From contig CANRPK010000007.1 in assembly GCA_947632455.1 (NCBI GenBank), positions 1 through 45,066 of the forward strand: DNA of 45,066 nt, read 5' to 3'. A program made the translations under genes and the position numbers. The DNA comes from an uncultured Bacilli bacterium (lineage in GTDB: Bacteria; Bacillota_I; Bacilli_A; RF39; UBA660). The notes under the pieces were generated by a model. The model searched no databases. It was not told the origin of the DNA and saw only the letters and a list, made by a program, of their open reading frames with translations. This document shows positions 1-45,066 of this stretch, piece after piece (position 1 is the first letter of the stretch; each line of letters opens with the position of its first letter).

Positions 1-1
1 T

Positions 2-748
2 GATAATACCTATGTAGGATATTATTATGGAGAACCAGGACAAGAAACATATGATGCCACTCATACAAATGCTCATCCAAGTACAATAGCAGAAGCAGTA
101 AATAGTTGGTATAGTGGTGAAGGGGCAATGACAAATTATACTAAATACTTAAGTGGAGATACTGGATTTTGCAATGATAGAACTGTAGTAAAAGACATTT
201 GGGAAGATTTTAATGGTAATGGTGCTGCTAAAGCTGCTACAGGATATGGTCCAGCATCAAGATTACTTATGAAAGTAGTAGATTGGAGAACAAAACAATA
301 TCCAACGTTAAAATGTGGTGCTGTAATGCCAGAGATAAATCCAGCTGAAACTTTAGGCTTTAGCAATTTTAATGATGTAGATAATACTGCATTAGGAAGA
401 GATTTATATACAACAATAGGTTCTAGCAATGGAAATAAAGTATTAGATGTTCCAGTAGCAACAATCACAAGTGATGAAGTAGTTATGGCCGGAGGCTTTG
501 CAGGAAGTGTTGCTAGCGAATGCTGGCTAAATATTAACCAAAACTATTGGACAATGTCTCCGTCACGATTTAATGCTGAATTGGATTATGCCGATGCTAT
601 ATATGTTCGTAATGATGGTATGATCCGTGCTGCAAGTACAGATCATGATTATAGTGTGCGTCCAGTAGTTAATCTGAATGCTAATACAACATTCTCAAGT
701 GGTAATGGTACATCAAGTAATCCATTTGTAGTAGATACTACTGATTAA
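2..748 (+). CDS. 3' part of a secreted surface protein (DUF6273-like C-terminal domain), 5' truncated by window
   Basis: The frame is open back to the first bases of the window, so the N-terminus lies outside; an internal ATG at 128 is not the start. The visible 248 residues are rich in G, N, S and T and have few charged residues. The C-terminal part carries YWTMSPSRF followed by SVRPVVNLN, a pattern I associate with DUF6273/lectin-like surface domains repeated in large secreted proteins of gut Bacillota. There is no LPxTG-like or hydrophobic tail: the protein ends in NPFVVDTTD. It is followed at once by a hairpin terminator. The domain assignment comes from recalled motif similarity; the exact ligand or role is unknown. 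Confidence 0.6.
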   Translation, partial: DNTYVGYYYGEPGQETYDATHTNAHPSTIAEAVNSWYSGEGAMTNYTKYLSGDTGFCNDRTVVKDIWEDFNGNGAAKAATGYGPASRLLMKVVDWRTKQYPTLKCGAVMPEINPAETLGFSNFNDVDNTALGRDLYTTIGSSNGNKVLDVPVATITSDEVVMAGGFAGSVASECWLNINQNYWTMSPSRFNAELDYADAIYVRNDGMIRAASTDHDYSVRPVVNLNANTTFSSGNGTSSNPFVVDTTD

Positions 749-770
749 AGAGATTTGATATCTCTTTTTT
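747..770 (+). terminator. Rho-independent terminator of the surface-protein gene
   Basis: An 8-bp perfect stem AAAGAGAT/ATCTCTTT with a 5-nt loop, followed by a T run. It begins within the stop codon. Confidence 0.85.
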
Positions 771-785
771 TAAATAGATAAAGGG

Positions 786-814
786 TTGAAAATGAATTTA
801 AATTAAAGTATAAT
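786..814 (+). promoter_or_regulatory. ftsA promoter
   Basis: TTGAAA at 786-791 and TATAAT at 809-814 with exactly 17 bp between them, 28 bp before the ftsA start. Confidence 0.8.
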
Positions 815-842
815 TGTTATATATAAGAATAGAGGAAACTAT

Positions 843-2087
843 ATGAGGAAGATTATTGCTAGTTTAGATATTGGTTCTAGTACAATTAAATTAATAGTTG
901 GTGAATTTATTAAGAATTCATTTAATGTTCTTTGTATTTCTGAAGTTCCTAGTAGGGGAATTAAAAAGGGTTTAGTTAGTAATCGTGATGATTTGATCGT
1001 GGTTTTAAAAGAATGTTTTCATAAATCAGAAGAGATGCTAGGTATTAAAATAAATGAGGTTGTTTTAGCTATTCCAGCTTATTGTACAGAAGTAGAGATG
1101 AGTGAGGGAAGTACAACTATAACTAATGAAGATCATTTAGTAACACATCAAGATTTAATTAGAGCTATGCAAGCGGCTAGTTATAATAAAGTAAATAGTG
1201 ATATGGAACTTATTAGTATTATTCCGACAAGATATAAGATAGATAATGAACAAATAGTTAAAAATCCATTAAATATGGCTGCTAATAAATTATCATTAAA
1301 AGCAGTAGTTATAACAGTTCCTAAAGTAAATGTTGATCCTTTTATTAATGCTTTAGATAAGATTGGGGTAAATGTTTTAGATATTGTTACAACTTCTTTA
1401 GGTGATTATGAAGTTCATAAAAGCAAAAATACAATTAGTAGTTTAGGAGCAGTTATAAATATTGGAGAAGAAACAACAACTGTATCAATATTTAACAAAG
1501 GTGTTCTTATGAAATCAGAAGTAATTGAGCTTGGTGGAGTAAATATTGATAATGATATTGCTTATATATATAAAATAACGAAAAAAGATGCTAAAGAGAT
1601 AAAAGAAAAATTGGGATTAGCTGTACCGGATATGGCTGAGGCTTCAGAAAAGATTTCGTTAACTGACAGATTAGGGGAAAATGTAGTAATTAATCAAAAA
1701 GATTTATGTGAGATAATTGAAAGTAGGCTTACAGAAATATTAGAGTTATCAAAGAAGCAAATGAACCTTTTAACTAAGAGAGATATTGAATATATAATTG
1801 TTACTGGGGGAACAACAGAAATGGGAGATTTTAATATTTTACTTGATAAAGTCTTTACTAAATCGCATATTCTTGGTAAAATAGAAATTGTAGGAGTTAG
1901 AAATAATAAATATAGTACAGTAGTGGGAATAACGAAATACTATAATGAAAGATTAAGACTTAAAAACAAAGAATATTCAGTATTTAATGAAGAACAATTA
2001 GAAATTTTAAGTGGAGACCATAAAAAAGTTAATATTAATGAAAATTCAATATTAGGAAAATTATTTGGATACTTTTTTGATAATTAA
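843..2087 (+). CDS. ftsA: Cell division protein FtsA
   Basis: Actin-like ATPase that tethers FtsZ to the membrane and recruits the divisome. The N-terminal ASLDIGSSTIKLIVGE is the phosphate-1 motif, and VTGGTTEMGDF near residue 325 matches the adenosine-binding loop. The SHS2/1C subdomain lies between (about residues 85-165). The last residues, ILGKLFGYFFDN, can form the amphipathic membrane-targeting helix typical of FtsA. 414 aa is normal length. The ATG at 843 follows a GAGGA ribosome site. It shares a transcript with ftsZ 12 bp downstream, the standard division pair, but no ftsQ or mur genes precede it in the window. Confidence 0.95.
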   Translation: MRKIIASLDIGSSTIKLIVGEFIKNSFNVLCISEVPSRGIKKGLVSNRDDLIVVLKECFHKSEEMLGIKINEVVLAIPAYCTEVEMSEGSTTITNEDHLVTHQDLIRAMQAASYNKVNSDMELISIIPTRYKIDNEQIVKNPLNMAANKLSLKAVVITVPKVNVDPFINALDKIGVNVLDIVTTSLGDYEVHKSKNTISSLGAVINIGEETTTVSIFNKGVLMKSEVIELGGVNIDNDIAYIYKITKKDAKEIKEKLGLAVPDMAEASEKISLTDRLGENVVINQKDLCEIIESRLTEILELSKKQMNLLTKRDIEYIIVTGGTTEMGDFNILLDKVFTKSHILGKIEIVGVRNNKYSTVVGITKYYNERLRLKNKEYSVFNEEQLEILSGDHKKVNINENSILGKLFGYFFDN

Positions 2088-2099
2088 GGAGAGTGACAT

Positions 2100-3170
2100 A
2101 TGAACGGTTTACAAATGGATCAAATAGCTAAGATTAAAGTTATTGGAGTTGGTGGCGGTGGAAACAACGCGGTTAACCGAATGATTGAAGAAGGAGTTAA
2201 AGGCGTAGAATTTATTATAGTTAATACTGATTTACAAGTATTAAATGCTTCTAAATGTGAAAATAAAGTACAAATTGGTGCGACTATTACAGAAGGACTT
2301 GGAGCGGGAGCTAATCCAGAAATTGGTAGAGCAGCAGCGATTGAGTCTAAAGCTGATTTAGAAGAAGTTATCAAAGGCGCTGATATGGTTTTTGTTGCTT
2401 GTGGAATGGGTGGCGGAACTGGTACAGGTGCGGCGCCAGTAATTGCTGAAATTGCTCAAGAATCCGGAGCGTTAACAGTTGGTATAGTTACTAAGCCTTT
2501 TAGATTTGAAGGAAAAAGAAGAATGGAAAATGCTCTTTTAGGATTAGAAGAGTTAAAGAAACATGTTGATACCTTAATAGTTATTCCAAATGATAAATTA
2601 AGAGATATAATTGATAGAAATACTTCATTTAAAGATGCCTTTAAAGAAGTAGATAATGTATTACATAGAGGTGTTCAATCAATATCAGATTTGATTGCCG
2701 TTACAGGAATAATCAACCTAGATTTTGCTGATGTTAAAACAGTTATGCAAAAGAGTGGTACAGCAATTATTGGTATTGGATGCAATGCCGGTGAGAATAG
2801 AGCAATCGAAGCTGCAAGACAAGCTGTGGCTAATTCTTTACTTGAAGCAACTATTGAAGGAGCTACTAATGCTATTGTTAATGTAACTGGTGGACCAAAC
2901 TTAACTTTATTTGAAATTGAAGATGCAGTAGAAACAGTAAGAGCCGCGGCTAATAGTGATGTAAACATTATATTTGGTGCTATTCAAAATGATAATTTAA
3001 CTGATGAAGTTATAGTTACAGTTATTGCAACCGGTTTTGAAAATGAAGGAGAAGCAGAGGAAATGTTATTCTCTGATGATACTAAACCAAGAAGAAGACC
3101 AGAACCAGTTATAGAGGCTGATAATGAATATGATATTCCACCATTTTTAAGAAATAAAGATAGATTTTAA
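2100..3170 (+). CDS. ftsZ: Cell division GTPase FtsZ
   Basis: Tubulin-like GTPase forming the Z ring. The nucleotide-binding signature GGGTGTG lies at residues 104-110, and [17 protein letters not shown] near the N-terminus is the other conserved GTP-binding segment. The T7-like loop region (NLDFADV) is present. The C-terminus [13 protein letters not shown] is the conserved C-terminal peptide that binds FtsA and SepF, both encoded in this window. The linker before it is short. 356 aa, slightly shorter than B. subtilis FtsZ. Start ATG with AAGGAG 8 bp upstream. Confidence 0.98.
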
Positions 3171-3192
3171 ACGTACTTAGTACGTTTTTTTT
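3169..3192 (+). terminator. Terminator after ftsZ
   Basis: Self-complementary AAACGTAC...GTACGTTT followed by eight or more T residues, directly at the ftsZ stop codon. Confidence 0.85.
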
Positions 3193-3200
3193 TAAAGTTA

Positions 3201-3209
3201 TGTTATACT
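3201..3209 (+). promoter_or_regulatory. Extended -10 promoter for the DUF218 gene
   Basis: TGTTATACT, an extended -10 element, lies 15 bp before the start; no convincing -35, only the T run of the preceding terminator. Confidence 0.5.
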
Positions 3210-3224
3210 AATAATGGTGATAAA

Positions 3225-3794
3225 ATGACAAATAATACAAAAGATGATATTACAGAGTTTTTATTTATTGGTAAAGATTATGATGAGTTAACTAATTATG
3301 ATTTAGTAATTATGTTGGGTAATAATTTTTATAAAGAAATGGCTTTAGTAATAAAAAGATTATATGATGATAAAAAAATAAATGATGATACAATAATTAT
3401 TATATCGGGTAAAAAAGGTACTTTAAATAAAAATATTACGGAATGTGAAGCGGAAATAATTTACAAAAATATATTAGAGTTAGGCTTAGATTTGGATTGT
3501 AGATTAGAAAAAAATGCTAGTAATGTAAAAGAAAATTTAATTTATTCTAAAGAAATAGTGGGAACTTTTAAAGATTATAAAAAAGTTTTAATTATAGGTA
3601 AAGCTTTTATTGCAAGAAGAGTACTCATGACTTTAAAAGCTTTAGGGGAAGATACAGATAATATTCATTTTTTAGGGATAGAAAAAGATATAAGAAAAGA
3701 TGATTGGGATAAAAATGATTATGCGAAAAAAAGAATTTTAGAAGAATTAATAAGAATTGGAAAATATACAATAAAAGGCGATTTAGATTTGTAG
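3225..3794 (+). CDS. YdcF/SanA-like DUF218 protein
   Basis: 189 aa. The order of motifs fits DUF218: LVIMLGNN near residue 30, IIISGKKG near residue 63, an acidic TECEAEIIY, then NVKENLIYSKEI and VLIIGKAFIARRVLM. DUF218 proteins are linked to envelope or polysaccharide-lipid processes (ElyC, SanA), but their reaction is unknown. This copy has no membrane segment or signal peptide, unlike many relatives, so it is probably cytoplasmic. The start ATG has a weak GGTGA site. It probably shares a transcript with the glycosyltransferase 9 bp downstream, which also suggests a sugar or envelope role. Confidence 0.75.
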   Translation: MTNNTKDDITEFLFIGKDYDELTNYDLVIMLGNNFYKEMALVIKRLYDDKKINDDTIIIISGKKGTLNKNITECEAEIIYKNILELGLDLDCRLEKNASNVKENLIYSKEIVGTFKDYKKVLIIGKAFIARRVLMTLKALGEDTDNIHFLGIEKDIRKDDWDKNDYAKKRILEELIRIGKYTIKGDLDL

Positions 3795-3803
3795 GTGAAT
3801 AAA

Positions 3804-4928
3804 ATGAAAGTATTAGTTATACCTTCTTGGTATCCCGATGGGGAAGATAAATTAATGGGAATTTATCATAAAGAGTTTTGTCAAGCTTTAAGTAAAAAAG
3901 CAGATGTAGATATGCTTTATATATCTAGGCAAAGAATAAATGCTCCTTTAAAATATATTTTTATGAAGAAAGATGAAATAGTTTGTGAAGATGGTTATAA
4001 AGTATATATTAAGAAAATGCTTAATGTTAGTAAAATAAGTGAAGATTATCAAATAAAAATGTATTGTAAGAAATTAGAGAAATTATATTTGGAATATATA
4101 AAAGATCATGAAAAACCTGATGTTATTCATGCTCAAGTTACAATTCCTGCAGGTTATGCAGCTTGTATTTTAGGAAAAAAATATAATATTCCGGTGGTTG
4201 TTACTGAACATGCTAGTTATTTTCAAAGATTTTTTGAAGGTAAAAATAAAAAGTATGGGGAATATGTACTTAAAAATAACAAATTTACAACTGTAAGTAA
4301 TTATATGGCAAAAATTATTAAAGATTTAGGTTATGAATGTGAAGTTATTCCTAATTTAGTTGCTGTTAAGGATTTTATGTTACCGAAAGAAGAAGTTAAA
4401 GGTTTAAAATTAGTAACAGTTTCGGCGCTTAGACAAGGAAAAAATATTGATGATATAATTGAAGCTTTAAAATTGATTAGAGAAAAGCATAAAACGGAAG
4501 CTAGTTTAACGATAATTGGAGATGGCTTTTTAGAAGATTATTATAAAAATAGATGTAAAGAATTAAATATGGATAAATATGTAAATTTTGTGGGTCGTAA
4601 AAATAAAAATGAGATTGCTAATATTTTAGGAGAACATAATATTTTTGTAATAGCTAGCGAAAAAGAAACTTTTTGTATTCCGGGAGTAGAAGCTTTAGCT
4701 AGAGGATTACCGGTTGTTGCTACAAAATGTTTAGGACCAGAAGAATACATTGATCAAAAATGTGGTAAATTAGTCGATGTTAAAGATATAGAAGGGCTTA
4801 GTAAGGCTATATTGGATGTATATCAAAATATAGATAAATATTCAGTAGAGTATTTAAGAAGTGTTGCTTTAAAATATGGAGATGATGCAGTAGTTAATAA
4901 AGCTTTGAAAATTTATAATAGTAAATAA
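3804..4928 (+). CDS. GT4-family glycosyltransferase
   Basis: 374 aa GT-B fold enzyme. The N-terminus KVLVIPSWYPDGEDKLMGIYHKEF is typical of GT4, with the acceptor domain to about residue 190. The C-terminal donor domain carries VSALRQGKNID and the signature FVIASEKETFCIPGVEALARGLPVVAT, whose E-x7-E pair binds the sugar-nucleotide diphosphate. Donor and acceptor cannot be read from the sequence. An in-frame GTG at 3795 is part of the ribosome site GGTGA, so ATG 3804 is preferred. It sits 9 bp after the DUF218 gene, probably in one operon. Confidence 0.85.
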   Translation: MKVLVIPSWYPDGEDKLMGIYHKEFCQALSKKADVDMLYISRQRINAPLKYIFMKKDEIVCEDGYKVYIKKMLNVSKISEDYQIKMYCKKLEKLYLEYIKDHEKPDVIHAQVTIPAGYAACILGKKYNIPVVVTEHASYFQRFFEGKNKKYGEYVLKNNKFTTVSNYMAKIIKDLGYECEVIPNLVAVKDFMLPKEEVKGLKLVTVSALRQGKNIDDIIEALKLIREKHKTEASLTIIGDGFLEDYYKNRCKELNMDKYVNFVGRKNKNEIANILGEHNIFVIASEKETFCIPGVEALARGLPVVATKCLGPEEYIDQKCGKLVDVKDIEGLSKAILDVYQNIDKYSVEYLRSVALKYGDDAVVNKALKIYNSK

Positions 4929-4961
4929 TAATTTATAGTAGAATAAGCAAAAAATTTTTTG

Positions 4962-4967
4962 TATAAT
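4962..4967 (+). promoter_or_regulatory. -10 box for the cysteine desulfurase gene
   Basis: TATAAT 18 bp before the start codon, after a T run; no good -35 is visible. Confidence 0.45.
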
Positions 4968-4985
4968 AGGTTTAGGTGAATTTAA

Positions 4986-6116
4986 ATGGTATATTTAGAT
5001 TATAGTGCGACTACACCGGTAGGGTATGAAGTATTAGATACATATAATAGAACTAATAAAGATTTTTTTGGTAATCCTAATTCATTACATGAACTAGGAG
5101 TTAAGGCTAAAAATTTAATGAATAGTGCAACTAAACAAATTGCAGAGATATTTAGTGTAAATGAAAATGAAATAACATATACAAATGGAGCAACTTCATC
5201 AAATAATATAGCTATTTTAGGGGTTGCTTTACAAAATCATAAACGAGGACAACATATTATTACTTCTAAATTAGAACATCCTAGTGTGTATGCAATATGC
5301 AATTATTTAGAGAGTATTGGTTTTGAAATTAGTTATGTTAAGAATGATAGTGAAGGTTTAATAGACTTTGAAGATCTAAAAAGTTTAATTAGACCAGATA
5401 CTATTTTAGTTACTATATGTGCAGTTAATAGTGAAACGGGAGTTAGACAACCACTTAAAATGATTAGACAAATTGTAAAAAAGGAAAATCCTAATACAAT
5501 TATTCATTCAGATATGACCCAAGCAGTGGGAAAAGTTAGTGTCAATTTTCATGATGTAGATTTAGCAACTTTTACAGGACATAAAATATATGGACCTAAA
5601 GGAATAGGAGTATTATATAAAAATAGCAATATTACTTTAACACCTATTTTATATGGTTCAGGAAGTGTAAATATGTTAAATCCGGGAACTCCACCAGTAC
5701 CATTAATTGTAGCGTTATCAAAAGCGGTTAGATTAGCAACTACAGATATTGAGAAAAGAGAAAGATTTATTGAAAGACTTAATTTAAAAATTGTAGATGC
5801 TTTAAGTAAATATGAAGGAGTTATGATTAATAAAACTAAATATACAATACCACATATATTAAATATTAGTTTAAGAAATATAAAAGCAGAAACATTTTTG
5901 CATGCTTTAGAAGAAAATGAAATATATGTGTCAACAAATACAGCTTGTTCTAGTGGAAATATGTCCCAAAGTGTACTAGCTATATATAATGATAAAGTTA
6001 GAGCATCGTCAACTTTAAGAATAAGTTTATCACATCTAACTACTACTGAAGAAGTAAATAAATTTATTACAACTTTTGATAGTATTTATAAAAAATTAAG
6101 TGGGTTACATGAGTAA
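4986..6116 (+). CDS. Cysteine desulfurase (NifS/NifZ type), sulfur donor for ThiI
   Basis: PLP enzyme converting cysteine to alanine while loading persulfide sulfur on its active-site Cys. The PLP lysine lies in FTGHKIYGPKGIGVLY (K200) and the catalytic cysteine in STNTACSSGN (C321). The N-terminal VYLDYSATTPV and EHPSVY are also family hallmarks. 376 aa is the class I length, but the Cys loop is short, as in dedicated sulfurtransferase partners. The gene directly precedes thiI, as nifZ does in B. subtilis, so its likely job is tRNA 4-thiouridine synthesis; a wider Fe-S role cannot be excluded. Confidence 0.93.
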   Translation: MVYLDYSATTPVGYEVLDTYNRTNKDFFGNPNSLHELGVKAKNLMNSATKQIAEIFSVNENEITYTNGATSSNNIAILGVALQNHKRGQHIITSKLEHPSVYAICNYLESIGFEISYVKNDSEGLIDFEDLKSLIRPDTILVTICAVNSETGVRQPLKMIRQIVKKENPNTIIHSDMTQAVGKVSVNFHDVDLATFTGHKIYGPKGIGVLYKNSNITLTPILYGSGSVNMLNPGTPPVPLIVALSKAVRLATTDIEKRERFIERLNLKIVDALSKYEGVMINKTKYTIPHILNISLRNIKAETFLHALEENEIYVSTNTACSSGNMSQSVLAIYNDKVRASSTLRISLSHLTTTEEVNKFITTFDSIYKKLSGLHE

Positions 6117-6125
6117 CCTTTTTCT
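6103..6125 (+). terminator. Terminator overlapping the cysteine desulfurase stop codon
   Basis: 6-bp stem GGTTAC/GTAACC with an ATGA loop followed by TTTTTCTTT. The stem contains the last codons and the stop, so termination may be partial, and thiI has its own promoter just downstream. Confidence 0.6.
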
Positions 6126-6153
6126 TTACAAAAAAATAGGCTTTTAGTATAAT
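6125..6153 (+). promoter_or_regulatory. thiI promoter
   Basis: TTTACA at 6125-6130 and TATAAT at 6148-6153 with a 17-bp spacer. The transcript would start near 6160, which rules out the TTG at 6159 as a start codon. Confidence 0.75.
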
Positions 6154-6170
6154 GTTTTTTGGGGATGATT

Positions 6171-7355
6171 ATGGAAAAAGTTATACTTATTAAATATGGA
6201 GAATTATCAACTAAAAAAGATAATATTAATTTCTTTTTAACAAAATTAAAAGATAATATAAGTTATGTGTTAAAAGATGATGAGGCTACTATTGATTATG
6301 ATTTAGGAAGAATGTTTATTCATACTAGAAATATAGATAGAGTATTAGATAAAGTTAAAAATATTTTTGGAATACATGAAATTAATATAAGTTATATTAT
6401 TGATAGTATTGAATTTGAGGTTATTAAAGAAGAATTATTGAAATTATTAAAAGAAAAAGAATTTAAGACTTTTAAAGTAGAAACTAAAAGAAGTAATAAA
6501 AAAATTAATAGTACTAGTGTAGAATTAAGTAAAAATATGGGAGCTTTTATATTAAAAAATATTCCTAATTTAAAAGTTGATGTAAATAATCCTGAGGTAT
6601 TAATAAATATAGAATATAGACTTAATAATACTTTAATTTATTTTGAAAAAATTAAGGGATTAGGGGGATATCCAGTAGGTACTTTAGGTAAAGGATTACT
6701 TATGCTTAGTGGAGGAATAGATTCACCTGTTGCGGGTTATATGGCTATTAAAAGAGGAGTTAAGATAGAAGCTATTTATTTTGAAAGTCCTCCTCATACT
6801 AGTATAGAAGCTAAAAATAAAGTTAAAGAATTAGCTAGAAAATTAGCTAAATATAATCATGAAATAAATTTACATGTTATTAATTTTACAGAAATTCAAG
6901 AAGAAATATATAAAAATATTCCTCATGAGTATTTAATTACCATTATGAGACGAATGATGTATAGGATAAGTGCAATAATCGCAGGAAGAAGAAACTGTAA
7001 AATATTAATTAATGGGGAGTCTATTGGTCAAGTAGCTAGTCAAACTTTAACAAGTATGAGTGCAATTAATGAAGTAGTAAAAATACCAGTTATTAGACCA
7101 CTGGCTTGTTTTGATAAATTAGATATAATTGAGATAGCTAAAAAAATAGATACTTATGAGACTAGTATATTACCTTATGAAGATTGTTGTACAATATTTG
7201 TTCCTAAACATCCTGTTATTAATCCTGATAAAGAAAGATGTAGGGAATATGAAAAATTAATTCCTTATGAAGAATTAATTTATAAAGCAATAAAAGAACA
7301 TGAAATAATAAAATTAGGGGAACTTAAAAATAAAGAATATGAAGATTTATTATAA
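6171..7355 (+). CDS. thiI: tRNA 4-thiouridine synthetase ThiI
   Basis: Adenylates U8 of tRNA and transfers sulfur to give s4U8. Order: N-terminal ferredoxin-like region, THUMP domain (about residues 60-165), then the PP-loop ATPase domain with SGGIDSPVAGYMA starting at S180. There is no C-terminal rhodanese domain, so persulfide must come directly from a partner, matching the desulfurase gene just upstream. 394 aa is the usual length for the rhodanese-less Firmicutes form. ATG 6171 is preferred, with GGGG 6 bp upstream. The last 6 bp overlap the convergent helicase gene. Confidence 0.95.
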   Translation: MEKVILIKYGELSTKKDNINFFLTKLKDNISYVLKDDEATIDYDLGRMFIHTRNIDRVLDKVKNIFGIHEINISYIIDSIEFEVIKEELLKLLKEKEFKTFKVETKRSNKKINSTSVELSKNMGAFILKNIPNLKVDVNNPEVLINIEYRLNNTLIYFEKIKGLGGYPVGTLGKGLLMLSGGIDSPVAGYMAIKRGVKIEAIYFESPPHTSIEAKNKVKELARKLAKYNHEINLHVINFTEIQEEIYKNIPHEYLITIMRRMMYRISAIIAGRRNCKILINGESIGQVASQTLTSMSAINEVVKIPVIRPLACFDKLDIIEIAKKIDTYETSILPYEDCCTIFVPKHPVINPDKERCREYEKLIPYEELIYKAIKEHEIIKLGELKNKEYEDLL

Positions 7356-8747
7356 ATTAATAATGCTAATATATTTTTTATAATGTTTATTTAACTCTTC
7401 AATAAAGATTGAAGGGTTATTTTTATTTACATATAAATAACAATAATTTTTAGTTCTAGTTAGGGCAACATAAAATAATCTTCTTTCTTCTTCATAAGGG
7501 TATAGATCTTTATAAATAAGAACATACTTTAATAAGCTTTCTTCTTTTATTTGGGAAGGAAGACTATTAATATTATTAGTTAAATTAATAATTAATACAT
7601 TTTCTTCTTCTAAGCCTTTAGATTTATGAATAGTTTTATAATATATATTAGAATATTTATAAGAAATAATATTATTATTAATGTATATGGGATTTAATAC
7701 ATCATATATATCATTATTATTACGACCTAATATCATGAGATTATCTTGATTAATATAATCTAGAGCTTTTAAAAAATCTTTTTTAATATTTTTATAATAT
7801 AAAATAATTAATGGTTTATTAAGTCTTTTAGAAGATGTTAAATGTTTTTTTATTTGTCTTTTATTTTGCATAATAAAAGAACCGGCGACTTTTATAAGTT
7901 CATTACTATTACGATAAGTAGTAGTTAAATATAGTGTTTTGGCAGGTTTAAATTCTTTTTTAAAATTTAGAAAATTAGCTAGATCACATCCGGAAAAACG
8001 ATAAATAGATTGAAAATCATCACCTACGACGGTAATTAGAGCGTTAGTTTTATTAATTATAGCTTTAATTAAAGCACCTTCTTTTTTTGATGTATCTTGA
8101 TATTCATCAATAATAATATATTTATAAGTTTTATTAATGCCATTTGTTAAAACAAGATTAGTAGCTATTTGCAACATATCATCAAAATCGATTAAGCCTT
8201 GAGATTGTTTTTCTAAAGTATATATATCTAAGATTTTTTTAATTATTAATAAATAGGGAATATCGGATTTTAAAGCTTTTTTAATAATTAAATTAAAGTT
8301 ATTAAAATTAGATATATATAAATGGATAAATCTAGGGATAATATTAATATTATTTTTAAATAATTTATATAAATAAGGATTATTTAAACTAAGAAATATT
8401 TCATTTGTTATATATTCTAATAAATTAGGATCGGCTATAGTATAAGTTAGATTATAATCTTTAATTATTTCTAAAGCTAGTTTATGAAAAGTATATACTT
8501 TAGTATTTAAATTTAGTTCTTTATTTATTTTATTTTCTAAGCTTTTAGCCGCATCATTAGTAAAAGTAATACATAAAATATCATTAATAGATATATTTAA
8601 AATATTAACTAAGTATTTTATTTTACCAACCATAGTTAAGCTTTTACCTGATCCAGCCCCGGCAATAATAATAGTATTAATATTATTAGTTATAGCACAT
8701 TTAGTTTGTTGTTTATCTAGAATGTTATTTAAGACCATTAATTTCAT
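7350..8747 (-). CDS. Short UvrD/Rep-family (SF1) DNA helicase
   Basis: 465 aa, much shorter than the 700+ aa UvrD/PcrA. All core motifs are present: Walker A GAGSGKS (residues 30-36), Walker B DEYQDTSK, motif III GDDFQSIYRFSG, motif IV TTTYRNS, motif V TIHKSKGLEEENVLIINL and motif VI EERRLFYVALTRTK. The 1B and 2B subdomains are reduced, which explains the length, so it may be a minimal helicase with an accessory role. A longer frame reaches back to a TTG at 8810, but a good promoter (8755-8783) sits inside that extension. The start is therefore ATG 8747 or 8738, and neither has a ribosome-binding site. It converges on thiI with a 6-bp overlap. Confidence 0.85.
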   Translation of the reverse strand: MKLMVLNNILDKQQTKCAITNNINTIIIAGAGSGKSLTMVGKIKYLVNILNISINDILCITFTNDAAKSLENKINKELNLNTKVYTFHKLALEIIKDYNLTYTIADPNLLEYITNEIFLSLNNPYLYKLFKNNINIIPRFIHLYISNFNNFNLIIKKALKSDIPYLLIIKKILDIYTLEKQSQGLIDFDDMLQIATNLVLTNGINKTYKYIIIDEYQDTSKKEGALIKAIINKTNALITVVGDDFQSIYRFSGCDLANFLNFKKEFKPAKTLYLTTTYRNSNELIKVAGSFIMQNKRQIKKHLTSSKRLNKPLIILYYKNIKKDFLKALDYINQDNLMILGRNNNDIYDVLNPIYINNNIISYKYSNIYYKTIHKSKGLEEENVLIINLTNNINSLPSQIKEESLLKYVLIYKDLYPYEEERRLFYVALTRTKNYCYLYVNKNNPSIFIEELNKHYKKYISIINL

Positions 8748-8754
8748 AGTAGTT

Positions 8755-8783
8755 ATTATAAATAAAGAAAATAAAAACGTAAA
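8755..8783 (-). promoter_or_regulatory. Helicase promoter placed against the start codon
   Basis: On the minus strand, TTTACG (8783-8778) and TATAAT (8760-8755) with a 17-bp spacer. The expected transcription start (about 8748) is the base before ATG 8747, so the mRNA would be leaderless or have a roughly 10-nt leader. Confidence 0.65.
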
Positions 8784-8898
8784 GGGATATTTTTGGGGAA
8801 GTTTTGTCAAAAAAAAGATGAGAGGGAAAAAAATAATATAAGTTGTTGCATTATTGTTAAAAATAATTTAAAATATTAATGTATTTAAAGGTGAAAAA

Positions 8899-9750
8899 AT
8901 GAAAAAATTTATAAATTTGGGGTTGGTTATGGTTTTATTATTAAGTTTATCGGGGTGTTTTAGAGATGATAAACTATTAAATGATAATGTATATACAACA
9001 GTATATCCTATTCAATTTTTAACAGATTATTTATATGGAAGTGAAAAAACTGTACAAAGTATATATCCTTCGGGAGCGGATGTTTTTAATTATGAATTAA
9101 CTCTTAAACAAAAAGAAAATTATCATCGGGGCGCGTTATTTGTATATAATGGTTTAACTAATGAAAAAGAATTAGCTAGAGAGTTTTTAAATGATAATGA
9201 AAATGTTTTATTAATTGATGTAGCTTATGGACTTAATTATGAATATGAAGTAGAAGAGTTATGGTTATCACCAAATAATTATTTAATGTTAGCTAAAAAT
9301 ATTAAAAATAATTTAATAGATTATACAACTAGTAAGATTGTAATAGATAGTATTGAAAGTAAATATAATGAGTTACAACAAACTTTATCATATATGGATG
9401 CGACTTTAAGAAATATTGCAAATAGTGCGGCTTCTAAAGATATAGTTGTATCTTCTTCAAAACTTAAATTTTTAGAAAATTATGGATTTAATGTAATAGT
9501 ACTTGCGGATGAAGATTATAGTACAAGTATAGAAAGTAATTTTAAAAATGAAAAATATAAAGATATATATATGTGTAGTAGTGATGAAGAAACAGAGTTA
9601 ATAAAAAATTTAAAAGATAAATATAAAGCAAATATAATAAATGTAGAAATGATGTATACACTTAGTGATGAAGAAGTACTTAATAATGATAATTATTTAA
9701 CTATTATGCAAACTTTTATTGATAATATAAGAAATACTGCCTTAAGTTAA
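8899..9750 (+). CDS. ZnuA/TroA-like substrate-binding lipoprotein lacking the usual metal ligands
   Basis: Signal peptide with lipobox (LSLSGC, Cys about residue 19), so a lipoprotein. The rest follows the cluster A-I metal-binding fold: VYTTVYPIQFLTDYLYG, SIYPSGADVFNYELTLKQ, LFVYNGL, ELWLSPNNYLMLAKNI and FLENYGFNVIVL. The histidines that bind Zn or Mn in ZnuA/PsaA are replaced: the usual PHxYEP position reads VFNYEL, and the HxWLxP position reads ELWLSP. Only one His is present in the whole protein. 283 aa is family length. No ATPase or permease is adjacent. It may bind another ligand or have a non-transport role. Start ATG after AGGTGA. Confidence 0.75.
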   Translation: MKKFINLGLVMVLLLSLSGCFRDDKLLNDNVYTTVYPIQFLTDYLYGSEKTVQSIYPSGADVFNYELTLKQKENYHRGALFVYNGLTNEKELAREFLNDNENVLLIDVAYGLNYEYEVEELWLSPNNYLMLAKNIKNNLIDYTTSKIVIDSIESKYNELQQTLSYMDATLRNIANSAASKDIVVSSSKLKFLENYGFNVIVLADEDYSTSIESNFKNEKYKDIYMCSSDEETELIKNLKDKYKANIINVEMMYTLSDEEVLNNDNYLTIMQTFIDNIRNTALS

Positions 9751-9752
9751 CC

Positions 9753-9781
9753 TTGTGCGTGGTATTTTTTTTTGCTATAAT
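9753..9781 (+). promoter_or_regulatory. ffh promoter
   Basis: TTGTGC at 9753-9758 and TGC-TATAAT (extended -10, 9773-9781) with a 17-bp spacer. It overlaps an in-frame upstream extension of ffh, so the later ATG must be used. Confidence 0.8.
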
Positions 9782-9802
9782 GTTTTAATGGAGATGGTAG
9801 CA

Positions 9803-11110
9803 ATGTTTGAATATATGGGAGATAGAATTAGTAATGCTATAAAAAATATTCGAGGTATGGGTAGAATTACTGAAGAAAATATCAGTGAAGCAATGAGAGA
9901 AATTAGACTTGCTTTATTAGAAGCTGATGTTAATTATCAAGTAGTTAAAGAATTTGTGGCTAATGTTAAAGAAAAAGCTTTAGGTTTAGATGTTGGTAAA
10001 AATTTAAAGCCCGATGAATTATTTATAAAATTAGTTAAAGATGAATTAGTAGATTTATTAGGGGGAGAATACGAACCTTTAAAAATAAATGATGGACAAA
10101 CTATTCTTATGCTTTGTGGTTTACAAGGAAGTGGTAAAACTACTACGGCTGGTAAATTAGCAAATTATTTAAGAAAAAAACATAATAAACAACCACTTTT
10201 AGTTGCGTGTGATATATATAGACCGGCGGCTATTGAACAATTAAAACAAATTGGTAAAGATTTAAATATTCCAGTATTTTCAGAAGGAAAAATTGAACCT
10301 CAAAAAATTATTGCTGATGCTTTAGAATATGCCAAAGAAAATAAGCGAGATTATATAATTATTGATACGGCTGGTAGATTACAAATTGATGAAGATTTAA
10401 TGCAAGAATTAAAGAATATTGCTGGTAATTTTAAAATTGATGAGACTATTTTAGTAATTGATGCGATGATGGGGCAAGATGCGATAAATGTTATAACCGG
10501 ATTTAATGAAGCCCTTAATTTAACTGGAACTATTTTAACAAAGTTAGATGGTAATACTAAGGGTGGAGTAGCGCTTTCAGTTAGACATTTAACAAATATC
10601 CCAATTAAATTTGTCGGGGATTCAGAAAAAATGGATGGCCTAAGAGAATTTCATCCGATTGCTATGGCAGAACGAATTTTAGATATGGGCGATATTTTAG
10701 GAATTGCCGAAAAAGTTGAAGATGTTATGAGTGAAGATGATGCTAAAGATCAAATGCAAAAAATGCGAAAAGGTAGTTATAGTTTAGAAGATTTTTTAGT
10801 AAATTTAAAACAAATAAAGAAATTAGGCCCATTAGAGAATATTTTAAAAATGCTTCCTGGGGCTCGAAAAATGGGTCTTAATAATATAAGTGTAGATAAT
10901 AAACAACTTTTACATGTTGAGGCGATAATTAGTTCTATGACGCCTTATGAAAGAAAACATCCAGAAGTATTAAAAGCAAGTAGAAAACAAAGAATTGCTA
11001 AAGGTAGTGGAAGAAGTGTAGAAGAAGTTAATCGGCTTTTAAAACAATTTGAAGAAATGAAAAATATGATGAAAGCCTTTAGTAATGGAAATATGAAATT
11101 TGATAAATAA
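9803..11110 (+). CDS. ffh: Signal recognition particle GTPase Ffh
   Basis: SRP54 homologue that binds signal peptides with 4.5S/6S RNA and docks on FtsY. N domain residues 1-90, G domain with GLQGSGKTTTAGKLA (P-loop, from residue 106), DTAGRLQ, TKLDGNTKGG and GDSEKMDGLREFHP. The M domain (from about residue 300) holds MLPGARKMG and SMTPYERKHPEVLKASRKQRIAKGSG, the RNA-binding helix-turn-helix. The methionine-rich tail ends in MKNMMKAFSNGNMKFDK. 435 aa. ATG 9803 has GGAG 9 bp upstream. It is not preceded by ylxM. Confidence 0.97.
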   Translation: MFEYMGDRISNAIKNIRGMGRITEENISEAMREIRLALLEADVNYQVVKEFVANVKEKALGLDVGKNLKPDELFIKLVKDELVDLLGGEYEPLKINDGQTILMLCGLQGSGKTTTAGKLANYLRKKHNKQPLLVACDIYRPAAIEQLKQIGKDLNIPVFSEGKIEPQKIIADALEYAKENKRDYIIIDTAGRLQIDEDLMQELKNIAGNFKIDETILVIDAMMGQDAINVITGFNEALNLTGTILTKLDGNTKGGVALSVRHLTNIPIKFVGDSEKMDGLREFHPIAMAERILDMGDILGIAEKVEDVMSEDDAKDQMQKMRKGSYSLEDFLVNLKQIKKLGPLENILKMLPGARKMGLNNISVDNKQLLHVEAIISSMTPYERKHPEVLKASRKQRIAKGSGRSVEEVNRLLKQFEEMKNMMKAFSNGNMKFDK

Positions 11111-11135
11111 TTTGGTCTTTTACCTAGCCATATAA

Positions 11136-11160
11136 CTAGTTTATACATAAAATAAACTAG
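11136..11160. promoter_or_regulatory. Perfect inverted repeat before the CotD-like gene
   Basis: CTAGTTTAT, 7 nt, then ATAAACTAG: a perfect 9-bp inverted repeat ending 2 bp before the AAGGA ribosome site. No T run follows, so it is not a normal terminator. Operator or mRNA leader hairpin are the options. Confidence 0.5.
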
Positions 11161-11178
11161 AAAGGAAAAGTGATTGGC

Positions 11179-11499
11179 TTGAAAATTAATAATAATAGAG
11201 ATTTTGGGGTTACTCAAGAAGCTTATTATAATACCGGAAGTGATTGTCAAGATATGAATATGGGCTATGGTCAAATGGGAATGATGGGAGAGACTATGCC
11301 AGGCGTAGTATGCCCACCAGTATATGAATGTCCAAGAGAAACAGTTTGTCATCGCTATATTTGTCATGAAGTTCCACATATTCAACCATGTAATACGAGA
11401 ATAATAAACCATCATATATATAGACATACATACACACCTACATATTCTTGTTGTGAAGAAAATGAAGTGCAAAATGTTTATGAAAATAGATGTTGTTAA
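11179..11499 (+). CDS. CotD-like cysteine/histidine-rich spore coat protein
   Basis: 106 aa, rich in Cys, His, Tyr and Met. The centre reads CPPVYECPRETVCHRYICHEVPHIQPCNTRIINHHIYRHTYTP. This resembles the PHIHPxxTxxxNHxxxxHxHYxPHT block of B. subtilis CotD (inner spore coat), and the C-terminus is CC. The N-terminus is Met/Gly-rich (MNMGYGQMGMMGE). Start uncertain: TTG 11179 has GTGAT just upstream, while GTG 11170 sits too close to AAAGGA. A single-gene transcript is suggested by the hairpin upstream and the terminator downstream. No other sporulation gene is in the window, so whether this lineage makes spores is open. Confidence 0.7.
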   Translation: MKINNNRDFGVTQEAYYNTGSDCQDMNMGYGQMGMMGETMPGVVCPPVYECPRETVCHRYICHEVPHIQPCNTRIINHHIYRHTYTPTYSCCEENEVQNVYENRCC

Positions 11500-11525
11500 G
11501 AAGATTTGATAATCTTCTTTTTTTT
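11498..11525 (+). terminator. Terminator after the CotD-like gene
   Basis: 9-bp stem AAGAAGATT/AATCTTCTT, TGAT loop and an eight-T run, starting in the stop codon. Confidence 0.9.
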
Positions 11526-11553
11526 AGCATAAAATTTAGGGAAAGGTGATAGG

Positions 11554-12330
11554 ATGAATTTAAAGTTAATTATTAAAGGTTTTATTGTCGGTATTGGGAA
11601 AGTTATACCGGGAGTTAGTGGAGCTATGTTAGCAGTAATGATGGGAATATATGAAAAATTAATTGGGGCAATTACTAATTTTTTTGATAATATAAAAGAA
11701 AATAGTAAATTATTAGGTAATTTTTGTTTAGGTTTATTTATAGCTATTGTTTTATTTAGTAAAATAATATTATTTTTTTTAACTAATTATTATAAACAGA
11801 CAATTTTTTTATTTTTAGGTTTAATTATGGGAACTTTAAGACCTTTTGTCAAAAAAATTAAATTTAATTTGAAAAACATAACTATTTTTAGTTTAAGTTT
11901 AATTTTATTATTAGCTTTAAGTTTTAATTCGGGGAGTAATACTTTTATTTTTAAAGGAAGTCTTATCCATTATTTATATACTATACTTTTAGGTTTTATT
12001 GATGCTTTATCTTCTATAGTCCCGGGAATTAGTGGAACAGCTATATATATGCTTTTAGGTAGTTATGAATATGTTTTAACTATTTTAAGTAATCCTAATT
12101 CACTAATATTTCTTTTATATATTTTAGGAATAATTATAGGGGTAATAATAGTTAGTATGATAATGCATTATTTATTAGAAAAACAAAAAGAAATAATGGA
12201 CGCGGTTATTTTAGGTTTTATGATAGGGTCCTTAATATTACTTTTTTTAAATGTTAGACCAAGTTTTAGGGCTAGTTATTTAATTTATATGGTAATAGGT
12301 TTATTTTTAGGGGCTATTTTTCCTAATTAA
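11554..12330 (+). CDS. popT: DUF368 membrane protein, undecaprenyl-phosphate translocase (PopT family)
   Basis: 258 aa polytopic membrane protein with about eight hydrophobic segments. It carries the internal repeat typical of DUF368: GKVIPGVSGAMLAVMMGIYEKLI near the N-terminus and SIVPGISGTAIYMLLGSYEYVL in the second half, the two inverted re-entrant motifs. DUF368 proteins (PopT) have been shown to return undecaprenyl phosphate to the inner leaflet for reuse in cell-wall synthesis; that function is transferred here by family. Start ATG with AAAGGTGAT upstream. The gene stands alone after a terminator. Confidence 0.85.
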   Translation: MNLKLIIKGFIVGIGKVIPGVSGAMLAVMMGIYEKLIGAITNFFDNIKENSKLLGNFCLGLFIAIVLFSKIILFFLTNYYKQTIFLFLGLIMGTLRPFVKKIKFNLKNITIFSLSLILLLALSFNSGSNTFIFKGSLIHYLYTILLGFIDALSSIVPGISGTAIYMLLGSYEYVLTILSNPNSLIFLLYILGIIIGVIIVSMIMHYLLEKQKEIMDAVILGFMIGSLILLFLNVRPSFRASYLIYMVIGLFLGAIFPN

Positions 12331-12331
12331 G

Positions 12332-12360
12332 TTTTTATTTAGATAAAATTGTGATATAAT
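12332..12360 (+). promoter_or_regulatory. Promoter of the GNAT gene
   Basis: Extended -10 TGA-TATAAT (12352-12360) with a weak TTTTTA -35 at 17 bp. Confidence 0.55.
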
Positions 12361-12390
12361 GGTTCTTGTTTGCCTAAAGGGGGATTTATT

Positions 12391-13053
12391 ATGATTTTAA
12401 TTAGTGAAGATCTAAAGTATTTAAAATCGTATGCATTAGATAGATTTGAAGATGGATCTGGGGAATGGAAAGTTTGTTTAGAAAAAAGTTATTTTCCTCA
12501 AAAAGAGTTAGATCAATATTTTGTTAAAATATATAAGAGGGGATTAAAAAATTTTGAATGTTTAGGATATGTTTATTTTTATTTAGATTTAAAAACTAAA
12601 AAAAGTACTTATATAGGGTTATATGTTAAAGACGAGTGGAGAAATAAAGGTTTAGCTTCATTACTAATGGCTTATTATATTACTTTGATGCTTGATAATA
12701 ATTATTTAGATATTAGAACTAATTTTAAACAAAGAAAGCCTTTTTTATTATATTTATTAAAAAAATTTAGTTTTGAATTAAATGATATTGGACTTTATCA
12801 AACAAGTATAAATGTAGTTAGTTTATATCGTAATTTTAAAGATAATTATAAGTATTTATTATTTAAAAATCCGGTAGAAAGAGATTCTTTTAAAAAGGGG
12901 ACAATTATGCAGGGTGATAACTATGTTGTTTTATCACAAAAAGAAGAAGGTTTAGAATTTTTAGATAATGTTATTTTATCTATGCAATATTTATTACAAG
13001 ATGAAAATGAAGCTTATCAAAGAGCATTAAGTAAAATTAATAATTTTAAATAA
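12391..13053 (+). CDS. GNAT-family N-acetyltransferase with an unassigned C-terminal domain
   Basis: 220 aa. Residues about 1-125 form a GNAT domain: GYVYFYLDLKTKKSTYIGLYVKDEWRNKGLASLLM contains beta-4 and the acetyl-CoA pyrophosphate loop (R/Q-x-x-G-x-A pattern, here RNKGLA), followed by FLLYLLKKFSFEL. The last 90 residues have no recognised domain. Substrate unknown. ATG 12391 is preferred over the TTG at 12370 because AAAGGGGG lies 7 bp upstream. It precedes secE with about 85 bp and a separate promoter between. Confidence 0.75.
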   Translation: MILISEDLKYLKSYALDRFEDGSGEWKVCLEKSYFPQKELDQYFVKIYKRGLKNFECLGYVYFYLDLKTKKSTYIGLYVKDEWRNKGLASLLMAYYITLMLDNNYLDIRTNFKQRKPFLLYLLKKFSFELNDIGLYQTSINVVSLYRNFKDNYKYLLFKNPVERDSFKKGTIMQGDNYVVLSQKEEGLEFLDNVILSMQYLLQDENEAYQRALSKINNFK

Positions 13054-13056
13054 TAC

Positions 13057-13085
13057 TTGCATTTTAAGAAGTTTTGTGGTAAATT
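13057..13085 (+). promoter_or_regulatory. secE-nusG promoter
   Basis: TTGCAT at 13057-13062 and TGG-TAAATT (extended -10, 13077-13085) with a 17-bp spacer. Predicted transcript start near 13092. Confidence 0.7.
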
Positions 13086-13091
13086 ATAGAT

Positions 13092-13110
13092 GAACACGAA
13101 AGTGTTTTTT
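13092..13110 (+). promoter_or_regulatory. Hairpin with T run at the 5' end of the secE-nusG mRNA
   Basis: AACAC-GAAA-GTGTT followed by TTTT: a 5-bp stem closed by a GNRA tetraloop, lying at or just after the predicted transcript start. Possible 5'-end stabiliser or pause signal; too close to the start to be an ordinary terminator. Confidence 0.4.
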
Positions 13111-13137
13111 AATTTAGAAAAAAATAAGGAGAAGAAA

Positions 13138-13380
13138 ATGGCAAAAAATTCGACAAAAGAAAAAGAAGTAAAAAAGAATAAAAAGGAAAAAGCTCCTAAA
13201 CAAAAAGTAAAAAAAGAAAATTACTTTGTAGGAATTAGAAAAGAGCTTGAAAAGGTAAAATGGCCTAGTAAAGCGGAAGTATTAAAATATACATTTGCAA
13301 CAGTAGTGTTTGTAATTATTTTAGTAATATTCTTTGTATTGTTAAATTTAGTTATGTCTTTAATAAAAGGGGGATTTTAA
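13138..13380 (+). CDS. secE: Preprotein translocase subunit SecE
   Basis: 80 aa. A lysine-rich N-terminus (residues 1-35) is followed by YFVGIRKELEKVKWPSKAEVLKYT, the conserved amphipathic helix, and one transmembrane segment (VVFVIILVIFFVLLNLVM). This is the minimal single-span form of Gram-positive bacteria, which clamps SecY. ATG 13138 has AAGGAG 6 bp upstream; the frame upstream covers the leader hairpin and is not coding. NusG starts 4 bp after the stop, the classical secE-nusG pair; rpmG is not seen in front. Confidence 0.95.
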   Translation: MAKNSTKEKEVKKNKKEKAPKQKVKKENYFVGIRKELEKVKWPSKAEVLKYTFATVVFVIILVIFFVLLNLVMSLIKGGF

Positions 13381-13383
13381 TTA

Positions 13384-13917
13384 ATGGAGAAAGAATGGTA
13401 TGTTGTTAATACCTATTCAGGTCATGAAGCAAAAGTTAAAGAAAAATTAGAAGCTAAAGCAGAGTCTATGGGGATGCAAGATTATATCCATAGAATAATT
13501 ATTCCTGAGACTACTGAAGTTGAAGTAAAAGATGGAGTAAAAAAAGAAAAAGTAAAGAAAATGTTTCCTGGCTATGTCCTTGTAGAAATGGTTATGAGTG
13601 ATGAAGCATGGTATATTGTGCGTAATACTCCAGGCGTAACAGGATTTATTGGATCTTCAGGAAAAGGAGCAAAGCCTACACCATTACTTCCACAAGAAAT
13701 AGATAAAATACTTTCTAACATGGGTATGAGTAGAGTTAATATTGAATCTGAAATGGCCGTTGGAGATAAAGTTAGTATTGTTGATGGTCCATTTAAAGGT
13801 ATGATAGGTAAAGTCGATAGTATTGACTTAGAAAATAATCGATTAAATGTTTTAATTGATTTATTTGGTCAAGAAACGCCAGTTGAAGTAGAAATATATC
13901 AAGTTAGTAAAGCTTAA
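13384..13917 (+). CDS. nusG: Transcription elongation/termination factor NusG
   Basis: 177 aa. The NGN domain includes EWYVVNTYSGHEAKVKEKLE, KMFPGYVLVEMVM and VRNTPGVTGFIGSSG. The C-terminal KOW domain is VGDKVSIVDGPFKGMIGKVDSID. It modulates RNA polymerase pausing and, in Bacillota, binds the non-template strand at pauses. A strong AAAGGGGG ribosome site inside the end of secE precedes the ATG by 10 bp. A terminator follows, so rplK is not in this transcript. Confidence 0.97.
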   Translation: MEKEWYVVNTYSGHEAKVKEKLEAKAESMGMQDYIHRIIIPETTEVEVKDGVKKEKVKKMFPGYVLVEMVMSDEAWYIVRNTPGVTGFIGSSGKGAKPTPLLPQEIDKILSNMGMSRVNIESEMAVGDKVSIVDGPFKGMIGKVDSIDLENNRLNVLIDLFGQETPVEVEIYQVSKA

Positions 13918-13950
13918 AAACTATTAAAAATGATTTAATAGTTTTTTTTT
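13917..13950 (+). terminator. Terminator after nusG
   Basis: 12-bp stem AAAACTATTAAA/TTTAATAGTTTT, 5-nt loop, then a T run. Confidence 0.9.
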
Positions 13951-13956
13951 ACAAAA

Positions 13957-14123
13957 AATTTGTCATGAAAAGTAAAAAATATACAAAATCCTATTGACAT
14001 ACGGGGGGGGGGGTATATGTTATACTAATTTCTGAAAGGAGATATGGATTTTGAAAAATCTAAAAAGAATGTTAGGTTTATTAGTTGTTTCTGTTATGGC
14101 TATAAGTGTAATGGGAACAGCAA
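13957..14123 (+). repeat. 5' direct repeat, copy 1 (promoter plus signal-peptide code)
   Basis: 167 bp almost identical to 15564-15730. It includes the upstream AT-rich region, -35, poly-G run, -10, ribosome site and signal-peptide codons. Differences are single bases and the lengths of the G run (11 here, 10 there) and of one A run. Confidence 0.95.
13994..14026 (+). promoter_or_regulatory. Promoter with 11-G tract in the spacer (putative phase-variable), gene 1
   Basis: TTGACA at 13994-13999 and extended -10 TGT-TATACT at 14018-14026 (hexamer 14021-14026). The spacer of 21 bp contains 11 consecutive G (14003-14013). A 17-bp spacer would need seven G. G runs of this length are otherwise absent from this AT-rich window except in the sister promoter. 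Promoter call is strong; phase variation is inferred. Confidence 0.8.
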
Positions 14124-15403
14124 GAGCCGAGGTTTGTAGCGGAGAAGCATGTCATGTTAAAGCTACAATCGTCGGAAGTAAGAAAGGTTCTGAAACTGCA
14201 ACTTACGGAGATTTAAAAGATGTAGCAGCTGAAATTGCTGCCCGTGCTGGTGTAAGCGATGCTACAGAAAAAATTACTAAAGTTGAAATTACTTTATTAG
14301 ATGATGCTACTTTAGCTGATGTAGCTTTCCACACTGTAAATTCTGCTACTGGTGGAATTACTTGCCCAGTTACAATTAATTTAGGCGGTCATGAATTAGC
14401 TATAGATGTTGCTAGTCCATTCGACGTAAAAAAAGGTGGAAGTTTAACTATTAACGGAAGTGGAGAAGTTACTGCAACTAATAAGGCAACTACATTAGTT
14501 AGTGTAGATCGTAGTGGAAGCTTTAAAACTACTGGAAAAGTTACTTATACTTTAGATGATACAGCTACATTTGTTGCAACAACTACTGATGAAAGTGGAA
14601 GAGTTACAGTTACAACTGATGCTGGTACTACTGTTGAAGCTAACGTTGGCTTTGATGTTAAGGCATATGCTGATGTAACTGTTGCAGGTACTTATAATGT
14701 TGCTGATCAACTAATTAAAGTTGGAGAAAATGCTTCTAAAGCAAATGCTAGTGTTATTAATGTAAACGCTAAAGCTACTTCTACTGGTGAAGATGTTATT
14801 TCAGTTGGTGGTTATACTAAATTAACTATTAATGGTGGTGAATACGCAGCTGACTTAGCTAATAAAAATGCAGTTGCTGTTGATGCAGCTTCAGCTGTAG
14901 TTATTAATGGTGGAGACTTTAAAGCTACTTCTGGCTCTTCAGAAGGCAAAGGTTATGCTGTTGCTTTAGGTGAAGATGTAGAAGCTACTATTAATGGAGG
15001 AACTTTCACAAGTGGTGAAGGTTCAGATGGTGAATACTTACCTGCATTATTTATTAAAACTATGCCAAAGAATAAAGGTAATGTAATAGCTGGTACATTT
15101 AACTATGGAATGGTTGCTACTGGTAAAACTTTAGGTGAACAAGGAAATCCTGACACTGATAAGAATATTGCTAATTTAGTAGCTACTACTTCAACTTATA
15201 CTGTTAATAAAGATAATGGTACTGTAGTTGTTAAAGCTGGTGCTGCTAGTGACCCTGAAAAAGATCCTGAAAATAAACCTAGTACTGGTGATGACCAACC
15301 TAGCGAAAATCCTAAAACTTTTGATGCTATTGGTAGTTTAGTTACTATGGCAATCTCTAGTTTAGGTGTTGTTGGAACAGCAACTAAAAAAATGTTCAAA
15401 TAA
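14051..15403 (+). CDS. Secreted beta-helix surface protein 1, NPKTF cell-wall sorting-like signal
   Basis: 450 aa. A Sec signal peptide (KNLKR, hydrophobic core, cleavage after GTARA) is followed by a domain starting CSGEACHVKATIVGS. Short repeats such as LTINGGEYA, VVINGGDFKA and ATINGGTFTSG mark a right-handed beta-helix as in pectin-lyase-like adhesins. A proline- and charge-rich linker (DPEKDPENKP) leads to NPKTFDAIG, a hydrophobic stretch and a basic TKKMFK tail, the layout of a sortase signal with NPKTF instead of LPxTG (from residue 420). Start is TTG 14051 with AAAGGAGAT upstream; the ATG at 14044 is out of frame. It forms a monocistronic unit. Ligand unknown; an adhesin or antigen role is inferred. 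Confidence 0.85.
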   Translation: MKNLKRMLGLLVVSVMAISVMGTARAEVCSGEACHVKATIVGSKKGSETATYGDLKDVAAEIAARAGVSDATEKITKVEITLLDDATLADVAFHTVNSATGGITCPVTINLGGHELAIDVASPFDVKKGGSLTINGSGEVTATNKATTLVSVDRSGSFKTTGKVTYTLDDTATFVATTTDESGRVTVTTDAGTTVEANVGFDVKAYADVTVAGTYNVADQLIKVGENASKANASVINVNAKATSTGEDVISVGGYTKLTINGGEYAADLANKNAVAVDAASAVVINGGDFKATSGSSEGKGYAVALGEDVEATINGGTFTSGEGSDGEYLPALFIKTMPKNKGNVIAGTFNYGMVATGKTLGEQGNPDTDKNIANLVATTSTYTVNKDNGTVVVKAGAASDPEKDPENKPSTGDDQPSENPKTFDAIGSLVTMAISSLGVVGTATKKMFK

Positions 15404-15458
15404 AAAAAACCTAATAATTTTTTAAGACGAGCTTTTTTCCTCGTCTTTATTTTTTTAT
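15175..15458 (+). repeat. 3' direct repeat, copy 1 (C-terminal code plus terminator)
   Basis: Closely matches 16809-17088. The sorting-signal codons and the terminator are identical; differences are in the linker codons. Confidence 0.9.
15424..15457 (+). terminator. Terminator of surface protein gene 1
   Basis: Stem AAGACGAG/CTCGTCTT with an 8-nt loop, then T-rich; the same sequence follows gene 2. Confidence 0.9.
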
Positions 15459-15460
15459 AT

Positions 15461-15484
15461 AGCCCTAATTTTTAGGGCTTTTTA
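15461..15484 (+). terminator. Second tandem terminator after gene 1
   Basis: 8-bp stem AGCCCTAA/TTAGGGCT with a TTT loop and a T run. It is absent after gene 2. It should insulate gene 2 from read-through of gene 1, making each poly-G promoter independent. The bases 15485-15563 hold nothing else I can identify. Confidence 0.85.
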
Positions 15485-15563
15485 AATTTTATAAAATATT
15501 AAAATATTGTTTGTTAACGGCTAAAATCTAGCTTTAATTAGGTGATAATTTTTATTTAGCAAT

Positions 15564-15730
15564 AATTTGTCATGAAAAGTAAAAAAATATACAAAACCCT
15601 ATTGACATACGGGGGGGGGGTATGTGTTATACTAATTTCTGAAAGGAGATATGGATTTTGAAAAATCTAAAAAGAATGTTAGGTTTATTAGTTGTTTCTG
15701 TTATGGCTATAAGCGTAATGGGAACAGCAA
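15564..15730 (+). repeat. 5' direct repeat, copy 2
   Basis: Partner of 13957-14123. Confidence 0.95.
15602..15633 (+). promoter_or_regulatory. Promoter with 10-G tract in the spacer (putative phase-variable), gene 2
   Basis: TTGACA at 15602-15607 and extended -10 TGT-TATACT at 15625-15633. The spacer is 20 bp with 10 consecutive G (15611-15620), one G fewer than the sister copy. Confidence 0.8.
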
Positions 15731-17034
15731 AAGCTGCTAGCGGTACTCCATGTAGTGGAGATGCTTGTCATATTAGAGCTACAATCGTTGGAAGCAAAGA
15801 AGGTTCTGAAACTGCTACATATGGTGATTTAACTGATGTTGTTGCAGAAATTAAAGATCGTGTTGATACTGACGGTGAAAAAATCACTAAAGTAGATATT
15901 ACATTATTAGCTGATACAGTATTATCTGGTTCAGATACCTTTAAAACAGATGGACAAACTCATGGAACTGGTATTACTTGTCCAGTTACAATTAATTTAG
16001 CTGGTTATGAACTTGATGTACAAGTTGCTAGCCCATTTGTTGTAGTAAAAGGAGGAAGTTTAACTATCAATGGTAGTGGAACTGGAAGCCAAGTTGCAGG
16101 TACAGTTACTACATTAGTTAGTGTACAACGTGGTGGAACTTTTAAAACTACTGGTAAAGTTACTTATGCATTAGATGATAATGATACATTTGTTGTAGCT
16201 GATGGTACTACTGCGTCAAGTGGAAGAATTACAATTATAACTGATGCATCAACAACAGTTGAATCAGCTAAAGTTGCTTTTGATACAACAGCATATGCTG
16301 ATATAACAGTTGCTGGTAATTATGATCTTCAAGAACAATTAGTTAAAGTTGGAACTAATAATTCAAAAGTAAACGCAAGTGTTATTAATGTAAATGCTAC
16401 TACTTCATCAGTAAAAGCTAATGCATTATTAGTTGGAGGTTATGCTAAATTAACTGTTAATGGTGGTAAATATACTGCTGATGGAGCTGATAATAGTGTA
16501 GTGTCAATTACTGCTATTTCTGATGTAACTATTAATAATGGTACATTTACAGCTACTTCTGGTTCTTCTACTCTTGACACAGGTTATGCTGTACGTTTAG
16601 GCGCAGGTGCAACTATTAAGATTAATGGTGGTACATTTACTAGTGGTGAAGATACAGTTACTCGTGAATATTTACCTGCATTATTTATTACTGATATAGC
16701 TAAAAATAAAGGTAATGTAACAGCTGGTACATTTAACTACGGAATGGTAGCTTCAAGCACTACTTCTGGTGGAGAAGGAAACCCTGATGCTGATAAAAAT
16801 ACGGAAGATTTAGTAGCTACTACTTCAACTTATACAGTTAATAAAGATGATAAAACTGTAGTTGTTAAAGCTGGCGCTGCTAGTGACCCTGAAAAAGATC
16901 CTGAAAAACCTGGTACAAGTGATGACCAACCTAGCGAAAATCCTAAAACTTTTGATGCTATTGGTAGTTTAGTTACTATGGCAATCTCTAGTTTAGGTGT
17001 TGTTGGAACAGCAACTAAAAAAATGTTCAAATAA
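15658..17034 (+). CDS. Secreted beta-helix surface protein 2, paralogue of the preceding gene
   Basis: 458 aa. The signal peptide is identical to that of gene 1 up to GTA, then KAASGTPCSGDACHIRATIVGS. The same beta-helix motifs appear (LTVNGGKYTA, VTINNGTFTA, IKINGGTFTSG) but the central ~350 residues have diverged by many substitutions and small indels. The C-terminus from NPKTFDAIG onward is identical. TTG start with AAAGGAGAT. Its own promoter and terminator make it an independent unit. The pattern of constant ends and variable centre fits a recently duplicated, recombining surface antigen pair. Confidence 0.85.
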   Translation: MKNLKRMLGLLVVSVMAISVMGTAKAASGTPCSGDACHIRATIVGSKEGSETATYGDLTDVVAEIKDRVDTDGEKITKVDITLLADTVLSGSDTFKTDGQTHGTGITCPVTINLAGYELDVQVASPFVVVKGGSLTINGSGTGSQVAGTVTTLVSVQRGGTFKTTGKVTYALDDNDTFVVADGTTASSGRITIITDASTTVESAKVAFDTTAYADITVAGNYDLQEQLVKVGTNNSKVNASVINVNATTSSVKANALLVGGYAKLTVNGGKYTADGADNSVVSITAISDVTINNGTFTATSGSSTLDTGYAVRLGAGATIKINGGTFTSGEDTVTREYLPALFITDIAKNKGNVTAGTFNYGMVASSTTSGGEGNPDADKNTEDLVATTSTYTVNKDDKTVVVKAGAASDPEKDPEKPGTSDDQPSENPKTFDAIGSLVTMAISSLGVVGTATKKMFK

Positions 17035-17088
17035 AAAAACCTAATAATTTTTTAAGACGAGCTTTTTTCCTCGTCTTTATTTTTTTAT
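16809..17088 (+). repeat. 3' direct repeat, copy 2
   Basis: Partner of 15175-15458. Confidence 0.9.
17054..17087 (+). terminator. Terminator of surface protein gene 2
   Basis: Stem AAGACGAG/CTCGTCTT and T run, identical to the one after gene 1. Confidence 0.9.
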
Positions 17089-17115
17089 GCTCTTTTATTA
17101 TATTTAAATTTATAT

Positions 17116-17121
17116 TATAAT
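17116..17121 (+). promoter_or_regulatory. Probable -10 box for the SDR-flavoprotein operon
   Basis: TATAAT 20 bp before the start; TTTTAT at the -35 position is poor. Confidence 0.4.
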
Positions 17122-17140
17122 AATTTATATGGAGGATATT

Positions 17141-17893
17141 ATGGATAATAAAGTAGTAATTATAACTGGTGGAGGTAAAGGTATTGGTTATGGGGTAGCA
17201 GAAGCTTTTGCTGAAGAAGGTTATAATATTGTAATAACAGGAAGAACTAAAGATACTTTAGATGAGGCTAAGCATAAATTAGAAGATAAATATAAAGTTA
17301 AAGTTTTAGCTTTAGTTGGAGATGGTAGTGATGAACAAGCTGTTAGAGAAGTTGTACAAACAACAATTAAAGAATTTGGAAAAATAAATGTATTAATTAA
17401 TAATGCACAAGCTTCTAAATCAGGAAAGATGCTAGTAGAACACACAGATGAAGATTTTTTATTAGCAATAAATTCAGGACTTATGGCAGCATTTCATTAT
17501 ATGAGAGAGTGTTTTAATTATTTAAAAGAAACTCAAGGATCAGTAATAAATTTTGCTAGTGGAGCAGGATTATTTGGAAGAGTTGGGCAATCTAGTTATG
17601 CGGCAGCTAAAGAAGGTATTAGAGGTTTAAGTCGAGTAGCGGCTACAGAGTGGGGTGCCTATAATATCAACGTAAATGTCGTTTGCCCTTTAGTTATGAC
17701 TTCACAACTTGCAAGTTGGAAAGAAGAATATCCCGAAGCATATAACAAAACAATTCAAGGAATACCGATGGGAAGATTTGGCGATGCTAAAGAAGATATA
17801 GGAAGAGTTTGTGTATTTTTAGCTAGTAAAGATGCAGCTTATTTAAGTGGAGAGACAATTACTTTACAAGGAGCATCAGGACTTAGACCTTAA
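17141..17893 (+). CDS. Short-chain dehydrogenase/reductase
   Basis: 250 aa classical SDR. TGGGKGIG is the NAD(P)-binding loop; NNAQ replaces the usual NNAG. The catalytic set is FASGAG...SYAAAK, with Ser 13 residues before Tyr and the YxxxK lysine. The C-terminal FLASKDAAYLSGETITLQGASGL is typical of 3-oxoacyl-ACP-reductase- or dienoyl-CoA-reductase-like members. Substrate cannot be deduced. ATG 17141 has GGAGG 5 bp upstream; an earlier ATG at 17129 has no ribosome site. It is probably cotranscribed with the two flavoproteins that follow. Confidence 0.85.
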   Translation: MDNKVVIITGGGKGIGYGVAEAFAEEGYNIVITGRTKDTLDEAKHKLEDKYKVKVLALVGDGSDEQAVREVVQTTIKEFGKINVLINNAQASKSGKMLVEHTDEDFLLAINSGLMAAFHYMRECFNYLKETQGSVINFASGAGLFGRVGQSSYAAAKEGIRGLSRVAATEWGAYNINVNVVCPLVMTSQLASWKEEYPEAYNKTIQGIPMGRFGDAKEDIGRVCVFLASKDAAYLSGETITLQGASGLRP

Positions 17894-17907
17894 AAAGTGG
17901 TGAGATA

Positions 17908-19107
17908 ATGAAAGTATTAATAATTGGAGCGGGCGCTTCAGGTTTAGTTACGGCTATTAGACTTAAAGAAAGAAATATAGATGTAACTATTATAGAAAAG
18001 AACAATAAAATTGGGAAAAAATTACTATTAACGGGAAATGGTAGATGTAATTTTTGGAATGAAGAACAAAATATAAATAAATACTATGCTAGCGATTTAG
18101 ATATTTTACAAAAGATAATTGATTTAAAAATAAATGAAGTATTACCTTTTTTTGATAGTTTAGGAATTAAAGCTAAAGTTATTAACAACTATTATTATCC
18201 TTATTCTAATCAAGCTATTAGTATAGTTAATGCGATGGCTAGAAAAATAGAAAAATTAGGAATTAAGATAAAATTAGAAGAAGAAGTATTAGATATAGTT
18301 AAAAAAGATAAATTTATAGTTACTACTAATAAAGATAAATATGAATTTGATAAAGTTGTTTTAGCGATGGGAAGTAAAGCTTGTCCTAAAACGGGAAGTG
18401 ATGGATTGGGATATACTTTAGCTAAAAAATTAGGACATACGATAAATGAAGTTTTACCATCTTTAGTTTATTTAATTGGAGAAGATCATTATTATAAAAA
18501 ATGGGATGGGGTTAGAAGTGAAGCTATTTTAACATTAATAGAAGATGGAAAAGTTATTAAAAAAGAACAGGGAGAAGTACAATTTACAAAATTAGGAATA
18601 AGTGGAATATGTACTTTTAATTTAAGTGGATATATTGCTAAAGGGTTAAGTTTAAATAAAAAAGAAGAGGTTTATATTAATTTAGTTCCTTGGTTTAAAG
18701 AAGATAATTTTAAAAAATTTTTAGATGAACAAAATAAAAAACTTAAGGGATATACAATTAAAGAAATTTTAGAAGGGTTTTTAAATTATAAATTAGTTAA
18801 TTTAATTTTAGATTTATTACATATTAAAGATGAAGATTATTGGGAAAATATAAATCAAGATTTATTAGTTGAGTATTTAGTAAATTTTCCTTTTAAAGTT
18901 AAAGATATAGGAGATTTTGCTAATGCACAAATATGTTTTGGGGGAATTCCTTTAAAAGAAGTTAATTATGAAAATTTAGAAAGTAAATTAGTAAAAGGTT
19001 TATATTTTACAGGAGAAATATTAGATGCGCATGGTGATTGTGGAGGATATAATTTAGGTCTTTGTTGGATTAGTGGATTAATTGTGGGTGATAAGCTTAA
19101 TGATTAG
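17908..19107 (+). CDS. HI0933/BaiN-like NAD(P)/FAD-dependent oxidoreductase
   Basis: 399 aa flavoprotein. The FAD dinucleotide fold is KVLIIGAGASGLVTAIRL at the N-terminus. The family signature KIGKKLLLTGNGRCNFWN follows, then VVLAMGSKACPKTGSDGLGYTLAKKLGH, VQFTKLGISG and the C-terminal FTGEILDAHGDCGGYNLGLCWISG. The reaction of this family is not settled; some relatives reduce bile-acid intermediates, but that cannot be claimed here. It starts 14 bp after the SDR stop and overlaps the next gene by 8 bp. Confidence 0.85.
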   Translation: MKVLIIGAGASGLVTAIRLKERNIDVTIIEKNNKIGKKLLLTGNGRCNFWNEEQNINKYYASDLDILQKIIDLKINEVLPFFDSLGIKAKVINNYYYPYSNQAISIVNAMARKIEKLGIKIKLEEEVLDIVKKDKFIVTTNKDKYEFDKVVLAMGSKACPKTGSDGLGYTLAKKLGHTINEVLPSLVYLIGEDHYYKKWDGVRSEAILTLIEDGKVIKKEQGEVQFTKLGISGICTFNLSGYIAKGLSLNKKEEVYINLVPWFKEDNFKKFLDEQNKKLKGYTIKEILEGFLNYKLVNLILDLLHIKDEDYWENINQDLLVEYLVNFPFKVKDIGDFANAQICFGGIPLKEVNYENLESKLVKGLYFTGEILDAHGDCGGYNLGLCWISGLIVGDKLND

Positions 19108-20680
19108 AGTAAAAGATATAAAAGTAGAAGTTATTAAAGATAGTACAGAAACTTTAAAGAAGAAGTTAGAAAAAATTATAGCTAGACCAATTAGAGATAT
19201 TAAAATAATAAGAAAGTCGATTGATGCTCGCAATAAAAAACAAATATTTTATGTATATACTTTGGATATAGAAATTGATAAGGAAGAAGAATTTTTAGCT
19301 AAAAACAAAAATAACAGTATTACTAAAGCTATAGAATATCATTATGAGGAACCTCAATATGGTCAAGAAAAATTAGATAGTTCAATAGTTATAGTGGGAA
19401 GTGGTCCTGCCGGTTTATTTGCCGCATATCTTTTAACATTAAAAGGTTTTAAACCAATAATTATTGAACGAGGCGAAATGATAGATAGTCGAGTTAAAAA
19501 AGTACAAGAATTTTGGGAAAATGGCAAACTTGATGAAGATTCTAATGTACAATTTGGTGAAGGTGGGGCTGGAACTTTTTCAGATGGCAAATTAAATACT
19601 TTAAGTAAAGAAGCTAAAGGGCGAGGAAACAAAGTATTAGAAGTATTTGTGGAATTTGGTGCGCCTAAAGAAATATTATATTTACAACATCCCCATATTG
19701 GGACTGATATTTTAAGAGATGTAGTAAAAAATATGCGTGATAAAATTATAAGTTTAGGGGGAGAATTTAGATATAAAACTAAATTAACTGATTTAATAAT
19801 TGAAAATAATAAATTAGAAAAGATTATAGTAAATAATACAGAAGAAATAAAATGTAATAATTTAATATTAGCTATAGGTCATAGTGCTAGAGATACTTTT
19901 TTGATGCTCTATAATCATGGATTAAAATTAGAAAGTAAAGATTTTGCAATGGGAGTTAGAATTATGCATGATCAACAAATGATAAATAATAGTCAATATG
20001 GAGATTATGCTAAATATTTACCTAATGCTAATTATAAACTGACATATACAACTAAAGAAGGACGGGGAGTTTATAGTTTTTGCATGTGTCCGGGAGGATA
20101 TGTAGTAAATGCTTCAAGTGAAGCAAATAGATTAACAATTAATGGAATGAGCAATTATAAAAGAGATAGTGGAATAGCTAATAGTGCAATAGTGGTGCAA
20201 GTTACAAAAAAAGATTTTGGCGATAAAGTATTAGATGGTATGGAGTTTCAAAGGAAATTAGAAGCAAAAACTTATGAAGCTTGTCAAGGGAAAATTCCTA
20301 TGCAAACATGGAAGGATTTTAAACTTAATAGGGTATCACAAAATTTAGGCGAGGTAATACCACAAGTTAAAGGAAAGTATTGTTTAGAAAATGTTGGAGA
20401 GATTTTACCAAAATTTATTACGGAGGCAATAAAAGAAGCAATGCCTAATTTTGATAAAAAGATTGAAGGATTTGCCAAAGATGATGCTTTAATATGTGCT
20501 TTAGAAGCTAGAACTTCTTCACCAATTAGAATTGTTAGAGATAATAATATGGAAAGTTCTATCAAAGGTATATATCCGATTGGAGAAGGTTCCGGATATA
20601 CAGGAGGAATTACTACTAGTGCTATAGATGGTTTAAAAGTGGCCGAGGTATTAACTAGTAAATATCAAAAAATAGATTAA
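19100..20680 (+). CDS. Uncharacterised FAD-dependent dehydrogenase (COG2509 type)
   Basis: 526 aa. An N-terminal ~95-residue domain (IRVKDIKVEV, DARNKKQIFYVYTLDIEI) precedes the FAD-binding fold IVIVGSGPAGLFAAYLLTLKG. The family marks VQFGEGGAGTFSDGKLNT and GVRIMHDQQMIN follow. The C-terminal YPIGEGSGYTGGITTSAIDGLKVA closes the flavin site. Length is normal. ATG 19100 lies inside the end of the previous gene with GGTGAT 7 bp upstream, so the two flavoproteins are translationally coupled. Physiological substrate unknown. Confidence 0.85.
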   Translation: MIRVKDIKVEVIKDSTETLKKKLEKIIARPIRDIKIIRKSIDARNKKQIFYVYTLDIEIDKEEEFLAKNKNNSITKAIEYHYEEPQYGQEKLDSSIVIVGSGPAGLFAAYLLTLKGFKPIIIERGEMIDSRVKKVQEFWENGKLDEDSNVQFGEGGAGTFSDGKLNTLSKEAKGRGNKVLEVFVEFGAPKEILYLQHPHIGTDILRDVVKNMRDKIISLGGEFRYKTKLTDLIIENNKLEKIIVNNTEEIKCNNLILAIGHSARDTFLMLYNHGLKLESKDFAMGVRIMHDQQMINNSQYGDYAKYLPNANYKLTYTTKEGRGVYSFCMCPGGYVVNASSEANRLTINGMSNYKRDSGIANSAIVVQVTKKDFGDKVLDGMEFQRKLEAKTYEACQGKIPMQTWKDFKLNRVSQNLGEVIPQVKGKYCLENVGEILPKFITEAIKEAMPNFDKKIEGFAKDDALICALEARTSSPIRIVRDNNMESSIKGIYPIGEGSGYTGGITTSAIDGLKVAEVLTSKYQKID

Positions 20681-20722
20681 AAAAATGGTTCGATTAATTA
20701 AATAATTTTTCGAACCATTTTT
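20681..20722. terminator. Bidirectional terminator between the flavoprotein operon and tetR
   Basis: 12-bp perfect stem AAAAATGGTTCG/CGAACCATTTTT with an 18-nt loop that contains the tetR stop codon; usable from both sides. Confidence 0.8.
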
Positions 20723-21245
20723 GCATATTATAGAGAATATCATCTAAAGAATAAGTACTTTCATGACGGAAATATTTGATTATTTCTAAGACTATACCAT
20801 TTACTAAGAAAGAAACATCAATACTTAAATATTGATTAGGATATGTATCTTTTAGAGCATCATAAATTTTATTTCTGGCAATTTTATTTAATTTTTCTAA
20901 AAATAAAAGAGATTCATCCGTGGATAATAATAATTTATAAGTTTCTTCATTTTCTTTGAGACATTTAATAATATTATTAAAATATTCTAAAATGTCTTTT
21001 TTAGAGTGTAATTTTAAATCGTCACTACATAAAAGATCAATGGTTTGCATCTGATAATCGTTAGCAACAGCATATATATTATCGTAGTGAGTATAAAAAG
21101 TACTGCGAGTAATACCAGCTTTTTGAACTAACTGGGTGACAGTTATTTTTTCTAATTGCTTTTTTTCATTAATTAATTCAGCAAAAGTTTGTTTAATTAA
21201 GTTACGTGTTTTAAGAGAAGAAGAATTTAGACATTTTACTTTCAT
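20694..21245 (-). CDS. TetR/AcrR-family repressor of the adjacent MMPL exporter gene
   Basis: 183 aa. The N-terminal helix-turn-helix is TRNLIKQTFAELINEKKQLEKITVTQLVQKAGITRSTFYTHYDN. The ligand domain resembles the C-terminal TetR type seen in DhaS-like and exporter-linked regulators. It is divergently transcribed from the MMPL gene, and a perfect 22-bp palindrome lies between them, so repression of the exporter and possibly itself is the expected role. The inducer is unknown. ATG with AAAGAAAGG upstream. Confidence 0.85.
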   Translation of the reverse strand: MKVKCLNSSSLKTRNLIKQTFAELINEKKQLEKITVTQLVQKAGITRSTFYTHYDNIYAVANDYQMQTIDLLCSDDLKLHSKKDILEYFNNIIKCLKENEETYKLLLSTDESLLFLEKLNKIARNKIYDALKDTYPNQYLSIDVSFLVNGIVLEIIKYFRHESTYSLDDILYNMQKWFEKLFN

Positions 21246-21281
21246 ATATAAAACCTTTCTTTAAATAAATAATGTATAAAT

Positions 21282-21290
21282 ATTATAACA
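21282..21290 (-). promoter_or_regulatory. tetR extended -10 promoter
   Basis: TGT-TATAAT on the minus strand (21290-21282), about 37 bp before the start codon; the -35 (TTTTTA at 17 bp) is poor. Confidence 0.5.
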
Positions 21291-21324
21291 GATTATTATA
21301 GGAATAAAAAGGCATTTTTATTAA

Positions 21325-21346
21325 AAGTGTCTAAATTTAGACACTT
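21325..21346. promoter_or_regulatory. Perfect 22-bp palindromic operator, probable TetR site
   Basis: Half-site AAGTGTCTAAA followed directly by its exact reverse complement. It lies between tetR and the MMPL gene and overlaps where the -35 of a TATACT -10 box (21357-21362) would be, so binding should block exporter transcription. Confidence 0.85.
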
Positions 21347-21426
21347 ATGATAAATTTATACTATTAATATATATTTTTTAATAATATAATGTAGCATGGC
21401 ACTAAAAAAGAAAGGGAGATAAGTGT

Positions 21427-24400
21427 TTGAAAAAAATTACAGATTTTATAATTAACAAAAGATATTTTATTTTAGTTTTATTTGGGTGTTTAACAATCTT
21501 TTGTGCAATATTATCTAATAAAGTTAATATTAATCATGATATAGCAAAATATTTACCTGATACTTCCGAGACTAGAATAGGAATGAACATTATGGAAGAG
21601 GAATTTGATGAGATAAGTAACTTAGATATAATGTTTGAAGATTTAAATGAAGATGAGAAAAAGGTAATAAAAGAAGAATTATTAAATATTAAGGGAATAG
21701 ATAGTGTTGATTATGATAATACCGATGAATATAATAAAGATAATTATACTCTATATACAATTACAATAAAAGATAAAGCGGATTCTAAACTTGCGGAAGA
21801 AGTTTATAAAAAAATTGAAGAAAAATATCAAGATTATACTTTTTATACTAGTGGAAGTATAGCGGAAGCTAATAAAACAGTATTACCATTTGGAATAATT
21901 GTATTAGCCGTGGTAAGTGCTTTAGTGATACTTTTAGTTATGTGTGAATCTTATGTCGAACCTTTTTTATTTTTAATATCTATTTTGATGGCTGTAGTAT
22001 TAAATAAAGGAACTAATGTTATATTTCCTAGTGTTTCTAATATAACTAATTCGATTGTAGCAATATTACAAATGGCTTTATCTATGGATTATTCGATTAT
22101 GTTAATGAACAGATATGATCAAGAAAAACAAACAGAAAAAGATAAAGTAAAAGCTATGAAAAAGGCTTTATATAAAGCTTTTAGTGCAATATCAAGTAGT
22201 TCTATTACGACGATTGTAGGGTTACTTGCTTTAGTATTTATGAGTTTTAAAATAGGTAAAGATTTAGGATTTATTTTAGCTAAGGGAGTATTATTTAGTT
22301 TAATATGTATTTTCTTAGTATTACCAGCATTAATATTAATATTTGATAAATGGATAGTTAAAACTAAGAAGAAAAGTCCTAAAATTAATTTAGATAAATT
22401 AGGTAAGTTTAGTTATAAAATTAGATATGGGGCAGTATTCTTATTTATTATAATTTTTCTTACTAGTTTTATGTTAAAAGGAAATTTAGGAATTGATTAT
22501 ACTGATGCCCAGGATTCAGTGGTAGGTCAAGTATTTGAAGAAAATAATCAGATAGCAATTATATATAAAAATGAAGAAGAAGATAAATTAAAAGACTATT
22601 TAAAGAATTTAGAAGATAACAAAAAAGTAAAAGAAGTTTTAGGATATAGTAATACGATAAATGAAAAACTAGCTTATAATATGTTAAATAGTAAATTAAA
22701 AGATTTAGGTTCTTCAGTAGAGGTAGAAGATTATTTATTAAAAATATTATATTATGATTATTATAATTCTAATAATGATATTAAAATATCAATGGATGAT
22801 TTTATTAATTTTATAGAAAAAGAAGTTTATAATAATGATACAGCTAGTAAAAAAATTGATGATCAGATGAAAAAAGATATTAATAGATTAAAAAATTTTA
22901 TTACAACAAATGAAATTAATAAAAAAAGATCAAAGAAAGAAATAGCTAGTATTTTAGAAATAGATCAAAAGAAAATTGATGATGTTTTTATTTATTATCT
23001 ATCTAAGAATAATAATATTAAATTAGATATGCAAGAATTTGTTAATTTTATGAATAATGATGTATTAACAGATAATAAATATGCTTCTAAAATTGATAAG
23101 GCTAGTAAAGATAAATTGAAAACTTTAACTAAATTTGTTGATGTTCAGACTATTCAAACTAAAATGAGTAGTAAAGAAATGGCTGAATTATTTGATATGG
23201 ATGCTTCTATGATGGAACAATTATATCAATATTATATTTTAAAAGATTATACTAATATTAATTTATCGATTAATGATTTTGCTAATTTTGTATTGGATTA
23301 TGTTATAAATGATAAAGAATATGCCAAAAGCTTTTCAAAATCCGATATAGAAAACATTAAATTATTAGCGACTTTTAGCAATTTAAATATAATTAATAAA
23401 TCTAGTACCACAGCCCAGTTAGCTAGTTTATTTAATATAAATGAAGATATGGTAAAACAATTATTATTATTAAAATATATTAATCAAAATAGTGAAAGTT
23501 TATTAAGTATACCAGAATTTATTCAAAAAACAGTAGCTATCAAAGATTATTTAAATGGAACAGATATAAGTAAATTAGAGAATTTAGTAATATTTACCAA
23601 TAAAGAAAATAATTTAAAAGAAATGACTAAAGATGAGCTAACTCGCTTATTTGGAAGTATTATGGATGTTGATGGGATATATGCCTTTAATGGAAAAACT
23701 GATGAGGAAATGACACCCAAAGAGTTTATAGATATGGCTTATACAGTAAAAAATAATGATAATATTGCATTATTAAAATTAATAATAGATGAAAGTGTAA
23801 GTGATAATCCAGTTAAGTATGGCGCTCAAGAATTAGCCAAAATATTAGAAATGCCAGATGCTTCTGTTATTAAAATATATAATTTGATAGATTATGCTAG
23901 TGGTCCTAGTTGTACACCTAGGGAATTTGTAAATATTATATTAGCGAATAAAGATTTAGAAGAAATAAAAAATAATGTAGATACTTCAACAATGGAACGT
24001 TTACAATTATTATCTACTATTATGACGAGTGCTAATAATAAAGAAGAATATTCTTATCGTTCTTTAGCCAAAGTAATAGGAATGAATTCTAGTGAAGTAA
24101 AAAAAATATATGTTTTATATGAAAGTATATATGATGGAGTTAGTATAACACCAATAGAGTTTGTAGATTTTGTACTTTTAAATCAAAATGATAGTTTATT
24201 AGTGGATAAATTAGATGAAGAAGTATTGGAAGATTTAAATTTACTTAAGACGGTAATGAATGATGTAGTGGATGATAAAAAATATGAAACTCAAGAACTT
24301 GCTAGTTTATTAAATATAGATAAAGAAGATTTAAATTTAATTTATGGCTTATATGATTTTAAATATGGAGATAAAAACTATAATATTTCTTTAAAAGATT

Positions 24401-25470
24401 TTATAAATTTTTTACTTAATAATGTAGTTAATAATAAAGAGTATGCAAGTAATTTTGATAATAATCAAGTAATTAGATTAAAGACAGTAAAAGATATTAT
24501 GGATATGGCTATAAATGAAGAAGGATATACTAAAGATTTGATGTTTAATGTTACTAGTAAACTAAGTGATAAAATAGATAAAAATACTATTGACATGCTT
24601 TATATTTATTATGGTAGTGTTCAATTATATGATGAAAAATGGGAGATGACTATTTCTAGTTTTGTTAAATTTTTAAATGAAGATATATTAAATGATGAAA
24701 AGTTTAATGATTATATAGATGAAGAGATGAGAAATGATATAATTGATGCTAAAAAGACTATTGGAGATGCGCAAGATTTATTAATTGGGGATAATTATTC
24801 TAGAATTATTTTAAATACGACATTTCTTAAAGAAGATGAAGAAACCTTTAATTTTATAAAAAATATTAAGAATGATCTTAGTAAAGAAGTAAATGATTTT
24901 TATGTAATAGGGGATTCACCAATGGCATATGAAATGAGTAAGACTTTTAATGATGAACTTAATTTGATAACTATTATAACAATGATGGCAATTTTTATAG
25001 TAGTAGCTATTACTTTTAAATCAATACTTATTCCAATAATATTAGTATTAATTATTCAAACTGCGGTTTATTTAACAATGGGAATATTATCGATAGTTGG
25101 AGAAAATGTTTATTTTATTTCAATTTTAATTGTTCAAAGTATTTTAATGGGAGCAACTATTGATTATGCGATTGTTTATACCACTTATTATTTGGAATAT
25201 CGAAAGACTGAAGAAATAAAAGACGCAATTAAAAAAGCTTATAATAATTCTATTCATACTATTTTAACTTCTAGCTTAATATTAATTATTGTAACATTAA
25301 TTATTGCTTGTTTTACCTCAGCTATAGCCGCTAAAATATGTAAAACAATTTCCGAAGGTACTTTATGTGCGACAATTTTAATATTAGGATTATTACCAGC
25401 AATTTTGGCTTGCTTTGATAAATTTATTGTAAAAAAGAAAAATTTAATTACATTGAAAAACTTAAAATAA
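21427..25470 (+). CDS. Giant MMPL/RND-family exporter with a repeat-filled extracytoplasmic loop
   Basis: 1347 aa, well above the 700-1050 usual for Gram-positive MMPL proteins. Two RND halves are visible. The first has one span near residue 10-30, a loop, and a five-helix block at about 152-310. The second has a span near 336-352, an enlarged loop, and a five-helix block at about 1176-1335. Proton-relay regions ALSMDYSIMLMNRY and LMGATIDYAIVYTTYY are present. The second loop (about residues 429-1113) is a tandem array of about nine helical repeats. Start is TTG 21427 with AAAGGGAGAT 6 bp upstream. The substrate is probably a lipid, peptide or amphiphile; not determinable here. Confidence 0.88.
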   Translation: MKKITDFIINKRYFILVLFGCLTIFCAILSNKVNINHDIAKYLPDTSETRIGMNIMEEEFDEISNLDIMFEDLNEDEKKVIKEELLNIKGIDSVDYDNTDEYNKDNYTLYTITIKDKADSKLAEEVYKKIEEKYQDYTFYTSGSIAEANKTVLPFGIIVLAVVSALVILLVMCESYVEPFLFLISILMAVVLNKGTNVIFPSVSNITNSIVAILQMALSMDYSIMLMNRYDQEKQTEKDKVKAMKKALYKAFSAISSSSITTIVGLLALVFMSFKIGKDLGFILAKGVLFSLICIFLVLPALILIFDKWIVKTKKKSPKINLDKLGKFSYKIRYGAVFLFIIIFLTSFMLKGNLGIDYTDAQDSVVGQVFEENNQIAIIYKNEEEDKLKDYLKNLEDNKKVKEVLGYSNTINEKLAYNMLNSKLKDLGSSVEVEDYLLKILYYDYYNSNNDIKISMDDFINFIEKEVYNNDTASKKIDDQMKKDINRLKNFITTNEINKKRSKKEIASILEIDQKKIDDVFIYYLSKNNNIKLDMQEFVNFMNNDVLTDNKYASKIDKASKDKLKTLTKFVDVQTIQTKMSSKEMAELFDMDASMMEQLYQYYILKDYTNINLSINDFANFVLDYVINDKEYAKSFSKSDIENIKLLATFSNLNIINKSSTTAQLASLFNINEDMVKQLLLLKYINQNSESLLSIPEFIQKTVAIKDYLNGTDISKLENLVIFTNKENNLKEMTKDELTRLFGSIMDVDGIYAFNGKTDEEMTPKEFIDMAYTVKNNDNIALLKLIIDESVSDNPVKYGAQELAKILEMPDASVIKIYNLIDYASGPSCTPREFVNIILANKDLEEIKNNVDTSTMERLQLLSTIMTSANNKEEYSYRSLAKVIGMNSSEVKKIYVLYESIYDGVSITPIEFVDFVLLNQNDSLLVDKLDEEVLEDLNLLKTVMNDVVDDKKYETQELASLLNIDKEDLNLIYGLYDFKYGDKNYNISLKDFINFLLNNVVNNKEYASNFDNNQVIRLKTVKDIMDMAINEEGYTKDLMFNVTSKLSDKIDKNTIDMLYIYYGSVQLYDEKWEMTISSFVKFLNEDILNDEKFNDYIDEEMRNDIIDAKKTIGDAQDLLIGDNYSRIILNTTFLKEDEETFNFIKNIKNDLSKEVNDFYVIGDSPMAYEMSKTFNDELNLITIITMMAIFIVVAITFKSILIPIILVLIIQTAVYLTMGILSIVGENVYFISILIVQSILMGATIDYAIVYTTYYLEYRKTEEIKDAIKKAYNNSIHTILTSSLILIIVTLIIACFTSAIAAKICKTISEGTLCATILILGLLPAILACFDKFIVKKKNLITLKNLK
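22711..24770 (+). repeat. About nine degenerate ~75-80-residue helical repeats within the MMPL gene
   Basis: Each unit reads roughly (E/Q)-x-L-A-x-L-hydrophobic-x-I/M, a helix ending in Y-x-L-Y, then a polar turn, I-S-x-x-(D/E)-F-(V/I)-x-F-(V/L) and a helix ending before the next unit. Examples: KKEIASILEID, SKEMAELFDMD, AQLASLFNIN, AQELAKILEM, YRSLAKVIGMN, TQELASLLNID, and the matching MDDFINFIE, MQEFVNFMN, INDFANFVLD, PREFVNIIL, PIEFVDFVLL, LKDFINFLLN. Confidence 0.8.
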
Positions 25471-25561
25471 CGATGTTATATTGGATGAAGAGTTAGGATG
25501 GTTTAAGGATGCAAATGAAGATTTTGATAAAATAAAAATGTGAATACATCCAATTAATTAA

Positions 25562-25786
25562 ATGTTTAGTAAAATAATGGCAGAGTTATTTAATGTTAAA
25601 GTTAATACAATTAATTATCATTTAAAAGAAGTATTTTTCAATAATGAATTAAATGAAAATTCAGTTATTCGAATTTTTCGAATAACTACCACAAATGTTA
25701 AAGATTACTTTGATGAATTATTAGTTAAAGTTAAAGAAATTATGGCAAGTGAAAGAAGACTTTATAAAAAAATTAGTGATATTTAA
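25562..25786 (+). pseudogene. Internally deleted RhuM-family gene remnant
   Basis: 74 aa. Residues about 5-42 (MAELFNVKVNTINYHLKEVF, then NSVIRIFRITT) match the start of RhuM virulence-related proteins, where MAELFxVxxNTIxxHIxxI is conserved. Residues about 46-74 (YFDELLVKVKEIMASERRLYKKISDI) match a segment near the end of the core (ELLERIRDIRASERRFYQKITDIY). The roughly 100 residues normally between them, and everything after, are missing, so this is a decayed fragment. No ribosome site is seen. A 24-codon open stretch just before it (25475-25543) also looks like debris but is not recognised. Confidence 0.7.
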
Positions 25787-25832
25787 AAAATTTTCAATTA
25801 AAAAGTGATATGTTCACTTTGTCAACAAATTG

Positions 25833-25858
25833 AAAACCCTATATTGGAATAGGGTTTT
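25833..25858. terminator. Terminator at the end of the ABC-importer operon, usable in both directions
   Basis: 10-bp stem AAAACCCTAT/ATAGGGTTTT with a 6-nt loop. It ends 3 bp from the permease stop codon. Confidence 0.85.
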
Positions 25859-25860
25859 TG

Positions 25861-26652
25861 TTAATTAGTTTTGGTAAGTAATTTTTCAATTAAGGTAACT
25901 AACTTATAAAGAATAAACGAGATTATTATTAAGATAACAATTCCACTCATTACGATGTTAAGATTAAAAATTTGAGTGCCATAGATAATTAAATAACCAA
26001 GGCCTTTAGTACTTACTAGGAATTCGCCCATTATGACACCAATTAATGTCATGGATATATTTAATTTAAGACTTGAAATAATGGTTTTATAAGAAGCAGG
26101 AATAGTTAGTTTTAATAGAGTATCTATTTTGGATGCTTTAAGAGTTTTAAAAAGATTTATTAAATTAGGATCGATATTATTAAAGCCATTATAAATATTC
26201 ATTATGCCAACAATTAAATTAATTAGTAGGGCCATAACAATTATAGATTTAGAATTAGCTCCAACAATGATAATTATTAAAGGACCTAAAGCTACTTTAG
26301 GAAGACTATTTAGCATGGTTAAGTAAGGATCTACTATTTTATAAACTATTTTAAATTCATATAGGAAGATGGCAATAATAAAACTGATAATAATACCTAA
26401 GAAAAAGGCAATTATAGTTTCATAAAGAGTAGTCATGATATGGGAAATTAGATTATAATTTAAATATAAATTTTTAATAGTAGTAATAATTTTAGATGGG
26501 CTAGAAAAGATAAAAGGATTAATAATATGATATTTACTTAATAATTCCCAAGATAAAAGAAAAATAATAATAATTAAAAATTGGAAAAAATAAACTAGTT
26601 TTTTAGTATTTTTTATTTTCTTTAAATAATTTAAGTGTTCTTTACTCATCAT
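25861..26652 (-). CDS. ABC importer permease, SsuC/ThiX type
   Basis: 263 aa inner-membrane permease with about six hydrophobic segments. The ABC-coupling (EAA) loop is seen at TLKASKIDTLLKLTIPASYKTIISSLKLNISMTLIGVIMGEFL. It is the partner of the overlapping ATPase and binding-protein genes. Start: ATG 26652 has GGAAAGAG 7 bp upstream; the TTG at 26658 is too close to it. Its start overlaps the ATPase stop, so translation is coupled. Substrate follows that of the binding protein (below). Confidence 0.85.
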   Translation of the reverse strand: MMSKEHLNYLKKIKNTKKLVYFFQFLIIIIFLLSWELLSKYHIINPFIFSSPSKIITTIKNLYLNYNLISHIMTTLYETIIAFFLGIIISFIIAIFLYEFKIVYKIVDPYLTMLNSLPKVALGPLIIIIVGANSKSIIVMALLINLIVGIMNIYNGFNNIDPNLINLFKTLKASKIDTLLKLTIPASYKTIISSLKLNISMTLIGVIMGEFLVSTKGLGYLIIYGTQIFNLNIVMSGIVILIIISFILYKLVTLIEKLLTKTN

Positions 26653-27391
26653 AGGCAAGCTCTTTCCATATTAAATCATAATAGTTGCAGAAATTTTTAT
26701 CTTTACGATTTTCAATAGGATTTAAATTTTTTTCACGATTAATTTCATATATATTTTTAATATAGCAGGGACGTTTACTTAAAACTATTATACGATCAGA
26801 TAAACTTATAGCTTCAGAAATATCATGAGTTACCATAAGGGCAGCTTTATGTTCATTTTTGATAATTTGATAAACATCATTACTAACTTTAAGACGGGAT
26901 TGATAATCTAATTTACTAAAAGGTTCATCTAATAAAAGAATATCTGGTTTTAAAGCTAAAGTTCTAATTAATGCGACTCTTTGACGCATACCTCCGGATA
27001 TTTTATCTGGATATTCATCTTTAAATTCTTCTAAGCCATAAGTTTTTAAGAGATGATCAACATAAGCTAGATTTTCTTTAGTTTTCTTTTTTTGAAGTTC
27101 TAATCCTAAAAGTATATTTTCATAAATTGTTCTCCATGGAAGCATGGCATCACTTTGAAGCATATAGCCAAATTTTAAGTTAGGTTTATTTTCAATTATA
27201 GAACCAGAAGTTTTAGATGACATATTAGTTAAAATATTTAAAAGAGTGGATTTGCCACATCCGGAAGGACCAACAATGGAGATAAATTCCGAATCATAAA
27301 CAGAAAAAGAAAGATTATTAATGGCTTCTATTTCTTTTTCTTCGGAATAGTAAACTTTTTTTAGATCTTTAATAGTTAAAAGTTTATTCAT
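26642..27391 (-). CDS. ABC importer ATPase, SsuB/ThiZ type
   Basis: 249 aa. Walker A GPSGCGKST, Q-loop GYMLQSDAMLPWRTI, signature ISGGMRQRV, Walker B ILLLDEPFSKLD and the H-loop MVTHDISEAI are all intact. The sequence PWRTIxEN is usual in the nitrate/sulfonate/taurine/HMP group. The ATG overlaps the end of the binding-protein gene by 8 bp. No good ribosome site is seen, which supports translational coupling. Confidence 0.9.
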   Translation of the reverse strand: MNKLLTIKDLKKVYYSEEKEIEAINNLSFSVYDSEFISIVGPSGCGKSTLLNILTNMSSKTSGSIIENKPNLKFGYMLQSDAMLPWRTIYENILLGLELQKKKTKENLAYVDHLLKTYGLEEFKDEYPDKISGGMRQRVALIRTLALKPDILLLDEPFSKLDYQSRLKVSNDVYQIIKNEHKAALMVTHDISEAISLSDRIIVLSKRPCYIKNIYEINREKNLNPIENRKDKNFCNYYDLIWKELAYDE

Positions 27392-28385
27392 ATAAATTAT
27401 TTATTAGGTCTTTATAAGGTATTTTATCTTTAGTTAGTAAGTTATTATCTTTTAATAGTTTAATTAAATTATTAAAACTTTCTTCAGTTATATATGGGGT
27501 TTCTAACCAAGAATCATATTTTTTATAATTATCGATAATTGTTTGTAAATCATTTAGGGATGTATCGGGAAATTCTGGGAGAATAACCTTAGCAATATCT
27601 TTACTATCATGAGTTAAAGTATATTTTATACCTTTATTTAAAGCTTGGGTAAAGTTAGTTAGAAGATCTTTGTGACTATTTAAGTAACTTTTACGAGTAT
27701 AAAAAGCAGTATATGGGACTTCACCAGATAGTTTACCAATAGATTCGGCAATACAAGCATTGGCAACGTTTACAACTGTAGTAGCAGTAGGTTCAAATAA
27801 ATTGACATAATCGCCAATTCCTCCGATAAATGTTCCTGATAATGCGGCAAAATCGATAGCATAATTAATATTTATTTTAGATAGATCAATATTACTATTT
27901 TTCATAGCGTTTAAGAAATTTAGGGCAGGCATACCTCCAGCACGACCAACTAAAATTTCATGATTATATAAATCAGTTAATTCAAAAGGTTTGGAACAAT
28001 CTCTTGCTAAAATAAATTGACCATCTCTTTTAGTAAGTCCAGCAAATGTTACAAGATAATCTTTTTCATTACCATCATAAATATAAGCGGCGGATTCAGT
28101 TCCAGCAAAACCAATTTCTACAGTATTAGATAAGACGGCAGCACTTACTTTATCGGCACCGGGAGTAAGGATAACTTCTAAATCAATACCAGCATCTTTA
28201 AAGTAACCTTTTTCAATAGCAACATAGAGGGGAGTATAAAAGGCACTATGAGTTACTTCCGCTAATTTAATAGTTGTTAATTGGTCAGTGGTAGGTTCCT
28301 TTTTAGGTTTTAGTGTAAAGTAAATGGTTATTCCTAGAATTAAAATAATTAAACAAATAATAAATGTAATAATTCTCTTTTTCAA
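27384..28385 (-). CDS. NMT1/THI5-type substrate-binding protein, membrane-anchored
   Basis: 333 aa. An N-terminal transmembrane segment (RIITFIICLIILILGITIYF) without a lipobox Cys serves as signal anchor. The binding domain has IKLAEVTHSAFYTPLYVAIEKGYFKDAGIDLEVIL, then DKVSAAVLSNTVEIGFAGTESA and LVGRAGGMPALNFLNA. This group carries thiamine-pyrimidine, riboflavin, aliphatic sulfonates and similar. No THI riboswitch precedes it. TTG start with AAGGAGG 7 bp upstream. First gene of a three-gene operon; the ligand stays open. Confidence 0.8.
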   Translation of the reverse strand: MKKRIITFIICLIILILGITIYFTLKPKKEPTTDQLTTIKLAEVTHSAFYTPLYVAIEKGYFKDAGIDLEVILTPGADKVSAAVLSNTVEIGFAGTESAAYIYDGNEKDYLVTFAGLTKRDGQFILARDCSKPFELTDLYNHEILVGRAGGMPALNFLNAMKNSNIDLSKININYAIDFAALSGTFIGGIGDYVNLFEPTATTVVNVANACIAESIGKLSGEVPYTAFYTRKSYLNSHKDLLTNFTQALNKGIKYTLTHDSKDIAKVILPEFPDTSLNDLQTIIDNYKKYDSWLETPYITEESFNNLIKLLKDNNLLTKDKIPYKDLINNLYE

Positions 28386-28480
28386 ATTTTTTCCTCCTTA
28401 AATATTACAATTTATTATATTCTAAAAAGTAGAAATGGTTATTTTCTTTGCTTTTTAAATAGTAAAGTCAACTTTATATA

Positions 28481-28509
28481 TTTACAATTAATGGGGAGTT
28501 TGCTATAAT
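28481..28509 (+). promoter_or_regulatory. Promoter of the three-gene unknown cluster
   Basis: TTTACA at 28481-28486 and TGC-TATAAT (extended -10, 28501-28509) with a 17-bp spacer. Confidence 0.85.
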
Positions 28510-28536
28510 AATTAATAGAATAAAGGAGTGTTGGTT

Positions 28537-29676
28537 ATGAATTCATCAACATTAGAAGTGACAAAACTTCTTGATAAATTATATAATTTACGTGGCAGTG
28601 ATAGTGTGATTCTAAAAGAAATGGAAGTTTTACAAAGTGAAGCTGAAGATACAAGAGAAAGAACAACAGAAGAAAAGAAAACTTTACAAGATAAAATTGC
28701 ATCATTAGAAAGTGATAGCAAAGAGTTAGATGGTCAAGGAAAGAAATTATCACAAGTTTTAAGTGCAATTAAAAAGAGTGATTATGATGTAGTTATTGAA
28801 AAACTTAATATTAATTTTGATCCAGAAAAATTAGCTCGAGAATTAGAAGAAGAACTTCCTAAAAAATTAGATGAAGTAGCAACTGAAATTAAAGATAGCC
28901 AAGAAAAATTAGTAAAAGTAGAAGAAGAAATGAATAGCGCTATTACAACTATTGAAGAGTTAGGAATTAGAAAAGATGCCGCGGTTAGTAACCAAGAAAA
29001 ATTAAATGAATATTTTGATTTAGCTTTAAAAGGTAATATAAATATTACTAGGGATTCTATTACAACTTTATTAGAACAATTTGGATTCTCTGATGAAGAA
29101 AAAAGAGAAGCTGCTAAAATACTTATGTTCCCAGAAGATGCTTTATATGCGTATGATGAAAAGTTAAGAAATAGTGAGAAAAAATCAATAAGTGATGTTA
29201 TTAAAGAAGCTAAAGAACAAGAAGAGATTTTAGAACCACCGGTAGTAGAAATTAAAAAAGAAGAAGTTAAAGAAAAACCGGTTGCAGTTGTTGAAGAAAA
29301 GAAAGAAAAAAAATTAGATAAAGAAGATTTAATGGATTTATTTCAAGAAATAGGTCTTGATTATTTAGATTATACGACTAGTGATTTAGAAGAAATATTA
29401 AAGAATTATAATGAAAAAGTCATTAGAAGAAATGTAGGTATTTTTAAAGATAATAATTTGAGTTTAGATGTTTTTGTTGATAATATTAGTTTACTTTATG
29501 ATAAAGAGTTAGAAGCTAAAGTAGATAGATTAATGAGAATTGGCAAAAGTGCTTTAGATATATATTTAAATCCAAATGTTTTAATTAAATATGATTATAA
29601 GAATTTAGATAAAGCGATTATTTTATTACAAAATAGTGGTTTAGATCCAAAGAAAGTACCATTAATGGCATATTAG
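28537..29676 (+). CDS. Unrecognised coiled-coil protein, first of a three-gene cluster before sepF
   Basis: 379 aa, cytoplasmic (no signal peptide or membrane span). Residues 1-150 are highly charged and heptad-like (EDTRERTTEEKKTLQDKIASLE, KEVEEEMNSAI-like stretches), so probably coiled coil. A central helical part carries ITTLLEQFGFSDEEKREAAKI. A linker (about 225-260) is rich in E, K, P and V. The C-terminal ~115 residues are helical and end in ILLQNSGLDPKKVPLMAY. ATG 28537 has AAAGGAG 8 bp upstream; the GTG at 28528 is part of that site. I do not recognise the family. Confidence 0.6.
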   Translation: MNSSTLEVTKLLDKLYNLRGSDSVILKEMEVLQSEAEDTRERTTEEKKTLQDKIASLESDSKELDGQGKKLSQVLSAIKKSDYDVVIEKLNINFDPEKLARELEEELPKKLDEVATEIKDSQEKLVKVEEEMNSAITTIEELGIRKDAAVSNQEKLNEYFDLALKGNINITRDSITTLLEQFGFSDEEKREAAKILMFPEDALYAYDEKLRNSEKKSISDVIKEAKEQEEILEPPVVEIKKEEVKEKPVAVVEEKKEKKLDKEDLMDLFQEIGLDYLDYTTSDLEEILKNYNEKVIRRNVGIFKDNNLSLDVFVDNISLLYDKELEAKVDRLMRIGKSALDIYLNPNVLIKYDYKNLDKAIILLQNSGLDPKKVPLMAY

Positions 29677-29686
29677 GAGGTTTAAC

Positions 29687-30433
29687 ATGGAATTTAAATT
29701 TCAAGATAATACAAAAGTAGGACTTAATGAAGGGGTAGACTTAACGAAGTTTTTAGCCAATAGAAAAGCAGTACAAGCACAAGATATTAAGAATTTATTT
29801 GTAAAACATGGCTATAATATTCAAGTGGTTCCAGGATCATTTCTAAAAACATTTACAATGGATGCTAAAGAAATTCATGAATTATCTTTAGTACTTGAAG
29901 AAATAGATACTTTAGAAGAACAAAAAGGTATTAATTTAAAGCAAGTATTTGAGGCTAATTTAAGTATTCAAATATTTAAAAGAGTATTTTTAGAAAGAAT
30001 TAAAAAATGTCTTAATATGGGAATTCCTTTTATTAATAGTGATAATTCTTTTGTAAGAGCATTATATAGTTCAAGTGATTTTGAAGATTTTGTAGCAACT
30101 ATGCCAACTTCAGAAAAGACTCAAGTAAGTGAAGCTCCTGATACTTTAGATGAAGAAGATAGTGCTGTAAAATATGATATATTAAGAGAATTAGGAAAAA
30201 TAAATGAGAATAATGATGATGGTACATTAACTTTTGTAGTTTCAAGTATAATTGCTAATTTAGATAATGTAATTAAGAATGATAATAAAAATTATAGAAC
30301 ACTTGGAACAAGACATTTAATTGAAGGAGCTTTACAAGGAATAAGTCTTGATCCTGTAATGCAAAGTATTGTTGATACCCAAATTTTAGAGAATTTTCCT
30401 GATCAATCTTTAAATGTTGAAAGGGGAAGATAA
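29687..30433 (+). CDS. Unrecognised soluble protein, second gene of the cluster
   Basis: 248 aa, no membrane segment or signal. Residues 30-60 (AQDIKNLFVKHGYNIQVVPGSFLKTF) and a regular helical region (EIHELSLVLEEIDTLEEQKGINLKQVFEANLSIQIFKRVF) are seen. An acidic linker DTLDEEDSA lies near residue 155. The C-terminal part contains TRHLIEGALQGISLDPVMQSIVD. ATG 29687 has AGGAGG 7 bp upstream, overlapping the previous stop. No family recognised; the context suggests cooperation with its two neighbours. Confidence 0.55.
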   Translation: MEFKFQDNTKVGLNEGVDLTKFLANRKAVQAQDIKNLFVKHGYNIQVVPGSFLKTFTMDAKEIHELSLVLEEIDTLEEQKGINLKQVFEANLSIQIFKRVFLERIKKCLNMGIPFINSDNSFVRALYSSSDFEDFVATMPTSEKTQVSEAPDTLDEEDSAVKYDILRELGKINENNDDGTLTFVVSSIIANLDNVIKNDNKNYRTLGTRHLIEGALQGISLDPVMQSIVDTQILENFPDQSLNVERGR

Positions 30434-30434
30434 A

Positions 30435-30722
30435 ATGAAATTTTTAGAAAAGTATGGATTTAATAAAAAAGATATTGAAATATTAAAAGAAAATTCGACA
30501 AATAATTTACTTAAAGAATTAGAAGCACATAAAAAATTAGTTATTACTAATTTAGAATATTTAAAAGATTTAGGAGTTACCAATTTAGTAGAAATATTTA
30601 TTTATTATCATGATATGTTTTTAATGGATAATAGTAATTTTGAAAGTATTTTTAATCAATATGAGCCAGCTTCTTTAGTAGAAAAGCTAGCTAAAGATGT
30701 TAGAGTAATGGAATATTTATAA
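30435..30722 (+). CDS. Small unrecognised helical protein, third gene of the cluster
   Basis: 95 aa. LVITNLEYLKDLGVTNLVEIFIYYHDMFLMDNSNFESIF has the rhythm of a helical repeat (two helices and a turn at GV). It faintly resembles the end of the first cluster protein (VIRRNVGIFKDNNLSLDVFVDNISLLY), so they may share a domain; this is inference. ATG 30435 has GGGGAAG upstream and is one base after the previous stop. A longer frame from 30414 would overlap the previous gene without a ribosome site. Confidence 0.55.
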   Translation: MKFLEKYGFNKKDIEILKENSTNNLLKELEAHKKLVITNLEYLKDLGVTNLVEIFIYYHDMFLMDNSNFESIFNQYEPASLVEKLAKDVRVMEYL

Positions 30723-30727
30723 AGATA

Positions 30728-30756
30728 TTGAAATAAAAGTTTTTATTTGATACAAT
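30728..30756 (+). promoter_or_regulatory. sepF promoter
   Basis: TTGAAA at 30728-30733 and TACAAT at 30751-30756, spacer 17 bp, with a TGA extended -10. Confidence 0.8.
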
Positions 30757-30789
30757 TATAAAGTAATTTAGATAATAGGAGGAGAGTTT

Positions 30790-31188
30790 ATGGCTCTATT
30801 TAAGAATCTTTTTAAAGATAATGATGAAGATTTAAACGTGGCAAGTGAAGATGAATTTTATAATTTGAATGAAGGTGAATCTTTAAGTCCAACAGATAAA
30901 ATTGGTAATAAAATGATTCTTTTAGAACCTAGGGCTTATTCAGAATCACAACAAATTGCAGATCATTTAAAAAATAGAAATAGTGTGGTAGTTAATTTAA
31001 AAAGAGTTACTTCTGATCAAGCAAAAAGAATAATTGATTTTTTGAGCGGTTGTATTTATGCGATTGGTGGAACAATGCAAAAGATAGGGGTAGGAATTTA
31101 TCTTTGTACGCCTAACAATGTTAATGTTCAAGGAAAAATTAGCGATGAAGCCGAAAAAAACAAAGCTGAAGTTGAGGAAGAATGGTAA
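30790..31188 (+). CDS. sepF: Cell division protein SepF
   Basis: 132 aa. A short N-terminal amphipathic helix (ALFKNLFKD) is the membrane anchor. An acidic linker is followed by the SepF core: [67 protein letters not shown]. It binds the FtsZ C-terminal peptide (encoded at 2100-3170) and shapes the septum. AGGAGG lies before the ATG. It is followed by divIVA, a conserved Bacillota order, though here separated from ftsAZ by about 27 kb. Confidence 0.95.
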
Positions 31189-31217
31189 TATAAATTATAG
31201 GTTTGAGGTGATATCTT

Positions 31218-31646
31218 GTGAGGAAGTTTAATTCTAGTATTAATGGCTATAATAAACTAGAAGTAAATAACTTTGTTAATGAAGTTACAACTGAATACGA
31301 AAGTATGTTAGCAAAGTTAAAAAAACAAGATGAAGATATATTAAATTTAAAGCAAGAATTAGAAAAATATAAAAATATGGAAAATACTTTAAATAGGGCA
31401 ATTATGGTCGCTGAAGATGCTTCAAACCAAATTAAAAAAGTAGCCCGTGATGAAGCTAAAGGATTAATTGATGATGCAAGAAGAAATGCTTCAAGAATAG
31501 TTAATGATGCACTTTTAAAGGCGGATAAAATAGAACAAGATGCTCAATTACTTAAAAGAAGAGTAGGAATATTTAAAAGAAGACTTAGAAGTGTAGTAGA
31601 TGAGCAAATTGAATTTATTGATAGTATTAAAGAAGATTATGAGTAA
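31218..31646 (+). CDS. divIVA: DivIVA-family cell-pole/septum protein
   Basis: 142 aa. The N-terminal lipid-binding domain is short (RKFNSSINGYNKLEVNNFVNEVTTEYESMLAKL: F-x5-GY-x3-EV-x-F-x-N pattern). The rest is coiled coil (LKQELEKYKNMENTLNRAIMVAEDASNQIKKVA, then ARRNASRIVNDALLKADKIEQDAQLLK). It recognises curved membranes at septa and poles. Start GTG 31218 after GAGGTGAT. It is cotranscribed with sepF. Confidence 0.9.
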   Translation: MRKFNSSINGYNKLEVNNFVNEVTTEYESMLAKLKKQDEDILNLKQELEKYKNMENTLNRAIMVAEDASNQIKKVARDEAKGLIDDARRNASRIVNDALLKADKIEQDAQLLKRRVGIFKRRLRSVVDEQIEFIDSIKEDYE

Positions 31647-31651
31647 TTTAT

Positions 31652-31675
31652 AGACATGAAAGATGTCTTTTTTCT
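31652..31675 (+). terminator. Terminator after divIVA
   Basis: Stem AGACAT/ATGTCT, GAAAG loop, then a T run. Confidence 0.8.
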
Positions 31676-31697
31676 TTTATTTAGAAAAATAATTTAG

Positions 31698-31703
31698 TAT
31701 AAT
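31698..31703 (+). promoter_or_regulatory. -10 box of polA
   Basis: TATAAT 21 bp before the start; weak TTTTAT at the -35 position. Confidence 0.45.
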
Positions 31704-31723
31704 TAAAGTATGAGGTGGGAAGT

Positions 31724-34297
31724 ATGAAAAAGGTTATATTGGTAGATGGTAATAATTTAATGTTTAGAAGTTATTATGCGACAGCTTATACAGGAAATAT
31801 TATGCGCAATTCAAAGGGCTTTCCTACAAATGCTTTATATGGTTTTGTTAATATGATAAATAAAATTATTAATGAAGAAAAACCTAGTTATATTGCCGTG
31901 GCTTTTGATATTGGTAAAAATTTTCGAAAAGAAAAATATGATTTTTATAAAGAAGGAAGAAGTGCAACCCCAGATGATTTAATTAAACAAATGCCTGTTG
32001 CTAGAGAAATATTAAATGCAATGGGTATTAAATATTTAGAGCTTGCTCCTTACGAAGCAGATGATATAATTGGAACTTTAGCTAAAATGGCTGATTTAGA
32101 TCCAGAGTATGATGCCACGATTATATCAAGTGATCGTGATTTATTACAATTAATTAGTAAGGTAGTAGATGTTAAACTATTAAAACAAACAGGATATATA
32201 AAATATAATCCTGAGACTTTTAGGGCTGATTATGGAATAGATCCTATTAAAATAATTGATTTAAAAGCTTTAGCGGGTGATTCTTCTGATAATATTCCGG
32301 GTGTAAAAGGAATAGGAGATAAAACAGCGTTAAAATTATTACAAGAATATGGTTCTTTAGAGGCTATTTATGAAAATATAGATAATATAAAAGGCAAAAC
32401 TCAAGAAAAGTTACTTAATGATAAAGATAATGCTTTTATGAGTAAAGATATTGCGACTATATATAGAGATGTACCATTAAATATTAGTTTTGAAGATATT
32501 AAATATAATGGTGAAGATACTCAAAAATTAGGGGAAATTTATGAAAAATTAGAATTTTATTCTTTACTTAAAAATTTTGTAAAAAGTGAAGTAGTAAAAG
32601 ATATTACTTTTAAAGAAATAGATAATTTAGAAGAACTAGTTTTAGATGATGAAATAAGTATATATGTAGAAATTGATAATGAAAATTATCATAAAGGAAA
32701 TATTATAGGGATAGGAATTAGTGATAAAGATCATAATTATTATATTAAACCTAGTTTATTTAAAGAGGTAGTTAATGTAATAAAAGATAAATTAATATAT
32801 ACTTATAATGCTAAAGCTTTAGAAATTTTAAGAAGAAAAGCCCAAGCTTTAGAATTTAGAGCTAATTATGATTTAATGATCGCGGCTTATTTATTAAATG
32901 GATTTAGTAAAGATGATATAGCCTTTTTATTACATCTAGAAGGGATAAATGTGGCTTTTTATGAAGATATAAAAAAGAATAATTTTGAAGATAAAGATAC
33001 GCTTAAAAAAGATATTGTTTTAAAAGCTAAATTTATTTTAGATACAAGAGATAAATATATTTTAGAACTTAAAAAAGAAGAAATGTATGAATTATTTAAA
33101 GATATTGAAATGCCCCTTACGTATGTTTTAGCGGATATGGAATATGTGGGAGTTAAAATTGATTCAAATACTTTAGAGGAAATAAAAAAAGAGGCTGAGG
33201 TTAAGTTAGATATAATATCAAGAGAAATATATAATATGGCCGGATGTGAATTTAATATTCAAAGTCCTAAACAATTAGGAGAGATATTATTTGATAAATT
33301 AGGTTTAGCAACGGGTAAAAAAACACAAAAGGGTTATAAAACAGATGCGGCAACTTTACAAAAATTACAAGATAGACATCCAATTATTAATTTAATTTTA
33401 GATTATCGTAATTATAGTAAAATTCTTTCAACATACACAATTAGTTTAGAAAATGCTAAATTTCCGGATGGTAAAATACATACAATATTTAAACAAACTT
33501 TAACAAGAACTGGAAGACTTTCTAGTGTAGAACCAAATTTACAAAATATTCCGGTTAGAGGTGAAGAAGGAAGAAGAGTTAGAAGAGCTTTTATTCCTAG
33601 CAATGATATATTTTTAAGTATTGATTATTCTCAAATAGAATTAAGAATTTTAGCGCATATTTCAGGAAGTAAAGAGTTAATTGAAGCTTTTAATAATGAT
33701 GCTGATATTCATACTAAAGTAGCCGCGGATATATATGGAGTTAGTGAAAGTGATGTTACTAAATTAATGCGAAGTACTGCTAAAGCGGTAATATTTGGTA
33801 TAGTATATGGAATTAGTGGTTTTGGGTTAGGAGAAAATTTAAATATTAATCCGAAAGAAGCTGCAAAATTTATTGAAAAATATTATGAGCTTTATCCGGG
33901 AGTTAAAAATTATATGGATAATATTATTAAAGAAGCTTATAGTAATGGATATGTTAGAACATTATTTAATCGGAAAAGAACTATTGAAGAATTAAATAAC
34001 AAAAATTATATGATTAGAAGTAGTGGAGAAAGAATAGCACTTAATACACCAATTCAGGGAACTAGTGCCGATATTATAAAAAAAGCAATGGTTTTAGTTT
34101 ATGAAGAATTTGAAAGAAAAAATATTAAAAGTAAAATGGTATTACAAATTCATGATGAATTAGTTATTGATACTGTTAAAGAAGAAATAGAAGAAGTAAC
34201 TAATATTGTTAAAACAGTGATGGAGAATGTTATTAAGTTATCAGTTCCTTTAAAAGTAGGTATTGCTAGTGGTAAAGATCTATATGAGGCTAAATAA
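31724..34297 (+). CDS. polA: DNA polymerase I
   Basis: 857 aa. The N-terminal 5'-3' exonuclease (FEN-like) has ILVDGNNLMFRSYYA, ADDIIGTLA, SSDRDLLQL and AGDSSDNIPGVKGIGDKTA. The middle domain (about 290-460) is a degenerate 3'-5' exonuclease: the catalytic D-x-E is missing (VEIDNENYHKGN), so no proofreading is expected, as in B. subtilis. The polymerase domain has TRTGRLSSVEPNLQNIPVR (motif T), DYSQIELRILAH (A), RSTAKAVIFGIVYGISGFGLG (B) and QIHDELVID (C). It overlaps the next gene by one base. ATG 31724 with GAGGTGGGA. Confidence 0.97.
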   Translation: MKKVILVDGNNLMFRSYYATAYTGNIMRNSKGFPTNALYGFVNMINKIINEEKPSYIAVAFDIGKNFRKEKYDFYKEGRSATPDDLIKQMPVAREILNAMGIKYLELAPYEADDIIGTLAKMADLDPEYDATIISSDRDLLQLISKVVDVKLLKQTGYIKYNPETFRADYGIDPIKIIDLKALAGDSSDNIPGVKGIGDKTALKLLQEYGSLEAIYENIDNIKGKTQEKLLNDKDNAFMSKDIATIYRDVPLNISFEDIKYNGEDTQKLGEIYEKLEFYSLLKNFVKSEVVKDITFKEIDNLEELVLDDEISIYVEIDNENYHKGNIIGIGISDKDHNYYIKPSLFKEVVNVIKDKLIYTYNAKALEILRRKAQALEFRANYDLMIAAYLLNGFSKDDIAFLLHLEGINVAFYEDIKKNNFEDKDTLKKDIVLKAKFILDTRDKYILELKKEEMYELFKDIEMPLTYVLADMEYVGVKIDSNTLEEIKKEAEVKLDIISREIYNMAGCEFNIQSPKQLGEILFDKLGLATGKKTQKGYKTDAATLQKLQDRHPIINLILDYRNYSKILSTYTISLENAKFPDGKIHTIFKQTLTRTGRLSSVEPNLQNIPVRGEEGRRVRRAFIPSNDIFLSIDYSQIELRILAHISGSKELIEAFNNDADIHTKVAADIYGVSESDVTKLMRSTAKAVIFGIVYGISGFGLGENLNINPKEAAKFIEKYYELYPGVKNYMDNIIKEAYSNGYVRTLFNRKRTIEELNNKNYMIRSSGERIALNTPIQGTSADIIKKAMVLVYEEFERKNIKSKMVLQIHDELVIDTVKEEIEEVTNIVKTVMENVIKLSVPLKVGIASGKDLYEAK

Positions 34298-35226
34298 TGG
34301 ATATTAATAATGTTATAGCTAAATATCATTATGAAGGAGCGTTAGCAGAATTTTTACCCAAATTATATCAAGAATTTATTAATTATTTTGGTAAAGCTAA
34401 AGAACCAATTATTTATGAAGCTTTATTAAATACAAAAATTATTGCATGTAATAATGTTTATACAGCTTTAAATGAAAGAGGTTTAATTGAAAGAAGTAAT
34501 AATGGTTTTGAGAGTGCAGTGGGTGAAGGAGACTTAAAACGAGCCGCGGGTGTTTATCATAGCTTGCCTAATATTACTTATGATCCAAATTCTTATCAAT
34601 ATAATATTGAGGGAGCAAAAAGATTAGTTGCAATAAATACGTCTGATTTTAATTCAGAGTATAGCAAGACAGTGTTAATTCATGAATTATCCCATTTAAT
34701 AAAAAGTTATTATGAAGAATATAGTATAGATAATGGGGTACTTACATCTAGAAGTGGACTTATTACCACTCAAGAAAAATTAAGTATTCAAAATGATTGT
34801 TTAGTTAAAACGCCAATTTTAGAAGAAAGTGTAGGATTAGAAGAAGGACTTACTTCCATAGTAGAGGAAGATATAGCCAAAGTTTTAGTAAATCCTAATT
34901 ATAAAGTAAGTGGTTATGGAGTAGTTACAGCTATAGCTAGACTTATAATGGATAAATTTCAGTTAAAAGAAGATATTTTAAATGCTCAAATTTTGAATGA
35001 TAAAAAAGGTCTTATTCAAAAATTTGATGGATTGTTACCAAATTTTTATGAAAGATTATCTATATTGATGGATAGAATATATAAACTTAGTTTAAAAATG
35101 TTTAGTGAAATGCTTCAACCAGAAAAGATGAAAGCAACAAGTAATATTATAAATGAAGTAATAAATAATGAATTTCAGCCTTTATTAAAGGAAGTTATAC
35201 AAAATCAAGAAAGTAGGAGAAATTAA
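34297..35226 (+). CDS. Putative gluzincin-type zinc metallopeptidase between polA and mutM
   Basis: 309 aa without signal peptide or membrane segment. HELSH at residues 129-133 fits the HExxH zinc motif in a helix (TVLIHELSHLIKSYYEEY). About 50 residues later, LEEGLTSIVEE resembles the E-G-x-T third-ligand helix of gluzincins. No other family mark recognised. Its ATG shares the A of the polA stop (TAATG), and it abuts mutM, so it is cotranscribed with DNA repair genes. Enzyme activity is inferred from the motif only. Confidence 0.6.
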   Translation: MDINNVIAKYHYEGALAEFLPKLYQEFINYFGKAKEPIIYEALLNTKIIACNNVYTALNERGLIERSNNGFESAVGEGDLKRAAGVYHSLPNITYDPNSYQYNIEGAKRLVAINTSDFNSEYSKTVLIHELSHLIKSYYEEYSIDNGVLTSRSGLITTQEKLSIQNDCLVKTPILEESVGLEEGLTSIVEEDIAKVLVNPNYKVSGYGVVTAIARLIMDKFQLKEDILNAQILNDKKGLIQKFDGLLPNFYERLSILMDRIYKLSLKMFSEMLQPEKMKATSNIINEVINNEFQPLLKEVIQNQESRRN

Positions 35227-36045
35227 ATGCCAGAGATTGCTGAAGTGGAAACAGTTAGAAATACTTTAAAAGAAAGAATATTAAATAAAAAAATTAAAGA
35301 TGTAGAAGTATTTTATGAACCGATTGTAGAAAGTAATATTAAAGATTTTAAGAAAGATTTACTAGGTAAAAGTTTTATAGATATTAAAAGAAGAGGTAAG
35401 TGGCTTATTTTTGAGACTGAAGATAGGTATTTATTATCTCATTTAAGAATGGAAGGCAAATTTTTTATTAAGCCTAAAGAAGATATAAAAGAAAAACATG
35501 AACATATTATATTTACTTTTGATGATAATACGACTTTGAGATATCATGATACGAGAAAATTTGGAAGAATGCATTTAATAAAAAAAGAAGAATTAGATAG
35601 TATTGAATGTATTAAAAAACAAGGATTAGAGCCCGGAGATAAAAATTTAACAAGTAATTATTTATTAGAAAAATTTAAAAATAAGAAATTGCCAATTAAA
35701 ACCGTATTGCTTGATCAAACAATTATAAGTGGATTAGGAAATATTTATGTAAATGAAGTATTATTTTATGCGAAAATAAATCCTTTAAGAGAAGCTTTAA
35801 GTATAACAAAAGATGAGTGTGAACAAATTGTTAAGGGCAGTAAAGAAATAATAGAGGAAGCTATAAAAATGGGTGGAACTACGATTAAAAGTTATACTTC
35901 TAGTTTAGGAGTAACAGGGAGATTTCAACAAAAACTTAAAGTACATAAAAAAGAAGGAGAAACTTGTGTGATATGTGGTAATTTAATTAAAAACATTAAA
36001 ATTGGAGGTCGGAGTACATATTATTGTAGCCATTGCCAAAAATAA
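35227..36045 (+). CDS. mutM: Formamidopyrimidine-DNA glycosylase (MutM/Fpg)
   Basis: 272 aa bifunctional base-excision enzyme for 8-oxoG and formamidopyrimidine. The N-terminus PEIAEVETVR supplies the catalytic Pro1-Glu2, although the usual PELPEVE is PEIAEVE here. LSHLRMEGKF, HDTRKFGRMHL and the helix-two-turn-helix LLDQTIISGLGNIYVNEVLF are conserved. The C-terminal zinc finger CVICG...YYCSHCQK has four Cys. The ATG directly follows the previous stop, with AGGAG upstream. No coaE follows. Confidence 0.95.
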   Translation: MPEIAEVETVRNTLKERILNKKIKDVEVFYEPIVESNIKDFKKDLLGKSFIDIKRRGKWLIFETEDRYLLSHLRMEGKFFIKPKEDIKEKHEHIIFTFDDNTTLRYHDTRKFGRMHLIKKEELDSIECIKKQGLEPGDKNLTSNYLLEKFKNKKLPIKTVLLDQTIISGLGNIYVNEVLFYAKINPLREALSITKDECEQIVKGSKEIIEEAIKMGGTTIKSYTSSLGVTGRFQQKLKVHKKEGETCVICGNLIKNIKIGGRSTYYCSHCQK

Positions 36046-36047
36046 AT

Positions 36048-36076
36048 TTGCTTAATTTAAAAAATTAATGTATAAT
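36048..36076 (+). promoter_or_regulatory. Promoter of the Cys-His-Asp protein gene
   Basis: TTGCTT at 36048-36053 and TATAAT at 36071-36076, 17-bp spacer. It covers the ATG at 36068, so that codon cannot be the start. Confidence 0.75.
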
Positions 36077-36100
36077 ACTTTTTCAAAAAGAGGGAATATT

Positions 36101-36736
36101 ATGCGGGAATGGGTTATTAATAATACTGGGATAACGGCGGAAGAATACGATAAAATTATGTGTTTTCAAGATAAGCCAGAAGATAGTTTAGAAATATTGG
36201 ATACAGATCCTAAAAAATTGATCTTAAGAGGACTAGAGAAGTTTAGTTTAAAACCGGTAAATTTTTGGCGCATAAAAAAATTTCATATTATTAAAGATAA
36301 TGATTGGTATGTATTTTTTAAAGTTTCTTTTAAAATAATGGCGGATTATATTAAAGATAATAAATTATATAGCAAAAAACGATATGGAGAATGTTATAAT
36401 TCTTATTTTATAGCTTTAGAAAATAAATTAGATATAGTTTTAGCTTTAATTAAGGGAGAACAAAATTTTAAATGTATGCATGCTTTTTTAGTAGGAAAAT
36501 TAGATGGTGTGGAAGTAGTATATGATTATACTTTAAATTTAATTTTAAAAAAAGAAGATTATTATGATTTAATGGATGTTGAAGAAATTTCATATTTTAC
36601 TTATCAGGATTTACAAGTTTTAGACGATATAATTGGTAAAAGTGATGAAATTAATAGTTTTATTTATATCCATGAATTATTATGTTTTCCTAAAGAAATA
36701 GCGAAGGCATTAACATTAGAAAGAAAAAAAGAGTAA
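36101..36736 (+). CDS. Unrecognised protein with a possible Cys-His-Asp (transglutaminase-like) triad
   Basis: 211 aa, soluble. RYGECYNSYFIAL (C98), FKCMHAFLVG (H127) and VVYDYTLNLIL (D142) have the order and spacing of the Cys, His and Asp in transglutaminase- or papain-like folds. The middle resembles Bacillota hypothetical proteins with GECHxxS...HSWVE...DFTLN. Activity is only inferred. ATG 36101 has GAGGGAA upstream. Single-gene unit ending at a hairpin shared with tmcAL. Confidence 0.55.
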   Translation: MREWVINNTGITAEEYDKIMCFQDKPEDSLEILDTDPKKLILRGLEKFSLKPVNFWRIKKFHIIKDNDWYVFFKVSFKIMADYIKDNKLYSKKRYGECYNSYFIALENKLDIVLALIKGEQNFKCMHAFLVGKLDGVEVVYDYTLNLILKKEDYYDLMDVEEISYFTYQDLQVLDDIIGKSDEINSFIYIHELLCFPKEIAKALTLERKKE

Positions 36737-36771
36737 TATTCTATTTAAAATAAATAGGTTTATTACTCTTT
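36726..36771. terminator. Bidirectional terminator overlapping the ends of two convergent genes
   Basis: 12-bp perfect outer stem AAAAGAGTAATA/TATTACTCTTTT and an inner CTATTT/AAATAG stem. It spans the stop codons of both genes. Confidence 0.75.
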
Positions 36772-37853
36772 TCAAATGGTAGAATATTATTTTTACTAAT
36801 TAAACTATAAATTTCTGCGGCTAGAATTTCATATTTATAAGTAAGACTATTAGGAATAGGAACTAAGCCTACTTCAGGATCTTTTAAGTTACGTAAGTAA
36901 TTGCGACCTTTTTCATTAAAACCTAAGATTTTAATATAATCAATCGAAGCTATTTTATTAATTTCTTTAGGAACTCCTAATAAAATATGAATAAGCATAC
37001 GACATATTTTATTATAAGTATATCTTTTAGTTTTAACACTCATTATAAAATCATTTAAGTTTTTAGATGTTAATATTTTTTCTTTTAATCTATTTTCAAT
37101 GCCTTCATCAACAGTTAAATATTTGGCTAAATCATGATCAGTTAAAATTTTATATTTTAAATAAGGATAAAAGTCTTCTAAAGAGATATTCTCAATTAAA
37201 TTAAGACTTCTTTTAGGTACGTAAAGAGAAATATCTTCATTATTTTTAAGTTTATTACGAATATTTGAGGCACTTATTATTTCATCACTTGCATTTAAAT
37301 CATGATAAGTACTAGTTCTTTTAATTGTATGAATATTAATATTAGCCTCTAGTTTATTAATAGCTTTAATATAGGAAATGCCTAGTAAATCATTGGGATT
37401 AAATATATCTTTATCAATTTCTAAAGCTTTAGCTAAAGCTGTGGGATAATTAAGTTTTTGATCAAGATATTCCCGGACTTTTTTTTGATATTCAGGATTA
37501 TTTTGTTTAGTGGCAATTTCCATTAAAAGTTCAGGATTATTGGATTCACTTCCAAAAACTAGATCACTACAATTTAAATATTTTAAAATACTGATAGCAG
37601 CCTCGGCAAAAATATCGGCACTTTGAGAGCCAAATATAAATGGGAGTTCTACGACTAAATCAACACCATATATTAAAGAGAGAATAGTTTTATTTTCTTT
37701 AGATAAAATACTTACTTCACCACGTTCTAGAAAATAACCATTTAATACTAAAATTATGGGATAGTCAGGAAACATTTCTTTGATCTTATTTATATGATAT
37801 ATGTGACCTTTATGAAAAGGATTATATTCACAAATCATACCTACTGCTTGCAT
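36741..37853 (-). CDS. tmcAL: tRNA(Met) cytidine acetate ligase TmcAL (YlbM)
   Basis: 370 aa. It forms ac4C34 in elongator tRNA-Met using acetate and ATP. The N-terminus VGMICEYNPFHKGHIYHI carries the HxGH nucleotidyl-transferase motif (residues 14-17). FLERGEVSILSKENKTILSL and DLVVELPFIFGSQSADIFAEAAI are family hallmarks, as is SASNIRNKL. Length is near the family norm. ATG with GGTGA upstream; minus-strand extended -10 TGATATACT lies before it. It is next to yceD-rpmF, as ylbM is in B. subtilis, but divergent here. Confidence 0.93.
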   Translation of the reverse strand: MQAVGMICEYNPFHKGHIYHINKIKEMFPDYPIILVLNGYFLERGEVSILSKENKTILSLIYGVDLVVELPFIFGSQSADIFAEAAISILKYLNCSDLVFGSESNNPELLMEIATKQNNPEYQKKVREYLDQKLNYPTALAKALEIDKDIFNPNDLLGISYIKAINKLEANINIHTIKRTSTYHDLNASDEIISASNIRNKLKNNEDISLYVPKRSLNLIENISLEDFYPYLKYKILTDHDLAKYLTVDEGIENRLKEKILTSKNLNDFIMSVKTKRYTYNKICRMLIHILLGVPKEINKIASIDYIKILGFNEKGRNYLRNLKDPEVGLVPIPNSLTYKYEILAAEIYSLISKNNILPFEKSNKPIYFK

Positions 37854-37904
37854 AATATCACCAATATAAGTATATCATGAATAATATTTATTTTACAGAT
37901 TAAC

Positions 37905-37933
37905 TTGTTAAATAGCTTTTTTTATAATATAAT
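37905..37933 (+). promoter_or_regulatory. yceD-rpmF promoter
   Basis: TTGTTA at 37905-37910 and TATAAT at 37928-37933, 17-bp spacer. Confidence 0.75.
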
Positions 37934-37949
37934 TTAATTGGTGAAAGAT

Positions 37950-38432
37950 ATGGATATTAATATAAATGAATTAAATGAAAAAAAGTATATAGATATGGAT
38001 ATTACTTTTGATAAAAAAATATATAATAATAAAAATATTGATGGGTTAGATAATTGTCATGTTAAAGGTTATATTGGATATAATGCCAGTGATAATTTAG
38101 AAGTAGATTTATCATTAGTAGGTAATATGATCTTAAAAGATAGTGTTACTTTAGATAATATTAATTATCCTTTAGATTTAAAAATTAAAGAAGAATATGA
38201 AATAAATTCCGAATTTTTGCAAGAATATACGAAAATAGAGCAAAAAACACTTGATATTATGAAAATTTTGTGGGAAAATATTGTACTGGAAGTCCCTATT
38301 AGGCTTACAACTCATTCTAATTTACAGATGCAAGGTGAGGGTTGGAGTTTAGGGGAAGAACATAAAAATAATGAAATCGATCCAAGATTAGCTAAGCTTG
38401 CTAGTCTGGCAGATAAGATAGGGAAGGAGTGA
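37950..38432 (+). CDS. yceD: YceD/DUF177 protein upstream of rpmF
   Basis: 160 aa. The motif [29 protein letters not shown] corresponds to the CxR/C-rich centre of DUF177, but the cysteines are lost, as in several Gram-positive members. The C-terminal [11 protein letters not shown] matches the conserved (N/D)PRxAxL of the family. It acts in 23S rRNA accumulation or large-subunit assembly in other bacteria. ATG 37950 after GGTGAAAG. It ends with TGA, the only TGA stop I found among the complete genes. rpmF starts 4 bp later. Confidence 0.85.
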
Positions 38433-38436
38433 AATT

Positions 38437-38625
38437 ATGGCAGTTCCTTTTAGAAGAACAAGCAAAACTAAAAAAAGAATGCGTCGTACTCACCTAAAAA
38501 AAGAGGTTGGAGCATTAACTAAATGTCCTAAATGTGGAGAAACTTTAAGACCACATAGAGCTTGTGTAAAGTGTGGATATTATAAAGATAATGAAGTTGT
38601 TAAAGTAAATAAAGACGAAGAATAG
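38437..38625 (+). CDS. rpmF: 50S ribosomal protein L32
   Basis: 62 aa. [19 protein letters not shown] is the basic L32 start. CPKCG...CVKCGYY is the four-Cys zinc-binding (C+) form, so this copy needs zinc. AAGGAG precedes the ATG inside the end of yceD. Classical yceD-rpmF operon with its own terminator. Confidence 0.97.
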
Positions 38626-38649
38626 TTAGATTAAATTCTAACTTTTTTT
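38624..38649 (+). terminator. Terminator after rpmF
   Basis: Stem AGTTAGA/TCTAACT followed by a T run, overlapping the stop codon. Confidence 0.85.
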
Positions 38650-38681
38650 AATTAGGAAATATAGATTATTAAAATTATTTA

Positions 38682-38690
38682 TGCTATACT
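38682..38690 (+). promoter_or_regulatory. Extended -10 promoter of the WG-like protein gene
   Basis: TGC-TATACT, 26 bp before the start; -35 poor. Confidence 0.5.
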
Positions 38691-38716
38691 ATAATTATTA
38701 TAAAGGAGTGTTTTAA

Positions 38717-40891
38717 ATGAAGTATGATGATTTGGAAAAAACACAGGATTTATTTGAAATCAACTCAAGTGATGAAGTTCCATCTCCGATTGAAAATATT
38801 GAGATGGAAGGAGCTAGCAAAGAAAATTTAACGGATGATTTAACTAATTTACTTTCTCCAGATAGTAGTGATGAAGAAGTAGTAAAGGGAGCTAAGGAAA
38901 TTAAAGTAAAAAAAGAAAAAAAAGAAAAATTTAATTTAAAAGCTAAATGGGATAAATTATCTAAAAAGAAAAAAATATTATTTATAGGGGGAATAATACT
39001 ATTTTTATTAATTATTATAGGTTTAATTTTGTTCTTAGTTTTAAAAGATGATGAGGCAGATGAAGAAAAGAAGAAACCTAATGATCCAGTAGTTATAGTC
39101 GAGGATGATAATTATCGTTTTGAAGATGGAGTTTTAGTATTTTTAGATAAAGATAAGAATGAAATAGGAAAATATGAATGTGAAAATAAAGATGAAAGTT
39201 TATGTTATTTAGCTAATTATAGTGATGAAGATAATTTTGATGTTGCTAAAAATGTTTATGAAAATGGAAATATAGTAAGTAAAAGAACTAAAATATATTT
39301 AAATAAGTATGCTTTTATATATGATAATGTTGATGAAGTAGGATTAATAACATTATATAATTTAGTTGATAATAAAAAAGAAGGAACTTATAAATTAGTT
39401 AAAGGTTTTACTGATAGTGATTATGTAATTTTAAAGAATGAAGAAGATAGATATGGAGCTTTATTATTTACTGAAGAAGGTATAACTAAGAAAATAGATT
39501 TTACTTATAATTATTTAGGAATGATAAGTAAAAATGCTAATGTAGTAGCGAAAAATTCTAATAAATATTATATATATGATCAAAATGGTAAGTTATTAAA
39601 TAAAGGATTAGATTATGAAATAAAGAGTTATACTAATAAATATATTGCTGTTAAAGATAAAGATTATGCAGTATATGATTATAATGGGGAATTAGTATTT
39701 AATGAACAAGTTGACTATGTAAGTTTATTAGATGGATATGTAGCTTTAGTTAAAGATAATAAATTATATATAAAAGATTATGAAAATAATAAATATAATG
39801 AAGATGGTATAACTTTAAATAATAAAGATTATAATCAAGTTAATGTTTATAATGATAATAAAAGATTAGTGGAAACAAAGAAAGCTTTTGATATAAAAGT
39901 AAATAAAGATGATATAAGTATTTCTTATAAAAATAAAAATGCTGAAAAAAGTGTATTAATTAATATTTATGAAGGTAAATTAAGTAGTAATATGGCTTTT
40001 ATGAATTATTTTGATTCTACTTTATATTTTTATAATGATGAGGATAAAACTGAACTTTTAGGAAAATATACATGTTCTAATAAAAATGTAGTAGATAAAA
40101 ATACAACTTCACTTGTTAGTTGTGGAGTAGCTAAAGAAAGTTTTTATAATAGTATAAATAAAGTACAAGATGAAGTAAAAACAGGGTTATTACCTATATT
40201 TAATAAAAGATATGTCTTTGTATATGATTATTTAGATAAAGCTAATAGAACAATAAATTTATATGATTTAACTAGTAAAAAAGTTTTAGTTAAATATGCT
40301 AGTGTTGATGCTGGAATACATGAAGAAGGCGAGAGTTTATCATTTATTGAGGCACCAGATATATATATTATGGCACAAAATAGAAATAAAAAATATGGGG
40401 TTATTAAAATAGCTAATGAAGTAAGTGGAGCTGTAAGTTTTGATTATGCGAACATCGAGAGATTGAAAGATTATTTCGTAGCAGAAAGTGCTCAAGAAAC
40501 TTATATGTTAATTGATAGAAGTGGTAAAGTTGTTACCGAAAAACTAGGCAGAAAAATCGTAGATTATGTTGGAAATCATTTAAAAACTTTAAGTGAAGAT
40601 AAATATTATGTATGTGACTTTACGGGAGAAACTAATGATAATACAGGATATTTAGATATAGAATTATTTGATGATTATTATGTAAAGATTACTTCGTCTT
40701 ATGAACTAGATATTGGAAAATATGATGATGGTTTATTTGCTCTTAGTTCGCCAATTTATTTAGGTGATGATTATGAAGATAATTATGAAGTTCAAGAAAA
40801 TAGAGATGGTTCATTTAAAATAACTATTAAAAAGTCGGGAGAAGTATACGAATATAATAGTGAAGGTTTATTAATAATTCAAGGTGATTAA
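38717..40891 (+). CDS. Membrane-anchored extracellular protein with WG-like repeats
   Basis: 724 aa. An acidic cytoplasmic part (1-70) and a lysine-rich stretch precede a single transmembrane helix at about 87-109 (ILFIGGIILFLLIIIGLILFLVL). The outside part has many short Y/V/D-rich units: KYYIYDQNGKLLNKGLDY, YAVYDYNGELVFNEQVDY, YMLIDRSGKVVTEKLG. They resemble WG/beta-propeller repeats with the W lost. Two regions have paired Cys (YECENKDESLCYL; YTCSNK...VSCGV). Function unknown; a surface binding role is plausible. ATG with AAAGGAG upstream. Confidence 0.65.
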   Translation: MKYDDLEKTQDLFEINSSDEVPSPIENIEMEGASKENLTDDLTNLLSPDSSDEEVVKGAKEIKVKKEKKEKFNLKAKWDKLSKKKKILFIGGIILFLLIIIGLILFLVLKDDEADEEKKKPNDPVVIVEDDNYRFEDGVLVFLDKDKNEIGKYECENKDESLCYLANYSDEDNFDVAKNVYENGNIVSKRTKIYLNKYAFIYDNVDEVGLITLYNLVDNKKEGTYKLVKGFTDSDYVILKNEEDRYGALLFTEEGITKKIDFTYNYLGMISKNANVVAKNSNKYYIYDQNGKLLNKGLDYEIKSYTNKYIAVKDKDYAVYDYNGELVFNEQVDYVSLLDGYVALVKDNKLYIKDYENNKYNEDGITLNNKDYNQVNVYNDNKRLVETKKAFDIKVNKDDISISYKNKNAEKSVLINIYEGKLSSNMAFMNYFDSTLYFYNDEDKTELLGKYTCSNKNVVDKNTTSLVSCGVAKESFYNSINKVQDEVKTGLLPIFNKRYVFVYDYLDKANRTINLYDLTSKKVLVKYASVDAGIHEEGESLSFIEAPDIYIMAQNRNKKYGVIKIANEVSGAVSFDYANIERLKDYFVAESAQETYMLIDRSGKVVTEKLGRKIVDYVGNHLKTLSEDKYYVCDFTGETNDNTGYLDIELFDDYYVKITSSYELDIGKYDDGLFALSSPIYLGDDYEDNYEVQENRDGSFKITIKKSGEVYEYNSEGLLIIQGD

Positions 40892-40894
40892 TAC

Positions 40895-40923
40895 TTGAAA
40901 TATTAAAATATATTTGATAAAAT
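40895..40923 (+). promoter_or_regulatory. Promoter of the T-box/valS operon
   Basis: TTGAAA at 40895-40900 and TGA-TAAAAT (extended -10, 40915-40923), spacer 17 bp. Confidence 0.75.
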
Positions 40924-40929
40924 ATTTTT

Positions 40930-41121
40930 TAGAAAAACAAAGAACAAGAGGAGTAAATAATTATTCTTTATAGAGAGCTTAAGATTGGTGGAACTTAAGT
41001 AAGTAAGATTATTGAAGGTTGCTTGGGAGTTGGCTTTAAAGGCTCGCAGAGATGCGTTAAAAATTTTAAGTATAATAAAAGGTGGTACCGCGAAATTTCG
41101 CCCTTTGGTATTGCCTTTTTT
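40930..41121 (+). ncRNA. Valine T-box leader (tRNA-sensing riboswitch)
   Basis: The T-box core GGTGGTACCGCG is at 41081-41092. It can form an antiterminator with upstream leader bases, or join in the terminator AAAAGG..GTACC / GGTA..CCTTTT followed by a T run (to 41121). Inside it is the hairpin GCGAAATTTCGC. Stem I contains GAGAGCTTAAG and its pairing partner, then GAAGGTTGCTTGGGAG with GTT (41018-41020) as the likely Val specifier codon. Uncharged tRNA-Val binding would stabilise read-through into the NUDIX and valS genes. Specifier placement is by eye; the T-box itself is certain. Confidence 0.92.
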
Positions 41122-41141
41122 ATTTGCTGGAAAGGATTTTT

Positions 41142-41672
41142 ATGGAAATTATTAATTTAAGTAATATTAGTTCTAAAGATATTAATTCTTATTTACATAA
41201 AGTACGAGTGGTAATGTTTAATTTAAAAAATGAATTATTTATAACTGATATGAATGGAAGTTATAATCTTCCAGGAGGAAAAGTAGAGAGTAATGAAGAT
41301 ATTAGAACAACACTCAAACGTGAAATAAATGAAGAATTAGGTATAGATATTGCTTTAGATGAGCCAATTTATATTGGTAATTATCATTTTTATCATGATG
41401 GGTTTCCTGAAAAAGGGAAAACTGTACTTAGAGATAATGAAATAGATCTATTTTTAATTGCCAAGCCTAAAGAGTATTGTATAACTAAGACTAATCTTAC
41501 TGATGATGAAAAAAGCCAAAAATTTATGATTAAGTTTGTTCCATTGGAAGATATAGTAAAATTATTAGAAGAAAAAAGTTTAAATTCGTATAAAAAGTAT
41601 ACGGATATTGAATTAGAATTTTTAGTTAAAAAATTTATAGAATATAAGAAAGGAAATGAATATGTTAGATAA
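41142..41672 (+). CDS. NUDIX hydrolase inserted between the T-box and valS
   Basis: 176 aa. The NUDIX box GGKVESNEDIRTTLKREINEELGI contains the G-x5-E-x7-R-E-x2-E-E-x-G metal and substrate motif, preceded by YNLPGGK. Substrate may be an oxidised or non-canonical nucleoside diphosphate derivative; not determinable. ATG 41142 has AAAGGA upstream; the open frame before it runs through the T-box terminator and is not coding. Its last 11 bp overlap valS, so it is controlled by valine-tRNA charging together with valS. Confidence 0.9.
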   Translation: MEIINLSNISSKDINSYLHKVRVVMFNLKNELFITDMNGSYNLPGGKVESNEDIRTTLKREINEELGIDIALDEPIYIGNYHFYHDGFPEKGKTVLRDNEIDLFLIAKPKEYCITKTNLTDDEKSQKFMIKFVPLEDIVKLLEEKSLNSYKKYTDIELEFLVKKFIEYKKGNEYVR

Positions 41673-44178
41673 AAAATATGATCATTTAATGGTTGAAGAA
41701 GGAAAATATGAAAATTGGAAAAATAATGGTTATTTTGAACCTAAGGAAGCTAAAAAACCATTTTGTATAGTTATTCCTCCGCCAAATGTTACAGGAAAAT
41801 TACATATTGGACATGCTTGGGATACAAGTATTCAAGATGTTTTAATTAGATATAAAAGAATGCAAGGATATGAGGTACTTTGGGTACCAGGAATGGATCA
41901 TGCGGGAATTGCTACTCAAGCTAAAGTTGATAAAAAATTAAAAGATATGGGAATTTCACCTCGTAGTTTAAGTCGTGAAGAATGGCTAAAACATGCTTGG
42001 GCTTGGAAAGAAGAATATGCAAATAATATTCATAATCAATGGGCTAAACTTGGTTTATCTTTAGCTTATTCGAAAGAAAGATTTACTTTAGATGAAGGAT
42101 TATCAAAGGCAGTAAGAAAAGTTTTTGTTGATTTATACAATAAAGGTTTAATTTATCAAGGAGAAAAAATTATAAATTGGGATCCGGTAGCTATGACAGC
42201 TTTATCAAATGAAGAAGTTATTTATAAGGATATTCCAGGGGCTTTTTATCATTTAAAATATAAATTAGAAGATAGTGATGAATATTTAGATGTAGCGACT
42301 ACTAGACCTGAAACTTTATTTGGAGATACCGCGGTTGCAGTTAATCCTAATGATGAGCGATATAAAAAATACCATGGCAAAAAAGTAATTTTACCGATTG
42401 TAGGAAAGGCTATTCCAATTATTACTGATGAACACGCGGATATGGAAAAGGGAACAGGATGTGTTAAAATTACTCCTTATCATGACCCAAATGACTATGA
42501 AGTAGGATTAAGACATAATTTGGAGGCAATAAAATGTATTAATTTAGATGGAACTATGGCAGATTCTGCAGTGGGATATGAAGGTTTAGACAGATTTATT
42601 GCACGGGAGAAATTAATAAATGATCTAAAAGCACAAGGTCTCCTTTTAGAAGTTGAAAGTATTACACACAATGCACCTTTTAGTGAGCGAAGTGGAGTTT
42701 TAATTGAACCAATGATATCTAAGCAATGGTTTGTTAAAATGCGTCCTTTAGCTGACCGGGTTTTACAAAATCAAAAAGATAAAAACAATAAAGTAAATTT
42801 TGTACCAAAAAGATTTGAAAAAATTATGAATCATTGGATGGAAATAACTTATGACTGGTGTATTTCAAGACAACTTTGGTGGGGACATAGAATTCCAGCT
42901 TGGTATAAAAATGGTGAAGTTTATGTAGGAGTAAAGGCTCCTAAAGAAGAAGGATGGGTACAAGATGAAGATGTACTTGATACATGGTTTTCAAGTGCTT
43001 TATGGCCTTTTTCTACTTTAGGTTGGCCTGATAATACTTTAGATTTACAAAGATATTATCCTAATAATGTTTTAGTAACGGGTTATGATATAATTCCTTT
43101 TTGGGTAAATAGAATGACTTTTCAAGGTTTAGAATTTTTAGGTAAAAGACCTTTTGAATATTGTTTAATTCATGGTTTAATTAGAGATAAAGAAGGCCGA
43201 AAGATGTCTAAAAGCCTAGGAAATGGAATAGATCCAATGGAATGCTGTGAAAAATATGGGGCAGATGCTTTACGTTTTTATTTAACAACTGCAGTTTCTA
43301 ACGGAATGGATTTAAAATTTGATGAAGAAAATTTAAAAGCTACATGGAATTTTATTAATAAATTATGGAATGCTTCACGCTTTGTATTAATGAATATTTT
43401 AGATGTTAAAGATGAAGATAGAAAATTAAAAAAGGTTGATAAATGGATTTTAACAAAATTTAATGAAACTATTAAAAATGTTACAAAGTATATGGATAAA
43501 TTTGAACTTAATAATGCTGGTAATGAAATATATAATTTTATATATAATGATTTTTGTGATAATTATATTGAGTTTGCTAAGTTTAGTTTAGATGATAATA
43601 CAACTAAATTAGTATTAAAAGAAGTTTTAATAGGAATTCTTAAAATGTTAGAACCTTTTATGCCTTATGTAACTGATGAAATTTATAGTAAAATACCTGG
43701 TGTTTTAGAAAATATTATGATTAGTGAATATCCTATTTATAATAAGAAAGAAATATTTAAAGAAGATGCTTTAGAAATTGAAGATATGATAGAGTTTATT
43801 AGAATTTATCGAAAAACTTATCAAGAAAATCATATGGATAAAAGGGTTATAGTTAAATTTAATAATAATAGTGACTATGAACTTATTAAAAAGATTTTGA
43901 AAATTCAAAATGTTAGTGAAGATAAATTAGATATGACTAGTTATAATGTTAATTATAAAGAATATGATTTAACTTTATATTATGAAAAAGAAATAACAGA
44001 AAGTGATAAGTTAGCTTTACAAAAAGAAATTGAGGCATTAGAAGCTTCAATAAATAAGAGAAAAGCTTTACTTAATAATAGTAATTTTACAGCAAAGGCT
44101 CCGGCTAATTTAGTAGAACAAGAAAGAGAAAAATTGAGTTTAGAAGAGGATAAATTAAAGAAATTAAAGGGTATTTAA
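41662..44178 (+). CDS. valS: Valyl-tRNA synthetase
   Basis: 838 aa class I synthetase, a little shorter than B. subtilis (about 880). HIGH at residues 48-51 (GKLHIGHAW), KMSKS at 514-518. The editing domain carries TTRPETLFGDTAVAVNP. WCISRQLWWGHRIPAW and the anticodon-binding helical domain follow. A C-terminal coiled coil (EALEASINKRKALLNNSNFTAKAPANLVEQEREKLSLEED) binds the tRNA elbow. The MSK motif and editing threonines look intact. ATG 41662 lies 7 bp after AAAGGA; the ATG at 41656 is too close. Regulated by the T-box. No own terminator is evident before the tRNA. Confidence 0.97.
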   Translation: MLDKKYDHLMVEEGKYENWKNNGYFEPKEAKKPFCIVIPPPNVTGKLHIGHAWDTSIQDVLIRYKRMQGYEVLWVPGMDHAGIATQAKVDKKLKDMGISPRSLSREEWLKHAWAWKEEYANNIHNQWAKLGLSLAYSKERFTLDEGLSKAVRKVFVDLYNKGLIYQGEKIINWDPVAMTALSNEEVIYKDIPGAFYHLKYKLEDSDEYLDVATTRPETLFGDTAVAVNPNDERYKKYHGKKVILPIVGKAIPIITDEHADMEKGTGCVKITPYHDPNDYEVGLRHNLEAIKCINLDGTMADSAVGYEGLDRFIAREKLINDLKAQGLLLEVESITHNAPFSERSGVLIEPMISKQWFVKMRPLADRVLQNQKDKNNKVNFVPKRFEKIMNHWMEITYDWCISRQLWWGHRIPAWYKNGEVYVGVKAPKEEGWVQDEDVLDTWFSSALWPFSTLGWPDNTLDLQRYYPNNVLVTGYDIIPFWVNRMTFQGLEFLGKRPFEYCLIHGLIRDKEGRKMSKSLGNGIDPMECCEKYGADALRFYLTTAVSNGMDLKFDEENLKATWNFINKLWNASRFVLMNILDVKDEDRKLKKVDKWILTKFNETIKNVTKYMDKFELNNAGNEIYNFIYNDFCDNYIEFAKFSLDDNTTKLVLKEVLIGILKMLEPFMPYVTDEIYSKIPGVLENIMISEYPIYNKKEIFKEDALEIEDMIEFIRIYRKTYQENHMDKRVIVKFNNNSDYELIKKILKIQNVSEDKLDMTSYNVNYKEYDLTLYYEKEITESDKLALQKEIEALEASINKRKALLNNSNFTAKAPANLVEQEREKLSLEEDKLKKLKGI

Positions 44179-44182
44179 TTTA

Positions 44183-44211
44183 TTGTTATTTTAGTAAAAT
44201 AGTTATATAAT
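44183..44211 (+). promoter_or_regulatory. Promoter of the tRNA-Arg gene, with an inverted repeat around the -10
   Basis: TTGTTA at 44183-44188 and TATAAT at 44206-44211, 17-bp spacer. AGTAAAATA (44193-44201) and TATTTTACT (44212-44220) form a perfect 9-bp inverted repeat enclosing the -10 box. Confidence 0.75.
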
Positions 44212-44225
44212 TATTTTACTAATAT

Positions 44226-44302
<77 letters not shown>

Positions 44303-44339
44303 GATAGATACCAAACTCGGAAAATTCGAGTAAAAATAG

Positions 44340-44367
44340 AAAACGACTTGTAAAAAAGCCGTTTTTA
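44340..44367 (+). terminator. Terminator downstream of tRNA-Arg
   Basis: AAAACG-A-CTT ... AAG-C-CGTTTT stem with a 6-nt loop and T run. The -35 of the next promoter lies inside it. A smaller ACTCG/CGAGT hairpin is at 44315-44331. Confidence 0.65.
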
Positions 44368-44376
44368 TGTTATTAT
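44348..44376 (+). promoter_or_regulatory. Promoter of the antisense RNA
   Basis: TTGTAA at 44348-44353 and TGT-TATTAT (extended -10, 44368-44376), spacer 17 bp. Confidence 0.6.
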
Positions 44377-44382
44377 GTATTT

Positions 44383-44492
44383 GTCAAGGGAACTTGCATA
44401 AAATAAAAAGGGAAGACTTAACTTTGCCGAGTTGAGTACTTGCCCTTAAGTGGTAAGCACTTAATCTATGCTAGATTGAGTGCTATTTCTTT
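44383..44492 (+). ncRNA. Putative RNA antitoxin (antisense to the 3' part of the toxin mRNA)
   Basis: About 110 nt. It runs from the promoter at 44348-44376 to a terminator made of AGCACTTAATCTA (44456-44468), loop TGC and TAGATTGAGTGCT (44472-44484), with a T-rich tail. It has a long imperfect stem at 44408-44447 (AAGGG..CTTAACT / AGTTGAG..CCCTT). It contains no plausible ORF. It faces the minus-strand toxin gene and overlaps its mRNA over about 90 nt, as RatA and SR4 do. Existence of the RNA is inferred from promoter and terminator. Confidence 0.6.
44398..44447 (-). terminator. Terminator of the toxin mRNA
   Basis: On the minus strand, AAGGGCAAG-TA-CTCAACT, loop, AGTTAAG-T-CTTCCCTT, then TTTATTTTAT. 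The same DNA forms the inner stem of the antisense RNA. Confidence 0.7.
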
Positions 44493-44572
44493 ATACATAG
44501 AATCATTACAGAGACTATTAATAAAATGATAATTAGTATTAGAAATGAGATTAATAAATCTTTTTTCTTCAT
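44483..44572 (-). CDS. 29-codon hydrophobic peptide, probable type I toxin
   Basis: 29 aa: MKKKD at the start, about 20 hydrophobic residues dominated by I, L and V (LLISFLILIIILLIVSVMIL) and CIKK at the end. One membrane helix with basic ends, as in Fst/TxpA/BsrG-type toxins. A very strong AAAGGAGG site lies 9 bp upstream, but the bases before it (CTTTCT-TTT-AGAAAG) can pair with it, which would hide it. The mRNA from the promoter at 44637-44665 ends after a hairpin at 44408-44447 with a minus-strand T run, to about 44398. The stop codon is inside the antisense RNA's terminator. Confidence 0.7.
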   Translation of the reverse strand: MKKKDLLISFLILIIILLIVSVMILCIKK

Positions 44573-44636
44573 AATATCAAGCCTCCTTTCTAAAAGAAAG
44601 TTGGCAAGCACTCTACAATTAAGTTTCCCTACAAAA

Positions 44637-44665
44637 ATTATATCAAACCTTTGTTCTTGACACAA
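44637..44665 (-). promoter_or_regulatory. Toxin-gene promoter
   Basis: Minus strand: TTGTGT (44665-44660) and TGA-TATAAT (44645-44637), 17-bp spacer. Predicted start near 44630 gives a leader of about 58 nt. Confidence 0.7.
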
Positions 44666-44708
44666 TATGTTTTATAAAGAAATTAGGACAATTTAGAAAA
44701 CATACTTG

Positions 44709-44729
44709 TATATTGTCAAAGACAATATA
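44709..44729. promoter_or_regulatory. Perfect inverted repeat between the toxin promoter and the last gene
   Basis: TATATTGTC-AAA-GACAATATA, a 9-bp perfect inverted repeat 23 bp before the next start codon. A possible -35 (TTGTCA, 44713-44718) lies within it, so it may be an operator. Confidence 0.5.
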
Positions 44730-44752
44730 TTGCATAAAAGTGAGGAAGCAAA

Positions 44753-45066
44753 ATGATTATTAATAAATTTTTACAAATATTTTCAGAAGAATATATAAAT
44801 TCTAAATCTATAGATAAATTACTAGAATTTACTAAAAAAACATTACCTTCAGATGGAACTGATAAAATTTTTGTTGGATGTGTGCTTATAATGTTTGATC
44901 TTGGATTTACTGGTCCAGCATCTTGCCATGAATACCTATCTTCTATTGTTAAATCTGGAAAGGAAAAAATAGGTAATATCAATTTATTGTATTTTTATGT
45001 TAATCGAATTAATACAAATAAAATGGTTTCAAAATATTTAAAAAATATTAATCAAGACTTAAATTT
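44753..45066 (+). CDS. Unrecognised protein, 3' truncated by window end
   Basis: 104 codons without stop to the window edge. MIINKFLQIFSEEYINSK opens a helical, mostly soluble sequence; FVGCVLIMFDLGFTGPASCHEYLSSIV is the most distinctive part. GAGGAAG lies 6 bp before the ATG. Codons such as CTT, TGC, GGT and CCA are a little more common than in neighbouring housekeeping genes, hinting at accessory DNA after the tRNA. No family recognised; the C-terminus is missing. Confidence 0.55.
   Translation, partial: MIINKFLQIFSEEYINSKSIDKLLEFTKKTLPSDGTDKIFVGCVLIMFDLGFTGPASCHEYLSSIVKSGKEKIGNINLLYFYVNRINTNKMVSKYLKNINQDLN

Follow-up and report, generated by a model that had tools for sequence, protein, structure and literature searches.

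Poly-G promoter spacers ahead of predicted surface-protein genes in uncultured Bacilli: a probable case of phase variation by slipped-strand mispairing

A 45,066-nucleotide stretch of DNA from an uncultured member of the Bacilli (hereafter the window, i.e. the whole stretch that was analysed) carries two promoters with a pure G tract between the -35 and -10 elements, each ahead of a gene for a predicted surface protein. Slipped-strand phase variation of promoter spacing across a surface-protein family is probably the best explanation of this layout. The recurrence of the layout in relatives, the exported nature of the proteins behind the tracts and the varying tract lengths all point to the poly-G spacer switch that had been proposed in a sequence-only reading of this DNA; from them we infer slippage in living populations, length-dependent transcription and surface display of the products.

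Promoters and genes of the window

The features that bear on the two promoters are, in order of position:

13919..13950, + strand: weak intrinsic terminator after nusG, an A+T-rich hairpin followed by a T run (AACTATTAAA-n5-TTTAATAGTT-TTTTTTT)
13994..14026, + strand: promoter 1, read from the sequence as TTGACA-TAC-G11-TATATGT-TATACT, spacer 21 bp (-35 TTGACA 13994-13999; G11 14003-14013; TG 14018-14019; -10 TATACT 14021-14026)
14035..14041, + strand: Shine-Dalgarno sequence AAAGGAG of gene 1, with a TTG start at 14051
14051..15403, + strand: gene 1 (P0001), 450 aa, with a signal peptide and a C-terminal anchor (NPKTFD-hydrophobic stretch-KKMFK)
15424..15485, + strand: pair of intrinsic terminators separating gene 1 from promoter 2, with stems at 15424-15447 and 15461-15479 and T's after each
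15602..15633, + strand: promoter 2, read likewise as TTGACA-TAC-G10-TATGTGT-TATACT, spacer 20 bp (-35 TTGACA 15602-15607; G10 15611-15620; TG 15625-15626; -10 TATACT 15628-15633)
15642..15648, + strand: Shine-Dalgarno sequence AAAGGAG of gene 2, with a TTG start at 15658
15658..17034, + strand: gene 2 (P0002), a predicted exported paralogue of 458 aa with the same signal peptide and C-terminal anchor as gene 1
17054..17085, + strand: intrinsic terminator after gene 2, its stem identical to that of the first terminator 3' of gene 1

On re-reading, both poly-G promoters were found where the sequence-only reading had placed them, with the spacers of 21 and 20 bp that it had given. The promoters are of the sigma-A type, both copies having the consensus TTGACA and TATACT, and have the extended -10 TGTTATACT in common. 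As in the promoters of porA and tp0126, a homopolymeric G tract lies between recognisable -35 and -10 elements; it makes up half of the spacer. The tracts had been described as following TTGACA directly: they are pure runs, G11 and G10, but the trinucleotide TAC intervenes. Their surroundings, described as almost invariant, are very much alike (97% mean column identity over 168 columns) without being invariant, since the copies differ, beyond the G run, by A6 versus A7 upstream and by a few substitutions, one of them within the spacer (TATATG/TATGTG).

A chance origin of the G runs was rejected. The motif GGGGGGGG has seven overlapping matches in the window, all from the two G runs, compared with 0.08 expected from dinucleotide shuffles of the window, and 0 of 100 shuffles reached seven. 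In the 1,544,559-base (1.54-Mb) assembly, runs of eight or more G or C occur in the spacers of promoters 1 and 2 and nowhere else.

The upstream neighbours are a secE-like and a nusG-like gene, identified by eye, and the nusG match adjoins the same promoter in two relatives too. The terminator at 13919..13950 was also read by eye, being too A+T-rich for the rule of the terminator scanner, and would isolate promoter 1 from the putative secE-nusG operon. Each of the two surface-protein genes looks like its own transcription unit because terminators lie between the genes and after gene 2. Genes 1 and 2 are 70% identical. Both proteins start with a signal peptide (KNLKRMLGLLVVSVMAISVMGTA) and end in ENPKTFDAIGSLVTMAISSLGVVGTATKKMFK, which resembles a sortase signal; with signal peptide and C-terminal anchor, they are probably exported and are predicted to be sortase-anchored surface proteins. 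The body of the gene 1 product is strand-rich and beta-helix-like. No Pfam family was found above the cut-off for P0001, its AlphaFold model is of low confidence, and the fold search gave no PDB match at E 0.001, with a few weak beta-helix hits among the poor matches. A scan of genome contigs with the P0001 protein yielded no match in a set that may omit the records nearest to the window's genome. Near the surface genes, the window also encodes a 1347-aa membrane protein of the MMPL/RND family (21427-25470).

A third paralogue, 68% identical, is located on contig C16 (L014, from locus position 2293). It lacks a G run, its promoter is an ordinary one with a 17-bp spacer, and it is possibly a constitutive copy. 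Directly 3' of it lies a sortase gene (L014:3777 onward; PF04203, E 1.5e-8). Signal peptide, NPKTFD-hydrophobic-KKMFK terminus and a sortase, the attributes of a wall protein with predicted sortase anchoring, are all encoded in this genome. A fourth gene, on contig C37, has only the C-terminal anchor in common with genes 1 and 2. On the same contig (L015:1-3500), repeats of 176 nt (91% identity) and 82 nt (96%) flank divergent inserts; downstream of them lie a mutL-like gene and the gene of a surface protein that has the C-terminal anchor alone in common. This region is a possible store of variable cassettes.

Recurrence and length of the tracts in relatives

Genomes were searched with the pattern TTGACA-n(0-8)-G7+-n(2-14)-TATA; the pattern read backwards and a C-run version served as controls. 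In the genus, 10 of 36 genomes contained the pattern, with 21 distinct promoters and 0 matches of the backward control. In the family, it was present in 37 of 193 evenly sampled genomes and in 32 of 148 genera, with 138 matches (including some single runs counted with alternative -10 ends) versus 1 for the backward control and 0 for the C-run version. The phylum sample consisted of 344 genomes, all of one class; the G version of the pattern was present in 15 of them and the C version in 1. When one genome per species was scanned, the matches listed included many uncultured Bacilli and Clostridia of rabbit or ruminant origin, as well as Candidatus Ancillula, Faecalibacterium, Helicobacter labacensis and Treponema ruminis. 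Viral contigs gave only 6 pattern matches.

Some genomes are rich in such tracts: runs of eight or more G number 43 in G154, 33 in G101, 20 in G231 and 19 in G243. Within the fetched loci, 91 of the 96 inspected runs of this length have a -35-like element on one side and a -10-like element on the other. The position of the tract floats between lineages, at 0-8 nt from the -35 and 0 to more than 10 nt from the -10, and conservation does not extend to the remaining spacer sequence, whereas the purity of the run and its location in the spacer are kept. A spacing function is therefore favoured over a fixed protein-binding site. A different arrangement was seen in locus L228 (G025:C7), where runs of G13 and G10 (locus positions 437 and 2228) lie beside TATAAT in inverted-repeat-like sequence, the first being flanked by CCTTGAT..ATCAAGG; it may represent an operator or a terminator-like element.

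The first open reading frame behind the runs looks exported, according to a simple hydrophobicity rule, in 57 of 68 cases, compared with 22 of 94 other open reading frames at the same loci, a difference whose p of about 1e-14 is only nominal because paralogous families inflate the count. The proteins behind the runs span different families and most are without a Pfam family. In some genera they have C-terminal anchors of the types NPKTFD, NPQTYD and NPNTSD; those of G154, G150 and G132 have an N-terminal membrane segment and variable C-termini. Many of the fetched runs of eight or more G in G154 (L200-L219) precede genes for exported paralogues that have a conserved FRLVLAP motif in an otherwise variable C-terminal region, and promoter switching may in this genome be combined with sequence diversification. 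A repeat of about 76 bp, which includes an imperfect hairpin (for instance TAACGTCCCG..CGAGACGTTA) and ends in GTAAATAATTTAC or similar, was observed upstream of several surface genes and G-run promoters of G243 and G154 (L266, L267, L242, L206, L276). It coincides with contig ends and could be a recombination site.

Run length ranges from 7 to 16 with a mode of 9, and the spacers are mostly 15-21 bp long, each assembly giving one consensus length; the variation seen is hence that among copies and among species represented by one consensus genome each. Among 14 pairs of promoters at least 90% identical around the run, the number of G's differs in 5, including the three closest, and A/T homopolymers of at least 6 differ in 2, so that the excess variability of the G runs is suggestive only. 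The three closest pairs (96.8% identical around the run) have G11/G10 (the window), G11/G10, and G8/G10 (one Faecalibacterium MAG). In G027, G10 and G5 occur within identical flanking motifs. The repertoire of G154 is nearly uniform, almost all promoters having G9; two of its promoters, which are followed by 200 bp of identical sequence, have G9 and G8. At the first gene after nusG, which is syntenic in three species, the tract is G11 here and G9 in both G014 and G015, and a tandem array of three copies after nusG in G015 has 9, 11 and 10 G's. Tract length thus differs among paralogues as well as at a syntenic locus, with conserved flanks, and the comparison across related genomes that the sequence-only reading had suggested as a check showed run lengths that are not constant. 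The difference between the two copies of the window, which it had taken as a sign of slippage, is real but says little by itself, the nearby A run differing too. All copies of the window's promoter type have spacers of 19-21 bp, and none in the assemblies is at 17-18 bp, the spacing presumed for an ON promoter.

Polarity of the tracts and alternative explanations

In the genomes of both the family and the class, the coding strand carries the tract as G and essentially never as C; the counts given above (138 matches versus 0 and 15 genomes versus 1) reject an equal use of C runs. Runs on one contig generally share a strand, the one rich in G, and their strand matches the GC skew in 9 of 9 contigs. 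Since this strand also carries about 90% of the genes, the causes of the polarity are inseparable, and a leading-strand rule as its sole cause was set aside. Replication orientation may contribute, and a polarity this strict goes beyond what spacing alone would predict.

The polarity would suit a G tract that acts as a fixed cis-element co-regulating surface genes, its length being no switch, in the form of a regulator binding site or of a stiff A-form-like or G-quadruplex-prone segment. The tight lengths in some genomes, such as the nearly invariable G9 of G154, agree with such an element. We nonetheless consider it unlikely: the tract floats relative to the -35 and -10, which disfavours a position-fixed binding site, the spacers have no other sequence in common, lengths differ among near-identical paralogues, and the polarity may partly follow from the strand bias of the genes.

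Homopolymers drift in length, the A run near the promoter differs too, and many contigs break near the runs, which is what runs without regulatory meaning would also show if they were neutral mutational products or artefacts of assembly or sequencing. Such an origin is very improbable, given that these run lengths are unexpected at this composition and that the runs are almost confined to promoter spacers, mostly of exported proteins. Moreover, cultured strains also carry similar promoters, among them Anaerocaecibacter muris, Helicobacter labacensis and Treponema ruminis, the last with a complete genome. In the two genomes inspected, a repeat element upstream of the promoters explains the contig breaks, and the breaks were on the same ground rejected as a sign of length heterogeneity in the runs. 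A translational or post-transcriptional switch, in which the run would be part of a leader transcript or of a coding sequence and the match to -35 and -10 incidental, is the least credible of the alternatives, for although many known bacterial slippage switches are intragenic, no support for it was found here, a consensus -10 and a Shine-Dalgarno sequence lie in the 37 nt between the run and the start codon, and in other genomes the run touches the -10 itself.

Known switches and the proposed mechanism

Experimental precedents for phase variation of promoter spacing by a G tract are porA of Neisseria meningitidis, where the length of a poly-G between -10 and -35 sets the spacing ahead of a surface protein, and tp0126 of Treponema pallidum, with a poly-G between -35 and -10 and an exported product; an optimum of 17 bp is reported for both (PMC7864442). 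The genome of T. pallidum contains several poly-G tracts of 8 or more (PMC7864442). The sequence-only reading had rightly cited porA as a spacer precedent, to which tp0126 can be added; opc, its other neisserial example, falls away, as the poly-C of opc encompasses the -35 sequence (PMC7864442). The window resembles porA in the pure G run within the spacer ahead of a surface-protein gene, and tp0126 in promoter architecture and exported product. In contrast, porA is one porin gene of a Gram-negative bacterium and was studied by experiment, whereas the Bacilli considered here have paralogous cell-wall-type proteins and many promoters per genome, known from sequence; tp0126 encodes an outer-membrane protein of a spirochaete, and the poly-G tracts of the T. 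pallidum tpr genes are located elsewhere in the promoter. The kind of switch is known, while its lineage and scale appear to be new in the open literature: a report on poly-G promoter switching in this lineage was not found among open-access publications.

The vlp promoters of Mycoplasma hyorhinis reportedly have a poly-A tract in the spacer. A switch of this type does not describe the window, in which the tract is G, the anchor is NPKTF and no lipobox is apparent. Both vlp and vlhA of M. gallisepticum belong to Bacilli-related organisms and are multigene surface families in which repeat length controls each promoter, as proposed here; they differ in their repeats (poly-A or GAA, those of vlhA upstream of the promoter, versus a poly-G spacer) and in encoding lipoproteins or haemagglutinins. 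The GAA repeats of vlhA lie about 40 nt upstream of the start (PMC6258824). Sortase-dependent pili of Bifidobacterium breve, also a gut Gram-positive, are subject to frameshifts through a slipping G tract (PMC9187656); this tract is located inside the gene, not in a promoter spacer. In Streptococcus pyogenes R28, likewise a member of the Bacillota, the length of an intergenic T tract upstream of a wall-anchored protein alters the transcript level (PMC7098570). There the homopolymer is poly-T instead of poly-G and concerns one divergent gene pair.

In the proposed phase variation, slipped-strand mispairing during replication would add or remove G's in each tract and thereby shift the spacer around an optimum near 17 bp, and promoter strength would vary randomly, heritably and independently. 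Cells of one population would then differ, some showing gene 1 or gene 2, others both or neither. Promoters 1 and 2 are expected to be weak because their spacers are 20-21 bp long, compared with the 17-bp optimum of porA and tp0126; both would thus now be in a weak state among the four presumed expression states, and contraction to G7-G8 would set both spacers at 17-18 bp. The extended -10 would provide some activity at poor spacings, probably with graded output. It probably keeps promoters 1 and 2 at a basal level, and a graded volume control is about as likely as a true ON/OFF switch. The lack of assembled copies at 17-18 bp fits populations that are mostly weak, but G-rich spacers may also have an optimum of their own. 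The same device would control surface-protein families throughout this family of uncultured Bacilli, its purpose presumably being the evasion of host immunity, phages or competitors, or altered adhesion.

A wider proposal is put forward tentatively and with some doubt: in uncultured Bacilli and some Clostridia from the guts of animals, up to about 40 poly-G promoters per genome might independently switch large families of variable exported proteins, giving very many surface states per clone, with a G tract whose role exceeds that of spacing. Promoter-spacer slippage has so far been described in a few pathogens, and the recurrence of the layout suggests that such switching is common in uncultured Bacilli. 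If true, random surface switching by homopolymer slippage would be routine in commensals of unknown biology. The question is open to testing in public metagenome reads without culture, and draft genomes can be searched for surface-protein repertoires by means of the poly-G spacer, a simple sequence signature. Lastly, MAGs of Faecalibacterium (L057, L079, L084, L099), a genus with cultured members that would make a convenient test bed, contain near-identical promoters with 8 or 10 G's in the spacer.
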